A DNA stretch of 64,000 nt from Chryseobacterium oryctis. GTDB taxonomy: Bacteria; Bacteroidota; Bacteroidia; Flavobacteriales; Weeksellaceae. A model generated the notes under the pieces. That model ran no database searches, had not been told where the DNA came from, and saw nothing but the letters and a program-made list of their open reading frames with translations. The stretch is from contig NZ_JAPDHV010000001.1 of NCBI RefSeq assembly GCF_025971925.1, forward strand, positions 186,001 to 250,000, read 5' to 3'. A program made the translations under genes and the position numbers. Below, one piece after another: positions 1 through 64,000 of the stretch; position 1 is the first letter of the stretch; every line of letters begins with the position of its first letter.

Positions 1-92
1 TTGTTATTGTCATTCTGAATAAAACGAAGTGAAATGAAGAATCTATTTTAAATATTAGATTTCTCCTATCGTCGAAACGACAAACCCAAGTT
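1..92. repeat. Dispersed intergenic repeat-like element
   Basis: This non-coding stretch contains GTCATTCTGAATAAAACGAA followed by GTGAAATGAAGAATCT, then AGATTTCTCC and the small palindrome TCGTCGAAACGA. The 'cattctga...gaagtgaagaatct' wording is a short intergenic repeat that I recall from many Bacteroidota genomes. Its two halves (AGAATCT and AGATTTCT) could fold into an imperfect hairpin just downstream of the arginine decarboxylase gene. Only one copy is in the window, so repetition is from memory, not shown here. Confidence 0.45.
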
Positions 93-99
93 CAATATT

Positions 100-1494
100 C
101 TATTTATATCCAAGAATTTTCAATACATCCTCAGGTTCTTGCTTTTCACGGAAAATTTCATATTGCAATTCTCCATTCTCATCTTTTTGAATCAAAATAT
201 GTCTCGGCTGAGGCATCAAACAGTGATGAATTCCTCCAAATCCACTGATTGTTTCCTGATACGCTCCTGTATGGAAAAACCCAATATATAAAGGTTTTGT
301 ATCACTGAAAACAGGCAAATAAATGGCATTGGTATGTTGTTCGGAGTTGTAATAATCATCTGAATCACACGTTAAACCACCCAAGAAAACTCTTTCATAA
401 GTATCTTCCCATCTGTTCAGAGGAAGCATGATAAAGTGTCTCGAAATTGCCCAAGTATCAGGAAGTGTTGTCATGAAAGAAGAATCAATCATGTTCCATT
501 TTTCTCTATCATTCTGACGTTTTTGAGAAATAATTTTATAAATATTTGCACCACTTTCTCCCACAGTAAAACTTCCGAATTCTGTGTAAATATTTGGCTC
601 TTCAACCCCTTCTTCCTCACAGAATTTCTTGATTTGAGAAACAATTTCCTCAACCATGTACTGATAATCATAATCAAAGTTCAAAGAAGTTTTAATAGGA
701 AAACCACCACCAATGTTTAATGAATCAACTTCCGGTGCAATTTTCTTCAAACGCGCATACACACGAAGACATTTATACAATTCGTTCCAATAATATGCTG
801 TATCCTTAATTCCGGTATTGATGAAGAAATGAAGCATTTTCAATCTTGCATTCGGGTGCTCAGCAATTTTTTGACTGTAATATGGAATAATATCTTTATA
901 TCCGATGCCTAATCTTGAGGTATAAAATTCGAATTTAGGCTCTTCCTCTGAAGCAATTCTTATTCCGATGTCAAAAGTTGAATCAATACTTTCCGTAAGC
1001 TTATCCAGCTCACGGTAATTATCTAAAATTGGAGTAATATTTTCAAAACCGCTATTGATCATATCCGAGATTTTCGCCAGATAATCATCAGTTTTAAAAC
1101 CATTACATATAACTTCAATATTTTTATCTACTTTTCCGTTTTCGTACAAAGATTTTACAATATCCATGTCATAGGCAGAAGAAGTTTCAATAGAAATATC
1201 ATTTTTTAAAGCTTCCTCTAATACAAATTTGAAATGACTTGATTTTGTACAATAACAATAAGTATAACTCTTTTTATATTCGGTTTTCTCAAAGGCCTCC
1301 TTAAACCAGCTTTTCGCTTTCTGGATATTTTGAGAAATTCTCGGCAGGTAGCTAATTTTTAGCGGGGTGCCAAATTTTTCAACAACATCCATTAAAGGAA
1401 TGTCGTGAAATAACAAATTGTTCTCAGAAACATTAAACTCTTCTGTCGGGAAGTATAACGTCTGATCAATAAGTTCCGAGTATTTTATTTTCAT
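100..1494 (-). CDS. speA: Arginine decarboxylase, short Bacteroidota type
   Basis: PLP-dependent decarboxylase that converts arginine to agmatine, the first step of the agmatine route to polyamines, in the cytoplasm. The 464-residue protein has the alanine-racemase-like fold III barrel at the N-terminal side, with the PLP lysine in YCYCTKSSHF near residue 83. A glycine-rich phosphate-binding stretch GGGFPIK lies near residue 265, and the C-terminal beta domain contains FFHTGAYQE. E. coli SpeA is about 650 residues; this shorter form is usual for Flavobacteriia. It starts at ATG. No agmatinase gene is visible here; it may lie beyond the left edge. Specificity for arginine rather than ornithine or diaminopimelate is inferred from overall resemblance. 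Confidence 0.8.
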   Translation of the reverse strand: MKIKYSELIDQTLYFPTEEFNVSENNLLFHDIPLMDVVEKFGTPLKISYLPRISQNIQKAKSWFKEAFEKTEYKKSYTYCYCTKSSHFKFVLEEALKNDISIETSSAYDMDIVKSLYENGKVDKNIEVICNGFKTDDYLAKISDMINSGFENITPILDNYRELDKLTESIDSTFDIGIRIASEEEPKFEFYTSRLGIGYKDIIPYYSQKIAEHPNARLKMLHFFINTGIKDTAYYWNELYKCLRVYARLKKIAPEVDSLNIGGGFPIKTSLNFDYDYQYMVEEIVSQIKKFCEEEGVEEPNIYTEFGSFTVGESGANIYKIISQKRQNDREKWNMIDSSFMTTLPDTWAISRHFIMLPLNRWEDTYERVFLGGLTCDSDDYYNSEQHTNAIYLPVFSDTKPLYIGFFHTGAYQETISGFGGIHHCLMPQPRHILIQKDENGELQYEIFREKQEPEDVLKILGYK

Positions 1495-1605
1495 TTCTAA
1501 ATAAGTGAATTAAGAAATGCAAAATTGCTAAAAAAGTTTGATTTTTTAGCGTTAAATTTATTATAAATTTTCAAGCATTTCTCGGTAAAAACATCATATT
1601 GATTA

Positions 1606-2481
1606 TCAGTATGTAAACTTCTGAATGTATTGCTGTCTTTTATCTTCAGAAATTCCCAAAACCTGTTGAATATATATATCAATTGAACCGTATTTTTTAT
1701 TAATTTCATTAAAAGCAGCATCAAGATAGGCTGTTTCAACCCAGCTCAATTTTTCTAAAACTTTCAAATCCATTTTGGGATATAAAAAATGTAAATTATT
1801 TGCCTGTTTAAGCCTTTTCTGAACAAGTTTTTCTCTATAATTATTGGACAAAAGATATTCATTATAAATAGTTTGCTTGTCAAATTTCAAAATTGTCAAA
1901 AGCAAAGCAGTCGTAATTCCGGTTCGGTCTTTTCCGGCAGTACAATGGTATAAAACAGGCAGATCTGAATCTAAAATTTCCGTGATAATTTTCTTGATAA
2001 TTTCAGGATTTTCCGTAACATATTCCTTATAAAAATCAAGCATTCTTTTATCTGCATCAGAACCATTCACTTTTCCTTTTAAAACCAGCTTTCTTGCCTG
2101 GTCTAATTGATCCCCTTTATCTTCAAAAGCTGAATAATTTTTGTAAACAAAATTTTCAGGAAGATTGTCAGGTTTTTTGTCAATTTCCTTGGAGTTTCTA
2201 AGATCAATAATTTCTTTGATTCCTAAATTTTCAAACTCTTCAAAAGACTTTTTCTTTAGTTTTGAAAGATGTCCGCTTCTATAAAATCTCCCTTCCTTTA
2301 AAGTTCTACCATCGATATTTTTAACATTTCCTATGGTTCGGAAATTATAAACTTTTCCGATGTCAATTGGTTTTTCATTTTCTAATTTTCCGTATTCAGG
2401 TATAGAAAATTGTTGTGTTTTACATGAAAAAACACAGATTAATGAAGTGATGAAAAGCGATATTTTAATTATTTTTCTCAG
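1606..2481 (-). CDS. Tyrosine-protein phosphatase lipoprotein, non-standard start
   Basis: Dual-specificity or tyrosine phosphatase of the Y_phosphatase3 type. The open frame runs from right after the thiN stop codon to 1606 and encodes about 291 residues. Its N-terminus reads LRKIIKISLF...CVFSC, a lipoprotein signal with the lipobox Cys near residue 20, so it probably sits in an envelope membrane facing the periplasm. IIDLRN near residue 91 and the catalytic P-loop HCTAGKDRTG (Cys180, Arg186) match the family. There is no in-frame ATG, GTG or TTG before the signal peptide; the first such codon is GTG at 2070, which would remove the signal and half of the domain. I place the start at CTG 2479-2481, where homologues would be expected to have ATG. 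It lies 36 bp after thiN and is probably co-transcribed with it. Confidence 0.72.
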   Translation of the reverse strand: MRKIIKISLFITSLICVFSCKTQQFSIPEYGKLENEKPIDIGKVYNFRTIGNVKNIDGRTLKEGRFYRSGHLSKLKKKSFEEFENLGIKEIIDLRNSKEIDKKPDNLPENFVYKNYSAFEDKGDQLDQARKLVLKGKVNGSDADKRMLDFYKEYVTENPEIIKKIITEILDSDLPVLYHCTAGKDRTGITTALLLTILKFDKQTIYNEYLLSNNYREKLVQKRLKQANNLHFLYPKMDLKVLEKLSWVETAYLDAAFNEINKKYGSIDIYIQQVLGISEDKRQQYIQKFTY

Positions 2482-2517
2482 CAGACAATTCTTAATGTTA
2501 CTTAAATTCAGGTAAAA

Positions 2518-3147
2518 CTACAGATACTTCTTTCCTATGAAAATCAGTAAATCTCCTTTTTCATATTCAATCGAAACCTCATCTTCCACCGCAAAATTCC
2601 GGGTTAAAAGATTGGTCGTCATACTTGCATTTCCTTTATTTAAAGTCCAATTAAGCCCTTTTGTTGTAATATTTTCAACCATCGGAAACGGATACAAAGA
2701 AATCATTTTATCTTTCACTCCCTTCAAAACAGTGTTTTTCGGAATAAAATAATACTCTGAAAATTCATCATAAAACTTAATATCCATTGTATCTTTAAAA
2801 CGATAAGCTACCGTAAGGTTTCCCAAAAAATGGTCTTGCTCTCCTCCACTTCCTCCCAAAACATCAACTTTTGCAAACCCTTTTTCTAAAATAATTTCCA
2901 ATGCTTTATGAAAATCCGTTCTTTCCTGATCGGGTGTGTGAATGAATTTATCCTGATAAATATTTTCATCCGAACCAGAATGAGAATCAAAATCACCTGA
3001 AATAAAATCTAGTTTATCTAAAGGGAAATTCAGATTTTTTAAATAATGAAAAGCACCATCTGTACAGGCAATCAAACCATAATCATCAGGTCGTGGAAAA
3101 GTTTTTGGAGCATCTCCGTTGATGAAAAGTAATGCTTTATCTTTCAT
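2518..3147 (-). CDS. thiN: Thiamine pyrophosphokinase
   Basis: Transfers pyrophosphate from ATP to thiamine to make thiamine diphosphate in the cytoplasm. The 209-residue product shows the family motifs in order: FINGDAP at the N-terminus, CTDGAFHYL, DFISGDFDS, DQERTDFHKAL and GGSGGEQDHFLGNL. The C-terminal half is the beta-rich thiamine-binding domain. A longer frame opens at 3207, but its first 20 residues lie inside the upstream adenosyltransferase gene, and MKDKALLFINGD is the natural family start. That start overlaps the upstream stop by 11 bp, which indicates translational coupling. Confidence 0.85.
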   Translation of the reverse strand: MKDKALLFINGDAPKTFPRPDDYGLIACTDGAFHYLKNLNFPLDKLDFISGDFDSHSGSDENIYQDKFIHTPDQERTDFHKALEIILEKGFAKVDVLGGSGGEQDHFLGNLTVAYRFKDTMDIKFYDEFSEYYFIPKNTVLKGVKDKMISLYPFPMVENITTKGLNWTLNKGNASMTTNLLTRNFAVEDEVSIEYEKGDLLIFIGKKYL

Positions 3148-3706
3148 TCGGATTCCAGTATTCTTCCGGTTCGTTATTAATTTTTGAAATATATCTTGCC
3201 AAAACAAAAATATAATCTGAAAGTCTGTTTAAGTATTTAATCAATTCAGGTCGAACTTCTTCCGATTCATTCAAAAAGACCAAAGAACGTTCTGCTCTTC
3301 TGCAAATTGTTCTCGCAGCATGTAAAAAAGTAGCCGCTTTTCCACCTCCAGGAAGGATAAAATATTGTAAAGGTTCTATTTTTTCGTCAAAAGCATCCAT
3401 CCAGTTTTCCAGCTCTTCAATTTCTATATCAGAAATAATAATAGGAAGACGTGATTTGCCGTTTGCCAACATCAATTTATCAACCGGAGTTGCCGCTTCA
3501 GAACCCACTGTAAATAAATCAAACTGAATTTTCTTAAGCTGCTTTAAAACTTCTTCATCTTCAATATGGCTTTTTGCAATTCCGATGAATGAATTAAGCT
3601 CATCTATATTTCCGTAGCTATCAACTCTTGCACTTGCTTTTGAAACCCTTGTTCCGCCATAAAGTGCAGTTTGTCCTTTGTCCCCTGTTTTAGTATAAAT
3701 TTTCAT
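3137..3706 (-). CDS. Cob(I)alamin adenosyltransferase, PduO type
   Basis: Adds the adenosyl group of ATP to reduced cobalamin, giving coenzyme B12. The 189-residue protein is full length for the PduO/MMAB family. The N-terminal ATP-binding motif YTKTGDKGQTALYGG starts at residue 4. The helical core carries NIDELNSFIG, CRRAERSL near residue 134 and RLSDYIFVLAR near residue 160. No B12 biosynthesis genes or cobalamin riboswitch are nearby, so it probably serves salvage. It is the first gene of a short minus-strand run with thiN and the phosphatase gene. Confidence 0.88.
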   Translation of the reverse strand: MKIYTKTGDKGQTALYGGTRVSKASARVDSYGNIDELNSFIGIAKSHIEDEEVLKQLKKIQFDLFTVGSEAATPVDKLMLANGKSRLPIIISDIEIEELENWMDAFDEKIEPLQYFILPGGGKAATFLHAARTICRRAERSLVFLNESEEVRPELIKYLNRLSDYIFVLARYISKINNEPEEYWNPNER

Positions 3707-3775
3707 ACTACTAAAATACTTTTTTATAATAAGTTTTACAAATTTTTGAATGATTGTATAAATCTAAAAAACAAA

Positions 3776-3798
3776 ATGACCGATAAAAAACCGGTCAT
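3776..3798 (-). terminator. Hairpin terminator of the 194-aa lipoprotein gene
   Basis: The arms ATGACCG (3776-3782) and CGGTCAT (3792-3798) enclose an A-rich loop. On the minus strand a T-rich tract follows. It lies just after the stop codon at 3807. Confidence 0.7.
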
Positions 3799-3806
3799 CT
3801 TTCAAA

Positions 3807-4391
3807 TTATTTATTTACCTCAACGTATTGCAATACGGTATGGTTCTTGGGATTGTAGATAATTGTACTGCTATTCGGAAATCTTTTCAGTTTGTAATAT
3901 TCAATACTATTATCATTTTTAATTTCATCCAAAAAGCCGGAATCAATCGTATTTTCAGGAAGAAATTTTTCTATAAAACTAATTTTATCTATAATACTTT
4001 GTCCGTCAATTTTTCTGGCAGACTTATCTGATTTGCTTTCATTCGTTGTTGTTTGTTTTTCTAAAAAAGGAATTAAAACTGCTTTATCTGCTTTATATTT
4101 AAAGATAAAACCTTCGGAACCATTCGGAAACTTAAACTTTTTCCCTTTTTCTTCTGTAACTATCGCTTCTCCTGAACCTGGAAAAACCTGATTGAACTTA
4201 ATATCTTCAGAATTGGTTAAAGAATTTATCGATTCATTAATTGTATTTTTTACTGTTTCTTCCACTGCTTGTTGAGCCTTCTGCTGAACAGTTTCTGCAG
4301 TTTTTTGAACAGTTTGGTCTATTTTCTCTTCAATTTTATTACAGGATAACAATAAAAACACAGTAACAACAGACAAAATAATCTTCTTCAT
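3807..4391 (-). CDS. Hypothetical lipoprotein
   Basis: I do not recognise a family. The 194-residue protein begins MKKIILSVVTVFLLLSC, a clear lipoprotein signal with Cys17 as the lipidation site. A long, probably coiled helix rich in Glu, Lys and Gln follows (about residues 20-62, KIEEKIDQTVQKTAETVQQK). The rest, residues 65-194, looks like a small globular beta-containing domain. It is predicted to be anchored in the envelope. It has its own terminator and is separated from the adenosyltransferase gene by 100 bp, so it is probably a single-gene unit. Confidence 0.7.
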   Translation of the reverse strand: MKKIILSVVTVFLLLSCNKIEEKIDQTVQKTAETVQQKAQQAVEETVKNTINESINSLTNSEDIKFNQVFPGSGEAIVTEEKGKKFKFPNGSEGFIFKYKADKAVLIPFLEKQTTTNESKSDKSARKIDGQSIIDKISFIEKFLPENTIDSGFLDEIKNDNSIEYYKLKRFPNSSTIIYNPKNHTVLQYVEVNK

Positions 4392-4526
4392 ATTTATAAA
4401 TTTCCGTACAATTTACAATTTAATTAATCAATTCTCTACTCTAACGGAAAAGTGGAAATGATATTTTAATGAAAAAAATTTTTAATCATAAAAACCTACT
4501 GACAAACTGTTGTCACAACTCCTTTT

Positions 4527-4534
4527 TACCTTTG
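4527..4534 (+). promoter_or_regulatory. Possible -7 promoter element for the DinB-like gene
   Basis: TACCTTTG fits the Bacteroidota -7 consensus TAnnTTTG, 33 bp before the chosen start codon. A TTG at 4510-4512 could be the -33 element, but the 14-bp spacing is shorter than usual. Confidence 0.4.
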
Positions 4535-4566
4535 TATCAACAATAACACTTAAAAACAAATTAGTT

Positions 4567-5058
4567 ATGACAACTACAGAAACAATCACAAAACAATTTA
4601 TGACATCTGAACAACTACTAAAACATTGGCAAGGTCATAGAAATCTTACCAGAAGAGTAATTGAAGCTTTTCCTGAAAAAGAATTATTCGAGTTTTCAAT
4701 TGGCGGAATGAGACCATTCGCAAAATTAGCAGTTGAACTCATCAGCATTGGAGGCCCCGCTTTAAAAGGAATTGTTGAAAGTAACACCGAAGCGTACAAC
4801 GAGGAAGCTTTCAACCCAAAAACCAAAGAAGAAATTCTAAAAAAATGGGATGAAGAGACACAAATAATCAATAATTATTTTTCAAAAATAACTGAAGAAC
4901 GTTTTCAGGAAACTTTCAACTTATTTGGGCAATATGAATTTCCTGTATATGAAAATATTCTATATTTTGTGGATAACGAAATCCATCACCGCGGGCAAGG
5001 ATATGTATATTTAAGAGCTTTAGGAATTGAGCCTCCTTTTTTTTGGGAGAGATTTTAG
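4567..5058 (+). CDS. DinB-family protein
   Basis: A 163-residue four-helix-bundle protein of the DinB/YfiT-like superfamily, often metal-binding hydrolases or thiol-linked transferases; the substrate is unknown. LLKHWQGHRNLTRRVIEAFP starts the first helix, and NEIHHRGQGYVYLRALG near residue 138 holds the conserved histidines of the last helix, which normally bind a metal. The frame is open from 4510, but I chose ATG 4567 because the extra residues cover the promoter-like TACCTTTG element. It converges with the YafY-type regulator downstream. Such pairs are common and may be functionally linked, but that is inference. Confidence 0.75.
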   Translation: MTTTETITKQFMTSEQLLKHWQGHRNLTRRVIEAFPEKELFEFSIGGMRPFAKLAVELISIGGPALKGIVESNTEAYNEEAFNPKTKEEILKKWDEETQIINNYFSKITEERFQETFNLFGQYEFPVYENILYFVDNEIHHRGQGYVYLRALGIEPPFFWERF

Positions 5059-5203
5059 CTCCATTAATGCCATTATTAAGGTTAAAATCTTTGATTAATT
5101 TCAATATCAACAATCAATCATTTCATAATGTAAACAAAGTGGTAAGAAAATAATTCATATTAAGAAAAAGGTCTCATTTCTATCATTTGTTTCAGCTTTT
5201 TCA

Positions 5204-5264
5204 TTCAAATAAGCATCAATAAAAACCCGACTCATGGTCAGGTTTTTATTGATGCTTATTTGAA
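5204..5264. terminator. Large perfect hairpin, bidirectional terminator
   Basis: A 24-bp left arm (5204-5227) is perfectly inverted in a right arm (5241-5264) around a 13-nt loop. The right arm includes the last codons and stop of the YafY-type gene (stop at 5246-5248). It lies between two convergent genes and has T runs on both strands, so it probably ends both transcripts. Confidence 0.7.
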
Positions 5265-6199
5265 ATTCTGTTTACAATATCGCTCAATTTGGTTTTAAGA
5301 ATTTCAGGTTCCAAAATAGTTGCATAATCTGCAAAAGTTATCAACCAACGCGGAAAACCGTCGTTAATCCATTCTGTTTCAAAGATAAGTTCTACCTCAT
5401 TTCCTCTATCAATTTCTTCTATTAAACCGTAATATTTTTTAGAATTAGCCAAATGATTTATAATTTTTTTCTCGACAAGAAGCCTTACTTTCGTTTTATT
5501 TCCGTTTGAACTTTTACGATAATCGTTTATCTGTCCATATTCTTGCAAAAAAGGATTTTGAGTTTTGAAAATCTGAAGAATCCTGTCAACACGAAACTGC
5601 CTGAAATCATTTCGCAGCGTACAAAAAGCCATGATATACCAATAATTAAACTCAAAGAAAACACCAACAGCTTCGATTGTTCTCGTTGAAATTTTGGAAT
5701 CAACGGTTTTATATTCCATTATTAACTGCTTCTTTTCCGCAATACTTTCAAGAATAATAGGAATAATATTTCTGATGTTGTCTTCCGGTTTGGGATGATA
5801 ATTATAAACGTCAATCTGTTTTTCGATATTCTGAATTAAATTTTTATCCGAATGTTTCAGTACCGAACGAACTTTTTCCATTGCCGTTTGATAATGATTT
5901 CCTAAACTTTGGTGTAAAAATTTCTGCATCAGTTTTTCCGCAGTGATGAAACTCAAAACCTCTTCTTTTGTAAACATCACTGGCGGAAGTTTGTAGCCTT
6001 CCATTAAAGAATATCCGCTTCCTGCTTCTCCAACAATGGGAATTCCTGCGTTTTCAAGTGTCTTTACATCACGATAAATCGTTCTTACACTCACGTCAAA
6101 TTTTTCAGCCAAATCTTGTGCTCTTACAATCGGCTTTGACTGTAATTGAGTAAGAATAGCCGTTACCCGGTCAAGTTTTTTTAAATAATTGTCGTTCAT
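5246..6199 (-). CDS. YafY-family transcriptional regulator (HTH_11 + WYL)
   Basis: A 317-residue DNA-binding regulator. Residues 5-65 form a DeoR-like winged helix-turn-helix (ILTQLQSKPIVRAQDLAEKF, then VSVRTIYRDVKTLENAGIPI). Residues about 140-225 form a WYL ligand-sensing domain with FNYWYIMAFC and FRQFRVDRI, followed by a WCX-like C-terminal part. This layout and length are typical of Bacteroidota YafY proteins, which usually control a nearby operon. The gene is followed by the convergent DinB-like gene and shares its terminator. The ligand and targets cannot be read from the sequence. Confidence 0.82.
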   Translation of the reverse strand: MNDNYLKKLDRVTAILTQLQSKPIVRAQDLAEKFDVSVRTIYRDVKTLENAGIPIVGEAGSGYSLMEGYKLPPVMFTKEEVLSFITAEKLMQKFLHQSLGNHYQTAMEKVRSVLKHSDKNLIQNIEKQIDVYNYHPKPEDNIRNIIPIILESIAEKKQLIMEYKTVDSKISTRTIEAVGVFFEFNYWYIMAFCTLRNDFRQFRVDRILQIFKTQNPFLQEYGQINDYRKSSNGNKTKVRLLVEKKIINHLANSKKYYGLIEEIDRGNEVELIFETEWINDGFPRWLITFADYATILEPEILKTKLSDIVNRISNKHQ

Positions 6200-6233
6200 T
6201 TTGCTGATATTAGCTTTAATATCAATCTCTATC

Positions 6234-8042
6234 TTAATTATCCTTATATGTGTTTACAAGTTTATCGAGATTGAGACTTCTGGCCGAAGCATCAAAAATT
6301 TCTCGATACGTTCCGTTGATTTGAACAAGCTCATCATGAGTTCCACTTTCTACAACTCTACCTTTTTTCATCACGTAAATTCTATCCGAATCTAAAATTT
6401 GAGATAAAGAGTGCGAAATAATAATTACAGTTCTGCCTTCTTTTATGGCGTCTAAAGAATTTTTAATCTGCTCCGTCGCAATAGCATCAAGACTTGCGGT
6501 AGGCTCATCGAGGAAAATAATCGGAGGATTTTTCAAAAACAATCTTGCAATAGCTATTCTTTGTTGCTGACCTCCTGAAAGTTGTGTAGCATCATGTTTA
6601 TAACCTTCCGGCAAATCTAAAATCTGCTCATGCAAATAGGCTTTTTTTGCAGCTTCCTGAATTTCTTCAAAACTGGCATTCATATTTCCGTACCTGATAT
6701 TATCTTCAATACTTCCCTGAAAAATATGGTTTTTTTGAAGCACCAAACCCAAATCATCACGAAGAAAAGTATTATCATAGTCATTCAAATCTACTCCATC
6801 CAACAAAATTTGTCCTGATTCCGGAAGATAAAATTTACACAATAGATTAATTATAGTAGATTTTCCTGCTCCACTTAACCCAACCAGAGCTGTTGTTTTT
6901 CCGTTTTCTATTGTCATGGAAACATCGTGTAAAGCCTGAGTTCCGTTAGGATAAGAAAAATTAATATTGTTTAATACAAAATTGCCTTTAATGTCTTTTT
7001 CTACAAAATTTCCGTTCGGTTCTTTTTCGTTGTCAGCATTTAAAATATCAAAATATCCTTCTGCATAAATCATCGCGTCATTCATATCATCATAGATCCT
7101 ATGTAACTGACGAATAGGCGCAGAAACATTATTGAAAAGCATAATATGAAGCATAATTGCACCAATGGTCATTTGCTGGTCTAAAACCAAATAAACCGTC
7201 AAAAGGATAATCAAAACTACTCCAAACTGCTCGATAAATGTTTTTAAACCATCATAAATAAAATTGGTTTTTCTTGTAAACATCTGACTTTCCATTAACT
7301 GCATTTGCAAATCATATTGTTTTTTTCCTTCAAACTTCTCACGAACAAAACTTTTAATAACCATAATCGAGTTAATTAAGTTTAATAATCCCGAAGTTTT
7401 TTGCTCACGCTGATTTCTTAAAGTTCTTCTCACTCCACCCAGTTTTTTTGCCTGTAGAGAGCTTATATAAAAGTAAATCGGAACAATAATCGTAGAAACC
7501 AACCCAACATACACATTTTGCATATACATGATAATCAATGCAATAATCGCATTTGAAAACAATGGAAGTATATCAATAAAAAAGTTCTGGACTAATCTTG
7601 TTAAACTTTCAATTCCTCTATCAATTCTTATTTGAAGTTTCCCTGATTCATGGTTTTCATCATTAAAATAGGCGACTCTATAAGTCAGGATCTTATCAAT
7701 TGCCGATTGAGCCAAAACTGAACTCACATTAATTCTAATTTTTTCACCATAAAATTTCTGCCCGAAATTGATGAAAATATTCAACAGCTCTTTTCCTAAT
7801 AAAATAATGGAAATCACTACCAAAATATGAATGCCTTCAGACATAGGATGAGGTAAATGAGTGAGCTTGGTAACTTCATCAACTGTATATTTTAGCACAA
7901 TTGGGTTCACCTGCGCTGCTAAAGCTCCCAAAAACGTAAGAAATAAAGTTCCGTAAATCATTAAACGATAAGGTCTAATGAATGGAACCAATTGTTTATA
8001 TATTCCTAATAAAGTGACTGTTCTGTTGAATGGTTTTGACAT
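6234..8042 (-). CDS. ABC transporter, fused permease and ATPase (exporter type)
   Basis: A half-transporter of 602 residues that would work as a homodimer in the inner membrane. Residues about 20-310 hold six membrane helices (ABC type 1 exporter fold). The ATPase follows, with Walker A GLSGAGKST near residue 390, signature LSGGQQQR, Walker B IIFLDEPTASLD and the switch histidine in IIISHSLS. The chosen start is MSKPFNRT; the longer frame to 8078 runs into the terminator hairpin of lptB. The substrate is unknown; lipid or drug export are the usual roles of MsbA/LmrA-like proteins. Confidence 0.82.
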   Translation of the reverse strand: MSKPFNRTVTLLGIYKQLVPFIRPYRLMIYGTLFLTFLGALAAQVNPIVLKYTVDEVTKLTHLPHPMSEGIHILVVISIILLGKELLNIFINFGQKFYGEKIRINVSSVLAQSAIDKILTYRVAYFNDENHESGKLQIRIDRGIESLTRLVQNFFIDILPLFSNAIIALIIMYMQNVYVGLVSTIIVPIYFYISSLQAKKLGGVRRTLRNQREQKTSGLLNLINSIMVIKSFVREKFEGKKQYDLQMQLMESQMFTRKTNFIYDGLKTFIEQFGVVLIILLTVYLVLDQQMTIGAIMLHIMLFNNVSAPIRQLHRIYDDMNDAMIYAEGYFDILNADNEKEPNGNFVEKDIKGNFVLNNINFSYPNGTQALHDVSMTIENGKTTALVGLSGAGKSTIINLLCKFYLPESGQILLDGVDLNDYDNTFLRDDLGLVLQKNHIFQGSIEDNIRYGNMNASFEEIQEAAKKAYLHEQILDLPEGYKHDATQLSGGQQQRIAIARLFLKNPPIIFLDEPTASLDAIATEQIKNSLDAIKEGRTVIIISHSLSQILDSDRIYVMKKGRVVESGTHDELVQINGTYREIFDASARSLNLDKLVNTYKDN

Positions 8043-8060
8043 AGAAGTTATTTTAACTAA

Positions 8061-8095
8061 AAAACGTACCGTTTTCAAGAGAAAAGGTACGTTTT
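8061..8095 (-). terminator. Hairpin terminator after lptB
   Basis: AAAACGTACC (8061-8070) pairs with GGTACGTTTT (8086-8095). The inner part TTTTC/GAAAA extends the stem. On the minus strand a T tract follows. It supports the shorter start of the ABC exporter gene. Confidence 0.75.
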
Positions 8096-8134
8096 ATTAT
8101 ATTTTTTAGCAAATATTCTGCTTATTTTAAACTT

Positions 8135-9196
8135 TTATCCTTCGTAATGATAAGTTGTCAAATAATGCAATTCAGGCTTGCTTGCAGCTTTTGATTCGGC
8201 TTCTGCCTGTTCTAAAGAATATTGAGAATTGATTTCCTTTTTCTGAAACACAAAAGAATTATTTGCGTTTTTATCAACAACATCATTAAATATATGTTCA
8301 AGCTCTGAATTTGCCAACGATGCAAAACTAATATCTTCAAAACCATACATCAATCTTAGATTATCAATCTGCCCAAAATTATCATCCACAAAACTTTGCA
8401 ATTGAGATTTTGAATCAAAATTTCCTGCCCAAATATTATAAGCATAGGTCTTAGTTTTTGGTTTATCCAAAATACTCTGATAAACAAAATTTTCACCAAG
8501 ATACGCTTCTCTTACCTGCGGATCATTTGCCAAATCTTCGGGAAGACCTTCTTTTAGGATTTTCCCTTCAAACATAATGTATGTCTTATTAGTAATCGCT
8601 AACGTCTGTTGAACATTGTGATCGGTGATTAAGATTCCTATATTTTTATCAACCAAACTTCTTACAATTTTCTGAATATCTTCAACTGCAATTGGGTCTA
8701 CCCCTGCAAAAGGCTCATCCAAAAGAATAAAGTTCGGACTTGTTGCCAAACAACGTGCAATTTCCGTTCTTCGCCTCTCTCCTCCCGAAAGAAGATCTCC
8801 TCTATTTTTACGAACATGTTGCAATGAAAATTCTTCAATCAGCTCATCACATTTTATCTGCTGTTCACGTTTTGAAAGTTTCGTCAACTGCAAAACTCCC
8901 ATAATATTTTCTTCCACAGAAAGCTTTCTAAAAACAGATGCTTCCTGAGCAAGATATCCAATACCCTTTTGAGCTCTTCGATACATCGCATCGGATGTGA
9001 TTTCCTGCTTATCAAGAAAAATTCTACCTGAAGTGGGCTTAACCAAACCTACAATCATATAAAACGATGTCGTTTTCCCTGCTCCATTTGGACCAAGCAA
9101 CCCAACAATTTCTCCTTGCTGAACCTGTACAGAAACGCCTTTTACAACTTTTTTAGGACCGTATTCTTTGATTAAGTTTTCTCCTCGTAAAATCAT
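8135..9196 (-). CDS. lptB: LPS export ATPase LptB with extra C-terminal domain
   Basis: ATPase of the LptB2FG complex, which pulls lipopolysaccharide out of the inner membrane. Residues 1-240 are a full LptB: MILRGENLIKEYG, Walker A GPNGAGKT at 35-42, signature LSGGERRR, Walker B FILLDEPFAGVD, H-loop ITDHN, and the usual ending REAYLGENF. LptB normally stops there at about 240 residues. Here the frame continues for about 110 more (YAYNIWAGNFDSKSQLQSFV to HYLTTYHYEG), which resembles the Imm22 (DUF4284) family opening 'iWiGnf'. The upstream ATG at 9220 is less likely than MILRGENL. The gene has its own terminator; other lpt genes are not in the window. Confidence 0.85.
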   Translation of the reverse strand: MILRGENLIKEYGPKKVVKGVSVQVQQGEIVGLLGPNGAGKTTSFYMIVGLVKPTSGRIFLDKQEITSDAMYRRAQKGIGYLAQEASVFRKLSVEENIMGVLQLTKLSKREQQIKCDELIEEFSLQHVRKNRGDLLSGGERRRTEIARCLATSPNFILLDEPFAGVDPIAVEDIQKIVRSLVDKNIGILITDHNVQQTLAITNKTYIMFEGKILKEGLPEDLANDPQVREAYLGENFVYQSILDKPKTKTYAYNIWAGNFDSKSQLQSFVDDNFGQIDNLRLMYGFEDISFASLANSELEHIFNDVVDKNANNSFVFQKKEINSQYSLEQAEAESKAASKPELHYLTTYHYEG

Positions 9197-9346
9197 AGAG
9201 CAAATATATAAAAATGCCAAACAAAGTTTGTATTGTGTAGAATTATTGTTTGATTTTGTTTAAGTAAAATAAAAGTTTCTAAATAGTAGCTAAAACTTTA
9301 CCATTATCTTTAATTTCCATAATTTTAGTATACCAAATCTAATATT

Positions 9347-10075
9347 ATGGCAACCAATAAAGAACTCACAGAATTAATGGCATTAGACCTTGGTCTTAAT
9401 ATCGTTAACAGGCGACCTTACGCAAAAGAAGTTTTCAAATGGCAGGATATCGACTTACTTCCACATTCATCAACAGATACTCTACTTTGCGAAATTTTTG
9501 AATGGAATGGAAGAAATTGGCGAACAACAGGTAATAATTTAATCGGTTTTTTATTTTCAGGAGAAAATTTAACTCATATAAAAGAACAACTTATCAATGT
9601 TCCGAAAAATCCTGCATTGATTCCTGATTTTGAATTTACAAAAGAAAGCATGATAGAATATGGACTTTCACTACCTTCACTTTTCAACATCGGAATCAAT
9701 GGAAATATTAAAAACTTAAAAGATTTTTCAATAAAAGTAAATGGTGTTACAAAATCAAGAATAACAAATATAGATTCTCCTGGGGTTGAAATTCTGAGAA
9801 ACTATTCGGAGTTTACTCAAAGTAGGTCTAAAACGTATCGAAAAAATGTGAAGTTCAATTATTTAAGCACATCACTATTTTATGCCGAAAGTGTAGAAAT
9901 TTATCTTGAAAAAGAATCAGCTGTTTCTTTAGATATTAGTTTTCAAACTCAAAATATTGAAATTGAAGCTAAAACAGATACCGATACCAAGAAAAACTTC
10001 ATTTTAAAATATACAGGAAACCAAGCCCCTTTTGCTGCAAAATTTACAAAAGGTAAAGACTTTGATATTTCTTAA
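9347..10075 (+). CDS. Unknown soluble protein, beta-rich
   Basis: I do not recognise this 242-residue protein. It has no signal peptide or membrane helix, so it should be cytoplasmic. The first 100 residues are mixed alpha/beta. Residues about 112-235 look like a run of long amphipathic beta strands (INGNIKNLKDFSIKVNGVTK, VEIYLEKESAVSLDISFQTQ, KNFILKYTGNQAPFAAKF). The layout resembles pore-former or lipid-binding sheets; a distant gasdermin-like fold is one idea that I could not test. It stands alone between divergent lptB and convergent hemB, so the context gives no function. Confidence 0.65.
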   Translation: MATNKELTELMALDLGLNIVNRRPYAKEVFKWQDIDLLPHSSTDTLLCEIFEWNGRNWRTTGNNLIGFLFSGENLTHIKEQLINVPKNPALIPDFEFTKESMIEYGLSLPSLFNIGINGNIKNLKDFSIKVNGVTKSRITNIDSPGVEILRNYSEFTQSRSKTYRKNVKFNYLSTSLFYAESVEIYLEKESAVSLDISFQTQNIEIEAKTDTDTKKNFILKYTGNQAPFAAKFTKGKDFDIS

Positions 10076-10094
10076 ACTAGTTTTAAATTAAAAA

Positions 10095-10137
10095 GTTATG
10101 AATTATGAGTTTAGTATTTAAACTCATAATTCATAAC
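10095..10137. terminator. Perfect 18-bp hairpin between convergent genes
   Basis: GTTATGAATTATGAGTTT (10095-10112) is exactly inverted at 10120-10137 around a 7-nt loop. It is placed to end both the unknown 242-aa gene and hemB. Confidence 0.75.
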
Positions 10138-10158
10138 CCATAATTGATGATTTAAAAA

Positions 10159-11181
<1,023 letters not shown>

Positions 11182-11207
11182 TTACTACAACTTCTACAAA
11201 AAAACTA

Positions 11208-11238
11208 TTGCACAAGATTGTAGAATTATTTATTTTTG
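11208..11238 (+). promoter_or_regulatory. Bacteroidota-type promoter of the T9SS-tail gene
   Basis: TTG at 11208-11210, a 20-bp spacer, then TATTTTTG at 11231-11238 fits the -33/-7 pattern TTG...TAnnTTTG. Transcription would begin about 25 bp before the ATG at 11270. Confidence 0.6.
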
Positions 11239-11269
11239 TTATTAATCTATTCGCAAAAAACTATTTTGG

Positions 11270-11620
11270 ATGAAAAAACTTTTACTTTTATTTATATTTT
11301 TGGGCACTTTTGTTGGATTTTCCAGCAATATGAAAGCACAAATAAAAGAACCAGGAGCCTTCTCTCAGAAGTCGGATGACGGTGTTCTTGTTGCTTATCC
11401 CAACCCTGCGAAGGATTTTGTTATCTTTAAAGCTAAAGATTCTTCGTTAAAAATAAAAAGTGTGACTTTTTATTCAATTCTAGGTACTCAGGTTGCTAAT
11501 TATTCAGTAAACATGAATTCTGGTGAAGTAAACATCGAAAAACTAAAGCCTGGAAAATACTTAATCCGATACATATTGAGTGACAATACAATGAAGGTCA
11601 CCCAAATTGTAAAACAATAA
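11270..11620 (+). CDS. Small secreted protein made of a T9SS type A sorting domain
   Basis: A 116-residue protein with a signal peptide (MKKLLLLFIFLGTFVGFSS, cleavage probably after MKA) and a short linker. A type IX secretion C-terminal domain follows from about residue 43: YPNPAKDFVIFKA, then KIKSVTFYSILGTQV, and the ending MKVTQIVKQ. That domain is normally a tag on much larger proteins; here almost nothing is left as cargo. It may be a minimal surface protein or a remnant. It has its own promoter and terminator, so it appears to be expressed as it stands. Confidence 0.8.
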   Translation: MKKLLLLFIFLGTFVGFSSNMKAQIKEPGAFSQKSDDGVLVAYPNPAKDFVIFKAKDSSLKIKSVTFYSILGTQVANYSVNMNSGEVNIEKLKPGKYLIRYILSDNTMKVTQIVKQ

Positions 11621-11623
11621 GCT

Positions 11624-11647
11624 AAATCCTGATGAAAATCAGGATTT
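11624..11647 (+). terminator. Hairpin terminator
   Basis: AAATCCTGAT (11624-11633) and ATCAGGATTT (11638-11647) enclose GAAA, followed by a T run. It ends the small T9SS-tail gene. Confidence 0.85.
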
Positions 11648-11726
11648 TTTCTTTTAGCTTCAAATCTATTTTTAATTATTCCGTAACTTTCGAAACATTT
11701 TTATACTAATTATAAAAAACAAATTA

Positions 11727-12638
11727 ATGCTAAAAGCTGAACATATTAGAAAGACCTATAATGCAGGTAAAAAAATAGCTTTGGATGATTTTAGCATCCA
11801 TGTTCCAAAAGGTAGTATTTATGGTCTTTTAGGTCCGAATGGAGCCGGAAAAACATCTTTTATCCGAATCATCAATCAAATAACACAAGCCGACTCCGGA
11901 AACGTGTTTATCAACGGAGAAAGGCTCAATCCAAATCATATTAAAGACATCGGTTATATGCCTGAAGAAAGAGGGTTGTACAAAAACATGACTGTTGGCG
12001 ACCAGCTTCTTTATTTTGGTGAACTGAAAGGAATGAGTAAAAATGATGCACTGAATGAAGCTAAGAAATGGTTTGAAAAACTGAATATTGACCAGTGGTG
12101 GAAGAAAAAACTTTCTGAACTATCGAAAGGTATGGCTCAAAAGATTCAGTTTGTTGTAACTGTATTACACAGACCTCACCTCTTGATTCTTGATGAGCCT
12201 TTTTCAGGTTTTGACCCTGTAAATGCAAACCTAATCAAAGATCAAATTATTGACCTTAAGAATAACGGAACGACAATTATTCTTTCAACCCACAGAATGG
12301 AAAGCGTTGAAGAAATGTGTGATTATGTTGCATTGATTAATAATTCTCAAAAAGTTCTTGACGGTAAAGTCTTTGACGTAAGAGAAAAGTTCAAGAAAAA
12401 TATTTTCGGAATTACACTAAGCGAAGTAGATGATACACAATTTGAAAATTTTAAAAGCAAACATGAAATTTTCAATTTTTCAAATGACAATAATTTAGTA
12501 TCATTCGACATCAAAAATGTAAATGAACAAAATCATATTCTTTTAGATTTGGTAAACGTCGGAAAAGTAAGATCATTCGACGAAAGAATCCCAAGTATGA
12601 ATGAAGTATTTATTAATGCTGTAAGTAATAATTCTTAA
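11727..12638 (+). CDS. ABC transporter ATPase, NatA-like
   Basis: ATPase subunit of an ABC-2 type exporter, 303 residues. Walker A is GPNGAGKTS near residue 37, the signature is LSKGMAQK near 132, Walker B is LLILDEPFSGFD near 152, and STHRMES is the H-loop region. The last 80 residues form the extra domain common in DUF4162/NatA-type ATPases. The permease gene starts 3 bp after its stop, so they form one operon. Sodium or drug export is typical of NatAB, but the substrate is not shown. Confidence 0.85.
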   Translation: MLKAEHIRKTYNAGKKIALDDFSIHVPKGSIYGLLGPNGAGKTSFIRIINQITQADSGNVFINGERLNPNHIKDIGYMPEERGLYKNMTVGDQLLYFGELKGMSKNDALNEAKKWFEKLNIDQWWKKKLSELSKGMAQKIQFVVTVLHRPHLLILDEPFSGFDPVNANLIKDQIIDLKNNGTTIILSTHRMESVEEMCDYVALINNSQKVLDGKVFDVREKFKKNIFGITLSEVDDTQFENFKSKHEIFNFSNDNNLVSFDIKNVNEQNHILLDLVNVGKVRSFDERIPSMNEVFINAVSNNS

Positions 12639-12641
12639 TTT

Positions 12642-13952
12642 ATGAACAATATTTTTTTAATTACAAAAAGAGAATTTCTTACACAGGTTAAGAAAAAATC
12701 TTTCATTATATTAACTCTGTTGGCTCCTTTAATGATAATCGCATTTGGGTCTGTAATTGGTTTAATGTTTAAAGCCAATGAATCTCATAGCATTATTGAA
12801 GTTGTAGACAAGAGTGGATTATTTAGAGGACAATTGAAATCAGACGACAAACTCAATTACATTTTTGTATCTGCTGCTGACGAAAGTTCTAAAATCAATA
12901 ATTTAAAAGACAATGAATCATTAGACGGAATCTTGATTCTACCTGAGCTGAAAAATCAAAATTTTGATGATTTGCAGAGTAATTCAAGGTTGGTTATCAA
13001 TACGAAAATAGGTTTTGACACTAAGCAAAGAATTGTATCTGATCTTATAAACGTCATTAAAAAGGAAAAAATAAAGCAATTAGGTATTGCCGAAACACAA
13101 CTTAATGACCTTGACAAAAGCTTCACCTTGAAAACCATCAATGTTTCGGAAAATAATAAAGAAGATTCTGACCTTACTTTTGGAGTAAAAACCGGGTTAA
13201 GTATGGTTTTAATGTATGTAACCTTTATGTTCATCATTATTTATGGTGTTAGAGTAATGAGAAGTGTTTTAGAAGAAAAAAACAACCGTGTTGTAGAGAT
13301 TATTATTTCTTCTGTAAAGCCTTTCGAGCTAATGATGGGGAAAATTTTAGGAGTTACATTGGTTGCCCTGACTCAGTTTATCATTTGGATTGCAATGTCT
13401 GTGGTTGGAGCTTTAATTTTAAATACCGGCTTCTCTGCAATGCAACAAAATATACCTGGTGGAAACGAAGAGATAGTAAGCAAACTGGATATTACCCAAA
13501 TAGCAACTCAGGTTTCTCACAGTTTATTAGAACTTAATTTCCCTCTGATTATCGGAGTTTTTATCATTTATTTTTTATTAGGATATATATTTTACAGTTC
13601 AATCTATGCAGCAATTGGTTCCGCAGTTGACAATGAAACTGAAACACAGCAATTCACACTATTTGCAATATTACCATTAATGTTGGGCATGTATGGAAGT
13701 TTCTCTTTAATGAATAATCCAGACGGACCTTTAGGTTTTTGGTTATCAATTATACCTTTCACATCACCCGTCGCAATGATTGCCAGAATTCCTTTTGGTG
13801 TACCTGTTTGGCAATTAGCATTATCTATTGTATTATTATTAGGAACAACCATTTTTATGATATTCTTAGCCGGAAAAATTTATCGAGTAGGAATTTTGAT
13901 GTACGGAAATAAAGCAACCTTAAAAGAAATCTGGAAATGGATTAAAGGTTAA
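12642..13952 (+). CDS. ABC-2 type permease, NatB-like
   Basis: Membrane partner of the preceding ATPase, 436 residues. One membrane helix near residues 20-45 is followed by a large extracytoplasmic segment (about 45-185), then five or six membrane helices in the C-terminal half (VLMYVTFMFIIIYGVRVM onwards). RVMRSVLEEKNNRVVEIIIS after the second helix is the conserved coupling region of the NatB family. A terminator follows, so the operon is just the two genes. Confidence 0.83.
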   Translation: MNNIFLITKREFLTQVKKKSFIILTLLAPLMIIAFGSVIGLMFKANESHSIIEVVDKSGLFRGQLKSDDKLNYIFVSAADESSKINNLKDNESLDGILILPELKNQNFDDLQSNSRLVINTKIGFDTKQRIVSDLINVIKKEKIKQLGIAETQLNDLDKSFTLKTINVSENNKEDSDLTFGVKTGLSMVLMYVTFMFIIIYGVRVMRSVLEEKNNRVVEIIISSVKPFELMMGKILGVTLVALTQFIIWIAMSVVGALILNTGFSAMQQNIPGGNEEIVSKLDITQIATQVSHSLLELNFPLIIGVFIIYFLLGYIFYSSIYAAIGSAVDNETETQQFTLFAILPLMLGMYGSFSLMNNPDGPLGFWLSIIPFTSPVAMIARIPFGVPVWQLALSIVLLLGTTIFMIFLAGKIYRVGILMYGNKATLKEIWKWIKG

Positions 13953-13971
13953 AATTAAATTAATAGCAACA

Positions 13972-14004
13972 AAAAATCCTGAGAATTATTTTCTCAGGAT
14001 TTTT
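13972..14004. terminator. Hairpin terminator between convergent genes
   Basis: AAAAATCCTGAGAA (13972-13985) pairs with TTCTCAGGATTTTT (13991-14004). It lies between the natB-like gene and the convergent outer-membrane gene and can act on both. Confidence 0.85.
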
Positions 14005-14026
14005 GTTATTTTAATATTGAAAAATT

Positions 14027-14686
14027 TTATTTAAAAATGTAGCTAAGACCTACACTAATAACTTGCTCAGACTTCGATTTATCCACTCCGCCTGGTTCTT
14101 TTCTAAGATCTGGATAAGTATCTGAAACGCCTAAATCATATTTTAAAGCAATCTCTAATTGTCTTTTGTAACTATATCCTACACCCAAACCTACACCAAA
14201 GTTAAAACCACTAGCTTTACCACTATAAGCATAACCATCTACATCAGGATTATAATAAGGTCTTGCAGTAGGAGCATTTTTTACTTTCTGACTTATCAAG
14301 AAATTAAATCTTGGACCTACTAATCCAAAGAATTCTGATTCAGCCTCTGAAAAATATCCTTTAAAATAGATTGGAACACTTAAATAGTCATTTGCATATA
14401 CTGCATTATAACCATCTTTTCCTTTGGCATCCTTATCTTTACCAGATTCTCCAGCTCCGTAATATAAAACTTCGGGCTGAATAAAAAACTGATTTTCATT
14501 TCCTACAGGTATTAAAGCTAAAGCTCCTGCTTGAAGAGTAAATCTTGGTCCCGAAGGATTGTGAGCGTTCTTTACTCTGGAATAATTAGCTCCAGCCGTA
14601 ACCCCAAATCTCGTACTACTAAAATCAATTTGAGCAAATGATAAAGTAGAAAGAACTAAAGCTGAGGTTAATAAAATTTTTTTCAT
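14027..14686 (-). CDS. Outer-membrane beta-barrel protein (porin family)
   Basis: A 219-residue protein with a signal peptide (MKKILLTSALVLSTLSFA). The barrel has alternating strands such as FGVTAGANYSRV, GFNFGVGLGVGYSY and QLEIALKYDLGV, ending in Phe-Lys (VISVGLSYIFK) as is usual for outer-membrane barrels. It matches the small OmpA-barrel-like 'outer membrane beta-barrel' group, probably eight strands. It lies 14 bp after sucD and may be transcribed with it, although the functions are unrelated. Pore function and ligand are unknown. Confidence 0.8.
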   Translation of the reverse strand: MKKILLTSALVLSTLSFAQIDFSSTRFGVTAGANYSRVKNAHNPSGPRFTLQAGALALIPVGNENQFFIQPEVLYYGAGESGKDKDAKGKDGYNAVYANDYLSVPIYFKGYFSEAESEFFGLVGPRFNFLISQKVKNAPTARPYYNPDVDGYAYSGKASGFNFGVGLGVGYSYKRQLEIALKYDLGVSDTYPDLRKEPGGVDKSKSEQVISVGLSYIFK

Positions 14687-14700
14687 ATGTTTTGTTTTAA

Positions 14701-15573
14701 TTATCCTAAAACTTTTGCAATAGTTGCACCAATTTCAGCTGGTGAATCTACCACATTGATACCATTTTCTTTCATGATCTCCATTTTAGCCTGAGCTGTA
14801 TCTTCAGCACCACCAACGATAGCTCCAGCATGTCCCATTGTTCTTCCTTTAGGAGCAGTTTGTCCTGCGATGAAACCAACAACAGGTTTAGTTGAGCCAC
14901 TAGCTTTATACCATCTTGCAGCTTCAGCTTCAAGACCACCACCAATTTCACCAATCATAACAACAGCTTCTGTTTCAGGGTCGTTAATGAATAATTCTAA
15001 TGCTTCTCTTGTAGTTGTTCCAATGATTGGGTCACCTCCAATACCGATAGCCGTAGAAATACCATAACCAGCTCTTACAACTTGGTCTGCTGCTTCATAA
15101 GTAAGTGTACCAGATTTAGAAACGATACCTACTTTACCTTTTTTGAAAACGAAACCTGGCATAATACCAATTTTAGCTTCTTCAGAAGTAATGATTCCAG
15201 GGCAGTTTGGACCAATTAATCTGCAATCTCTGTCAGCGATATAAGATTTTACTTTTACCATATCAGCTACAGGAATACCCTCAGTAATACATACAATAAC
15301 TTTAATACCTGCTTCAGCAGCTTCCATAATAGCATCTGCAGCAAATGCAGGCGGTACGAAAATGATACTTACGTTTGCTCCAGCTTTTTCAACAGCATCA
15401 GCAACAGTATTGAATACAGGTTTTCCTAAGTGCTCGCTACCACCTTTTCCTGGAGTAACACCACCTACTACGTTTGTTCCGTATTCAATCATCTGACCTG
15501 CATGGAAAGTACCTTCGTTCCCTGTAAATCCTTGTACAATTACTTTAGAATCTTTGTTTACTAAAATTGACAT
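14701..15573 (-). CDS. sucD: Succinyl-CoA ligase (ADP-forming) alpha subunit
   Basis: Alpha subunit of the TCA-cycle enzyme that makes succinate and ATP from succinyl-CoA. The 290-residue protein has the CoA-binding Rossmann fold at the N-terminus ([19 protein letters not shown]), the GPNCPG loop near residue 123 and the phosphorylated histidine in [13 protein letters not shown] near residue 246. The beta subunit gene sucC is not adjacent; separated sucC and sucD are common in Bacteroidota. Confidence 0.94.
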
Positions 15574-15664
15574 TTTATTATAATTTTAATTTATTTATTA
15601 TTTTTATTAATGCTCACAAATTTACTTAATTTTCTTTGATTTTAAATAAAACCTTGCAATTTGT

Positions 15665-16567
15665 TTATTTGAGATTTCTCAGCTTGACTTCTTTTTTCAA
15701 ATAGGTCTTAAAATCTTCCGCAAACATCCCGATATAAGTACCTTTCTCAAGGTCTCTGTTTACTCCGGTTTTTCCTAAAAGTATCGAACCGCTTTCAATT
15801 TTATTTCCGGAGGCGATACCTACTTGCCCCCAAAGTGTTACTTCATCTCCAATTACACAACATCCTGCGATTCCGACTTGGGAAGCTATTAAACACTTTT
15901 TTCCGATAACAGTATCGTGACCGATTTGAATTTGATTATCTAAAACAGAACCCTCACCAATAATTGTAGAATCTGTCACACCTCTGTCAATCGTACAACC
16001 ATTACCAATTTCCACATTATTTTCAATAACAACATTGCCTACAGAAATAAGACGGTCAAAATTTCCGTTTAATTTTCTGTAGTAGAATGCATCTCCTCCC
16101 AAAACTGTATTGGACTGAATAATTACATTATCTCCGATTACAGTTCTATCTCCAATAACAACGTTCGGAAAAACAAGTGTATTCTTTCCTATTTTCACAT
16201 TATTCCCTATCACTACCGAAGAATGAATTTTTGTTCCTTCTCCAATTTCAGCATCATGAAGTTCTTCTGTAAAATTATATATTCTCGTAAAATGAGTGTT
16301 GATTTTATTAAAATCTCTGAAAGGATCATCCGAAACCAAAAGCGCTTTTCCTTCTGGGCATTCAACTTCTTTATCAATTAAAATAATTGTTGCCGCAGAA
16401 TTTAATGCTTTATCATAATATTTAGGATGATTTACAAAGACTATATCTCCCGGTTTAACCATATGGATTTCATTGGTTCCTAATACTTCAAAATCTTCGG
16501 AACCAACAAATTTCGCTCCGATAAGTTCAGCAATATTTCTAAGTTTTTGCGGAGATTGAAATTTCAT
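15665..16567 (-). CDS. Second LpxD-like UDP-3-O-acyl-glucosamine N-acyltransferase
   Basis: A 300-residue left-handed beta-helix acyltransferase that resembles the true LpxD at 20019-21050 but is shorter and clearly diverged. Residues 1-100 form the LpxD-type uridine-binding domain ([19 protein letters not shown]). Residues 105-260 are hexapeptide repeats. The catalytic His is kept ([11 protein letters not shown]), as is the [10 protein letters not shown] motif. It lies in the lipid A block after efp and a 58-codon gene. It could add a different N-acyl chain, or act on another nucleotide-sugar. Bacteroidota often carry two such genes; the role of this one is inferred. Confidence 0.8.
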
Positions 16568-16588
16568 ATTTTTAAATTATTATTATAA

Positions 16589-16620
16589 AAAAGAATGAAC
16601 TATTAATAGTCCATTCTTTT
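16589..16620 (-). terminator. Hairpin after the 58-codon membrane gene
   Basis: 16589-16604 pairs with 16605-16620 with one mismatch (AAAAGAATG.../...CATTCTTTT). It starts one base after the stop of the small gene and before lpxD2. Its position supports the small gene as the end of an efp transcript. Confidence 0.65.
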
Positions 16621-16621
16621 A

Positions 16622-16798
16622 TTAATTATTTTTTACTAAATAAATATTATAAAGCAATAATAATATACATATAATGAAAATTATTAATAAATTCTTTCTA
16701 ATATTCTTCGTATATTCTTTGTCTATAAAATAAAGCAAAATCCAACCAAAAAAACAAATGATTGCCGTGAAATCTCTGATATATTGGAAAGTCTGCAT
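16622..16798 (-). CDS. Small membrane protein, 58 aa, unknown
   Basis: Translation of the minus strand from ATG 16796-16798 gives 58 residues: MQTFQYIRDF, a hydrophobic helix (TAIICFFGWILLYFI), a basic loop (DKEYTKNIRKN), then a second helix (LLIIFIICILLLLYNIYLV) and KNN. A two-helix inner-membrane hairpin protein is likely. It starts 21 bp after the efp stop and is followed directly by a terminator hairpin, so it fits as the last gene of an efp transcript. I know no family. The main doubt is the very AT-rich composition, which can produce hydrophobic codons by chance. Confidence 0.55.
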   Translation of the reverse strand: MQTFQYIRDFTAIICFFGWILLYFIDKEYTKNIRKNLLIIFIICILLLLYNIYLVKNN

Positions 16799-16819
16799 TA
16801 AATCAACAAAATTATGCTT

Positions 16820-17383
16820 TTATTTTACTCTTTCTAAGTAAGAACCGTCTTCTGTACTCACTTTAATCTTATCTCCCGGTTCAATAAATAGAGGAACCAT
16901 TACTCTTGCTCCTGTTTCTACGATAGCATTTTTCAGGGCATTTGTTGCAGTATTCCCTTTCACACCTGGGTCTGCTTCAATTACATCTAAGTATACAGAC
17001 TGAGGAAGTTCTGCAGAAAGTGGAGTTTCATCAGCTTCTTTCAAAATAATAGTAACTTCTTCTCCTGCTTTCATGAATTGTGAATTTTCAATCATTTCTT
17101 TATTAAGGTACAATTGAGAGAAATCATCGTTGTTCATGAAATGGAAACCATTCTCATCATCATAAAGATACTGGAATTTTCTTGTGATAACTTTTACTTC
17201 ATCAATCTTGTGACCTGCAGAGAAAGTATTATCTATTACTTTTCCGTTTGTTACTGATTTTAGTTTTGTTCTAACGAAAGCAGGACCTTTACCTGGTTTT
17301 ACGTGTAAGAATTCAATTACCTTAAAAATATCGTTGCTGTACTCAATACAAAGTCCTTTTCTGATATCGTTACTTGTTGCCAT
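16820..17383 (-). CDS. efp: Translation elongation factor P
   Basis: Relieves ribosome stalling at consecutive prolines. The 187-residue protein has the three beta-barrel domains: a KOW-like domain 1 with the tip loop HVKPGKGPAFVRTK (the tip Lys at about position 33), then the OB domains, ending GSYLERVK. The tip residue is Lys. No modification enzyme gene (EpmA, EarP, YmfI type) is in the window. It sits inside the lipid A block, downstream of lpxA and a small secreted protein gene. Confidence 0.95.
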   Translation of the reverse strand: MATSNDIRKGLCIEYSNDIFKVIEFLHVKPGKGPAFVRTKLKSVTNGKVIDNTFSAGHKIDEVKVITRKFQYLYDDENGFHFMNNDDFSQLYLNKEMIENSQFMKAGEEVTIILKEADETPLSAELPQSVYLDVIEADPGVKGNTATNALKNAIVETGARVMVPLFIEPGDKIKVSTEDGSYLERVK

Positions 17384-17407
17384 TAATTTTTTATATTTAT
17401 TTTTCTT

Positions 17408-17812
17408 TTATTTAGAGTGTTCCTTCCATCCTGGTGGAGCCATCCTTCTGTATAACTCATTAGTATTTGGGTTATACGGATTATTTTTAAATAGATTATT
17501 AGATTTAAAATCATCCTTATATGTGTCATTTAATAAATTATTATTAAATGTATTCATATTATTCTTTAAGTTATTTAAATTTTTCTGAGTATCAGAGCCA
17601 TACTGATTAGTATATCCAAAGTTTGGCTTATTATGATTCTCTTTTAGAATACTATTCAAATTACTTTTAGCTAAACTATCACTTTGTTTGCTATTAATCT
17701 TTCTTTCAATTGTTGAAATTTTATTTTCTTTTTCAACCTTCAATCCTTCTACCTGTTGTCCTTGTACAAAAGACATACAAGACAACAATATTAATAAGAC
17801 TGAACTTTTCAT
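17408..17812 (-). CDS. Asn-rich secreted protein, unknown
   Basis: A 134-residue protein with a signal peptide (MKSSVLLILLSCMSFVQG). The mature part is strongly asparagine- and lysine-rich (DTQKNLNNLKNNMNTFNNNL, NNLFKNNPYNPNTNELYRRM), looks disordered and ends MAPPGWKEHSK. I recognise no family. It lies between lpxA (21 bp upstream) and efp (24 bp downstream) in the same direction, so it is probably transcribed with the lipid A genes. A role in the envelope is only guessed from the signal peptide and neighbours. Confidence 0.65.
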   Translation of the reverse strand: MKSSVLLILLSCMSFVQGQQVEGLKVEKENKISTIERKINSKQSDSLAKSNLNSILKENHNKPNFGYTNQYGSDTQKNLNNLKNNMNTFNNNLLNDTYKDDFKSNNLFKNNPYNPNTNELYRRMAPPGWKEHSK

Positions 17813-17833
17813 TCGATTTTTTTTGAAATTAAT

Positions 17834-18628
17834 TTAATTACTATCTTTTCCCGTTCCGTATCCTTTTACAATTCCTCTCGGTGAGTTTTGAATGAACTGT
17901 AAAATTTCATCTCTTTCTGCTGTGGGAAGCATTTCTTTTTCAATATAATGAATCGCTTGAGAAACATTCATTTTCATCTGAAAAATAGCCCTGTAAATTT
18001 TCTGAATTTCAAAGATTTTTTCATTTGTAAACCCTCTTCTTCTTAATCCTACAGAATTAATACCTGCATAAGACATTGGTTCTCTTGCAACCTTTACATA
18101 AGGCGGAATATCTTTTCTCACCAAAGTACCACCAGAAATCATCACATGCTTCCCAATTTTACCAAATTGATGCACTGCTGATAAACCTCCCATTACGGTA
18201 TAATCACCAATTTCAACATGTCCTGCAATTCCACAACCGTTTACAATAATAACGTGATCTCCAATTACACAGTCGTGAGCAATGTGAGAAGTTGCCATAA
18301 TAAGACAATTCGAGCCTATTTTAGTATAACCTAAAGCTTTAGTTCCTCTGTTTACCGTTACACATTCTCTAATCGTGGTCTCATCTCCGATAATTACCTG
18401 AGTATCTTCACCATCAAACTTTAAATCCTGAGGAATAGCTGAAATTACAGTTCCTGGAAAAATTCTACAATTTTTCCCAATTCTTGCTCCATCCATTATG
18501 GTAACGTTTGGACCAATCCAAGTTCCTTCTCCGATTTCCACATCACCTGCAATTGTAGTAAAAGGTTCTACAATAACATTTTTGCTGATTTTCGCACGTT
18601 TATCAACGGCTGCTAATTGATGAATCAT
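17834..18628 (-). CDS. lpxA: Acyl-ACP--UDP-N-acetylglucosamine O-acyltransferase
   Basis: First enzyme of lipid A synthesis; it moves a 3-hydroxyacyl chain from ACP to the 3-OH of UDP-GlcNAc. The 264-residue protein has hexapeptide repeats forming the left-handed helix up to about residue 190, the catalytic His in SHIAHDCVIGDH near 125, and a C-terminal helical domain (RRRGFTNEKIFEIQKIYRAI). Its ATG follows the lpxC/fabZ stop with no gap, so the genes are coupled. Confidence 0.95.
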   Translation of the reverse strand: MIHQLAAVDKRAKISKNVIVEPFTTIAGDVEIGEGTWIGPNVTIMDGARIGKNCRIFPGTVISAIPQDLKFDGEDTQVIIGDETTIRECVTVNRGTKALGYTKIGSNCLIMATSHIAHDCVIGDHVIIVNGCGIAGHVEIGDYTVMGGLSAVHQFGKIGKHVMISGGTLVRKDIPPYVKVAREPMSYAGINSVGLRRRGFTNEKIFEIQKIYRAIFQMKMNVSQAIHYIEKEMLPTAERDEILQFIQNSPRGIVKGYGTGKDSN

Positions 18629-20026
18629 TTAATCAATTTTATTTTTTGCAACTTGAGCCATTAATTCTGCCTCTACTGCTATACTATCCCCAACATATCC
18701 ATACCCCTGCATATGAACTATACCTCTTCTAATAGGTTCGATAAGTTCAATTTTGAAGATAATTGTATCTCCCGGAACAACTTTTCTCTTGAATTTTACT
18801 TTATCAATCTTAATAAAATAAGTAGAATAGTTTTCAGGATCCGGGACACTTGCTAATACCAAAATACCTCCTGTCTGTGCTAATGCTTCAACTTGTAAAA
18901 CTCCAGGCATAACAGGCTCTTTAGGAAAATGTCCAACGAAGAAAGGTTCATTCATTGTTACATTTTTAAGCCCTACAACATGTGAATCTGAAAGCTCAAG
19001 AATTTTATCAATTAATAAAAACGGAGGTCTGTGAGGCATAAGCTTCATGATTCCGTTGATATCAAACACAGGTTCTTTTGTAAGGTCAAAATCAGGGACG
19101 TTTTTCTTTTTTTGCAATTTCCATTGACGATTCAATTTTTTTGCAAATTGTGTATTAACGAAATGTCCTGGTTTATTAGCAATTACCTTACCTTTTATTT
19201 TCACTCCTGCTAAAGCCAAATCACCAATTACATCTAGTAATTTATGCCTTGCAGCTTCATTTGGATAATTTAAATTTAAATTATCAAGAATTCCGTTTGG
19301 TCTTATTGACACGTTATCTTTACCAAAGGCTTTCTTCAGTTTTTCTGTAGTTTCGGGAGTTAAATCTTTATCTACATATACAATTGCATTAGAAATATCT
19401 CCACCTTTGATCAATCCGTGATCTAAAAGCATCTCTAACTCGTGCAAGAAACTAAATGTTCTTGCAGACGAAATTTCATCCTTAAACTCAGAAATATTTT
19501 TAAGAGTAGCATTTTGAGTTCCTAGAACCTTAGTCCCAAAATCTACCATTGTAGTAATTTCGTAATTATCTGAAGGAATAATTGTAATCTCGGAACCTGT
19601 AGCAGGATCATTATAAGTAAGAACTTCTTTTACTACCAAATATTCTCTCGCAATATTTTGTTCTACTACACCTACTTTTTCAATAGCTTCAACAAAAAAC
19701 TTTGATGAACCATCTAAAATTGGAGGTTCAGAAGCATCCATTTCTAAAATTGCGTTATCAATATCACAACCAACCAAAGCTGCTAAAAGATGCTCGCAAG
19801 TAGTAATTTTTACTCCTAATTTTTCTAATGTTGTTCCTCTTTCTGTTGCTACAACATAATTTACATCTGCCTCTACTTGAGGGTGTCCCTCTAAGTCAGT
19901 TCTTACAAATACAAAACCTGTATTTTCTTTTGCAGGTTTTATGGTAAGTTTTACTTCTCTACCGGTATGAAGACCAATTCCAGAAAGAGTAACCTCTTCC
20001 TGAAGTGTTTTTTGCATATCACTCAT
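18629..20026 (-). CDS. lpxC/fabZ: Bifunctional LpxC deacetylase / FabZ dehydratase
   Basis: A fusion of two enzymes, 465 residues, typical of Bacteroidota. Residues about 1-300 are LpxC, the zinc deacetylase committing to lipid A, with CEHLLAALVGCDIDN (zinc His), LDGSS and RHKLLDVIGDLAL (zinc His/Asp). Residues about 320-465 are FabZ, the 3-hydroxyacyl-ACP dehydratase, with LMPHRPPFLLID, the active-site GHFPKEPVMPG and QVEALAQTGG. Both domains look intact. The start MSDMQKTL overlaps the lpxD stop by 8 bp; the frame to 20053 would extend further into lpxD. Confidence 0.95.
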   Translation of the reverse strand: MSDMQKTLQEEVTLSGIGLHTGREVKLTIKPAKENTGFVFVRTDLEGHPQVEADVNYVVATERGTTLEKLGVKITTCEHLLAALVGCDIDNAILEMDASEPPILDGSSKFFVEAIEKVGVVEQNIAREYLVVKEVLTYNDPATGSEITIIPSDNYEITTMVDFGTKVLGTQNATLKNISEFKDEISSARTFSFLHELEMLLDHGLIKGGDISNAIVYVDKDLTPETTEKLKKAFGKDNVSIRPNGILDNLNLNYPNEAARHKLLDVIGDLALAGVKIKGKVIANKPGHFVNTQFAKKLNRQWKLQKKKNVPDFDLTKEPVFDINGIMKLMPHRPPFLLIDKILELSDSHVVGLKNVTMNEPFFVGHFPKEPVMPGVLQVEALAQTGGILVLASVPDPENYSTYFIKIDKVKFKRKVVPGDTIIFKIELIEPIRRGIVHMQGYGYVGDSIAVEAELMAQVAKNKID

Positions 20027-21050
20027 TAGTTTTATCTTTTGAGTTATTCTCAAGATTATTTATTCTGCTTACAATTTCAGTGAAATTTCTGAAATGCACA
20101 TAATTTCTCAAATAGTCATTATAGCTGATTGCAGGTGAACCGTACAATGTTTCTCTATCATTCACACTAGAATTCACACCACTTTGCGCCTGAATCCTCA
20201 CCTGATTTCCTATTTTGATGTGTCCTACAATTCCAACCTGACCTCCAATCTGATTCCAGTCACCTATCACCGTCGAACCTGCAATTCCTGCCTGCGCTGC
20301 AATTACATTATTCTGACCAATTTTCACATTATGAGCAATCTGGATGAGATTATCTATTTTAGTTCCTTTTCCAATAATCGTGGAACCTATAGTTGCCCTG
20401 TCAATACTACAATTAGAACCAATTTCCACATCATCTTCAACAATTACATTTCCTAATTGAGGAATTTTTTTGAATCCTTCTTTTGTAGGCTGGAAACCAA
20501 AACCATCTCCACCTATCACTGTATTGGAATGAATCACACAATTATCACCGATAATACAATAATCATAAATTCTGGCTCCACTATCAATTTTACAGTTTTT
20601 ACCAATCTTTACTCCTTTCCCTATATATACTTGGGGATAAATTTGTGTTCCTTCACCTATTTTTGCTTTTTCAGATACATATGTAAATGTTCCAATATAT
20701 ACTTTATCTCCTATTGTAGCTGTAGGATGAATAGAAGATCCCTCTTCAACTCCTTCTTTTCTACCTTGCATTTCCTGATACAGATTCATTAAAATCTGAA
20801 AAGAAAGATAAGCATCTTTTACTGCAATAATGGTAGAATTATAATTATCTTTTACAATAAGTTTTTCAGAAACAATCAAAACAGAACATTTTGAGGTATC
20901 CAAAAAATGAGAGAATCTATCTTGTGCTATAAAAGAAAGATGTCCTGATTCCCCATTCTCAATTGGTGAAACCCCTGTAATAAGTGTATTTCCGTCACCT
21001 ATTATTTTTCCGTCAATAAAACTGGCAATTTGCGAAGCTGTAAATTCCAT
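20019..21050 (-). CDS. lpxD: UDP-3-O-(3-hydroxyacyl)glucosamine N-acyltransferase
   Basis: Third acyl step of lipid A: adds a 3-hydroxyacyl chain to the 2-amino group. It has 343 residues from MEFTASQIAS (a few more if ATG 21057-21059 is used). The uridine-binding N-domain contains ENGESGHLSFIAQDRF. The hexapeptide-repeat helix contains SNTVIGGDGFGFQP, the catalytic His in LIQIAHNVKIG and GIAGSTVIGDW. A C-terminal helix ends the protein (FTEIVSRINNLEN). It is the first gene of the lpxD-lpxC/fabZ-lpxA run and is the canonical copy compared with the gene at 15665. Confidence 0.93.
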   Translation of the reverse strand: MEFTASQIASFIDGKIIGDGNTLITGVSPIENGESGHLSFIAQDRFSHFLDTSKCSVLIVSEKLIVKDNYNSTIIAVKDAYLSFQILMNLYQEMQGRKEGVEEGSSIHPTATIGDKVYIGTFTYVSEKAKIGEGTQIYPQVYIGKGVKIGKNCKIDSGARIYDYCIIGDNCVIHSNTVIGGDGFGFQPTKEGFKKIPQLGNVIVEDDVEIGSNCSIDRATIGSTIIGKGTKIDNLIQIAHNVKIGQNNVIAAQAGIAGSTVIGDWNQIGGQVGIVGHIKIGNQVRIQAQSGVNSSVNDRETLYGSPAISYNDYLRNYVHFRNFTEIVSRINNLENNSKDKTNE

Positions 21051-21122
21051 ATTCTGCAAAGATAAGAAATTCTATAATTCACAAACATTTTTTAGTTTTA
21101 GCATACTAAATTTTAATATACT

Positions 21123-22349
21123 TTAAGATTTCTGACCCTCTATTTCTCTTGGAAATGTTAAGATATATCTGGTTGTCTTATTCACAATAAGTCCTGATAA
21201 AAGCTGATTTTGTGACTCTTCAAGCCTCAACTTTGTTCCATTTTTCTGAAGCAAATAAATAGGTTGCTTTTCGGTATCGTAAGGAAGAAGCTTCCTTTTG
21301 ATTTCGTGTACCAGCTCATTCCCATTATTGATTTCAAAAAATTCATTGGTATTTATTACTTTTTCTTCAATAAATCTTTCATCAAACGGATGTGAAGAAA
21401 TAATAGTTTTAGGTAAGTTTCTCTGAATTACACATTTACACCAATAAGACAAAATAAAATCTTCTGATTTCTGCCAAAACTTCATAGCCTGAATCACATC
21501 ATTATCATCCAATTGTGTGAATCTTTCCACATCCTCATCAGATGCGGCAGCTTTTCCTCGATATAAAAAATATTTTAAATTTTCAGACGCAGGCAGATCA
21601 ACTCCCTGAGAAACAAGATATTTTGCTCTTTCTAAAATTTTCACCAAAAGAAACTCTGCAAGAGCCGAAGTTTTATGATAGTATACCTGCCAATACATAA
21701 ACATTCTTGCAGTAAGGAAGTTTTCAATAGAATAGACACCTTTAGCATCAATCACCAATTCCCCTTCTTCACAAACATTCATCATAGAAATAATTCGCTG
21801 TGTGTTTATATTTCCCTCGGAAACTCCCGTGAAAAAGCTGTCTCTATTTAAATAATCCAATCTATCAACATCTAATTGAGACGAAATGAGCTGATTAAAA
21901 AATTTTCTATGATATTTCCCTTGAAACATTTCAATCGCAATAGACAATTCTCCTTTAAACTCTACATTTAACCTATTCATCAATAGCAATGACAGTTTTT
22001 CGTGATGCCAATCATCCATCAACATATTTTCTAAAGCATGTGAGAACGGACCATGACCAATATCATGCATTAAAATTGCCAACATTGCTCCTTTTTCTTC
22101 TTCTTCAGAAATTTTCACACCTTTTTGCTTCAATGTTTCCAAAGCTGTAAACATCAAATGCATTGCGCCAATTGCATGATGAAATCTTGTGTGTGTAGCT
22201 CCTGGAAAAATCAGATTTAAAAGTCCGGTCTGCCCTATCCTTCTCAATCTTTGAAAATACGGATGCTCAATAATATCAAAAAGAATTTCGTGTGGGATCT
22301 TGATAAAACCGTGAACAGGATCATTGATGATTTTTAGCTTATTCTGCAT
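21123..22349 (-). CDS. HD-domain phosphohydrolase (dNTPase-like)
   Basis: A 408-residue soluble protein of the HD superfamily related to SAMHD1/YdhJ-type dNTP triphosphohydrolases. The N-terminal HD core is intact: DPVHGFIKIP, THTRFHHAIGAMHL (first His), MHDIGHGPFSHALEN (His-Asp pair and next His), and SSQLDVDRLDYLNRDSF, whose Asp completes the metal site. Hydrolysis of dNTP or another nucleotide is likely; the real substrate is not known. It lies upstream of lpxD with a 72-bp gap and is probably a separate unit. Confidence 0.8.
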   Translation of the reverse strand: MQNKLKIINDPVHGFIKIPHEILFDIIEHPYFQRLRRIGQTGLLNLIFPGATHTRFHHAIGAMHLMFTALETLKQKGVKISEEEEKGAMLAILMHDIGHGPFSHALENMLMDDWHHEKLSLLLMNRLNVEFKGELSIAIEMFQGKYHRKFFNQLISSQLDVDRLDYLNRDSFFTGVSEGNINTQRIISMMNVCEEGELVIDAKGVYSIENFLTARMFMYWQVYYHKTSALAEFLLVKILERAKYLVSQGVDLPASENLKYFLYRGKAAASDEDVERFTQLDDNDVIQAMKFWQKSEDFILSYWCKCVIQRNLPKTIISSHPFDERFIEEKVINTNEFFEINNGNELVHEIKRKLLPYDTEKQPIYLLQKNGTKLRLEESQNQLLSGLIVNKTTRYILTFPREIEGQKS

Positions 22350-22447
22350 TGAAAGGTCAAATATTAATAAACAAATTTAAGTATTTTAAATTTTAGGCTT
22401 TAATTAATTTATCATTAAAAAATAAACCTATACTATTTACAAAAGTA

Positions 22448-22479
22448 TTTGTACCATTTGTCTTTAAAAATTATCTTTG
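22448..22479 (+). promoter_or_regulatory. Bacteroidota-type promoter of the S41 peptidase gene
   Basis: TTTG at 22448-22451, a 20-bp spacer and TATCTTTG at 22472-22479 match the -33/-7 consensus. It is 25 bp before ATG 22505. Confidence 0.65.
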
Positions 22480-22504
22480 ATAGAAAAAAACGGAATAACT
22501 CTTA

Positions 22505-24145
22505 ATGAGAAAAATCTCAATATTCATTATATTATTTTTAGCTTTAAATTTCCCGGCTCAATCTCTTTTTGAAATTCAAAAATTAGAATCACTTTGTAAA
22601 GTTTGGGGATTTTTAAAATATTATCATCCCAATGTTTCAAAAGGAACTTTTAATTGGGACGAGCAACTTTTTCAGAAAATTGATGAGCTTGAGAAAGTCA
22701 ATAATAAACAGCAGCTGAATGAATTATATTCAAACTGGATTGAAAGTTTGGGTGCAGTCAATAAATGTAAAGACTGCTTAAAAAAAGAAAATAAGGTCTA
22801 TTTTCTTAAGAACTTTGATTTAAGCTGGATAAACAATCAAACTTATTTTGAAAATAATATTTCCAAGAAACTTCAACATATTCAAAACAACAGAAACATT
22901 CATGAAAATCATTATTTCGGAAAAGATGGCAGAAAAGTATTTTTCAGGAACGAAAACTCTTATGGTTCAAAGTTTATTTCGAAAAAAATTGGTCTTTTAG
23001 AATTATTCAGATATTGGAATTATATCGAATATTTTTTCCCATATAAATACAAAACAGACCAAAACTGGAACGATGTTTTAACGGAAATGATTCCTAAGTT
23101 TCTAAATATCAATAGTGACAAAAACTATCATTTAACTTTAGCCGAACTGGTTGCAAAAACTGATGATTCTCACGCTTACTTGTTTTCACCTTTGATTAGC
23201 TTAAATCAATACGGAAAAAGAAAAGTACCTATAGAATATTCTTACGCGGAAGGAAAGTTGGTTATCACAAAAATTCTCTCAACCAAGTTTAATGAAGAAA
23301 ATCCTTTAAAAGTCGGCGATGTCATTTATGATGTTAATAGCTTAACTATACCTCAAAAAATAAATGCTTTCGGAAAATACATTCCGGCTTCTAATACTTG
23401 GGGAAAAATAAAAAAAGTAAAAAATCTGTTCCTTTTTTCAAACAATGATTCTATTAACTTAAAACTGGAAAGAGACGGACAAAATTTAGCACTAAAAGTC
23501 AAAACCTATCTTTCAAAAGATATCATTAGTGAAAAACCTATTGCTCCCGAAAAATGGAAATTCATTGACAGTGAAAACAAAATCGGCTATGTAAATATGG
23601 GTGTTATTGAAAAGGAAGATTTGGGCGAGATGTATAAAAACCTACAATCAGCTGAATCTATTGTTTTCGATTTAAGAAACTATCCTAAAAAAACAATCAT
23701 TCCTTTAAGCAGAATTCTTTTACCTGAAAGCACAATTTATTATGAATTTAATTTCCCTGATACAAATTATTTAAGTAAATTTTATAGCATAAAAAACCAT
23801 ATCGGGACAAAAAATCTTGATTATTACAAAGGAAATATTGTTGTTTTAGTAGATGAAAACACTCAAAGCCAAGCCGAGACAACAACAATGATGCTAAAGC
23901 AACATCCAAAAGCAAAAATTATCGGAAGTAACACTTCCGGAGCAAACGGAGACATCATAAGTTTTAGAATAGCAGGGTTAGCTACCTGTTTTACAGGAAT
24001 TGGAGCCTATTATCCTAATGGACAAGAAACCCAAAGAATTGGAATAATCCCCGATATTATTATAAAACCTACAATAAAAGGAATAAAAGAAGGAAGAGAT
24101 GAAGTACTGGAAAGAGCTTTGGAGTATCTAAACACCGGACTTTAA
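22505..24145 (+). CDS. S41-family peptidase, secreted
   Basis: A 546-residue exported protein of the C-terminal-processing peptidase/tricorn-core family. A signal peptide (MRKISIFIILFLALNFPAQS) is followed by an N-terminal helical region. A PDZ-like segment near residues 250-330 contains LKVGDVIYDVNSL. The S41 catalytic domain contains KIGYVNMG, SIVFDLRNYP, DENTQSQAETTTMM with the probable nucleophile Ser, and IGSNTSGANGD. It probably cleaves proteins in the periplasm or outside; substrates are unknown. It has its own promoter, divergent from the HD gene. Confidence 0.8.
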   Translation: MRKISIFIILFLALNFPAQSLFEIQKLESLCKVWGFLKYYHPNVSKGTFNWDEQLFQKIDELEKVNNKQQLNELYSNWIESLGAVNKCKDCLKKENKVYFLKNFDLSWINNQTYFENNISKKLQHIQNNRNIHENHYFGKDGRKVFFRNENSYGSKFISKKIGLLELFRYWNYIEYFFPYKYKTDQNWNDVLTEMIPKFLNINSDKNYHLTLAELVAKTDDSHAYLFSPLISLNQYGKRKVPIEYSYAEGKLVITKILSTKFNEENPLKVGDVIYDVNSLTIPQKINAFGKYIPASNTWGKIKKVKNLFLFSNNDSINLKLERDGQNLALKVKTYLSKDIISEKPIAPEKWKFIDSENKIGYVNMGVIEKEDLGEMYKNLQSAESIVFDLRNYPKKTIIPLSRILLPESTIYYEFNFPDTNYLSKFYSIKNHIGTKNLDYYKGNIVVLVDENTQSQAETTTMMLKQHPKAKIIGSNTSGANGDIISFRIAGLATCFTGIGAYYPNGQETQRIGIIPDIIIKPTIKGIKEGRDEVLERALEYLNTGL

Positions 24146-24277
24146 ATCGGAAATAATAATATATCCTTTTAATCGTTTTCATTTAACTAATATTTAACTT
24201 TTTCCCTGCTCATTTTTGCAGATTTTAAAAAGATTTGGTCAACAATTTGATACAATAACCATGTAAAAAAATAAATT

Positions 24278-25822
24278 ATGTCAGAAAAGATATTATGGAT
24301 CGATGATGAAATAGATTTACTAAAACCACATATCGTATTCTTGGAGAAAAAAGGTTATCAGGTAACACCTGTTAACAACGTAAATGAGGCGTTAGAGCTA
24401 ATGGATTCTGAAAAATTTGCTCTTACACTCATTGATGAAAATATGCCAGGAATTTCCGGACTGGAAGCAATCCCTATGATAAAAGAGAAAGACAATTCTC
24501 TAAAAATAGTAATGGTGACGAAAAGTGAAGAGGAACACATTATGGAAGAAGCAATCGGTTCTCAGATTGCAGACTATATATTAAAGCCTGTAAATCCTAA
24601 TCAGATCTTACTTTCATTAAAGAAAAATTTGCAGCAAGATGATCTTGTTGAGCAAAAAACAATCTTGCAATATCAGCAAGAGTTTAGGAATCTTTCAATG
24701 GAATTGTCTTATTTAAGAACCTATCAAGAATGGGCAGAATATTACAAGAAAATCTTAAACTGGGAAATAAAATTCGATAAAGTAGCAGATAATGAATTTG
24801 CAGATCTTCTTCAGTCTCAAAAAGAAGAAGCCAATATTCAGTTTGCAAAATTTATTGAAAACAACTATGAAGACTGGTTGAATGATTCTGAAAAACCAAT
24901 CATGAGCCATACTCTTTTTAAAGAAAAAGTAAAACCTGAGGTTGAAAAAGAAAAGGTACTTTTATTAATGGTTGACAATCTGCGATACGACCAATGGAAA
25001 GTAATTGAACCTCTATTCACGAAGTTTTACAATAAAGTTTCTGAAGATTATTATTACAGTATCTTGCCAACGGCTACACAGTACGCAAGAAATTCGTTTT
25101 TTGCAGGTCTAATGCCTTCTGAAATTGAGAAACGTTTTCCTGATAAATGGTTTAATGATAATGAAGAAGGGAATAAAAATGAATACGAACGAGATTTCCT
25201 TGAAGATCAGATGAAGAGAATCGGGCTTGGCTCAAAATCAATGAAATATCTAAAAGTTTTGAATGCCGATTTTGAAAGAAAAATTTACGATGACTTCAAT
25301 CAGCACAAAAACAATGATTTATTGGTAATCGTGTACAATTTCATCGATATCCTTTCCCATGCAAAAACCGACAACCACATTGTCGATCAATTGATTAGAG
25401 ATGACAAGACGTTCCGCTCACTTACCTATAACTGGTTTGAAAACTCTTCATTAATAAAGATCATCAAAACAGCAGCAGAAAACGGATTCAAATTAGTTAT
25501 CACCACAGATCACGGAACTGTTTATGTAAAAAAACCAAGCAAAGTTGTCGGTGATAGAGAAACATCTACTAATATTAGATATAAAACAGGTAAAAGTTTA
25601 ACTTATGACGACGGTGATGTTTGGGCGATTACAAATCCCGAAAAACTTTTTTTACCAAAAGGAAACTTAAGCTCAAAATATATTTTTGCTAAAAATAACA
25701 TCTTCCTTGCTTACCCTAAAAACTATAATCATTTTGTAAACTATTATAAAGAAACTTATCAACATGGTGGTATTTCTCTAGAAGAATGTATCATTCCTAT
25801 AAGTATTTTAGAACCCAAATAG
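24278..25822 (+). CDS. porX: PorX, T9SS regulator with receiver and PglZ domains
   Basis: A 514-residue response regulator needed for type IX secretion and gliding in Bacteroidota. Residues 1-120 are a receiver domain: acidic pair Asp9/Asp10, phosphoacceptor Asp53 in LIDENMPG, Thr in VMVTKSE and Lys in ILKPVNP. A helical linker follows. Residues about 210-510 are a PglZ/alkaline-phosphatase-like domain (LLLMVDNLRYDQW, DILSHAKTDNH, ITTDHGTVYV), which in characterised PorX is a metal-dependent phosphodiesterase acting on linear oligonucleotides. The partner kinase PorY is not in the window. Confidence 0.93.
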   Translation: MSEKILWIDDEIDLLKPHIVFLEKKGYQVTPVNNVNEALELMDSEKFALTLIDENMPGISGLEAIPMIKEKDNSLKIVMVTKSEEEHIMEEAIGSQIADYILKPVNPNQILLSLKKNLQQDDLVEQKTILQYQQEFRNLSMELSYLRTYQEWAEYYKKILNWEIKFDKVADNEFADLLQSQKEEANIQFAKFIENNYEDWLNDSEKPIMSHTLFKEKVKPEVEKEKVLLLMVDNLRYDQWKVIEPLFTKFYNKVSEDYYYSILPTATQYARNSFFAGLMPSEIEKRFPDKWFNDNEEGNKNEYERDFLEDQMKRIGLGSKSMKYLKVLNADFERKIYDDFNQHKNNDLLVIVYNFIDILSHAKTDNHIVDQLIRDDKTFRSLTYNWFENSSLIKIIKTAAENGFKLVITTDHGTVYVKKPSKVVGDRETSTNIRYKTGKSLTYDDGDVWAITNPEKLFLPKGNLSSKYIFAKNNIFLAYPKNYNHFVNYYKETYQHGGISLEECIIPISILEPK

Positions 25823-25855
25823 TTTTTTTTCATAGTTTATTTAATTTTGGGTTGA

Positions 25856-25885
25856 GGCGGAAAAAATCAATTGATTTTTTCCGCC
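25856..25885 (+). terminator. Perfect palindromic terminator of porX
   Basis: A 30-bp perfect palindrome starts GGCGGAAAAAATCAA and ends with the inverse, TTGATTTTTTCCGCC, followed by TTTTT. It lies 34 bp after the porX stop. Confidence 0.85.
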
Positions 25886-25998
25886 TTTTTAATATTCATA
25901 TCTTCGCGTGACAAAGAGAAATTAAAGATAAAATACAAGTCCTTATTTCTATTTATCAGAAAATTTGAATTATTAATTTACCTATTACGAATAATCAC

Positions 25999-26763
25999 AT
26001 GAGGCTAATCACATACAACGTAAACGGAATACGAGCTGCATTTACTAAGGATTTTCTAGGTTGGTTAAAGTCTGCTGATCCAGATGTTATCTGCATTCAG
26101 GAAAGCAAAGCAGGTAATGACCAAATAGATATTGAAAGTCTTGAAAAATTAGGATATCATAGTTATTGGCATTCAGCACAAAGAAAAGGCTACAGTGGGG
26201 TCGGAATCGCCTCAAAAATAAAACCCAATCATGTAGAATATGGATGTGGAATTGAAAGCTATGATAATGAAGGAAGAATAATCCGAGCTGATTTTGATGG
26301 TTTTTCTGCAATTTCTGTTTATGTTCCGTCTGCATCAAATATTGAAAGGTTAGATTTTAAAATGCAATTCTGCCATGATTTCCTTAATTATATAAAGGAG
26401 CTAAAGAAGACTATTCCAAATTTGATCATTTCAGGGGACTTTAATATCTGTCATCAGGCAATTGATATTCACGACCCTGTTCGATTAAAAAACGTATCAG
26501 GATTTTTACCAATGGAAAGAGAATGGATGACAAATTTCATTGAGGAATGCGAACTAATAGACTCTTTCAGATTCTTTAATAACGAACCTGATAATTATAC
26601 CTGGTGGAGCTACAGACAAAATTCCAGAGCAAAAAATAAAGGATGGAGATTAGATTACAATTTTGCAACGTATTCTTTAAAAGAGAAACTTTCAAGAGCT
26701 GTAATATTAAAAGAAGCCGTACATTCTGACCATTGTCCTGCTCTTCTCGAAGCTAACATATAA
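25999..26763 (+). CDS. xth: Exodeoxyribonuclease III
   Basis: AP endonuclease and 3'-5' exonuclease of base excision repair, 254 residues. Motifs of the exonuclease-endonuclease-phosphatase fold are present: LITYNVNGIRAA, ICIQESKAG (metal Glu), ISGDFNICH, YTWWSYR, GWRLDYNF and the catalytic VHSDHCPALLE at the C-terminus. The gene is monocistronic between porX and convergent rlpA, with terminators on both sides. Confidence 0.93.
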   Translation: MRLITYNVNGIRAAFTKDFLGWLKSADPDVICIQESKAGNDQIDIESLEKLGYHSYWHSAQRKGYSGVGIASKIKPNHVEYGCGIESYDNEGRIIRADFDGFSAISVYVPSASNIERLDFKMQFCHDFLNYIKELKKTIPNLIISGDFNICHQAIDIHDPVRLKNVSGFLPMEREWMTNFIEECELIDSFRFFNNEPDNYTWWSYRQNSRAKNKGWRLDYNFATYSLKEKLSRAVILKEAVHSDHCPALLEANI

Positions 26764-26765
26764 AT

Positions 26766-26795
26766 AAAAAAGCCAACTTTAAAAGTTGGCTTTTT
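26766..26795. terminator. Hairpin terminator between xth and rlpA
   Basis: AAAAAAGCCAACTTT (26766-26780) pairs with AAAGTTGGCTTTTT (26782-26795). A/T tracts on both sides make it suitable for both convergent genes. Confidence 0.85.
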
Positions 26796-26816
26796 CTTTA
26801 ATTTAAAATCATAAAT

Positions 26817-27188
26817 TTAATCGACAATTTCATATTCCACCGGAATAGTCCCATGACTAATATCTCCGATTTCATCGAACGCGGCTTTAGACATATCTAA
26901 AGCTCTTGATGAATGGAAAGGCCCTCTATCATTTACTCTTACAATTACCTCTTTTCCATTGTTCAGATTGGTTACTTTAATATTAGTACCAAAAGGAAGC
27001 GTTCTGTTTGCTGCAGTAAATTTTGTGTTATCAAAAATTTCTCCGCTAGCTGTTTTTCTACCGTTAAATTTATCGTGGTAGTACGATGCATAACTTGTTT
27101 TTTTCGCATCTATGGCAATATTCGTAAAAGAATAAATACCAAAGGTTGAAATCATCATTATGATTACGAGAATGAATCTTTTCATCAT
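26817..27188 (-). CDS. RlpA-like septal lytic transglycosylase domain protein
   Basis: A 123-residue exported protein with an N-terminal hydrophobic signal (MKRFILVIIMMISTFGIYSF) and a double-psi beta-barrel of the RlpA type. ASYYHDKFNGRKTASGE, then FTAANRTLPFGT, then VIVRVNDRGPF are the hallmark motifs, with the Asp of NDRGPF at the active-site position. RlpA cleaves denuded glycan strands at the septum in some bacteria and is a structural lipoprotein in others. This one lacks a SPOR domain and a lipobox. The upstream region carries repeated ATGTTAA sites that could regulate it. Confidence 0.85.
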   Translation of the reverse strand: MMKRFILVIIMMISTFGIYSFTNIAIDAKKTSYASYYHDKFNGRKTASGEIFDNTKFTAANRTLPFGTNIKVTNLNNGKEVIVRVNDRGPFHSSRALDMSKAAFDEIGDISHGTIPVEYEIVD

Positions 27189-27490
27189 TTTGAACTTTTA
27201 TTGGTTTTGACTCAGCAAAAGTATCATGAAAGTTCTAAACTCCACAGCCAACATGTTAAAATATGTTAACAAAAGTCGAATTATATGTTAACTACTCTCG
27301 TAACCTACTATTAATAGGTAGTTTACAGTACTATGTTAAAATATGTTAAAAACAAGCCTGTTTTGTTAATGAATTTAACTAATTAATGCATAATTTCATT
27401 TTACAGAAAAACAAATACATTGATTATCAATAAATTAATTAAAATTAAATATTTTAAATTTAAAAAAAATAACTTCAAAACTAAATAAAA
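27189..27490. other. Gap with repeated operator-like sites upstream of rlpA
   Basis: No gene is seen. The part next to rlpA carries ATGTTAAAATATGTTAA twice (27253-27269 and 27333-27349), one extra ATGTTAAC (27285-27292), and a palindromic centre TATTAATA at 27309-27316 flanked by CTAC and GGTAG. The distal part, about 27360-27490, is plain A/T-rich sequence in which I see nothing else. Confidence 0.5.
27253..27350. promoter_or_regulatory. Direct-repeat cluster, candidate operators
   Basis: Two exact copies of the 17-bp ATGTTAAAATATGTTAA lie 80 bp apart (start to start). Each is itself a tandem of ATGTTAA with 10-bp spacing, about one helical turn. A fifth half-site sits between them. The cluster lies 65-162 bp upstream of rlpA on its 5' side. 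The regulator is unknown. Confidence 0.45.
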
Positions 27491-27519
27491 AAAACCAATG
27501 AGATTTACTCATTGGTTTT
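27491..27519 (-). terminator. Hairpin terminator of the surface-protein pair
   Basis: AAAACCAATGAG (27491-27502) pairs with CTCATTGGTTTT (27508-27519), with a T-rich tract after it on the minus strand. It follows the stop at 27541. Confidence 0.8.
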
Positions 27520-27540
27520 ATATATAATATAATTTAAATA

Positions 27541-28281
27541 TTATTTTAAATACTCCAACACATAATCGTAAGTATCCGCAGGGTATACAACTGAAATACT
27601 AGGAGAACCTGTAACAGCATTATTTGTAGCACCTACATTATAAGAATAAAGATCTCTAGAATAAACTACTTTATTACCAGTTCCTGATGTCTTATAAATA
27701 GTGATTCCATACATTGATGTCATTCCTGTAGGGGACGGAATACTAACTGTTGTAGAAGTACCGTTAGCTACAAATGATCCTTTGATAGCATAAACCTGAG
27801 CACCATTTACTAATGTATTAGTAACAGTTTCAGTAGTTTTCACATCTACTTTAGGCGACGCTCCCCCTACAGGCAACCATCTTCCCTCTGAAACACTTCC
27901 ATTAGCTTCCCCATTAGGATTTGAGAAATAATACCATCCAGGAACTAAATTAGCTGTTTGAGTAGTTATTGCAGGATCAGCAGTAGAACCACCATTTTTT
28001 GTATTATACACCAACATCCCGTCAAAATAAGACGGAAAAGTAATACCATCTGCCAATGTAAGATCAAATCTAAATAAACTTAAATCTGTATTTGGAAATA
28101 CTAATCCTTTACCCATACTGTTTGATGAAGATGCACTCGTATTAAAGTTAGTACTCGCATCAAAAAAAGCATTAGAGTCAGCAATATTATTAGCAACTAA
28201 TTGATTAGAGTTAACTTGTGCTGAAATTTTCGTTAAGGAAAAAGACGCTAAAAGAACTATATAAAGACCTATTTTTTTCAT
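27541..28281 (-). CDS. Secreted surface protein, unknown
   Basis: A 246-residue exported protein with a signal peptide (MKKIGLYIVLLASFSLTKISA, cut before Q). The mature part is rich in Ser, Asn, Thr and Gly. It has DGMLVYNTKNGG...WYYFSNPNG and GRWLPVGG, a phrase seen in Bacteroidota tail-fibre-like or adhesin-like secreted proteins. The C-terminal third (VYAIKGSFVANGTSTTVSIP, YDYVLEYLK) looks like a beta-sandwich. No T9SS tail is visible. It follows the 219-aa gene by 17 bp, so they form an operon. Confidence 0.7.
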   Translation of the reverse strand: MKKIGLYIVLLASFSLTKISAQVNSNQLVANNIADSNAFFDASTNFNTSASSSNSMGKGLVFPNTDLSLFRFDLTLADGITFPSYFDGMLVYNTKNGGSTADPAITTQTANLVPGWYYFSNPNGEANGSVSEGRWLPVGGASPKVDVKTTETVTNTLVNGAQVYAIKGSFVANGTSTTVSIPSPTGMTSMYGITIYKTSGTGNKVVYSRDLYSYNVGATNNAVTGSPSISVVYPADTYDYVLEYLK

Positions 28282-28298
28282 TTTATTTTATGTTTTTA

Positions 28299-28958
28299 TT
28301 AATTAAACGAAATAGCAGCCCAAGCTGTACCATCACTTATAAAAGCCTTAGCTCTGTTTTGAGCTAATGTACCAACTAATAATGTAGCAGATCCTGCAGA
28401 TTGAACAACTACAGTTCCTGATGCTGTGTTATTATTAGCAACATAAACAAGTCTACCTATATTCCCACTAGGATCTGGCAAGTCAATAGTAAGAGCTCCT
28501 GGAGCCTTAGTAATGATAAAAAAATCATTTGCAGTAGCAGAGTATGCATTAGTATTTGTCAAAATAGTCACACCTCCTCTAGTAGCTTCATATCTTTGTG
28601 GAGTAGAAGCCCCACCTCCAACGGCTTTCCAAACTGAGTTTGGTGCATCATAATAATAGAAACCTGTAGCCGTTACATTAACTGTTTTACCAGCTCCTGT
28701 TCCATCAGCAATAGATGTAACAAATGCTAAAGCACCATTTTGCGCAACATCATATGCTGCATTTTTTGCTTCTAATTGAGCTCTTGTCATACGAGGGACT
28801 AATAATGCGTCTGGTCTGGTAGCATCAGTCGTATTAGCTGTAACATCTAAAGTAGCAGCAGGAGTACTTGTATTTATCCCTACACGCCCTATAGTCTGTG
28901 CCTTAGACAACGCCGCGAAGCCAACAAGCATCGTCGCCGTAAATAAAATTTTTTTCAT
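28299..28958 (-). CDS. Secreted VGINT-type surface protein, unknown
   Basis: A 219-residue exported protein with a signal peptide (MKKILFTATMLVGFAALSKA). The mature N-terminus is IGRVGINTSTPAATLDVTAN, the motif that opens many Bacteroidota surface proteins and also the gene at 62365 in this window. LLVPRMTRAQLEAKNA and GFYYYDAPNSVWKAVGGG follow, then a beta-rich C-terminal domain. The function is unknown; adhesion or matrix roles are guesses. It is the first gene of the pair with the 246-aa protein. Confidence 0.72.
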   Translation of the reverse strand: MKKILFTATMLVGFAALSKAQTIGRVGINTSTPAATLDVTANTTDATRPDALLVPRMTRAQLEAKNAAYDVAQNGALAFVTSIADGTGAGKTVNVTATGFYYYDAPNSVWKAVGGGASTPQRYEATRGGVTILTNTNAYSATANDFFIITKAPGALTIDLPDPSGNIGRLVYVANNNTASGTVVVQSAGSATLLVGTLAQNRAKAFISDGTAWAAISFN

Positions 28959-29332
28959 AAGTTTTTAAAGGTTTTTAATTACATTTTCCACCAATAGTTT
29001 TTATAATAATATAATTAATTAACTATTTAACAATACTGATTTAAAATAAAACTTAAACACAAAATAGAACATCAAAAAACTCTTTGACTTCTAAATTCCT
29101 AAACGTCTAATCTTCACATAAATAGTATTTATAAAAACTATTCTTTTGCGCAAAGTTATGATTTAATTTTTTAATTTCTAAATTAATTAACGAAATTTTA
29201 CATTTTTTTTCCATAAAAAAATACAAACTATTAATTATCAGCAAATTAAATCACAAAAAACTAACTCAATTCAATTTCACTTAAAATTGAATAAACATTA
29301 AAATAGTATTAAATTTATTAACAATCATTTAA
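28959..29332. other. AT-rich gap between rimO and the surface-protein pair
   Basis: No coding frame stands out. TAACTTTG on the minus strand (29157-29150) matches the -7 consensus and could be the promoter of the 219-aa gene, with a leader of roughly 185 nt. A weak hairpin ATTCAATTT/AAATTGAAT (29269-29292) lies 41 bp past the rimO stop and may be its terminator. The rest is poly-A/T with no structure that I can see. Confidence 0.5.
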
Positions 29333-30634
29333 TTAAACCAATTCACCATATAAATCGAATTCTTCAGCAGAGGTTATTCTTACATTTGCAAATTCTCCTA
29401 TAGAAATATAGGTATTTTCTGCAGATACTAAAACTGTATTATCAACATCAGGGGAATCATACTCAGTTCTACCTATAAAATAATTACCTTCCTTTCTATC
29501 AAAAATACACTTATATATCTTATTTACTCTTTCCTGATTTTTTTCCCAAGATATTTGAGACTGCAACTCCATAATTTCTTCTACTCTCGCCTCTTTTACT
29601 TCCTGAGGAATATCGTCTTCCAAAACATAGGCTCCAGTGTTCTCTTCATGAGAATAGGTAAAACATCCTAATCTATCGAATTTTTGCTCTTTCACCCAAT
29701 CTTTCAACTCTTGAAATCTTTCTTCAGTTTCTCCCGGATAACCAACAATAAGAGTAGTTCGGATAGCCATATCTGGAACTTTTTCTCTGAACTTATCTAA
29801 AAGAGCATTAGTTTTCTCATGAGTAGTACCTCTTTTCATTGATTTCAACAAATCAGAATTAATATGCTGAAGAGGAATATCTATATAATTACAAACTTTA
29901 GGTTCTTCTCTAATAATGTCTAAAACATCCTCCGGAAATCCGCTTGGGAAAGCATAATGCAAACGAATCCATTCAATACCTTCAACTTTCACCAATTCTT
30001 TCAGTAAATCTCCAAGTGCACGTTTTTTATAAATATCTAAACCATAATATGTTAAATCCTGAGCAATTAGAATTAATTCTTTAGTTCCTTTTTTAGCCAA
30101 TTTTTGAGCTTCAACAACAAGTTTTTCAATTGGCGTGGAAACGTGGCCACCTCTCATCAAAGGAATTGCACAAAAAGAACAAGGTCTGTCACAACCTTCA
30201 GAAATTTTTAAATAAGCATAATGTTTAGGCGTTGTTGTAAGTCTTTCTCCAACAAGTTCATGTTTATAATCTGCTCCTAAATGCTTCAAAAGAATAGGTA
30301 AATCTCTGGTTCCAAAATATTGGTCTACATCTGGAATTTCTCTAACTAAATCAGGTTTATATCTTTCGGAGAGACATCCTGTAACAAAAACTTTCTCAAC
30401 TTCTCCTCTATTTTTAGCTTCAACATAGTCAAGAATTGTATTGATAGACTCTTCTTTAGCATTATCTATGAATCCGCAGGTATTAATAACAACAATATCA
30501 CCTCTGTCTTCATGAACCACTTCTTTTCCATTGGCTTTCAATTGGCTCATTAAAACTTCAGAATCATAAACATTCTTAGAGCAACCAAGTGTTACAACAT
30601 TTATTTTCTTTTTACCTACAGATTTTGTGCGCAT
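29333..30634 (-). CDS. rimO: Ribosomal protein S12 methylthiotransferase
   Basis: Radical-SAM enzyme that adds a methylthio group to Asp89 of ribosomal protein S12. The 433-residue protein has the N-terminal UPF0004 domain with three cluster cysteines (TLGCSKNVYDSE, NTCGFIDNA, TGCLSERY). The radical-SAM core contains SEGCDRPCSFCAIPLMRGGH, and a TRAM domain lies at the C-terminus. It is full length. The capsule cluster terminator separates it from rfbC upstream, so it is probably its own unit. Confidence 0.93.
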   Translation of the reverse strand: MRTKSVGKKKINVVTLGCSKNVYDSEVLMSQLKANGKEVVHEDRGDIVVINTCGFIDNAKEESINTILDYVEAKNRGEVEKVFVTGCLSERYKPDLVREIPDVDQYFGTRDLPILLKHLGADYKHELVGERLTTTPKHYAYLKISEGCDRPCSFCAIPLMRGGHVSTPIEKLVVEAQKLAKKGTKELILIAQDLTYYGLDIYKKRALGDLLKELVKVEGIEWIRLHYAFPSGFPEDVLDIIREEPKVCNYIDIPLQHINSDLLKSMKRGTTHEKTNALLDKFREKVPDMAIRTTLIVGYPGETEERFQELKDWVKEQKFDRLGCFTYSHEENTGAYVLEDDIPQEVKEARVEEIMELQSQISWEKNQERVNKIYKCIFDRKEGNYFIGRTEYDSPDVDNTVLVSAENTYISIGEFANVRITSAEEFDLYGELV

Positions 30635-30693
30635 CTTTTTGATTTTGAGTTTGCAAAGATACGAAATATTAAAACTTTTGCGTTAAAAAATAA

Positions 30694-30716
30694 AAACCAT
30701 CTCAACAAGATGGTTT
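30694..30716 (-). terminator. Terminator at the end of the polysaccharide cluster
   Basis: AAACCATCT (30694-30702) pairs with AGATGGTTT (30708-30716), loop CAACA. It lies 13 bp past the rfbC stop and marks the 3' end of the cluster. Confidence 0.75.
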
Positions 30717-30728
30717 CCAATATTATAA

Positions 30729-31274
30729 TTAAAAGTTTCTTTCTGAAAATTTTGGTAAAGTTTTATCTTTTTCTGAAAGCTGAATAACTTCTAAAGGTAA
30801 TTTCCAATCAATATTTAGATCAGGATCGTTCCAAATAACGCTTCCTTCTGATTCTTTATTATAAAAGTTATCACATTTATATGAGAAAATTGCAGTTTCG
30901 CTTAAGACAGAAAAGCCATGTCCGAAACCTCTTGGAACATATAATTGAAGCTTATTCTCCGGAGTAAGTTCAACACCAAACCACTTTCCAAAAGTTGGAG
31001 AATCTTCTCTTAAGTCTACAGCAACATCAAAGACCCTACCTTCCAGACAAGACACCAATTTTGCCTGTGCATGTTCTCCTTTCTGCAAATGAACTCCACG
31101 AAGAACACCATAAGATGATTTGGAAATATTATCCTGAACGAAGTGACCGTTCATTCCTGTTAATTCCTCAAATCTCTTTTCATTAAATTTTTCATAAAAA
31201 TACCCTCTGTCATCTTCAAAAACAGTGGGCTCAATTATATAACAGTCCTTAAGTGGGGTTTCTTTAATTTTCAT
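30729..31274 (-). CDS. rfbC: dTDP-4-dehydrorhamnose 3,5-epimerase
   Basis: Third step from dTDP-glucose to dTDP-L-rhamnose. The 181-residue cupin protein has FYEKFNEKRFEELTG, the catalytic His region GVLRGVHLQKGEHAQAKLV, VPRGFGHGFSVL, and the substrate-binding FSYKCDNFYN and WNDPDLNIDW. The other rhamnose genes (rfbA, rfbB, rfbD) are not in the window, so either they are elsewhere or this enzyme serves another dTDP-sugar. It is the last gene of the polysaccharide cluster. Confidence 0.9.
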   Translation of the reverse strand: MKIKETPLKDCYIIEPTVFEDDRGYFYEKFNEKRFEELTGMNGHFVQDNISKSSYGVLRGVHLQKGEHAQAKLVSCLEGRVFDVAVDLREDSPTFGKWFGVELTPENKLQLYVPRGFGHGFSVLSETAIFSYKCDNFYNKESEGSVIWNDPDLNIDWKLPLEVIQLSEKDKTLPKFSERNF

Positions 31275-31293
31275 AATTATTTTTCTTCTTACA

Positions 31294-32256
31294 TTACAAA
31301 TTATATTCTTTTTTTAGCATCCATTTTAAACCTAAATAAATTCCACCTAACGGAACAAAAATAATTAAAATGATTGCCCAAATTGGAAGCTGTGAATTTA
31401 TTAAAAAAATATTGACAAATAATTGACAAATTGCATATACAGAACTAATCACCAAATGAGAAACTTTTTTTTCATTTGCAAAAAGCTGATACAAGTGTCT
31501 TCTATGAGCTTCAAAAATATTTTCTTTTAATAATATTCTTTCAATAATTGTTAATACTACTTCAATACCATAAACTGATAACAAAAGGATGTATTTATAC
31601 TCTCCTGTTTTCATAATGAGAAGTGTAATGAGACCAATCACCCAAAAACCAATTCCCATACTTCCAACATCTCCAGCAAAACATTTTGCTTTTTTTCTAA
31701 AGTTAAAAAAAAGAAAAACAATACATGCTAAAATAGGATAATAGATAAAGTTATTATCTGTAAACTCAACAACTTGTCTATTTATGTAAACTAAAGAACA
31801 CAAAGTCATCAAGCTATAAACTCCCGTCATTCCATTAATTCCGTCCATAAAATTATAGGCGTTTAATGTACCAATGATTAAAATGAATAAAATTGGCCAA
31901 CCCCAGAATGGCATTAAGTCAAATGCCCCCGTAAAGTATAATAACAAAACAACCGAGATAAAATGAATTGACAATCTTATTTTATTTGATAACGTTTTAA
32001 TATCATCAATAAAACTAATAGTACAAATTGCTAATAATCCCAACCCAAAAGGCCAATAATTCTGGCAGACATCCTTAAAGTTAAACAAACAAAAGACAAT
32101 AAATGCAATTGGAAAAATAATGCCTCCTCCACGCAATGTTATTTGGGTATGGGCACTTCTATGATTAGGTTTATCAATAATATTATATTTATCTGCTATT
32201 TTGAAATAAACTAATATTGAAACAAATAATATTATTGTAATAAGAATGTACTCCAT
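31294..32256 (-). CDS. Undecaprenyl-phosphate sugar-1-P transferase, WbpL/WecA-like
   Basis: Starts the repeat unit by moving a HexNAc-1-phosphate from its UDP form to undecaprenyl phosphate. The 320-residue protein has about ten membrane helices. Family motifs in order are KPNHRSAHTQITLRGGG, FIDDIKTLSNKIRLSIHF, AYNFMDGINGMTGVY, CFAGDVGSMGIGFW and the His motif EAHRRHLYQLF. WecA uses GlcNAc; WbpL, usually beside a WbpV-like reductase as here, uses FucNAc or QuiNAc. Its start overlaps the reductase stop by one base. Confidence 0.85.
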   Translation of the reverse strand: MEYILITIILFVSILVYFKIADKYNIIDKPNHRSAHTQITLRGGGIIFPIAFIVFCLFNFKDVCQNYWPFGLGLLAICTISFIDDIKTLSNKIRLSIHFISVVLLLYFTGAFDLMPFWGWPILFILIIGTLNAYNFMDGINGMTGVYSLMTLCSLVYINRQVVEFTDNNFIYYPILACIVFLFFNFRKKAKCFAGDVGSMGIGFWVIGLITLLIMKTGEYKYILLLSVYGIEVVLTIIERILLKENIFEAHRRHLYQLFANEKKVSHLVISSVYAICQLFVNIFLINSQLPIWAIILIIFVPLGGIYLGLKWMLKKEYNL

Positions 32257-33161
32257 TATTTTTTGAAACTTTTAATCGTTTTTGTTAAGCCTTCTTCCGC
32301 AGTTAAGGGAAGTTTATCTATTTCTAAAGCTGTTTTAATTTTTTGATTTGAGACTAATAAATTATTTGTGAGTTTTTTTAATTTTTTAGTATTCAAAGGA
32401 AATGGTAAAATATCCCCAAGCTTAGCTAAACCTTTTATTAAAAATTTAGGAAGGTTTATATTAGGAATTTTAAGATTTTCAACTTTTTTTATAACTTCAA
32501 TAATATCATTAGTGGCAATAGGTTCGTCATCAGCAATATGATAAATTCCGTTTTCTAATTTATTACTTTTTTGAATTATTTGTTGAATAAAAAAATTAAA
32601 ATTATCAATAGATACAAATGACCTTTCATTATTAAACGAAGCTAAAGGGTAAGGAATTCCTTTTGATATAATTTTATAAAGTAATCCGAGATTACCTTTA
32701 TCACCAGGACCATGAACCATTGGAGGTCGAATAATCACAAGCTTTTTATCATTTGGTAAATTTTGTTTTAGCAGCCACTCTTCTGCTTCTCTTTTACTTT
32801 TCCCATAGAAAGAAATAGGATTGCAATTATTTGTTTCATCTAAAGGTTTATCAGATTCAAACTCCTCTAAAGCGGCAAGTGAGCTAATATGAATAAACAA
32901 TTTAGCTTTACTTTTTTTAAAAACTTCAAACACTTGTTGTGCCAACTCTACATTAGCATAATAATAATCTTTTTCTGTTGCAACGCCTTCATGATCATGG
33001 GCTTTACCTACAAGATTAATAAAAATCTCAATTTCTTCATTAAGCTCATTCCTCCATAAAGAATTCCGTAATGAAACTTCCTGAATTTTGAAATTTTGCT
33101 GTAATGATTTTACTAGATTATCCCCAATGAAACCTGAACTCCCAAAAACAGCTATTTTCAT
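32256..33161 (-). CDS. NAD-dependent epimerase/reductase, WbpV-like
   Basis: A 301-residue short-chain dehydrogenase with an N-terminal Rossmann motif (VFGSSGFIGDNLV), HISSLAALEE, and the catalytic YGKSKREAEEW (Tyr-x3-Lys). Length and neighbours fit WbpV-type enzymes, which reduce UDP-4-keto-6-deoxy-GlcNAc made by WbpM to UDP-QuiNAc or UDP-FucNAc. A WbpM-like dehydratase is encoded in the same cluster at 44912-46840. The 4-epimerase alternative cannot be ruled out. It overlaps the GT2 gene by 4 bp. Confidence 0.8.
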   Translation of the reverse strand: MKIAVFGSSGFIGDNLVKSLQQNFKIQEVSLRNSLWRNELNEEIEIFINLVGKAHDHEGVATEKDYYYANVELAQQVFEVFKKSKAKLFIHISSLAALEEFESDKPLDETNNCNPISFYGKSKREAEEWLLKQNLPNDKKLVIIRPPMVHGPGDKGNLGLLYKIISKGIPYPLASFNNERSFVSIDNFNFFIQQIIQKSNKLENGIYHIADDEPIATNDIIEVIKKVENLKIPNINLPKFLIKGLAKLGDILPFPLNTKKLKKLTNNLLVSNQKIKTALEIDKLPLTAEEGLTKTIKSFKK

Positions 33162-33982
33162 TTACCTAATGCTTTAAGGGTTCTATTATTAATTACTTTT
33201 CTCTCTTTATCAAATAGCCAACCCCATTTATTGAAATAATACATAGCAGACTCCATTCCAATTTTTGTAAGCCTCCAAGATTTGTGAGATCCTTTTTCAA
33301 AATGATGATAAATATGTACCTCAGGATAATAAACTGTTCTATATCCTCCATTTATTAACCGTCTGCACAAGTCAGTTTCCTCTCCATACATGAAAATCTT
33401 CTCATCAAAAAAACCAACTTCACGTAAGGCTTCAAGTTTTAAAAACATAAAACACCCTGAAAGATAAGGTACATCCATTATTTTATTATACCCTGTAAAT
33501 CTCAATTCAAAAAATTCATTTCTTTTTTCAACCATCCCTTTAAAAGGGTTGAATCTTCTCCCAATCCAATCATAGGGAGTAGGAAGTAATTTACACAAAC
33601 GCTGTATTTCGCCATCAGGATACAATACCTTTGGCATTATATTACCAATATCTGGATTGCTTTTTAAATAATCCGTTAGTTTATTGAGTACATCTTCATC
33701 AAAATACGCATCAGGATTTAATACCAGATGATAAATACTATTTTTTTCTATAGCTTTTTTTATTGCAATGTTATGAGCTGCCCCAAAACCTGGATTTGAG
33801 GGATTAAAAACATATTCAACATTAGGATGGTTAATAATTGATTTCAGCTCATCCGTTGGAGAATTATCTACTAAATATAAAAATATTGGATAATCTGTTT
33901 TTGAATTAAGGAAGCTGTTAATCGCATCCAAAAGAATTTTTCTATCATTTCTATAACAAACTATACTTGCAGTTACAAACAT
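33158..33982 (-). CDS. Glycosyltransferase family 2 (rhamnosyltransferase-like)
   Basis: A 274-residue cytoplasmic GT-A enzyme. SIVCYRNDRKILLDAINSFL opens the nucleotide-binding domain. LVDNSPTDELKSI, NPGFGAAHNIAI and the metal-binding LVLNPDAYFDEDVL (D-x-D-like) follow, and MYGEETDLCRRL is the ED motif of rhamnosyltransferase-like GT2. With rfbC in the cluster, an L-rhamnose donor is plausible but not shown. It is in a tight run with WbpV- and WbpL-like genes. Confidence 0.83.
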   Translation of the reverse strand: MFVTASIVCYRNDRKILLDAINSFLNSKTDYPIFLYLVDNSPTDELKSIINHPNVEYVFNPSNPGFGAAHNIAIKKAIEKNSIYHLVLNPDAYFDEDVLNKLTDYLKSNPDIGNIMPKVLYPDGEIQRLCKLLPTPYDWIGRRFNPFKGMVEKRNEFFELRFTGYNKIMDVPYLSGCFMFLKLEALREVGFFDEKIFMYGEETDLCRRLINGGYRTVYYPEVHIYHHFEKGSHKSWRLTKIGMESAMYYFNKWGWLFDKERKVINNRTLKALGK

Positions 33983-34003
33983 TTCACTAATTAATTTTAA
34001 GAT

Positions 34004-35131
34004 TTAAATAGATTTAAACACATCCAAATATCTTTTGGCTCTAATTTCAGCATTTCCAAACGCCTTAATTCTTTGTTTACCATTTTCTATCAGTAACTCA
34101 GAAAGATTTTCATTGGTTATTATATCTTCTATTTTTGATTGAATATCTTTAGCATCTAAAGGATCAAAATAAAGAGCAGCATTCTCACAAATAGATTTAG
34201 CAAACGAATAATGCGATGTTAAAATAGGAACTCCCATTTTCATTGCCTCAGGATAGTTTGCAGAAAATGATTCTATTAATGTTGGTAAAAAAAGAGCATT
34301 ACATTCTGAATATAGTTGAGGGCAGTCTTTGACATCCACTCTCCCAAGATTAATTATTTTTGCTTTCGCTTCATCGCTAAAGTAACGTTCATACTTATCA
34401 GGATCAACAGTTAATACAAATTTAACATTCTTGCCCAACTTTCTATCATTCAAAATAGGTACAATCTCATTTATTATGGTCAGGTTTTTATGTATATCAA
34501 AAGAGGCTAATGACAAAAATCTATATTCATTCTCCTCAGGTACAGGTAATAGATGTTTTTTTGAAGAAATAGCATTTTCTTCAAAATATCTATTGTATGT
34601 ATTACTAACAGTAAAAATGTCGGATTTGCTAATATCTAAAAAAGCAGATAACCTTTTAGACATATCATCTGTTTCACAAATAAAATATTTTCCATTTCTC
34701 TTTAAAAAAAAACGATGAGCAATCTTCATCAAATTAATTCTCAAAACATCTTTAAATGAAATTTTTTTAAAAAAAGGAGACTCAGGATAAACATAATACG
34801 AATTAGCAAATCCTGTTACATGTTTAGTTTGGGGAGTCCAACATGAAGGTCCAAAAACGGAAAAAACAATATCCGGATTTATTAGTTTTTCTAGTTTTCT
34901 TAACTGTTTTCTTACTGAAAAACCTTTAAGTCCATATAAAGGGTGATTTTCAAATTGATAAAAATGAAAATTATCCGGAAAATCATACACATCAATTTCT
35001 TTTGATACTGTTTTACTTAAAAAAACATGATAAATATTTTCAGGAAAGCCAATACATTCATAAATAAATGAAACTGCTACTTGTGTTACTCCCGTTCCAC
35101 TTAGTGTTGTTGTATTAATAACTAAATTCAT
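34004..35131 (-). CDS. Glycosyltransferase, GT4/GT1 type
   Basis: A 375-residue GT-B enzyme. The C-terminal nucleotide-sugar domain has FLSLASFDIHKNLTIINEIV, NLGRVDVKDCPQLYSECNAL and the acceptor E-x7-E region ALFLPTLIESFSANYPEAM. The N-terminal GTGVTQVAVSFIYE loop binds acceptor or phosphate. It adds one sugar to the lipid-linked repeat unit on the cytoplasmic face. The donor and linkage are unknown. Gaps of about 20 bp to both neighbours show the operon layout. Confidence 0.8.
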   Translation of the reverse strand: MNLVINTTTLSGTGVTQVAVSFIYECIGFPENIYHVFLSKTVSKEIDVYDFPDNFHFYQFENHPLYGLKGFSVRKQLRKLEKLINPDIVFSVFGPSCWTPQTKHVTGFANSYYVYPESPFFKKISFKDVLRINLMKIAHRFFLKRNGKYFICETDDMSKRLSAFLDISKSDIFTVSNTYNRYFEENAISSKKHLLPVPEENEYRFLSLASFDIHKNLTIINEIVPILNDRKLGKNVKFVLTVDPDKYERYFSDEAKAKIINLGRVDVKDCPQLYSECNALFLPTLIESFSANYPEAMKMGVPILTSHYSFAKSICENAALYFDPLDAKDIQSKIEDIITNENLSELLIENGKQRIKAFGNAEIRAKRYLDVFKSI

Positions 35132-35155
35132 TTGATATAATGATATGTAAAGACA

Positions 35156-36280
35156 TTAAACTTCTTCCAAAACCGATTTAATAATTGCTTTGTTATCAAC
35201 TGCATTAAACATAATAAATGAGTTTTGCGAATACTGATCAAAATTCTGATCTATCTCCAAAATCATATTTTTAATCTCTGCAACATCATTGCTTGTACCA
35301 AAGATCCTGCCACAACCAAATTTCTGAAACGGCACCGATAATCCTGGAATATTATTACCAATTACAGGTACTCCATAACCCGAATATTCAAAAATTTTAT
35401 TTGGTGCACAGAAAATTTGATTCAACGATATAGGATCATACATTAAAATTCCTATCCTTGCAAGTGAAGTGATATACAGATGCTGTGGAGAAGGTATAAA
35501 GGAAATATGCACTAAACGTGGACATATTTTCTTATAGTGTTCTAGCATACCAAAATCTCTCCCCATAATTACAGGTATAAAATCTTCACCTAACTCATTA
35601 ACAGCTTTCAGAATAAATGTAAGATCTCTTTCAGGCGAAATTAATCCCTGATAAAGTACTATCTTTTTATGATTTTTAATCAGGCTATCATATAATTCAG
35701 AATGGTTTTCTTTTAAAAATTCTCCTGCTTTTTTATCATCTAATAATTTATATGGTTTATTAGGTAAAACAACGGGATATTTTTTAGGTTTAAACCACAA
35801 ATTAAAAATAGCTGCTCTATTCTCTTCACATACAATCAGTCTTTTACTTGTCGTGATATATTTATTTAATACATACTTATAAAAAGAAGAATGATCATAC
35901 ATCTCTAAAACATGCATTACATAGTTTATTCTATCAAAAATATTACTATATAATAAAGGAGCAATACTATCTGCATCTACAAACCAAACAATTCTGTTGT
36001 TATTTTCAGGTAAGGATAATTCTTTTAAAACTTCTTTTCTATATTTCCACCATGTCTGTATTTTCTTTTTAAAAGATCTTTTCTTTAAACTTACAAACGA
36101 TGCTAGTCCCAAATCTTTAAACTCCACACCTTTATCCTGAAACTCTTTCCTCCAATACTCATTTACTCCTAACGTTATCAGTTTAACAGAAACACCCAAA
36201 TCTATCAAATGTTGAATTACCATTTGTGTGGGCGGTTCGTTTTCAATAGTATTTTTATGAATTATTAAAACTTTTTTCAT
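35156..36280 (-). CDS. Glycosyltransferase, GT-B fold
   Basis: A 374-residue GT-B type enzyme (GT4-like) with a divergent N-domain (KVLIIHKNTIENEPPTQMVI). Its C-domain has KIVLYQGLISPERDLTFILK, FIPSPQHLYITSLARIGILM and FCAPNKIFEYSGYGVPVIGN. PNKIFEY is the conserved donor-binding motif of this group. It is probably the second or third sugar transferase of the repeat unit. The donor is unknown. Confidence 0.78.
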   Translation of the reverse strand: MKKVLIIHKNTIENEPPTQMVIQHLIDLGVSVKLITLGVNEYWRKEFQDKGVEFKDLGLASFVSLKKRSFKKKIQTWWKYRKEVLKELSLPENNNRIVWFVDADSIAPLLYSNIFDRINYVMHVLEMYDHSSFYKYVLNKYITTSKRLIVCEENRAAIFNLWFKPKKYPVVLPNKPYKLLDDKKAGEFLKENHSELYDSLIKNHKKIVLYQGLISPERDLTFILKAVNELGEDFIPVIMGRDFGMLEHYKKICPRLVHISFIPSPQHLYITSLARIGILMYDPISLNQIFCAPNKIFEYSGYGVPVIGNNIPGLSVPFQKFGCGRIFGTSNDVAEIKNMILEIDQNFDQYSQNSFIMFNAVDNKAIIKSVLEEV

Positions 36281-36360
36281 GTTAATTTTTAAATCATTAT
36301 TTATGTCAGAAGTATTTACAGTTTCATTACTTTATTAGTAAATATTACTAAAAATTTAGA

Positions 36361-37713
36361 CTATCTAATTTTATAATTATATTTTACAAATGGTTGCAAT
36401 ATAGTGAGTATTACAATAAAAAAAAGTATTGGATATAACCCCTGCGTAATAGCTGATAAAATATCTCCTCTTATTGCAAGTAAAGATGCCAGAAAACATA
36501 ACAACGCAATTAAAAGAGAAACATAATTGTCTGATAATAAAAAAGTATTTACAATTTTGGTGAGTAGTCCGGCATATAATCCCATTAAAAAAGAATATAA
36601 TATTAAACCTAAAATACCTTCATTTGCCCAACCCTCTCCTGCTATTCCCGCTGCATTAGACCATTTAAAATCTGCTAAATATTCATAATCAAAATTTTGT
36701 CCACCAAATTTCACTTCAGTTAAAGCAACACCAAAACCAACCGGTTTTTGCTTCCATATACTTCTAGGAATTGGATTAAATAAAACTGCTTTCAGGGTAT
36801 AATTAAGAGGTAAAAAACTCACTGAGGAACCAAAAGTTTCAATACATTTATTATAATCAATTAATAATAGATCACCTTCTGCAGAATTATATTCCTTTTG
36901 TGATTCTGAAAAATCCATTTCTGCAATGGTCTTCTGAAGCATTTCTAAGTTATCAATTTCTTTATTTCTAATTGATGATAAAGCCAAAAATGACAAGAAT
37001 ACAATAGAAGCTGGAAAAAGAAGTTTTACATTTAAAAATAAACTTTTAATAACAAGCTTTTTATTTTTAATACTTACAATTATATTAGCTAATATAATAA
37101 TGATTAATAATGAAATAATTGCACCTCTAGTTCCTCTCGGAAAAGCTGCAAGAGCTAAAGCAAAAAAACTGAGATTAAGATATAAAGAATTTGTCTTAAA
37201 TCTAGCATTATTATAACTTAATACAAACAATATTAATGATGATAACGAGTACAATGAAAATATAATAATAGTTAAGAATGTAGGAACATTCTCTTTTTCA
37301 GGAAGTCTGTAATAAAATCTAGTGGCAGCCTTATCAAAAGATCCATAAAGCCATGTATTAAACGAAAAATCTAAAATAACATATAAAAGAACAATTAAAA
37401 AAAGATAAAATTGTTGCTTAGACCTAAGCGGTTTTATATTAAATTTATGAAAAGCAGCATTCTTATTGTTAATAAACCCAATAATTCTTTTATGCGGTCT
37501 TTTACTAATTATATAGGCTGTCGAAGTAAAAATGATAAATGATAAAAACAATAATAGTTCCGATTTCTCCGTAAGCTCTACATCTTGTTTGATTCCGAAA
37601 AAAAATATAAATATAACGTTCATACAAAATAAGGGATCTGTAATAGATTTAAATCCTTTATTAATAACGATCGCTAATAAGAAAAATATTGCAAAATATC
37701 CTGCAAATGTCAT
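36361..37713 (-). CDS. wzy: Wzy-like oligosaccharide repeat-unit polymerase
   Basis: A 450-residue inner-membrane protein with about 11 or 12 membrane helices and a large periplasmic loop (about residues 245-365: SSIRNKEIDNLEM to EYLADFKWSNAAG). That topology is typical of Wzy and O-antigen polymerases, which join repeat units in the periplasm. FPRGTRGAII near residue 190 and NPIPRSIWKQKPVG in the loop resemble the O-antigen ligase/polymerase family. Sequence similarity in Wzy is always low, so the call rests on topology and on Wzx, Wza and Wzc in the cluster. Confidence 0.72.
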   Translation of the reverse strand: MTFAGYFAIFFLLAIVINKGFKSITDPLFCMNVIFIFFFGIKQDVELTEKSELLLFLSFIIFTSTAYIISKRPHKRIIGFINNKNAAFHKFNIKPLRSKQQFYLFLIVLLYVILDFSFNTWLYGSFDKAATRFYYRLPEKENVPTFLTIIIFSLYSLSSLILFVLSYNNARFKTNSLYLNLSFFALALAAFPRGTRGAIISLLIIIILANIIVSIKNKKLVIKSLFLNVKLLFPASIVFLSFLALSSIRNKEIDNLEMLQKTIAEMDFSESQKEYNSAEGDLLLIDYNKCIETFGSSVSFLPLNYTLKAVLFNPIPRSIWKQKPVGFGVALTEVKFGGQNFDYEYLADFKWSNAAGIAGEGWANEGILGLILYSFLMGLYAGLLTKIVNTFLLSDNYVSLLIALLCFLASLLAIRGDILSAITQGLYPILFFIVILTILQPFVKYNYKIR

Positions 37714-37716
37714 TTA

Positions 37717-38880
37717 TTACTCTTTTAGTTTTTTAATAAGAAATTCAAGTATTCTATCACTAGACATACCATCTCCATAAGGATTGTTTGCCTTTGACAT
37801 AGAGTTGTAATGGTTCTCATTATCTAACAATAAAGAAACTCCCTCTATAATTTTGTTGTACTGTGTACCTACAAGCTGAACCGTTCCAGCTTCAACTGCT
37901 TCTGGACGTTCTGTATTATCTCGCATAACCAAAACTGGTTTTCCAAGTCCTGGAGCTTCTTCTTGTATTCCTCCGCTATCAGTTAATACCAAATAACTTT
38001 TTTTCATTAAAAAAATAAAAGGTAAATAATCCAATGGCTCAATAAAAAATATGTTATCTGGTTTCTCATCACCAAAAATATCATTTATAGGTTTCCTCAC
38101 ATTAGGATTTAAATGCATTGGATAAACAAAATCTACAGAAGGATATGAATTGGCTAATGTTTTAAGAGCTTTGCATATACTAAGAAAACCCTCCCCGAAA
38201 TTCTCTCGTCGGTGCCCAGTTATCAAAACTAAACGCCTACCATTATTATTCAGACGTTGGTAATCATACCCAAAATCATTAAGTATTCCTCCTATTTTTT
38301 CCGATAATTGATTGCTGTTCTCTATTTTTTTAACCACCCATTGTAATGCATCTATAACTGTATTACCTGTTACAACAATACTGTCTTCTGACACTTTTTC
38401 ATCTAATAAATTTTGATGACTCAATTTAGTTGGAGCAAAATGATATGTCGCAATACGTCCGGTTAGCTGACGGTTTATTTCCTCAGGCCATGGACTATAA
38501 ATATTATGAGTTCTTAAACCTGCTTCAATATGTGCTACAGGTATTTTTTGATAGAATGCAGCCAATGCTACAGCCATAGAAGTTGTTGTATCTCCATGTA
38601 CAAAAACTAAGTCAGGTTTTACCTCTCTAAGGATATCACGCATTTTGACTAATACTATTGAAGTAACATCGTACAAATCTTGTCCTTGTTTCATAATATT
38701 CAAATCAAAATCAGGAATTATTTCAAATAATCTCAAAACCTGATCCAGCATCTCTCTATGTTGACCTGTCACACAAACCGAAGTCTCAAAGATATCAGAA
38801 TGTTGTTTAAATTTATTGACCAATGGAGCCATTTTTATCGCTTCAGGACGAGTACCAAATACTATAAGAACTTTTTTCAT
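37717..38880 (-). CDS. wecB: UDP-N-acetylglucosamine 2-epimerase (non-hydrolysing)
   Basis: Interconverts UDP-GlcNAc and UDP-ManNAc. The 387-residue GT-B-like protein has the family's FGTRPEAIKMAPLV opening, VFVHGDTTTSMAVALAAFY, PVAHIEAGLRT, and the catalytic and UDP-binding motifs LITGHRRENFG and LTDSGGIQEEAP. It is full length. The partner dehydrogenase in this cluster (42665-43966) looks more like a UDP-GlcNAc/GalNAc 6-dehydrogenase, so the use of the UDP-ManNAc is unclear. Confidence 0.9.
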   Translation of the reverse strand: MKKVLIVFGTRPEAIKMAPLVNKFKQHSDIFETSVCVTGQHREMLDQVLRLFEIIPDFDLNIMKQGQDLYDVTSIVLVKMRDILREVKPDLVFVHGDTTTSMAVALAAFYQKIPVAHIEAGLRTHNIYSPWPEEINRQLTGRIATYHFAPTKLSHQNLLDEKVSEDSIVVTGNTVIDALQWVVKKIENSNQLSEKIGGILNDFGYDYQRLNNNGRRLVLITGHRRENFGEGFLSICKALKTLANSYPSVDFVYPMHLNPNVRKPINDIFGDEKPDNIFFIEPLDYLPFIFLMKKSYLVLTDSGGIQEEAPGLGKPVLVMRDNTERPEAVEAGTVQLVGTQYNKIIEGVSLLLDNENHYNSMSKANNPYGDGMSSDRILEFLIKKLKE

Positions 38881-38882
38881 AA

Positions 38883-40172
38883 TTAAATTGTAATTTTAAA
38901 GGTTATAAATCCTTGTAAAATTGAATGTAAGAGGTAGCTTAGTAAAAATGCATAACTTAATCCTAAAGCACCTAAATTTAGATATTCTATAAATATATAA
39001 GCTATTATAAGGAAACTCATTCCCCAAAATAGATTCACTCCAAAACCTAGCCACATTTTAGCTTTACTGGCTATTACTTGCCCTAATACACTATTAACCG
39101 TCTGTAGTATCGCCGCTAAAAGCAAAACTCTTAGAGGCAAATAACTTGTAAAATTACTTCCATATAATTTAAGTATAAAAGGCGCTAAAAGTATAATAAA
39201 TAATGTTAAAATTATCACGACTCCACAATTCACTAAAAGATTTAATTTCAACAATTTCTTATACTGCGAACCTGAATCTTCCGATAAAGTATTAGAAAGC
39301 ATAGGTAGAATAATAGAACCTATAGAATTTGGAATGAACAAAACCATCAAATACCATTGTTCTGAAACATCAAAAATAGCCATTTCTCCAAAGCCATTAG
39401 TTCTTACCAATAAAGCTTTGCCTAGCCAAATTACAGGCATTGCAACAAAAGTTGACAACATTGCTGGAAGTGAGAATTTTATAAAAATATTTTTTATCTC
39501 TGATGTAAAAATTTTAGTATTATATAAGGTAGGGCCAAAATGTTTTTTTATTGAGATTTGATTAAGAATAACAAAAACACCTGCAGAGATTCCCAAAGAA
39601 ACGATCACTCCATCAGCTCCCCATACTAATGCTCCTAAAATTATAAATAAAAACTGGACAATGCCATAAACTAAATTATTAATACCAAGCCTTTTAAAAT
39701 CCTCAAATCCTGTCAGAGTTCCGCTCTGTGCACTAGAAATCGTTGTAAAAAACAAAGCAATAATGCACAATCTTAATGAGAACGATAATTCTGTAGTTCC
39801 AAAGGACGTTTGAGAAATTATATTATTGAAAAGAAATACAATAGCCGATATAATCATTCCAAAAATTAACGCAACCTGGTTAGATGCCCTATGAATTTGG
39901 TAAGCTTTTTCTCTATTACTATTTCTATAATACGCAACATATCTTGCTGCAGTAAGCCCCATTCCCATACTAGAAAATACCATAAACATAGTAATGGTGG
40001 AACGCAGTACACCTATTTTACCATATTCCTCCTTACCTATAATTCTAGCGACAATTATAAAAGCAACTAACATTAGTATCTTTCCAGATACTGTCCCAAT
40101 TAAAGACCATGAAGCACTTTTTACAAATCTCTGAATGTGGGGTAAACCTAGTAAACTTTTAATTTTATTCAA
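38883..40172 (-). CDS. wzx: Repeat-unit flippase, Wzx-like
   Basis: A 429-residue inner-membrane protein with about 12 helices of the polysaccharide transporter (MATE/PST) fold. The N-terminal helix pair starts SASWSLIGTVSGKILMLVAF; IIGKEEYGKIGVLRSTITMF is the usual first-loop signature. It flips the lipid-linked repeat unit to the periplasmic face. It is in a 3-bp run with wecB. Confidence 0.83.
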   Translation of the reverse strand: MNKIKSLLGLPHIQRFVKSASWSLIGTVSGKILMLVAFIIVARIIGKEEYGKIGVLRSTITMFMVFSSMGMGLTAARYVAYYRNSNREKAYQIHRASNQVALIFGMIISAIVFLFNNIISQTSFGTTELSFSLRLCIIALFFTTISSAQSGTLTGFEDFKRLGINNLVYGIVQFLFIILGALVWGADGVIVSLGISAGVFVILNQISIKKHFGPTLYNTKIFTSEIKNIFIKFSLPAMLSTFVAMPVIWLGKALLVRTNGFGEMAIFDVSEQWYLMVLFIPNSIGSIILPMLSNTLSEDSGSQYKKLLKLNLLVNCGVVIILTLFIILLAPFILKLYGSNFTSYLPLRVLLLAAILQTVNSVLGQVIASKAKMWLGFGVNLFWGMSFLIIAYIFIEYLNLGALGLSYAFLLSYLLHSILQGFITFKITI

Positions 40173-40229
40173 TGTATTCTATATTGATTGGCAAGTGTTT
40201 GTTTATAGAGTTGTTAAAATATTAGAAAA

Positions 40230-42599
40230 TTACATTCTAAATCTATCTTTTATTTTATCAAACCAGTTTTTCTCCTCAGCCGAATATCCATACCCATATT
40301 TATTACCATATCCAAAATAGTCTCTATCTACATCATTTAATACGAAGCCAACGTTTTTAATTTTACCACTCTCTATATTATTATTTGCAAAATCAATAAG
40401 AGCTTTTTCAGTATATTGAGAACGTGTAACATATAAAGTAGCATCCGCCATTTCAGCAAATAAGAATGTATCTGTTACTAACATTAATGGAGCTGTATCT
40501 AAAATTATGTAATCATATCTAGACTTCAGCTGTTCCAATAACGTTTCATAACGACCATTAGTTAACAATTCAGTAGGATTTGGAGGTATACTTCCTGAAT
40601 ATATTACATCTAAATATGGGTTGAAAGTAGACACATGAATAATATCTTCCAAAGAAGTTTGATTATCATACAAAAACTCTGTAAGCCCTGTTAAACCTTT
40701 TCTTGCAGGGTTATATCTTTGAAGCTGAGGATTTCTAATATCTGATCCAATAATAATCACTTTCTTGTTTGGTGTGGCCATTGTAAGTGCTAAATTAACA
40801 GATACAAAAGTTTTTCCCTCTCCTTTTACAGTAGACGTAACGAACACAACTTTTGCCTGCTTTTTGGGAAGCATAAAATTCATATTGGTAATCAATATTC
40901 TAAATGCTTCTGCCATTGGCGACAGATCATTAACCTGTATCAATTCTGATTGTCCCTTTACTAATCTTGGAATTTCTCCAATAACAGGTTTGTTTGATGA
41001 CAATTTTTCAAGATCATGTTTTGTCTTGACTTTATTGTTTAATATTTCTTTAAAGTAAATAATTACAAATGGTAATAATAAACCACATATAAGAGCTCCC
41101 AATAGAGTCGTCATTTTTTTTGGAGCTATAGGCTTTGGCGAAGCATAGGCATAATCAACTATCCTTGCCTTATCTGCCGTTACAGCCAAGGAAATGGCTG
41201 TTTCTTCTCTTTTCTGTAATAACAATAAATACAAACTTTCCTTAATCTGCTGTTGTCTTTCTATATCTCTAAATAGCTTTTCTTGACTTGGCATTTTAAG
41301 AATTTTTGAAGCAACTTTATTTTGCTCTGCAAGATATTGATTCTTTGCAAACTGAAGCCCACTTCTAGTTTTATTAAGACTCTCAATAACAGAAGATCTC
41401 ATTGCTGAAATTTGATTATTAAGATCTATAACCAATGGATTTTGAGGTGTTGCATTTTCTAATAACCTATTACGCTCAATAACTAATTGATTATAAGCAG
41501 AAATATTATTTGCTGCTTCAGGATTTTGAAGTCCAACATTTGTCGGAAGAACTTGACCATTCCCTTGTTTAGACATAAATCCTATCAACGCATTGGTAAG
41601 ATCTAACTGTGAATCTACCTCTATTTGCTTTGCTCGAGCCTCTGCAGAACTCTCCAATCCAATTTTAGCTTCCGTTGCAAGATCGGTAATCTGATTTGAA
41701 CTTTTAAATCGTTCTTTACGATTTTCAACCTCTCCCAAATCATTAGCAATTATATTAATTCTCTCATCTATAAAATCACGAGTGACCTCAGACTCTGAAT
41801 TTTTATCTTTAATTGCATCATTATTATAAACTTTAACTAAATTATTGAGGATAGCTTTAGCTTTATCTATATTTTCATAATTTAATGACAAACCAATAAC
41901 TGTAGCATCTTTATTAAGCAGACTAACATTTAACATTTTTTGCAACGCATTTACAGTTCCCTCCTTAGTAGAATATGTAAAAGAAAAATCCTTTAAATCC
42001 CCAGCTTTAACTTTATTAAAGTTAGGATTCTTTACAAAAATGATGTTTGCGTAAGGAAGACTTATTGTTTTACCGTATGTTGAGACAATTTCTTTAGAAA
42101 ATTCTTCTGAAGTTAGTATAATAGAGTTTTGAGAAAAATTGATATGTATTGGTTCTTTTGGCAAGTCTACAAAAGGTTTTTCATTAACCACTTTAATATC
42201 AAAAGGAGCTGTATCAGCATATAACTCTTTTATCGTCAAACCTTGCTTTGCAAAAATAGAGACTTGTATGTTTAGAGTATTTACAACATCCTGAATAAGT
42301 TTTTTAGATTTGAAAATTTCAATTTCATTTTCAATACTATTCGTTCCCATTCCTCTAAGTCCAGACAGATCCTGAAGAGCTGCAAATTCTCCACCTGCTG
42401 AAGGACTACTTTTTACATCTTTAATAAGAACAGATGATTTTATATTGAAAACCGGAGTTATAAATTTCAAATATACAAAAGTTAAAGATAATGTAATAAT
42501 AGGAATAATAATAAACCAAATCCAGTTCTTAAGATAAGGTTTAATAATTTCCTGAATGTTTATCTCTTTAATCGATTCGTCTGTTGTTGAATTATTCAT
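40230..42599 (-). CDS. wzc: Wzc-like tyrosine autokinase and chain-length regulator
   Basis: Controls polymer length and export in Wzy-dependent capsule assembly. The 789-residue protein has an N-terminal Wzz-like domain with a membrane helix near residues 30-50, a long coiled periplasmic part (about 250-480), and a second helix near residues 505-525. The cytoplasmic BY-kinase contains Walker [11 protein letters not shown], Walker A' [11 protein letters not shown] and [14 protein letters not shown] tail with five clustered tyrosines ([12 protein letters not shown]) is the usual autophosphorylation site. No Wzb phosphatase is next to it. Confidence 0.9.
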
Positions 42600-42664
42600 T
42601 TAAAATAATATTATATATAATTTTAATAATTACAGTCAATGTAAAAGGAAGATGTCAATTAATT

Positions 42665-43966
42665 CTATAATCTAGCATCTACCATATTTCTGTCTAGGCA
42701 TGATTTTGTATCAAATACAATTGTATTCTCATTTTTTAGACTCTCCAAATTCATTGTAAGGAATTCTCTATGAGATACAGCAATAATAATTGAATCATAT
42801 TTAGTATTACTATTCAATTCCTCAAGCAAGTTAATTCCATACTCTTCTTTCACTTCCTGATTATTTGCCCATGGATCATAAACATCTATATTAATACCAT
42901 AATCAAGCAGTTCTTTATAAATATCAAAAACCTTTGTATTTCTAATATCAGGACAGTTTTCTTTAAAAGTTACTCCCAAAATTAAAGATTTAGAGTTTTT
43001 GATAACCCCTCCTTTCGAAATTAATAATTTGACAACCTTAGAAGCAATAAATTTAGCAATTGAGTCATTAACTCTTCGTCCTGATAAAATTACATCAGGA
43101 TGATATCCTAATTGTTCTGCTTTATGTGCAAGATAATAAGGGTCAACAGATATACAATGTCCTCCTACTAATCCTGGTTTGTATTTTAAGAAATTGTATT
43201 TTGTGCCAGCTGCTTCCAATACATCAGTTGTATCAATTCCTATTCTATCAAATATTAATGCCAGCTCATTTACAAATGAAATATTAACATCTCTTTGTGC
43301 ATTTTCTATCGCTTTAGAAGCTTCTGCAACTTTAATACTTGGTGCAAGGTGAGTCCCTGCTGTAATTATTTTTTTATATAAACCATCAATCTCAATAGCT
43401 ACTTCAGGAGTAGAACCTGAAGTTACTTTCATGACAGACGTTAAAGTATTAATTTTATCACCTGGGTTTATTCTTTCAGGAGAATAACCTACAAAAAAAT
43501 CCTCATTAAAGTTTAATCCTGAATATTTTTCTAATACAGGAACACATTCTTCTTCTGTACAACCAGGAAAAACAGTAGACTCATATATAATAATATCTCC
43601 TTTTTTAATAATCTCTCCCAACATTTTTGAAGCTGATAGTAAAGGCTTTAAATCTGGAGCATTAAACTGGTCAATTGGCGTAGGTACAGTGACAATAAAA
43701 ACATTACAATTAGATATTTCATCTAAATTAGAAGTTGCCTTATATCCTATTTCACCATTAGTTTTATCATATTTTTCTAATGAAACTTTGAGCTTTTTTA
43801 AATCTGCTTCGCGAGTAATATCATCCCCATTATTTAGTTCGTCAATTCTATTCGTATTAATATCAAACCCCAACACAGGATAATGAGATGCAAATTCTAA
43901 TGACAAAGGTAACCCCACATAACCTTGCCCAATAATTGCTATCTTATATTGTTTATTTTTAATCAT
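42665..43966 (-). CDS. Nucleotide-sugar 6-dehydrogenase, TviB/WbpO-like
   Basis: Oxidises a UDP-HexNAc to the uronic acid with two NAD. The 433-residue protein has the Rossmann motif GQGYVGLPLSLEF, the linker FIVTVPTPID, ESTVFPGCTEEE, and the catalytic Cys in GGHCISVDPYYLAHKAEQLG. The C-terminal domain contains KENCPDIRNTKVFDIY. The VDPYYLAHKA wording is closer to TviB/WbpO (UDP-GlcNAc or UDP-GalNAc) than to WecC (UDP-ManNAc). The exact substrate is inferred. Confidence 0.85.
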   Translation of the reverse strand: MIKNKQYKIAIIGQGYVGLPLSLEFASHYPVLGFDINTNRIDELNNGDDITREADLKKLKVSLEKYDKTNGEIGYKATSNLDEISNCNVFIVTVPTPIDQFNAPDLKPLLSASKMLGEIIKKGDIIIYESTVFPGCTEEECVPVLEKYSGLNFNEDFFVGYSPERINPGDKINTLTSVMKVTSGSTPEVAIEIDGLYKKIITAGTHLAPSIKVAEASKAIENAQRDVNISFVNELALIFDRIGIDTTDVLEAAGTKYNFLKYKPGLVGGHCISVDPYYLAHKAEQLGYHPDVILSGRRVNDSIAKFIASKVVKLLISKGGVIKNSKSLILGVTFKENCPDIRNTKVFDIYKELLDYGINIDVYDPWANNQEVKEEYGINLLEELNSNTKYDSIIIAVSHREFLTMNLESLKNENTIVFDTKSCLDRNMVDARL

Positions 43967-44056
43967 TTTTGTATTTTATATATACATTTAAGTAAAATAT
44001 CAAAACTTAAAATGCTATTACTATTTTTGATTTATTAAATTAACAGGAAATCAAGA

Positions 44057-44875
44057 TTATTTTTTTATCAAACTCACTACTACGGCTGCTGCCGTAATTG
44101 CAATAGAGGCTGCTGTTAAATAAAGTCCTGTATTTGGATTCTGTTTCGCTTGTATATCTTTCGTATTATTTGCTGCAACTATAATTGCATCACCTTGTTT
44201 TAGATTATAATAAGGTGAATTAATAAGATTTGCATCTTGTAAATTCACTTTACCATGAGTAACTTGACCGTTTTCTGTTCTAATAACTAATACCTCATCT
44301 CTTTTCCCATACATCGTTAAATCCCCAGCCATTCCCAAAGCATTTAAAATTGTCCCTTGGCCATTGGAGATAGTGTAATCACCTTGTCTATTAACTTCTC
44401 CTAAAATTGTTACTTTAAAATTTGCTAATCTAATGTTTATTGTTGGATTGATTACATATCTTTCCATCTTTTCTTTTAGATCTTGTTTTAAATCAACTAA
44501 GGTTTTTCCTATTGTATTTATGGAACCTAAAATTGGAAAATCAATATTACCATTAGCATCAACTATATACGTAGGACCTGATAAAGTTGTCATACCTTGG
44601 TTAGGCATATTACCTCCAGCGGTAACATTTCCTTGAATCATTTCCGATGAAGAATAGTTTTGATTGAATGGTTTAACAACATCCATATCTTTTGCCGTAA
44701 TAAGAATAACTAACTGATCTCCTGACTGTATTGTAGAATTAGAATTTTTCGCAGACGATTCTATTGCAATATTTTCTATATTCTGCATATAATTCAAATC
44801 ATTTTTAGCATTTTGATTGACTTTACAAGAAACTAATGTCAATACACAAAATATAGTTAAAATTTTACCTTTCAT
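44057..44875 (-). CDS. wza: Polysaccharide export outer-membrane protein, Wza-like
   Basis: Forms the export channel that meets Wzc. It has 272 residues from MKGKILTIFCV, with a lipoprotein signal and lipobox Cys in LTLVSCKV near residue 17. Poly_export motifs follow: STIQSGDQLVILI, then GNIDFPILGSINTIGKTLVD, then an SLBB domain (FKVTILGEVNRQGDYTI). A last hydrophobic stretch (YLTAASIAITAAAVVVSLI) ends it. The start at 44893 adds six residues without reason. Confidence 0.87.
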   Translation of the reverse strand: MKGKILTIFCVLTLVSCKVNQNAKNDLNYMQNIENIAIESSAKNSNSTIQSGDQLVILITAKDMDVVKPFNQNYSSSEMIQGNVTAGGNMPNQGMTTLSGPTYIVDANGNIDFPILGSINTIGKTLVDLKQDLKEKMERYVINPTINIRLANFKVTILGEVNRQGDYTISNGQGTILNALGMAGDLTMYGKRDEVLVIRTENGQVTHGKVNLQDANLINSPYYNLKQGDAIIVAANNTKDIQAKQNPNTGLYLTAASIAITAAAVVVSLIKK

Positions 44876-44911
44876 AAATTTAAAATTGTACAAATATACG
44901 TTTATATTTTA

Positions 44912-46840
44912 CTACTTATCTAGTACCTCATAGATTGAGTTATTACTTTTAAACTCTGGAACAATCGTTTTTAAAATCTTTACAACCTCTACTTTATCTC
45001 TTCTTATAGAAGCTTTAGTAACCAAGTTAACTAAAGAATTTATTTCTTCAAATCCGACAGTAGGATCTTTAGATACCATGATCTTTTCATTATGAGTAGG
45101 AAGTGTTTTAGCATTATCACTTAACAACTCTTCATATAACTTTTCTCCAGGTCTTAAACCAGTATAAACTATCTTAATATCAATATTAGGTTCAAAACCA
45201 GATAGTTTTATCATTCTTTTTGCTAAGTCTAATATTTTTACCGGCTCTCCCATATCAAAAACAAAAATTTCACCACCTTTACCCATTGTTCCTGCTTGTA
45301 ATACTAGCTCACAAGCTTCAGGAATTGTCATAAAATATCTTACAATATCAGGATGAGTAATCGTTACCGGACCTCCTGCCTCTATTTGCCTCTTAAAGTG
45401 TGGAATAACAGAACCATTTGATCCTAAAACATTTCCAAATCTTGTCGTTATAAACTTAGTTGTATTTCCTTCAACATTTTGCAATGATTGCACAAACAAT
45501 TCAGCAGCTCTTTTAGACGCTCCCATAACGTTGGTAGGATTTACAGCCTTGTCTGTAGAAACCATTACAAATCTGTTTACTTTATACTGGCTTGATAAAG
45601 TTGCAATATTTTTTGAACCTAAAATATTTACTAAAATTGCTTCATGAGGATTTTCTTCAACTAAAGGCACATGCTTATAAGCTGCAGCATGATAAACCAT
45701 TGAAAAGTCGTAAGTTTGAAATAAAGGCTCAATTCTATGCCTATTAGAAACATCTGCAAGTACAAATTTGAACCTGATATGTGGAAACTTTTCTTTCATT
45801 TCCAGCTCTATATCATATAACGGAGTTTCAGCCTGATCCAATACAACAATCAGAGATGGATTAAACTGGGCAACCTGTCTCACAATTTCACTTCCAATAG
45901 AACCTGCACCACCAGTCACCAAAACATTTCTATTAAAATGACGACTTTTCACCTCTTCATTTTCTATTTTGATTGGCTTCCTATTCAATAAATCTTCAAT
46001 CTGAAGATTTCGGATAGAACCTCCTAAATCGCTATCTCTCAACTTTTGTACAGAAGGAGCTTTGAAAATATGCAAATCTTTTTCTAAAAATAAATTCACC
46101 CATGAGTTCATCTCATCTTTAGACATCATTTCTTTTACAATCAAAACCCCATCAATAATAAGTTCTTCTTTAGTATTTCTTTCAATTTTTTCTTTTTCAA
46201 AAATTGGTTTCCCAAGTAAAGATGCTCTTTTAGAATCTGTTCTTTGAGTAAGGAAACCTACAACCTGATACGGCAAACTTGGATTATCTAAAATGGCTCT
46301 GGCAATAGCAATTGACTGTTCATCAATTCCTAAAACCAAAATTCTTTTTTTCAAAGCACTTCTTCTGTACTCCCTCACAATATGAAAAAACTCCTTAACA
46401 TATAATCTGAAAAGAAATAAACCCATAAAAGAAATGATAAAATACAGAACGAGATATGGTGTAAGAATAAACTTCTCTCCACCAATCCAAAAATAAAGAA
46501 TATTGGCAGTTCCTATAATAAACAATGTACAGAAACACGCCATCAAAAGCTTAAACAAATCTATAAAAGTAGAGTGCCTTATAATTCCTGCAAATGTTTT
46601 GAAAATATACATAAATAATACATTTATCAAAATAATACATGTAAAAACAAAGTTTTTATTATGATGATAAATAAACTCTCTCTGTGTAATTTTCTCTATA
46701 ATATACGTTGAAAGAAATAAAGATACTACCAAGATAATAATATCTATTACCAATATTATCCATCTAGGAAGATATCTTACGTCTGATAAGTTGACAACAT
46801 TATCTCCTGCAAATATTTTTTTTCTCAGAGAATTATACAT
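44912..46840 (-). CDS. UDP-HexNAc 4,6-dehydratase, CapD/WbpM type
   Basis: A 642-residue membrane-bound enzyme making UDP-4-keto-6-deoxy-HexNAc, the branch point to QuiNAc, FucNAc or bacillosamine-type sugars. Four N-terminal membrane helices (about residues 27-150) precede a CoA-binding-like Rossmann domain. The catalytic SDR domain has NVLVTGGAGSIGSEIVRQ near residue 312, VYHAAAYKHVPLVEENP and VSTDKAVNPTNVMGASKRAAE. Full length for WbpM/FlaA1 large forms. It lies downstream of the DegT gene, with a possible promoter between them. Confidence 0.9.
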   Translation of the reverse strand: MYNSLRKKIFAGDNVVNLSDVRYLPRWIILVIDIIILVVSLFLSTYIIEKITQREFIYHHNKNFVFTCIILINVLFMYIFKTFAGIIRHSTFIDLFKLLMACFCTLFIIGTANILYFWIGGEKFILTPYLVLYFIISFMGLFLFRLYVKEFFHIVREYRRSALKKRILVLGIDEQSIAIARAILDNPSLPYQVVGFLTQRTDSKRASLLGKPIFEKEKIERNTKEELIIDGVLIVKEMMSKDEMNSWVNLFLEKDLHIFKAPSVQKLRDSDLGGSIRNLQIEDLLNRKPIKIENEEVKSRHFNRNVLVTGGAGSIGSEIVRQVAQFNPSLIVVLDQAETPLYDIELEMKEKFPHIRFKFVLADVSNRHRIEPLFQTYDFSMVYHAAAYKHVPLVEENPHEAILVNILGSKNIATLSSQYKVNRFVMVSTDKAVNPTNVMGASKRAAELFVQSLQNVEGNTTKFITTRFGNVLGSNGSVIPHFKRQIEAGGPVTITHPDIVRYFMTIPEACELVLQAGTMGKGGEIFVFDMGEPVKILDLAKRMIKLSGFEPNIDIKIVYTGLRPGEKLYEELLSDNAKTLPTHNEKIMVSKDPTVGFEEINSLVNLVTKASIRRDKVEVVKILKTIVPEFKSNNSIYEVLDK

Positions 46841-46912
46841 TGTCTTTATTTGTATTCATATTAATTAAGTTGTAAAATACACCATCCTCTAATGGCAGTA
46901 GCCCTATTTTTG

Positions 46913-46920
46913 CAAAATTA
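46913..46920 (-). promoter_or_regulatory. Possible -7 promoter element before capD-like gene
   Basis: TAATTTTG on the minus strand matches TAnnTTTG, about 73 bp upstream of the CapD-like start. I saw no clear -33 TTG, so it is tentative. It would give the cluster a start separate from the DegT gene. Confidence 0.35.
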
Positions 46921-46959
46921 AAATAAAATTTCATCTATGCTTTATATTTAAAAAATAAT

Positions 46960-48090
46960 TTAATTTTTAAACTTAGTCAAAATCTCAACAATTTTGCCCT
47001 TACAATCGTTAGTTAAGCTACTACCCGAAGGCAGGCACAAACCTTTGTCAAAAATTGTACCAGAGTAATTATTTCCAAAAAACTTATATTCTTTATATAA
47101 CGACTGTAAATGCATTGGCATCCATAAATATCTGGTTTCTATATTACTTCCAGAAAATTCATACTTGAGTTCTTCTTTTGTAAAAACGTTTTCGTTTAGG
47201 AGAATAGTATTTAACCAATAATTAGAATAAAAATCTTCACTGGGTTCGGAAAAAAGTTCAATATTTTCAAATTCATTGATTAATTCTTGATAAAAATCAT
47301 GATTTTCCCTCCGTTGTTTGATTCTGTTTTCTAAAACTTCCATCTGACCTCTACCAATTCCCGCAGAAATATTACTCATTCTATAATTATAGCCAACCTC
47401 AGAATGACTATAAAAATCTTCATCTTCTTTAGCTTGGGTAGCCAAATAAACAGCTCTATCTTTATCAGACTTATGTCTGGAAATTAAAATTCCGCCTCCG
47501 GAAGTTGTAATTATTTTATTCCCATTAAAACTTATAATTGATAGATCCCCAAACGTTCCACATGCTTTACCTTTATATTTACTTCCTAAAGCTTCAGCAC
47601 TATCTTCAACAATAGGGATTTCATATTTACGAGATATTTCAAGAACTTCATCTACCATAAAAGGCATTCCGTATAAAGAAACAGCTATAATAGCTTTAGG
47701 TTTTTTGCCTTGAGACAAGCAATACTTTATGGCATCTTCCAGAGCATTTGGACACAAATTCCATGTAGAACTTTCACTATCTACAAAAACAGGAACTGCC
47801 TTTAAATATAAAATAGGATTTGCAGAAGCAACAAATGTAAAAGACTGACAAATAACAAAGTCTCCTTCTTCTACATTTAATAATCTTAAAGCCAAATGAA
47901 TTGCGGCTGTACCTGAAGACAGAGCCGTAACAAATGAATTCTCACCTAAGCAATTCTCAAGGCTTTTTTCAAACTCATCTATATTAGAGCCATATTGGGA
48001 AATCCAATTGGTATCAAACGCATTTTGTATATATTTCAACTCGCTTCCTCCCATGTGCGGAGGTGAAAGCCAAATTTTTTGTCCTTCCAA
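46960..48090 (-). CDS. DegT/DnrJ/EryC1/StrS aminotransferase
   Basis: PLP enzyme that aminates a 4-keto nucleotide-sugar, usually the product of a WbpM-like dehydratase. The 376-residue protein starts EGQKIWLSPPHMGGSELKYI and has ALSSGTAAIHLAL, VEDSAEALGSKYKGKACGTF and the PLP lysine in IISFNGNKIITTSGGG. The start is TTG 48088-48090; no ATG is in frame before the family start. The homologous enzymes make UDP-4-amino-4,6-dideoxy sugars (PglE-like); the substrate here is inferred from the cluster. Confidence 0.85.
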   Translation of the reverse strand: MEGQKIWLSPPHMGGSELKYIQNAFDTNWISQYGSNIDEFEKSLENCLGENSFVTALSSGTAAIHLALRLLNVEEGDFVICQSFTFVASANPILYLKAVPVFVDSESSTWNLCPNALEDAIKYCLSQGKKPKAIIAVSLYGMPFMVDEVLEISRKYEIPIVEDSAEALGSKYKGKACGTFGDLSIISFNGNKIITTSGGGILISRHKSDKDRAVYLATQAKEDEDFYSHSEVGYNYRMSNISAGIGRGQMEVLENRIKQRRENHDFYQELINEFENIELFSEPSEDFYSNYWLNTILLNENVFTKEELKYEFSGSNIETRYLWMPMHLQSLYKEYKFFGNNYSGTIFDKGLCLPSGSSLTNDCKGKIVEILTKFKN

Positions 48091-48122
48091 TCTTTGTGTG
48101 TTTATTTTTTCATCATTTATAA

Positions 48123-48581
48123 TTACTCAAAAATATCATTTATTTTTTCATATTCAAAACCTTTACTTATTAAATATCTCATAGTTTTAGATTTTTTCTG
48201 ATATTCTTTCAAGCCTTTTTGTTTAGAAAAGTAATCTTCATAGATTTTTTTGATTGTTTTTGTATAATCATTCTCATCTATTTCATCAAAACAAGAATTT
48301 ATAAGCTTTTCGGGAACTTGTTTCTGCTTCAAATTCATCTTGATTTTATTTCTCCCCCAATGTTTTATGTAGAATTTACCTCTTATATAGCTTCTGGTAA
48401 ATCTTTCTTCGTTTAAATAATTTTCTTTTAAAAGATAAAGCATAATTTCTTCTTTTGCTTCATCTATCAAAAGAAATTCTCTCATTTTCTGCTCAACTTC
48501 ATAATGACAACGATCCTGATAAACACAATAGTTGACCAGTTTTTGTTTTATTTCATTAAAAGTGAGAGATTTATATTCCAT
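48123..48581 (-). CDS. recX: Regulatory protein RecX
   Basis: Modulates RecA filaments. The 152-residue protein has the family's helical repeats: CVYQDRCHYEVEQKMREF, YLNEERFTRSYIRGKFYIKHWGRNKI and AKMNLKQ-like KMNLKQKQVPEKLI. recA is not in the window. It lies between glyA and the polysaccharide cluster, 32 bp before the DegT gene, so it could be co-transcribed with the cluster by chance. Confidence 0.85.
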   Translation of the reverse strand: MEYKSLTFNEIKQKLVNYCVYQDRCHYEVEQKMREFLLIDEAKEEIMLYLLKENYLNEERFTRSYIRGKFYIKHWGRNKIKMNLKQKQVPEKLINSCFDEIDENDYTKTIKKIYEDYFSKQKGLKEYQKKSKTMRYLISKGFEYEKINDIFE

Positions 48582-48591
48582 ATTTATAAAA

Positions 48592-48620
48592 AAAGAATGA
48601 GCAAAATACGCCCATTCTTT
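48592..48620 (-). terminator. Hairpin terminator of glyA
   Basis: AAAGAATGAGC (48592-48602) pairs with GCCCATTCTTT (48610-48620) with one mismatch. It lies 21 bp past the glyA stop, between glyA and recX. Confidence 0.75.
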
Positions 48621-48640
48621 ATATCTTGATGTCGGATATG

Positions 48641-49906
48641 TTAATAATTAAATAATGCTTTTCCTTCCATTAATTCATTTACTTTCTTTCTTACAGAAGC
48701 AATTACTTCTTCATTTTTGATGTTATCAACAACTTCAGAAATCAATCCTGCAATTGTATCCATATCATTTTCTTTCAAACCTCTTGTCGTGATAGCAGCG
48801 GTACCTAATCTGATACCTGAAGTCGTAAATGGCGACTTATCATCAAACGGAACCATATTTTTATTACATGTAATATCTGCAAGAACTAAAGCTTTTTCAG
48901 TTTCTTTACCGTTTACATTTTTATTTCTAAGATCTACAAGCATCAAGTGATTGTCTGTTCCGCCGCTTACGATATCAAATCCTCTATCAATCATTGCTTT
49001 TGACAATGCCTGAGCATTTGCTTTTACCTGTTTAGCATACGTTTCAAATTTTCCATCCAAAGCCTCACCAAAAGCTATTGCTTTACCTGCGATTACATGT
49101 TCTAACGGACCTCCCTGAATTCCCGGGAAAACAGCTCCGTCAAGAACTTGACTCATCATTTTAGTTTCGCCTTTCGGAGTTTTGTGACCGTAAGTATTTT
49201 CGAAATCTTTACCCATCATAATCATACCTCCTCTTGGACCTCTAAGCGTCTTATGAGTTGTCGTTGTTACAACATGACAATGCTCAAAAGGTGAATTTAA
49301 CAATCCTTTCGCAACAAGACCTGCAGGGTGAGCGATATCTGCCCAAAGAGTAGCCCCAATTTCATCAGCAACCTCTCTGAATTTAGCATAATCTAAATCT
49401 CTTGAATACGCCGAGAAACCAGCGATAAGCATTTTTGGTCTTTCTCTTAAAGCAACTTCTCTCATTTGGTCATAATCAATAAGACCTGTTTCTTTCTGAA
49501 CTCCGTAAGAAACTACATTATACTGAATTCCTGAAAAATTCACCGCCGAACCATGAGTAAGGTGACCTCCCATTGAAAGATCCATCCCCATGATTTTATC
49601 TCCCGGTTTCAAAACGGCAAGATAAATTGCCGCATTTGCCTGAGAACCAGAATGTGGCTGAACATTTACATAATCAACTCCGAAAAGTTCTTTAGCTCTG
49701 TTAATCGCTAAAGTTTCAACCTCATCTACTACTTCACAACCTCCGTAATATCTTTTTCCGGGATATCCTTCAGCATACTTGTTTGTCAATACACTTCCCA
49801 TAGCTTTCATTACGTTTTCAGAAACGAAATTTTCTGACGCAATAAGTTCTAATCCGTGAAGTTGTCTTTGCTTTTCTTTTTCAATCAGGTCGAAAATAAT
49901 GTCCAT
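48641..49906 (-). CDS. glyA: Serine hydroxymethyltransferase
   Basis: PLP enzyme that interconverts serine and glycine with tetrahydrofolate and supplies one-carbon units. The 421-residue protein is full length: [12 protein letters not shown] at the N-terminus, [13 protein letters not shown], the PLP lysine in [16 protein letters not shown] near residue 226, and the folate-binding region [11 protein letters not shown] near residue 360. It is monocistronic, with its own terminator. Confidence 0.95.
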
Positions 49907-50002
49907 TTTACTTTTAGTTTTTGAAATTTTTCACCCCAAATGTACGGAATTTACTTTGAGATTACAGTATCACTAAATATGTTTTTCTACAAGATTATCT
50001 GA

Positions 50003-50419
50003 TCATAAATTTTCATTAATAAATTCTCGACAATAAGCTCTAATCTCATCACGAATTTTCCTAAACTCCTTAACGATTTCTTCTTCCGCACCAACGTATT
50101 TGGACGGATCTTTAAAGCTATGATGAACAATACCCGCCGAATTAGGGAAATACGGACAGTTTTCTTTTGCATTATCACAAACCGTTATTACAAAATCAAA
50201 TTTAAAGTTTTCATACTCATTAATAGTATTGGAAGTATGGTTTGAAATATCAATTCCATCTTCTTTCATTGTTTCAATAGCTTTGGAATTCAGTCCATGA
50301 GTTTCAATTCCGGCACTGTAGATTTCAGCTTTTTTATGAGCAAAATATCGTAAATAGCCTTCCGCAATCTGACTTCTACAACTATTCCCCGTACAAAGAA
50401 CCAATATTTTCTTTTTCAT
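50003..50419 (-). CDS. arsC: Arsenate reductase, thioredoxin-coupled
   Basis: Reduces arsenate to arsenite. The 138-residue protein belongs to the low-molecular-weight phosphatase fold: P-loop Cys9-x5-Arg15 in LCTGNSCRS, then Cys81 and Cys88 in TVCDNAKENCPYFP, which match the Cys10/Cys82/Cys89 relay of Staphylococcus pI258 ArsC. FKDPSKYVG has the general-acid Asp. The start MKKKILV at 50419 is favoured over the longer frame to 50455, which overlaps the DUF6428 gene. No arsenite efflux gene (acr3 or arsB) lies next to it. Confidence 0.88.
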   Translation of the reverse strand: MKKKILVLCTGNSCRSQIAEGYLRYFAHKKAEIYSAGIETHGLNSKAIETMKEDGIDISNHTSNTINEYENFKFDFVITVCDNAKENCPYFPNSAGIVHHSFKDPSKYVGAEEEIVKEFRKIRDEIRAYCREFINENL

Positions 50420-50424
50420 AATTT

Positions 50425-50898
50425 CTAACAACAACCAGAGCCTGGAGTACAGCAAGAGTCTGATTGACTTTTTAATTCATTAAGATTTAATTTCTGTTTT
50501 TGGGAAGGAATTCCACAAGCATCCTGAGCAAGACATGCCGTTAATTTATTTTTCAACAGAAAATATTTTCCATTAAATTCCAAATCATATTTTCCAATGG
50601 TTGCATCCTGGTATTCAACTTCAATTTCAAAATCTCCAATACCTAATTTCTCCTCTGAAAGATTAATAATATGAAGAAGTTTATTGGGCTTTAAACGATG
50701 CTCAAAATCATCTGCATTCCAAAGTTGGAAATTGACTTTTTCTTCTTTTCTGATTACTCCTCCGCAATCAATAAAATTTTTAGTTATCATACCTATTTCA
50801 GTTACATGAAAATGCTCAGGAACGAACGCTCCGTTTTCTAACTGAAATTCTACATTATCTAATGTTGGAAGAATTTTTTTAACTTCTGATAGTTTCAT
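50425..50898 (-). CDS. DUF6428-family protein of the arsenic operon
   Basis: A 157-residue protein of the family often found between arsR and arsC in Bacteroidota. It begins MKLSEVKKILPTLDNVEFQLENGAFVP, contains EHFHVTEIGMITKNFIDCGG and GKYFLLKNKLTACLAQDACG, and ends in a cysteine-rich tail (DSCCTPGSGCC). The cysteines and histidines suggest metal or metalloid binding. No reaction is known to me. It is 5 bp before arsC and shares the ArsR operator. Confidence 0.8.
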   Translation of the reverse strand: MKLSEVKKILPTLDNVEFQLENGAFVPEHFHVTEIGMITKNFIDCGGVIRKEEKVNFQLWNADDFEHRLKPNKLLHIINLSEEKLGIGDFEIEVEYQDATIGKYDLEFNGKYFLLKNKLTACLAQDACGIPSQKQKLNLNELKSQSDSCCTPGSGCC

Positions 50899-50918
50899 AG
50901 TATTTATTTTAAATGATG

Positions 50919-50940
50919 ATTATCGCAATATTACGATAGT
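50919..50940 (-). promoter_or_regulatory. ArsR operator upstream of DUF6428-arsC
   Basis: ATTATCGCAATATTACGATA followed by GT is an imperfect inverted repeat, 20 bp upstream of the DUF6428 gene start. Its 20-bp part is identical to the one at arsR. Confidence 0.75.
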
Positions 50941-50956
50941 GAATAATAAAAATTTT

Positions 50957-51283
50957 TTAACAGCAATTTTGTTTCTTTATCGTAGAAAGAATGTTAGAAA
51001 AATATGTATTAACAGCATCAAATCCTTTTTCATCTATACAATAACATATTGAATTACCTTCAATATTTCCTTTTATAAGCCCTGCATTTTTCAGTTCTTT
51101 CAAATGCTGTGAAATAGTAGCTTGTGCCAAAGGCAACTCACTTACAATATCTCCACAAATACATTCATTCACTTTTAGCAAATATTCTATAATAGCAATT
51201 CTTGCCGGATGTCCTAAAGCTTTAGCAATTTTTGCTATTGTATTTTGCTTTTCAGTAAAGAAATCATTTTTTGTAGTTCCCAT
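50957..51283 (-). CDS. arsR: ArsR-family metalloregulator
   Basis: A 108-residue winged-helix repressor. ALGHPARIAIIEYL opens the domain, Cys41 and Cys43 in NECICGDIV sit in the typical arsenic-binding helix, LAQATISQHLKELKNAGLI is the recognition helix, and the protein ends in QNCC. The start MGTTKND at 51283 is favoured, since the longer frame to 51331 would read through the operator. Both operators are very similar, so it should repress itself and the DUF6428-arsC pair and be released by arsenite or antimonite. Confidence 0.88.
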   Translation of the reverse strand: MGTTKNDFFTEKQNTIAKIAKALGHPARIAIIEYLLKVNECICGDIVSELPLAQATISQHLKELKNAGLIKGNIEGNSICYCIDEKGFDAVNTYFSNILSTIKKQNCC

Positions 51284-51291
51284 AATTAAAA

Positions 51292-51317
51292 ACATTATCG
51301 CAATATTACGATAATGT
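51292..51317 (-). promoter_or_regulatory. ArsR operator upstream of arsR
   Basis: ACATTATCGCAATATTACGA then TAATGT is an inverted repeat over 26 bp with one central mismatch. It lies just upstream of the arsR start. Its core repeats at 50919-50940. Confidence 0.8.
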
Positions 51318-51382
51318 TTTTCTTCTGACAAATCTTTTTTTTAAAGTTGATATTCAGTTAAAATATCTACTCAGAAATTATT

Positions 51383-52135
51383 TTAATTTTTAAACAATTT
51401 GATAGTATAGTCTAATAGTTCTGTACCGCCTGTTTTACCATGTCCGGGAATAATAATTCTTGTATCTGGATACTGTTTTTTTAATTTTTCTATTGTTGAA
51501 GACCAAGACTGAACATTTGCGTCAGCAAGATTACCTTTTGAAGCATTTACTTCTTTAACCAAACATCCCCCAAACATTGCATTTTCTTTAGGGAAATACC
51601 CAATAACATTATCTCTTGTATGCCCTTCTCCAAAAAACTTAGCGTAAACCTTTTGGCTTCCTACATTCAGCTCTAATTCCCCATCAAAACCATTATCAGG
51701 AACATTAAAACCACTCTTTTTTGTAAGTTCAATCGTTTTATTATTTGAGTATGACGGAATATTATTTTTATTAAACTCTTTCAGTCCTCCTACACAATCT
51801 TCATGAAAATGGGTAGCAACTACTGCGTTTATTTTAGAATGTAAATCATTTTTTATCCAAGAAATCAATTCTGCCGAACTTTTATCGTCTATTGTTGTAT
51901 CAAAAACTACAGCTTCATTTCCATCTTTCACAATCATCCCGTTACAATCTACTTTCCCGAATGTTTCTGAATCGAGATAAGAAATATGTTGATATACATT
52001 ATCTGACAACTGAACAATTATCAAGTTATCAGATTTATAAACAACTTTATTTTTCTCAACTGCGGATTTTTGAGAGTTACAGCTTAAAACAATAATGGTT
52101 AAAAGTAAAAGTAAGGTTTGAGATATTCGTTTCAT
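51383..52135 (-). CDS. Subclass B1 metallo-beta-lactamase, lipoprotein
   Basis: Zinc hydrolase likely to open beta-lactams, including carbapenems. The 250-residue protein has a lipoprotein signal (MKRISQTLLLLLTIIVLSC, lipobox Cys19), so it should be membrane-anchored in the periplasm. All B1 zinc ligands are present: His109, His111 and Asp113 in THFHEDCVGG, His172 in GEGHTRDN, Cys191 in FGGCLVK and His232 in IPGHGKTG. Chryseobacterium and relatives often carry chromosomal B1 enzymes. The start at 52135 is used; the frame to 52171 adds residues before the signal. Activity is inferred from motifs. Confidence 0.88.
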   Translation of the reverse strand: MKRISQTLLLLLTIIVLSCNSQKSAVEKNKVVYKSDNLIIVQLSDNVYQHISYLDSETFGKVDCNGMIVKDGNEAVVFDTTIDDKSSAELISWIKNDLHSKINAVVATHFHEDCVGGLKEFNKNNIPSYSNNKTIELTKKSGFNVPDNGFDGELELNVGSQKVYAKFFGEGHTRDNVIGYFPKENAMFGGCLVKEVNASKGNLADANVQSWSSTIEKLKKQYPDTRIIIPGHGKTGGTELLDYTIKLFKN

Positions 52136-52204
52136 TGATTTTTTATTTAAGCTAAAATATAGAATTCTCAATGCTCAACAAGAAGTGAAATAGTTAATTA
52201 AGTG

Positions 52205-53731
52205 TTAATATTCATTTTTAACTTCATCAATTTCCTTCCGAATCCTTTTTCCAATATCGATTTTTGCATATTCAAAAACGAAAATTAAAGTTCCTTTTTC
52301 TCGTGCAAACTGATTAGTAATGGAATCAGCAATTCTAGATTTTTCGAAAAAAGAACCCATCTCTCTCAATTCTTCTTTTTCTTCATCAGCTTCTTTAATT
52401 CGAATTAAGTTTGAATACTTTTCATTGAAATCAAACCAATTAATATAATCAGCATTAAAGGAAACAGCTTTTATTCCTTGTTTTGAATAATAATTGATTG
52501 CTCCAGCCTGTCCGTAATTATCACAAAGAACCAAAGTTTTCCCAGATTTTGAAAGACCTGAATATTCTTTATCTACTTTCTGAGCCAGTTCTTTCCAGCC
52601 TTGCATATCTGCAAAATCCTGTGGTAAAGAATGGTCTTTCCCATCTTCCCAACGAAGTAAACCCAATTTTTTATAATTCTCAGGATGAGTCAAAATATAT
52701 TGTGGACTTTTATTTGGAAAAGCCAAATTATATAAAGGTAAAAACAGTAAAACCGGAATTAAAATACCAATCGGTTTCAACACGTATTTAGCCCGATTTT
52801 TTTCAAAAATATGAGCAAGAAATACTGAACCGAAAGCAATATACGCCGGATACAACCCAATAGCATAATAATCCTTTGCCTTAAAAAATAAAAATAAAGC
52901 AATCGTAAAAACATAAGCCCAAAACAGAAATCTGAATTTTTTGAAAGGTTTATAGAAAAGTAAAGCATAAAACCCTGCAACAATCACAAAAATAACTCCA
53001 AAGAAAAATAAAATCTGAGATTTTATGAAATCAAAACGCTCCACGTTTACCAATTGGCTTTCTGAAAGTTCCTTCATATGACGAACTACAGGAAAATTAT
53101 TATTATACTGCCACAAAATATTGGGAAAAATGATAATTAAAGCCAATAATCCAGCAAAATATAAGTTTTTTTGAAAAAAAATCTCTCGCTGTTTTGTAAT
53201 CAACAATGCTGGAATCAATCCTAACACAGAAAATGCTATATTATACTTATTCAAAAATCCTACGCCAAATATTATCGCTGCAACGTAAAGCCACATTCCT
53301 TTTTCTGAGTTGAAATATTTAATTAAAACATAAAACAGCATCGTCCAAAGCAAAACTTCTAAAGATGTAGGCTGAAACAACACATTCAGACGAAGAAGCA
53401 CAGAAAGCAAAACTCCTGTTGCAGCCAAAACCTGAGCATACAAACCTCCTTTTAGCTCTTTAATAATTTTCCAGACAGTTACCATCGTTAAAGCTCCAAA
53501 TAAAGCAGGGAAAAACTTCACCAAAAATGCAGAACCTCCCAACTTAATGATAAGCCATGCAAACCATGAATTCGCAGGAGGAACAGACAAATAGCCCCAT
53601 GCTAAATGATTTCCTTGATCTATATGTAAATATTCATCACGATGCAACTCATATTCCGGATTGATTAATGAATATTGCAGAATTAATTTTGCGAGAACAA
53701 AGAGTATTAATATAAAAGTACTTTTTTTCAT
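52205..53731 (-). CDS. GT39-type membrane glycosyltransferase (ArnT-like)
   Basis: A 508-residue inner-membrane protein with about 11 helices in the first 350 residues and a periplasmic C-terminal domain. YELHRDEYLHIDQGNHLAWG near residue 30 holds the acidic motif of the PMT/ArnT group, which uses a polyprenyl-phosphate sugar donor. The acceptor could be lipid A, a protein or a surface glycan. It is not linked to a known lipid-A modification gene here. Confidence 0.75.
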   Translation of the reverse strand: MKKSTFILILFVLAKLILQYSLINPEYELHRDEYLHIDQGNHLAWGYLSVPPANSWFAWLIIKLGGSAFLVKFFPALFGALTMVTVWKIIKELKGGLYAQVLAATGVLLSVLLRLNVLFQPTSLEVLLWTMLFYVLIKYFNSEKGMWLYVAAIIFGVGFLNKYNIAFSVLGLIPALLITKQREIFFQKNLYFAGLLALIIIFPNILWQYNNNFPVVRHMKELSESQLVNVERFDFIKSQILFFFGVIFVIVAGFYALLFYKPFKKFRFLFWAYVFTIALFLFFKAKDYYAIGLYPAYIAFGSVFLAHIFEKNRAKYVLKPIGILIPVLLFLPLYNLAFPNKSPQYILTHPENYKKLGLLRWEDGKDHSLPQDFADMQGWKELAQKVDKEYSGLSKSGKTLVLCDNYGQAGAINYYSKQGIKAVSFNADYINWFDFNEKYSNLIRIKEADEEKEELREMGSFFEKSRIADSITNQFAREKGTLIFVFEYAKIDIGKRIRKEIDEVKNEY

Positions 53732-53762
53732 TAAGGTTATTCGTTTTAGAATTTAAAAATAA

Positions 53763-53789
53763 AAAATCCTGAGTTTTTCTCAGGATTTT
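53763..53789 (-). terminator. Hairpin terminator after the MacA-like gene
   Basis: AAAATCCTGAG (53763-53773) pairs with CTCAGGATTTT (53779-53789), loop TTTTT, followed by T-rich sequence on the minus strand. It ends the ABC efflux operon. Confidence 0.85.
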
Positions 53790-53816
53790 AAATAAAAATT
53801 AAATTTTTATTTTTTA

Positions 53817-55013
53817 CTACTTTTTAGCTTTTTCTTTAAGCTCTTCTTTATCTTTATCTGAAGGATTCCAAACTTTCACTTCAGAATCTTTTGTCAATCC
53901 TGAAAGAATCTGAACATTGATACCATCACTAGCACCTAATTTCACGAATACTTTTTTGAATTTCCCGTCTTTCTGCTTTACCTCAACAAAAGGAACATCT
54001 TTTCCTTTATTTTTTTCATATTGAACAAGAGATTCATCTAACAATAAAGCATTTTTCTGAGAACTTAAAACAATCTCTCCGTTGGCAGAAAATCCTGCTC
54101 TGATGTACTCATTATTTGGATTGCTAACATCCCCTTCAACCGGAAATTTTATTGTTCCGTTATTATCTTTTCCTTTTGGAGCAATCATAGTAAGTTTCCC
54201 TGGAAAGGTTTTGTTTTGAAGAGCACCGATAACGATGTTCATATCCATTCCCTGCTTCAACTTTCCAGCCTGAGCTTCATCAATTTCACCTTGAAAAATC
54301 AAAGAATTAAGGTCTGCAATTGAACAAATTGTAGTTCCTGCATTGAAAGAGTTCGCTTCAATAACCTGACTACCCACCTTCACTGGAACTTCCAAAACCG
54401 TTCCAGATGCCTTTGAACGAATCTGAGTCGTTGCCAAACCTTGTAATTCCGGAGTAGCTCCTGTTTTAGCAATTTGTAACGCTTTTTGAGCAGTTGCAAA
54501 TTGTTGGTTCGCATTTTTCAAAGCTTGTTGCTGAGAATATAGCTGCTGTTGAGAATTCAGATATTCCTGTTTAGATATTACACCTTGTTTGAAAAGTTTT
54601 TCCTGCATTGCAAATTGCTTTTGCATATTATCAACATTCATTTTAGCATTATTAATCTGAAGCTGAGCATTTTGAACATTTTGTTGAGCATTATTAACCT
54701 CAGCAATATTCGGAACAATCTTCACTGTTGCAATTAACTGACCTGCAGTTACTTTATCGCCTTCATCAACTAAAATTTTATCGATAATACCCGCAATATT
54801 AGGTTTAATTTCAATTTCTTCTTTAGGAACAATTTTCCCTGTTGCCATCACCTTATCATCCATATTCTGAATAACCGGTTTTCTGGTAAGGAAAGCTTCA
54901 TCTTTTTTAGAATTAGACTTAATCAGATATCCAATTCCTGAGAATAATGCCACTACAAATAAAAGCCCTAGCAAAATATAAATGGCTTTTTTCCAAGTGA
55001 ATTTCTTTTTCAT
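53817..55013 (-). CDS. Periplasmic adaptor of an ABC efflux system, MacA-like
   Basis: A 398-residue membrane-fusion protein. An N-terminal membrane helix (AIYILLGLLFVVALFSGIGYL) is followed by the lipoyl half (VDEGDKVTAGQLIATV), a long helical hairpin (about residues 100-185, NAQQNVQNAQLQINNAKMNV to AQKALQIAKTG), the second lipoyl half and beta-barrel domains. It links the inner-membrane ABC permeases to an outer-membrane TolC-like channel, which is not in this operon. Confidence 0.85.
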   Translation of the reverse strand: MKKKFTWKKAIYILLGLLFVVALFSGIGYLIKSNSKKDEAFLTRKPVIQNMDDKVMATGKIVPKEEIEIKPNIAGIIDKILVDEGDKVTAGQLIATVKIVPNIAEVNNAQQNVQNAQLQINNAKMNVDNMQKQFAMQEKLFKQGVISKQEYLNSQQQLYSQQQALKNANQQFATAQKALQIAKTGATPELQGLATTQIRSKASGTVLEVPVKVGSQVIEANSFNAGTTICSIADLNSLIFQGEIDEAQAGKLKQGMDMNIVIGALQNKTFPGKLTMIAPKGKDNNGTIKFPVEGDVSNPNNEYIRAGFSANGEIVLSSQKNALLLDESLVQYEKNKGKDVPFVEVKQKDGKFKKVFVKLGASDGINVQILSGLTKDSEVKVWNPSDKDKEELKEKAKK

Positions 55014-55052
55014 ATGTATAGTTTATTTTTTTTAAGTAGTTAAATTTTTAAA

Positions 55053-56324
55053 TTATTCAGTTCTTAATGCTTCAATTGGTTTAATTTTCACGGCTCTTTG
55101 TGCAGGAATCATTCCTATAATCAATCCTAAAATAACCATAACTGCCATTGCCGCAAATACGTTTCCGTAATTTACTGTCGGATTATAGAACGGGAAAGAA
55201 TCCTGATTCTGCGTGAGCATATTTAATATCATCAATACAAAAATTCCGAAAATAAATCCGAGTAAGCCCGAAGATAAGGTAATAACAACACTTTCCAGCA
55301 AAATTTGATTTCTCACCTCAGCAGGTTTCGCTCCCAATGCTCTTCTGATACCTATTTCTTTTGTTCTTTCTTTTACAGTAATCAAAAGAATATTAGAAAT
55401 TGCAATAACTCCTGCAAGAATCGTTAGCGTTCCTACAATAATTGTCAGAAGCTGCATCCCTGTAAGAAAACCAGTCAGTTTCTTAAACTCTTTTCCTAAA
55501 TTGAAACTTCCAAAGGCATTGGTATCTTCCGGTGAAACTTTATTTTTTGATTTCAGTGCCTGTTTCACAGTTTCTTCTACCACATCCACATTGACATTCG
55601 GTTTACTTACAATTGCAAACATATCAATTTGGTCTCCTGCATTATACATTCTTGTATAAGTAGAAAGCGGAATAAATATTGTTCTGTCATTTTCGAAACC
55701 TCCTCCTTTTTTCACTCTGAAAACACCAATTACATTAAAGAAAATACCTTTTACGTTAATAGATTTCCCGATTGGATTTTCTTGTTTTTTTGAATCGAAA
55801 AAGTTTTTGTAAACCTCTTCCCCGATTACCGCTACATTTTTATTCCCTGAAACATCTGCATCATTAATATATCTACCAAAAATTAGTTTTTTTTCTGAAA
55901 TTTTATTCCCTACCGGATAATCTCCTGTCAAAGAATAAGTACCATTCTTTCCGTTTCTTGACATAGATTCTCCAGGTGTTCCCGTAAAACTTCCTCTTGC
56001 ATTTTGTGGAGAAATATAATCGATTTCAGGAATTTTTCTCTTAAGCATCTCCATATCAGGTAAATTCAAATGTACCTGTCTCCCTTTTGGAAATCCTTCA
56101 TAAGGAATGGACGTATTCTGTGCCCAAAGAAATATAGAGTTAGTTGCAAAACCTGAAAATAATTTATCAAAACCATTTTCCATTCCTTTTGCAGCCCCAA
56201 GAAGACTTACATATAAAAACATACCCCATCCTACCCCAATCATGGTAAGAAATGTTCGAAGTTTATTATTCCTCAATGAATAATAAATTTCCTGCCAAGT
56301 ATCTTTTTTAAATATTATGTTCAC
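55053..56324 (-). CDS. ABC transporter permease, MacB/FtsX type (second)
   Basis: A 423-residue permease with an N-terminal helix (LRTFLTMIGVGWGMFLYVSL), a large MacB-type periplasmic domain (about residues 50-285), and three C-terminal helices containing ITVKERTKEIGIRRALGAKP and ending IKPIEALRTE. It is paired with the permease just upstream to form a heterodimer. The substrate is unknown; drug, toxin or lipoprotein roles occur in this family. Confidence 0.83.
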   Translation of the reverse strand: MNIIFKKDTWQEIYYSLRNNKLRTFLTMIGVGWGMFLYVSLLGAAKGMENGFDKLFSGFATNSIFLWAQNTSIPYEGFPKGRQVHLNLPDMEMLKRKIPEIDYISPQNARGSFTGTPGESMSRNGKNGTYSLTGDYPVGNKISEKKLIFGRYINDADVSGNKNVAVIGEEVYKNFFDSKKQENPIGKSINVKGIFFNVIGVFRVKKGGGFENDRTIFIPLSTYTRMYNAGDQIDMFAIVSKPNVNVDVVEETVKQALKSKNKVSPEDTNAFGSFNLGKEFKKLTGFLTGMQLLTIIVGTLTILAGVIAISNILLITVKERTKEIGIRRALGAKPAEVRNQILLESVVITLSSGLLGFIFGIFVLMILNMLTQNQDSFPFYNPTVNYGNVFAAMAVMVILGLIIGMIPAQRAVKIKPIEALRTE

Positions 56325-56351
56325 TTTTCTGACTTATGAGTTATAAATAAG

Positions 56352-57581
56352 TTATTCTGTTCTCAACGCTTCTATCGGTTTGATTTTAGAAGCTCTGTAC
56401 GCCGGTACAAAACCTGCAATTAACCCTGAAAAAACCAAAGCTATAAATGCAGCAATAATAATTCCCCATCCCACACTTGGATTTATGATGAAAAATTCTT
56501 CCAAACTATCACCTATTAAATTTAAAGCCAAAACTCCCAATCCGACTCCTACAAACCCTGAAACCACAGTAATTACTACACTTTCCTGAACAATTAGTCC
56601 CACAATACTTCCCGGTTTTGCCCCAATTGCTTTTCTTACTCCAATTTCTTTTGTTCTCTCTTTTACAATGTACACCATGATATTACTGATACCAATAATT
56701 CCGGCAAGTAAGGTCCCCATTCCGATAAAACCTACAATTCCTGTAAGTACTGCCATGAATGCAAAAGTATCGTTCATATTCTGAGCATTATTCCATATTC
56801 GTATTGCATTTTCATCATCGGGTGAAACACTTTTTCTGGATTTTAATTTATTTTTTAAATCATCTCCATATTTAATAGCCTGTTCCGGAGTAAGTTTATC
56901 ATTATAGGCAATATAAACCGTACTCACCGTATCAGAGCCTTTTTTCATCTGTTGTAAAGTGGTAATCGGAACCGAAATATGTCTTTCATCCCAATCTCCT
57001 CCATCATCAGAAAAAACTCCTACTACTTTAAACATAGTTCCGTTGATATTAAGTTCTTTTCCTACGGGACTTCCATTTTTAATTAAATCCCTTTGAACCA
57101 TTCTACCGATAACGGCAACATTTTGCTTTCTTTCTAAGTCTGTAGGTGTAAGATAACGCCCATCAAGAAGTTTTCTGTTTTCTATGAATTTTTCTTCCGG
57201 CTCGGCTCCGTTTACCTGATAAGTTCCACTTTCTTTGCCATATTTTACCAATAAACTCGACTGATATCTTGGAGTAGCATGCCCTACTTTTTCTTTATCG
57301 GCATTTACCAAGAAGTCATAATCACTGTTATTCATCGTTACTTCTCTATCAGATTGCAATCCGTTATATGCAATTGTAGTTTTACCCGTAAAAATAGAAA
57401 TAAGATTCTGAGCATCTCTGGTAAAGCCTTCTGTAAATGCATTTTGCAATCCTGTTCCGATACCAAAAAGAACGATGAAAATAAATAATCCCAAAGCCAC
57501 AGTAAAACCAGAAAGTACCGTTCGCAATACATTACTGCGAATAGAACTGAATATTTCCTGCCAACGATCTAGGTCAAACAT
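56352..57581 (-). CDS. ABC transporter permease, MacB/FtsX type (first)
   Basis: A 409-residue permease with the same layout: N-terminal helix (VLRTVLSGFTVALGLFIFIV), a MacB-type periplasmic domain, and three C-terminal helices with YIVKERTKEIGVRKAIGAKP and the ending IKPIEALRTE. It and the next permease share the coupling and C-terminal motifs, so they are paralogues from an old duplication. It stands between the ATPase (91 bp) and the second permease (27 bp). Confidence 0.83.
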   Translation of the reverse strand: MFDLDRWQEIFSSIRSNVLRTVLSGFTVALGLFIFIVLFGIGTGLQNAFTEGFTRDAQNLISIFTGKTTIAYNGLQSDREVTMNNSDYDFLVNADKEKVGHATPRYQSSLLVKYGKESGTYQVNGAEPEEKFIENRKLLDGRYLTPTDLERKQNVAVIGRMVQRDLIKNGSPVGKELNINGTMFKVVGVFSDDGGDWDERHISVPITTLQQMKKGSDTVSTVYIAYNDKLTPEQAIKYGDDLKNKLKSRKSVSPDDENAIRIWNNAQNMNDTFAFMAVLTGIVGFIGMGTLLAGIIGISNIMVYIVKERTKEIGVRKAIGAKPGSIVGLIVQESVVITVVSGFVGVGLGVLALNLIGDSLEEFFIINPSVGWGIIIAAFIALVFSGLIAGFVPAYRASKIKPIEALRTE

Positions 57582-57672
57582 TTTTTATGATATTTAAGTA
57601 TTGAAATTTCTAAAGAAGATATTTCTCAATCTTTAAAAATTTAAACTCTCATTATTATTTTTTTATTATAGT

Positions 57673-58362
57673 TTACAAAACAATCTGTTCTATAAATTCA
57701 TCACTTTCAATAATTCCGTCTCTTAGAACTACATTTCTCTTCGTTTGTGCTGCAACATCAGGCTCATGAGTTACCACAATTATTGTTTTTCCTTCATTAT
57801 TAATATCCTGAAGAAGTTTCATGATGTCATGCGTGGTTTTAGAATCTAATGCTCCTGTTGGTTCATCCGCTAAAACAACTTTAGGATCTGTAATCAAAGC
57901 TCTTGCAATTGCAACTCTTTGCTTCTGACCTCCGGAAAGCTCATTCGGAAGGTGATTTGCCCATTGAGCAAGACCTACTTTTTCCAAATATTCCATTGCT
58001 TTTTGGTTACGTTCTTTCCTCGGAACATTTTGATAATATAAAGGAAGAGCCACATTCTCCAAAGCCGTTTTATACCCAATCAAATTAAAAGATTGAAAAA
58101 TGAATCCTAAAAACTGACTTCTATATTCAGCTGCTTTTACTTCAGACAAATGCTCAATAGGAACTCCATCTAATTCATAAGTTCCCGAATCCTTTTCATC
58201 CAAAATACCGATAATATTAAGGAGAGTAGATTTTCCGGAACCAGAACTTCCCATGATAGAAACAAATTCACCCTCGGAAATATTGAGATTAATTCCTTTG
58301 AGAACGTGCAGCTTACTTTTCCCGGTATCGTAAGATTTATGTAAATCGTGAATTACTAACAT
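57673..58362 (-). CDS. ABC transporter ATPase, LolD/MacB type
   Basis: A 229-residue ATPase of the efflux operon. Walker A SIMGSSGSGKSTLL is near residue 37, LSGGQKQRVAIARAL is the signature, VVLADEPTGALDSKT is Walker B and VVTHEPDVA holds the switch His. It powers the two MacB-like permeases downstream. It is the first gene of the operon ATPase-permease-permease-adaptor, which ends at the 53763 terminator. Confidence 0.9.
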   Translation of the reverse strand: MLVIHDLHKSYDTGKSKLHVLKGINLNISEGEFVSIMGSSGSGKSTLLNIIGILDEKDSGTYELDGVPIEHLSEVKAAEYRSQFLGFIFQSFNLIGYKTALENVALPLYYQNVPRKERNQKAMEYLEKVGLAQWANHLPNELSGGQKQRVAIARALITDPKVVLADEPTGALDSKTTHDIMKLLQDINNEGKTIIVVTHEPDVAAQTKRNVVLRDGIIESDEFIEQIVL

Positions 58363-58571
58363 TAAGATATCTATGTTTTTATAGTTAATAAGTAGATGAT
58401 AGTTTCAATTTGTTACAAGAATGAAAATTTATTAAAACTTTTTCATGTTTAATAATTAAAATACTAAATATCAGCAAATTAAAAAAACATGTTTAATTGT
58501 AACTTTATAATTTTGTTTATTTCCTATCCGTAATTATACATAAGCCATTGCCTATGGTGGTTTCATGTAAA

Positions 58572-58580
58572 TGTGGAAAA
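58572..58580 (-). promoter_or_regulatory. DnaA-box-like site (TTTTCCACA on the minus strand)
   Basis: TGTGGAAAA on the plus strand; its complement TTTTCCACA fits the relaxed consensus TTWTNCACA. It lies 211 bp upstream of nrdB. Confidence 0.4.
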
Positions 58581-58744
58581 CTTTTACGCTTAAAACTCAA
58601 CCAATTAGTGTTTAGCTCTTTTAAATACAGTTCTTTTTTTAGAACTTTGTGCTTCGCACGACACAAGAAACAAAAACAATTTTTCTGTTAAAAACTTTTT
58701 AACACAAGTTGTAACAAATCAATCAGTTAACTGTTTTTTGAACA

Positions 58745-58753
58745 TTATCCACA
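58745..58753 (+). promoter_or_regulatory. DnaA box (TTATCCACA)
   Basis: Exact match to the strong DnaA box, 37 bp before the nrdB ATG. DnaA regulates nrdAB in E. coli, which makes the position suggestive. Confidence 0.5.
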
Positions 58754-58790
58754 GTGATCTGATTATTTAATTTTTTAAACACATTTTAAT

Positions 58791-59765
58791 ATGGGAATAT
58801 TTGATAAAAGAGTAAGTTATAAGCCATTTGAATACCCTGAGGTTCTTCAGTTCATAGAAGCTATCAACAAATCATTTTGGGTACATTCTGAAGTGGATTT
58901 TACTGCAGATGTTCAGGATTTTCATTCTCAATTGGAACCACACGAAAAACATGCTGTAAAAAACGCACTGTTAGCGATTGCACAAATAGAGGTGTCTGTA
59001 AAGACATTCTGGGGAAACCTATACAATCATATGCCAAAACCAGAATTGAACGGCTTAGGAGCTACTTTTGCAGAATGCGAATTCCGTCATTCTGAAGCAT
59101 ATTCTCGTTTATTAGAAGTATTGGGATACAATGATGAATTCTTAAATGTAATAGAAATCCCTGCGGTGAAAAAGAGAATCGACTTCCTGTCAAATGTTCT
59201 TAAACATGCTAATTCTGCTACTCCGAAAGAGTATGTTTCTTCTCTTTTATTATTCAGTATTCTAATAGAAAATGTTTCCCTTTTCTCACAGTTTGCCATT
59301 ATCCTTTCTTTCACAAGATTTAAAGGATATATGAAAAATGTTTCTAACATTATTGCATGGACTTCAGTTGATGAGCAAATCCACGCCAATGCCGGAATTT
59401 ATTTAATCAATAAAATTCGTGAAGAACAACCCGACTTATTAACAGATTCTGATATTGAAGATATTTATACTTTGGTTGATCAGTCTGTAGAATTGGAAGG
59501 TGAAATTCTTGACTGGATTTTTGAATTGGGAGAATTAAGCGTATTCTCAAAAGAAGATCTTTTAAACTTCATGAAATACCGTGTTGATGACAGTTTAAAG
59601 AAAATCAATATGAATACTAAATACAACGTAACTCCTGAACAATACAGACCTATGGTTTGGTTTGAAGAGGAAGTTTTTGCCAACTCTATGGATGATTTCT
59701 TTGCAAAAAGACCGGTAGATTATACGAAGCATGATAAGAGTATTACAGCAAACGATTTGTTTTAA
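58791..59765 (+). CDS. nrdB: Class I ribonucleotide reductase, small subunit
   Basis: Provides the radical for dNTP synthesis. The 324-residue protein has the ferritin-like fold with carboxylate and His ligands: Glu67 region in AIAQIEVSVKTFWG, Glu97-x2-His100 in CEFRHSEAYS with the radical-type Tyr104, LLFSILIENVSLFS, and SVDEQIHANAG (Glu-x2-His). No ATP-cone domain is present at the N-terminus, unlike some Flavobacteria NrdB. It starts the locus nrdB, HEPN-like gene, nrdA. Confidence 0.93.
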   Translation: MGIFDKRVSYKPFEYPEVLQFIEAINKSFWVHSEVDFTADVQDFHSQLEPHEKHAVKNALLAIAQIEVSVKTFWGNLYNHMPKPELNGLGATFAECEFRHSEAYSRLLEVLGYNDEFLNVIEIPAVKKRIDFLSNVLKHANSATPKEYVSSLLLFSILIENVSLFSQFAIILSFTRFKGYMKNVSNIIAWTSVDEQIHANAGIYLINKIREEQPDLLTDSDIEDIYTLVDQSVELEGEILDWIFELGELSVFSKEDLLNFMKYRVDDSLKKINMNTKYNVTPEQYRPMVWFEEEVFANSMDDFFAKRPVDYTKHDKSITANDLF

Positions 59766-59767
59766 TT

Positions 59768-60259
59768 ATGATAGCTACTCCAAAAATATCAAATGAAAAA
59801 AATATTAAAGAGGTAAGAGGATGGATTATTGATTGCCTCAATGGAATAGAAATGTTTGTAGACAAGCTCATCATAGATTTTTTCAAGCCTCAAAATATTG
59901 ACGATTTCAAGAAAATAGCTTTAAACGCTTCAATAATAAATTTTGGTGCAAAAATTAAAATTTTATCAAATATTGATTACGTCCCAAATAAAATTATTGA
60001 GAAGATAAGAAAACTATCTGCAATAAGAAATGGGTTTGCTCATGCTCATTCTAAAAATATTTTGAAAATAACTCATGATCCTAAAAAAAAGCCTACTACT
60101 CAACTAGAATCTTATAGAGGAATTGAAGTTATGAATTCAAGTGGAAAAGTGGAAATAAAAAACTTTTCAGAATACTATAATGATTTTAGAGAAATCTTTG
60201 AAGAAGTTAAAGCATTGTTAACCGAATTATTTAATAGCAAAGGGTTAACAATTTTATAA
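59768..60259 (+). CDS. HEPN/MltR-like protein between nrdB and nrdA
   Basis: A 163-residue, mostly helical cytoplasmic protein. The region ASIINFGAKIKILSNID then IIEKIRKLSAIRNGFAHAHS (Arg87-x4-His92) resembles the MltR/HEPN group, whose R-x4-6-H motif is the catalytic centre in HEPN ribonucleases. It starts 2 bp after the nrdB stop, so it is in the same transcript. I do not know a nucleotide-metabolism role for such a gene; it may be a toxin-like, defence or regulatory insertion. Many MltR-like proteins are not nucleases, so activity is a guess. Confidence 0.6.
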   Translation: MIATPKISNEKNIKEVRGWIIDCLNGIEMFVDKLIIDFFKPQNIDDFKKIALNASIINFGAKIKILSNIDYVPNKIIEKIRKLSAIRNGFAHAHSKNILKITHDPKKKPTTQLESYRGIEVMNSSGKVEIKNFSEYYNDFREIFEEVKALLTELFNSKGLTIL

Positions 60260-60401
60260 TTAATATCTCTTGAGGTTTTGAATTTTTATTTAACTAGTTT
60301 CAAAGTTAAATAAATGAATCAAAACTCCAATACTAAATAAAAAGCAACAAAATTCTGAAGCACACAACTTCCGAATTCGAAAATATAACTAACCAACCCC
60401 T

Positions 60402-62060
60402 ATGGAAGAAAAGAATACAAATATATGGTGGCTCAATGAAGAGTCTGAACAAATGCTGAACAGAGGGTATCTGTTAAAAGGAGAAACTGTAGACGGAGCA
60501 ATTGAAAGAATTACTACCGCTGCAGCAAAAAGATTGTACAAACCAGAACTTCAGCCAGCCTTCAAAGAAATGATCACTAAAGGATGGATTAGTTTCTCTT
60601 CTCCGGTTTGGGCAAATATGGGAACACAGAGAGGTCTTCCTATTTCTTGTTTCAATGTTCATATTCCTGATAGTATTGAAGGAATCACTCACAAAATGGG
60701 TGAAGTTATCATGCAGACAAAAATTGGAGGTGGAACATCAGGATATTTTGGGGAACTTCGCCACAGAGGAACCGCTGTTACAGACAACGGAAAATCTTCG
60801 GGAGCTGTTTCTTTCATGAAATTGTTTGACACAGCGATGGATGTGGTGTCTCAAGGTGGAGTAAGAAGAGGGGCTTTTGCTGCTTATCTTGATATTGATC
60901 ACGGAGATATTGAAGAATTTTTATCCATTAAAGATATCGGAAGTCCGATTCAAAATTTATTTACAGGAATTTGCGTTCCTGACTATTGGATGCAGGATAT
61001 GATTGACGGGGATATGGACAAGCGTAAGATCTGGGCGAGAGTTCTGGAAAGCCGTCAACAAAAAGGCCTTCCTTATATTTTCTTCACAGATAACGTAAAC
61101 AGAAACAAACCTCAGGTTTATAAAGACCTAGGACTGACTGTAAACGCAAGTAACCTTTGTTCTGAAATCATGCTTCCTTCAACAATGGAAGAATCTTTCA
61201 TTTGTTGTTTATCATCAATGAACTTAGAATTGTATGATGAATGGAAAGATACAGATGCCGTAAAATTGGCTATCTATTTCTTAGACGCTGTTTTATCTGA
61301 ATTTATTGACAAAACTGAAGGAAATTACTATTTACAAGGGGCCAGAAACTTTGCAATGCGTCATAGAGCTTTAGGATTAGGAGTTTTAGGATATCATTCT
61401 TATTTACAGAAAAATATGATTCCGTTTGAAAGTTTTGAAGCCACTCAGTTTAACGCAAGAGCTTTCAGACATATAAAAGAACAAGCTGAACAAGCTTCGA
61501 GAGAGCTAGCCAATATTTATGGAGAACCAGAATTATTGAAAGGTTATGGTATGAGAAACACAACCACAATGGCTATTGCTCCAACCACTTCAAGTTCTGC
61601 TATTTTGGGACAAACATCCCCTGGAATTGAGCCTTTTGCGTCTAATTATTATAAAGCAGGTTTAGCAAAAGGAAACTTTATGCGTAAAAATAAATATTTA
61701 GCAAAATTATTGGAAGAAAAAGGTCTTGACAACGAAGAAACCTGGAGAACAATCATGCTAAATCACGGTTCTGTTCAGCACTTGAAAGAATTAACAGACG
61801 AGGAAAAAGCAGTATTTAAGACATTTAAAGAGATTTCTCCAATGGAAATTATCTCTCAGGCTGCTCAAAGACAACAATATATTGATCAGGCACAATCATT
61901 AAACCTTCAAATTCCTTCTACAATGCCTGTAAAAGATGTAAACTATCTTTATATAGAAGCATGGAAAAAGGGTGTAAAAACATTATATTACCAAAGAAGT
62001 TCTTCTGTTTCAAAAGAACTGATGGTAAATTTTGTTACCTGCTCTGCCTGTGAGGCGTAA
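60402..62060 (+). CDS. nrdA: Class I ribonucleotide reductase, large subunit
   Basis: Catalytic subunit that reduces ribonucleoside diphosphates. The 552-residue protein keeps the ten-strand barrel with the active site NLCSEI (Asn-x-Cys-x-Glu), SCFNVHIPDS with the first redox Cys, the TTSSSAILG loop and a C-terminal CSACEA (Cys547, Cys550) that is re-reduced by thioredoxin or glutaredoxin. It starts with MEEKNTNIWWLNEES and has no ATP-cone domain. It is separated from nrdB by the HEPN-like gene and 142 bp of AT-rich DNA. Confidence 0.93.
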   Translation: MEEKNTNIWWLNEESEQMLNRGYLLKGETVDGAIERITTAAAKRLYKPELQPAFKEMITKGWISFSSPVWANMGTQRGLPISCFNVHIPDSIEGITHKMGEVIMQTKIGGGTSGYFGELRHRGTAVTDNGKSSGAVSFMKLFDTAMDVVSQGGVRRGAFAAYLDIDHGDIEEFLSIKDIGSPIQNLFTGICVPDYWMQDMIDGDMDKRKIWARVLESRQQKGLPYIFFTDNVNRNKPQVYKDLGLTVNASNLCSEIMLPSTMEESFICCLSSMNLELYDEWKDTDAVKLAIYFLDAVLSEFIDKTEGNYYLQGARNFAMRHRALGLGVLGYHSYLQKNMIPFESFEATQFNARAFRHIKEQAEQASRELANIYGEPELLKGYGMRNTTTMAIAPTTSSSAILGQTSPGIEPFASNYYKAGLAKGNFMRKNKYLAKLLEEKGLDNEETWRTIMLNHGSVQHLKELTDEEKAVFKTFKEISPMEIISQAAQRQQYIDQAQSLNLQIPSTMPVKDVNYLYIEAWKKGVKTLYYQRSSSVSKELMVNFVTCSACEA

Positions 62061-62364
62061 ATTATTAAAAAAATAAATTTTAAAAAACCTGTAAATTATT
62101 TTACAGGTTTTTTATCCAACAGGCCCAAAACACAACTATAACACCTCATGCAGATTAATAATATTATGCAAACCATATTTTTTAAAATAAATTTTTCACA
62201 CACTCAAGTATTATTCAATTTGATTTAAAAATTACCAAATATAAACACTTAACAATAAAAAATCATCAACAAAAAACAATTAAAAAATTGAAAATCAATA
62301 TTTTAACAAAATTAACTCTAACTTATTTTTTTTAAATTCGCAAGAAACCAAAAATTTAGTAAGA
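62061..62364. other. AT-rich gap after nrdA
   Basis: It holds the nrdA terminator (62082-62113). The rest, up to the ATG at 62365, is very AT-rich. I see no clear TAnnTTTG element, gene or repeat in it. Confidence 0.5.
62082..62113 (+). terminator. Hairpin terminator of nrdA
   Basis: AAAAAACCTGTAA (62082-62094) pairs with TTACAGGTTTTTT (62101-62113), loop ATTATT, with a T run in the arm. Confidence 0.85.
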
Positions 62365-62937
62365 ATGAAAAAAGTTATTTTATTGATGATAGGGGTATTT
62401 TATTGTAGTACAAACGCGCAAGTAGGTATCAATACAAATTCACCAGACCAAAGCTCAGCACTAGACATAACAAGTGATTCAAAAGGAGTATTATTACCCA
62501 GGATAAACAATACCGCTTCCATTCAAAAACCAGCCACAGGATTGATTATTTTTGACACTGCAAAAAAATGTTTAAGTCAAAATATAGGTACTCCTACCAC
62601 GCCAGACTGGATATGTCTTTCTCCATATGTTTCAAAATTTTTCTACATGCCAAGTGTCGTATTTGATACATCAAATATCAGTACGGGACAAACAAAAGAT
62701 TTATATACTCTTTATAAAAATCAGTTTTACAATATTCCTTCAAATGCAAGAAGTACATCAGCTCCAGCTTCAATACCTTTTTTCCCCAGAGCGTCAGATT
62801 TACACTATTATGTAACAGGATATGATTCCTCGGTTTTTAAAATCAGAAGCATTAGCGATACAGGAGTTCTGACTTATGATGTACTATCAGCAGCAACACC
62901 CGCTTCGTTTATCAATATAGTTTTTGTTGTAAAATAA
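62365..62937 (+). CDS. Secreted VGINT-type surface protein, unknown
   Basis: A 190-residue exported protein with a signal peptide (MKKVILLMIGVFYCSTNA, cut before Q). The mature N-terminus is VGINTNSPDQSSALDI then SKGVLLPRINN and GLIIFDTAKKCL, the same opening as the 28299 gene, which marks a Bacteroidota family of surface or fibre-like proteins. The C-terminal part looks beta-rich. It lies 9 bp before a lectin-like secreted protein, so the two are probably co-expressed. Confidence 0.72.
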   Translation: MKKVILLMIGVFYCSTNAQVGINTNSPDQSSALDITSDSKGVLLPRINNTASIQKPATGLIIFDTAKKCLSQNIGTPTTPDWICLSPYVSKFFYMPSVVFDTSNISTGQTKDLYTLYKNQFYNIPSNARSTSAPASIPFFPRASDLHYYVTGYDSSVFKIRSISDTGVLTYDVLSAATPASFINIVFVVK

Positions 62938-62946
62938 ACAGGTATA

Positions 62947-64000
62947 ATGAGAAAGAATTATAAAAATACATCATTACTAAGCCTTATTTTAATCACACTT
63001 TCAATATTTGCAAAGGCTCAAACTGATAGCACTGAAGCAGTAAGCATCTATGGATTTTATGCCTACTTCAGTTCACTAAAAAATGTCTCAACAGCGTCGG
63101 AACTTACCATTCAAGGAAACGCATCACACACTTCCACTGGTGTTCAACTCACTCCAAAAATTAAGTCTCAATTCGGAGGTTTATATATTGATAAAAGATC
63201 CGTCACATCTGTGAATGGTTTGCATGTAGAATTTGAATACGATATGAAAGGCGGCGTTCCAGAATCGGGAAAATATGGAGACGGATTATCATTTTTCCTA
63301 TATGACGGAGCAATTACCAATCCTGCAATAGGGGCTCGAGGAGCAGGATTAGGATATTCCTTCAATAGAGCAAATAATAAAAGTTCTGACAAAAGACAAG
63401 CAGGATTAACCGGAGCTTACCTAGGTATTGCTTTGGATCAGTTTGGTAATTTCAAACACAGACGTTTCCAAGGAGAATCCAGAATAAACGGAATTCCGCA
63501 GCAATGGGTGTGGGATATCTCCGAACCAAGTCACATAACATTAAGAGGAGCCAGAGGCAAATCTATTGATTCTAATAAAGGACAGGGTGACGGATTTACG
63601 GGATACCCTTTGCTAATAACCCAATCTACATTAGCTAATGGTTTCGGGAAAAAGCTAAATCCCAATAATGGAAATTTTGAAGACATAAATCTTGCTTCGC
63701 CCCCAAACTTCGAACTAAGAAACCAAAACAATGAATTCAGAAAAGTATACATGGATTTAATTCCACACTTTATCAACGGTACTACCACTGATGGATTTGA
63801 TATTAAAGTTTCTATTCAAAATGGAGAAAATACGTCTCCAATTGATGTAATCAATTATTATCATTACAAAACATCTGTTACTTACATTGAAAACGCAAAT
63901 CCTAAAACCACAGATTATAATGAGTCTGATGACACAGGTGATTCTACAACACATATTTTAAATGCAAATGTCCCTACAAAATTAAAATTAGGTTTTGCAG
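62947..64000 (+). CDS. Secreted L-type-lectin-like protein, cut by the window end
   Basis: My translation from ATG 62947 stays open for 351 codons to the end of the window. It has a signal peptide (MRKNYKNTSLLSLILITLSIFAKA). The mature part has KSQFGGLYIDKRS, GDGLSFFLYDGAITN and GAYLGIALDQFGNF, which are typical of L-type (legume-like) lectin domains with the Asp and Gly positions of the sugar or calcium site. A C-terminal T9SS tag may follow beyond the edge. Sugar binding is inferred. No stop codon is seen, so the true length is unknown. Confidence 0.7.
   Translation, partial: MRKNYKNTSLLSLILITLSIFAKAQTDSTEAVSIYGFYAYFSSLKNVSTASELTIQGNASHTSTGVQLTPKIKSQFGGLYIDKRSVTSVNGLHVEFEYDMKGGVPESGKYGDGLSFFLYDGAITNPAIGARGAGLGYSFNRANNKSSDKRQAGLTGAYLGIALDQFGNFKHRRFQGESRINGIPQQWVWDISEPSHITLRGARGKSIDSNKGQGDGFTGYPLLITQSTLANGFGKKLNPNNGNFEDINLASPPNFELRNQNNEFRKVYMDLIPHFINGTTTDGFDIKVSIQNGENTSPIDVINYYHYKTSVTYIENANPKTTDYNESDDTGDSTTHILNANVPTKLKLGFA

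Follow-up and report, generated by a model that had tools for sequence, protein, structure and literature searches.

A conserved C-terminal domain at the end of the LptB CTD in Chryseobacterium and part of its family

LptB of Chryseobacterium oryctis does not end where the ATPase ends, but continues for more than a hundred residues. What is this segment, and what might it do on the protein that drives LPS export? The locus lies in the window analysed here, the whole 64,000-nucleotide stretch at positions 186,001 to 250,000 of contig NZ_JAPDHV010000001.1 (assembly GCF_025971925.1). A first-pass annotation, made from the sequence alone, had likened the segment to the Imm22 family and had proposed that it could guard LptB, bind a partner or be a plain fusion.

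The lptB gene occupies positions 8138-9196 of the minus strand and encodes a protein of 353 residues, starting with the ATG at 9196 and ending at the stop codon at 8135-8137. In the minus-strand reading the frame is open to this stop without a break; the program-made ORF starts 8 codons upstream of the ATG, at a TTG. TIGR04406, the LptB equivalog, matched protein residues 3-238 with 359.2 bits (curated cut-off 240), and the match spans positions 2-238 of the 239-position model, which places the protein in the LptB family. PF00005 also matches the core. From the extent of this match, LptB is complete by residue 238, and the coordinates in the first-pass annotation, which put its end at about residue 240, are correct. 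The ATPase core comprises residues 1-237 (8486..9196, minus strand). About 115 residues follow in the same frame (8138-8482), close in length and position to the C-terminal extension of about 110 residues noticed before. This segment, hereafter the tail, occurs once in the C. oryctis genome.

Downstream, the 3′ end of lptB is adjoined by a gene for an MsbA-like ABC exporter (6234-8042, minus strand; TIGR02203 348 bits, below the cut-off of 602), which was also seen in tail-less and tail-bearing relatives. The gene divergent from lptB (9347-10075, plus strand) had no Pfam match at E ≤0.01 and no NCBIfam match at E ≤1e-5. Elsewhere in the C. oryctis genome two LptF/LptG proteins scored over the PF03739 cut-off. 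In one of them (G000:C21:126600-127928) 443 residues cover 353 model positions, which indicates a large insertion compared with the family model.

The search of Chryseobacterium genomes found the tail in 98 of 98, C. oryctis included, with 75-90% identity in the other 97. In one genome (G060) the tail match contains a TAG, and in a 75% complete assembly (G063) it is split over two frames. The best 80 of 107 confirmed relatives were kept as named loci, and all 80 are Chryseobacterium. Second tail copies in the genus were looked for in ten of the further weak matches (E 0.005-1); the ORFs at these places gave short, weak profile matches, with a best full-sequence score of 12.5 bits, and were treated as chance. 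Chance read-through is ruled out by the presence of the tail in all 98 genomes and by synonymous differences in the tail that far exceed the non-synonymous ones.

Within the family, Weeksellaceae, whole LptB was searched against 120 genomes, 115 of which matched at 1e-60. The match extended to residue 331 or beyond in 43 LptB genes, which were scored as tail-bearing, and stopped at residues 241-274 in the 72 without a tail. The tail-bearing genes fall into 15 of the 31 genus labels that have an LptB match. One label (g23) was counted as tail-bearing solely through a fragmented assembly (G185). There, an 8 kb contig (G185:C261, L147) carries a tail-bearing lptB under an otherwise tail-less genus label, and represents either a mis-sorted contig or exchange between genera.

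For wider searches a profile was built from 38 tails, picked among 68 representatives. Against 196 genomes of the order it gave 23 matches at E ≤0.01: 20 were strong and all belonged to the same family, and three, outside the family, were marginal (E 0.004-0.0085, 33-62 profile positions). Against 296 genomes of the phylum it gave seven matches, all inside the family. Whole LptB matched in 197 of 198 genomes of the phylum sample; among the matches listed, only the three same-genus genomes align to the tail end, and LptB of other genera aligns no further than about residue 236-309 of the query. The order and phylum searches thus rule out a tail common to Flavobacteriia or Bacteroidota. The tail is a property of part of one family, constant within the genus. 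Its occurrence in all 98 Chryseobacterium genomes and in 15 genus labels of the family refutes the sporadic, recent fusion that the first-pass annotation had in mind. That annotation had also named an opposite outcome, a tail shared by all Flavobacteriia LptB and devoid of Imm22 similarity. This did not hold either: 72 of 115 LptB genes of the family are tail-less, no strong match was seen outside the family, and a weak similarity to Imm22 exists.

Selection was assessed over 80 genes, those of the window and of 79 of the 80 named loci. The tail had a pS of 0.734 and a pN of 0.092. Its pN/pS was 0.126, as against 0.034 for the core, a rough comparison since synonymous sites of the tail are near saturation (1043 of 3160 pairs below 0.70). 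The tail is under purifying selection. It begins with a linker, VYQSILDKPKTKT (residues 238-250, 8447..8485, minus strand), in which Tyr239 and Gln240 are invariant in the alignment of 38 tails. The most conserved segment is a loop, GFEDISFASLAN (residues 285-296, 8309..8344, minus strand), whose mean major-residue frequency of 0.88 is the highest of the tail segments. We consider this loop a candidate contact surface.

AlphaFold2 was run with the tail as the only input (window and 63 loci) and with full-length input (window and 32 loci). The model of the tail alone had a mean pLDDT of 76.5 and a pTM of 0.65, with elements in the order strand-helix-strand-helix-strand-helix-strand; pLDDT fell to 53 in block 51-60, and the GFEDISFASLAN loop was of low confidence. 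In the full-length model, blocks with a pLDDT of 87-92 make up most of the tail, with 55-68 in its middle; the ATPase part had a mean of 48, a quality that does not allow the tail to be positioned on LptB. The models and the VIA-align comparison indicate a folded C-terminal domain at residues 251-353 (8138..8446, minus strand), which is predicted to fold on its own as a small ferredoxin-like alpha+beta domain. The C2 domain of the ABC ATPase MetN has a ferredoxin-like, ACT-type fold. VIA-align returned many ferredoxin-like chains, with a best Z of 6.3, below the family-identifying level (Z <8). The matches were unspecific, including ferredoxin-like, ACT, S6 and AsnC-family chains; ACT-domain chains scored Z 5.5-5.9, among many unrelated ferredoxin-like proteins. 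Foldseek of the tail model found no match at E ≤0.001 in the PDB or viral libraries. The ACT/NIL-type Pfam family of MetN C2 was absent among the matches of the window tail and the 38 tails at E ≤10, a range in which HMMER filters drop most matches above 0.1.

The point of attachment is the end of an element that has been studied in E. coli. There, LptB ends in a CTD helix (V230-L235) and a CTD loop (G236-L241), which touch Walker A and the switch helix; Y234, L235, G236 and F239 are described as needed for function, and some CTD changes, C-terminal extensions or tags as disturbing the closing or reopening of the ATPase dimer and impairing LPS transport (PMC6703430). With numbering matched to the residues of PMC6703430, the counterpart in C. 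oryctis is DPQVREAYLGENF, residues 225-237 (8486..8524, minus strand). Y232, L233, G234 and F237 correspond to the four E. coli residues, and are invariant in the 52 LptB rows compared. The linker of the tail starts right after F237, the counterpart of E. coli F239, and the invariant Tyr239 stands at the place of E. coli L241. The protein shares with the LptB of LptB2FG that TIGR04406 describes the full ATPase core, the CTD helix and the CTD loop, including the essential Tyr, Leu, Gly and Phe; it differs by the roughly 115 extra residues.

Does the core differ between LptB proteins with and without the tail? The core was screened for residues kept in more than 75% of 25 tail-bearing and in less than 25% of 24 tail-less LptB. 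Only positions 227 and 230 emerged, both in the CTD helix. Position 230 (8507..8509, minus strand) is Glu in 25 of 25 tail-bearing and in two of 24 tail-less proteins, the other 22 having Lys, Gln or Arg. After tree correction the pattern was not significant: counting supported branches, there were 2 and 4 independent pairs, which gave p 0.5 and 0.25. With relatedness accounted for, the association between Glu230 and the tail in these alignments is suggestive only.

Our tentative interpretation is that LptB has gained in the tail a well-established accessory domain, specific to the lineage, which tunes the ATPase cycle or the assembly of LptB2FG. The short conserved linker would hold the domain at the end of the CTD loop, an element that, from the E. 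coli work, affects both closing and reopening of the ATPase dimer. The two copies of the tail, one per LptB, would each lie close to Walker A and the switch helix of their ATPase, and would most likely tune the ATPase cycle or LptB2FG assembly. Possible routes are packing on the CTD helix, tail-tail pairing, and use of the conserved GFEDISFASLAN loop to bind a ligand or partner. The sequence analysis establishes that the domain is there, is conserved, is attached at this point and is predicted to fold by itself. We infer the contact with the CTD, as well as any regulatory effect, any ligand and the mechanism.

The likeliest reading, tuning of the LptB cycle or docking of a partner, has a parallel in the layout of MetN C2. 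C2 of MetN dimerises and props the NBDs open, and the C-terminal domain of ModC, similarly placed and of different fold, stops cycling, as reported in PMC10710835. Both are regulatory domains, and the likeness lies in their C-terminal position on an ABC ATPase (PMC10710835), but MetN and ModC belong to importers with known ligands, and no such Pfam family matches the tails. MlaF, the ATPase of the envelope lipid transporter MlaFEDB, also bears a C-terminal extension, which wraps around a neighbouring subunit (PMC7790496), whereas the tail is predicted to be a folded domain of about 100 residues. In the titles and abstract openings of openly licensed LptB papers we found no description of the tail domain.

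The tail could instead serve to dock a cytoplasmic or membrane partner specific to the clade, such as a flippase factor or a factor of lipid A/LPS synthesis, and have little direct influence on the ATPase cycle. This is possible, on the unlikely side. It would explain why the best-conserved segment is a low-confidence loop, as expected of a contact surface, and in the window, as in several relatives, the next gene after lptB in the same orientation is that of the MsbA-like exporter. However, this neighbour also follows tail-less lptB (L157, L214) and is missing beside many tail-bearing genes, and no co-occurring partner was identified.

The history of the tail bears on a third reading, that it is a neutral or merely stabilising fusion, kept since its removal would disturb an adapted CTD. 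In three lineages (g3, g16, g18) LptB is tail-less, yet the first residues of the linker are kept (VYQDI, VYQDF). In the other 24 tail-less LptB that were read, the final five residues are of the kind RFEKI, RYEKY or TYQQI. In one locus of the three lineages (L201, genome G114) the lptB stub and the reading frame that follows it, the one with KIYTKTGDKG, overlap. Because linker residues remain and the L201 lptB end overlaps the next gene, these three lineages seem to have lost the tail, leaving a stub, and the tail would thus be dispensable somewhere. The lptB end in L201 looks as if a deletion removed the tail.

Trees gave a mixed picture of the gain. In the LptB-core tree (52 rows) p was 0.094 for the tail and stub lineages as one clade and 0.056 for the tail lineages alone. 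The RpoB tree (30 rows) gave p 0.011 against one clade; the RpoB+RpoC tree was poorly resolved, with labels mixed. A single gain followed by several losses would fit, and so would transfer of lptB between genera. Distances between tails follow those between cores (Spearman 0.50 over 23 rows; Mantel test, 3 of 999 equally high), and since these distances agree, tail and core have largely travelled together. The tail distances are 5.5 times the core distances.

C-terminal additions to LptB are found elsewhere as well. Fifteen LptB genes of the phylum were fetched, mostly for their long open frames, and 14 were readable (all but G454). Eleven of the 14 end 5-8 residues past the CTD Phe. In another Bacteroidota family, LptB of G408 (G408:C1:4104000-4107500, L294) has an extension of 126 residues after the CTD, unrelated-looking in sequence, and two genomes with the same family label, G513 and G492, have 34 and 32 residues past the CTD. 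A C-terminal extension as such is not unique to this group. These extensions, and the finding that E. coli depleted of lptB can be rescued by LptB with a His tag at its C-terminus (PMC5548808), indicate that the LptB C-terminus tolerates additions.

The stub lineages, the faster divergence of the tail and the unrelated-looking extension on at least one other Bacteroidota LptB are all compatible with a neutral fusion. Purifying selection on the tail argues against it, as do the W, G, F and loop residues that are invariant or nearly so across 38 tails and 15 genus labels. We regard a neutral or stabilising fusion as rather unlikely.

The resemblance to Imm22 was followed with several profiles. 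The sole Pfam family touched by the window tail alone was PF14112 (DUF4284, Imm22), with E 0.26 and 12.5 bits. Of 38 tails, 28 touched PF14112 below its cut-off, the best with E 3.5e-4, which at that scale is also under 27 bits. Ten tails were viewed singly, and nine matched with 12.6-20.5 bits against the cut-off of 27 (best E 9.1e-4). The PF14112 matches seen were confined to positions 2-34 of the 121-position profile, and neither the window tail nor any of the 38 tails was seen to reach the curated cut-off of 27 bits. Other families gave matches in fewer tails: BH0509 (NCBIfam) weakly in 12 of 38 (best E 0.0012; 33 residues in the window tail), and Pox_C4_C10 (Pfam) in six of 38 (best E 0.0025). 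PHROGs contained nothing of note for the window tail. We found no mention of DUF4284 in the openly licensed literature.

A second profile was made from 16 stand-alone Imm22 proteins, 15 from the genus and one from another family of the order. Compared with the PDB, it found no convincing relative (one match, E 0.71), and an Imm22 chain was absent from the VIA-align matches listed for the tail, which does not exclude an Imm22 fold. The profile-profile score between the 38 tails and the 16 Imm22 proteins was 39.5, whereas 200 column shuffles reached at most 22.7 and the reversed tail scored 13.2. With hhalign, tail columns 10-40 alone scored 39.2 (maximum of 60 shuffles, 16.1). Columns 38-119 scored 19.5 against a shuffle maximum of 17.6, columns 45-119 19.8 against 19.2, columns 38-90 18.4 against 19.6, and columns 68-119 12.4 against 20.0. 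Most of the signal thus comes from a stretch of about 25 residues that forms the first strand and helix, YAYNIWAGNFDSKSQLQSFVDDNF (residues 250-273, 8378..8449, minus strand), and the remainder is at or barely above the control. A YGFED string is aligned between tail and Imm22, and that part alone is not clearly significant.

The likeness resides in the pattern (I/F)W-x-G-N-F-x-S ... F-V-(D/E)-(D/E) of this strand and helix. Imm22 is characterised by a conserved W, a Y and an acidic residue (PMC3482391). The W is nearly invariant in the tail, but the acidic D-x-D-F-x-E block of stand-alone Imm22 has no aligned counterpart there, and the tail is fused to an ABC ATPase. In 40 genomes of the genus the Imm22 profile found the stand-alone protein in 39 (all but G008) and eight weak extra places (E 0.03-8), five of which were LptB tails, four of them within profile positions 1-24 and one reaching 54. 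The LptB tails of the other 35 genomes, C. oryctis included, missed E 10 with this profile. The stand-alone protein of C. oryctis (G000:C18:448960-449331; L168 1480-1878) has 132 residues and scores 36 bits with PF14112; an ORF nearby reads like what is presumably the end of DNA polymerase I. One clear copy per genome in 39 of 40 genomes is not the pattern of a sporadic polyimmunity gene.

The likeness to Imm22 is genuine, though weak, and by curated criteria the tail falls outside that family. The first-pass likeness therefore stands for the first 25 or so residues, which beat all shuffled controls, but not for the rest, which is at about control level, nor for membership. From the profile comparisons, at least the strand-helix unit of the tail may well go back to a common ancestor with a protein of Imm22 type. 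We consider an immunity role unlikely, and no support was found for a domain that guards LptB. Polyimmunity genes are not known to be constant in a genus and co-inherited in the way that the tail is with lptB. It is highly improbable that the tail is a captured Imm22-type domain still binding or sequestering a nuclease-type toxin, or guarding LptB from attack, even with its Imm22-similar first residues, its share of the weak secondary Imm22-profile matches at E ≤10 and the listing of Imm22 by comparative genomics next to several toxin families, as the immunity partner of several toxins (PMC3482391), since the tail is constant in the genus, lacks the acidic block, stays below the PF14112 cut-off wherever seen and, in the window, has no PADLOC match.

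We return to an accessory domain that tunes LptB or its assembly. In a more specific form, which we judge unlikely, the added cytoplasmic domain, partly an Imm22-type module, would act as a sensor for a ligand or partner and control when the LptB dimer reopens. We know of no counterpart of such an allosteric LPS exporter among the Lpt systems; if this form were true, one would exist in part of one flavobacterial family. The LptB complex is an antibiotic target (PMC10794137, PMC10794144). With a conserved domain of about 115 residues placed by the lineage itself at the end of the CTD, these bacteria offer a natural experiment on the motor of LPS export: removal of the tail would probe the control of dimer opening, and whether regulation of LPS export at the motor is possible.
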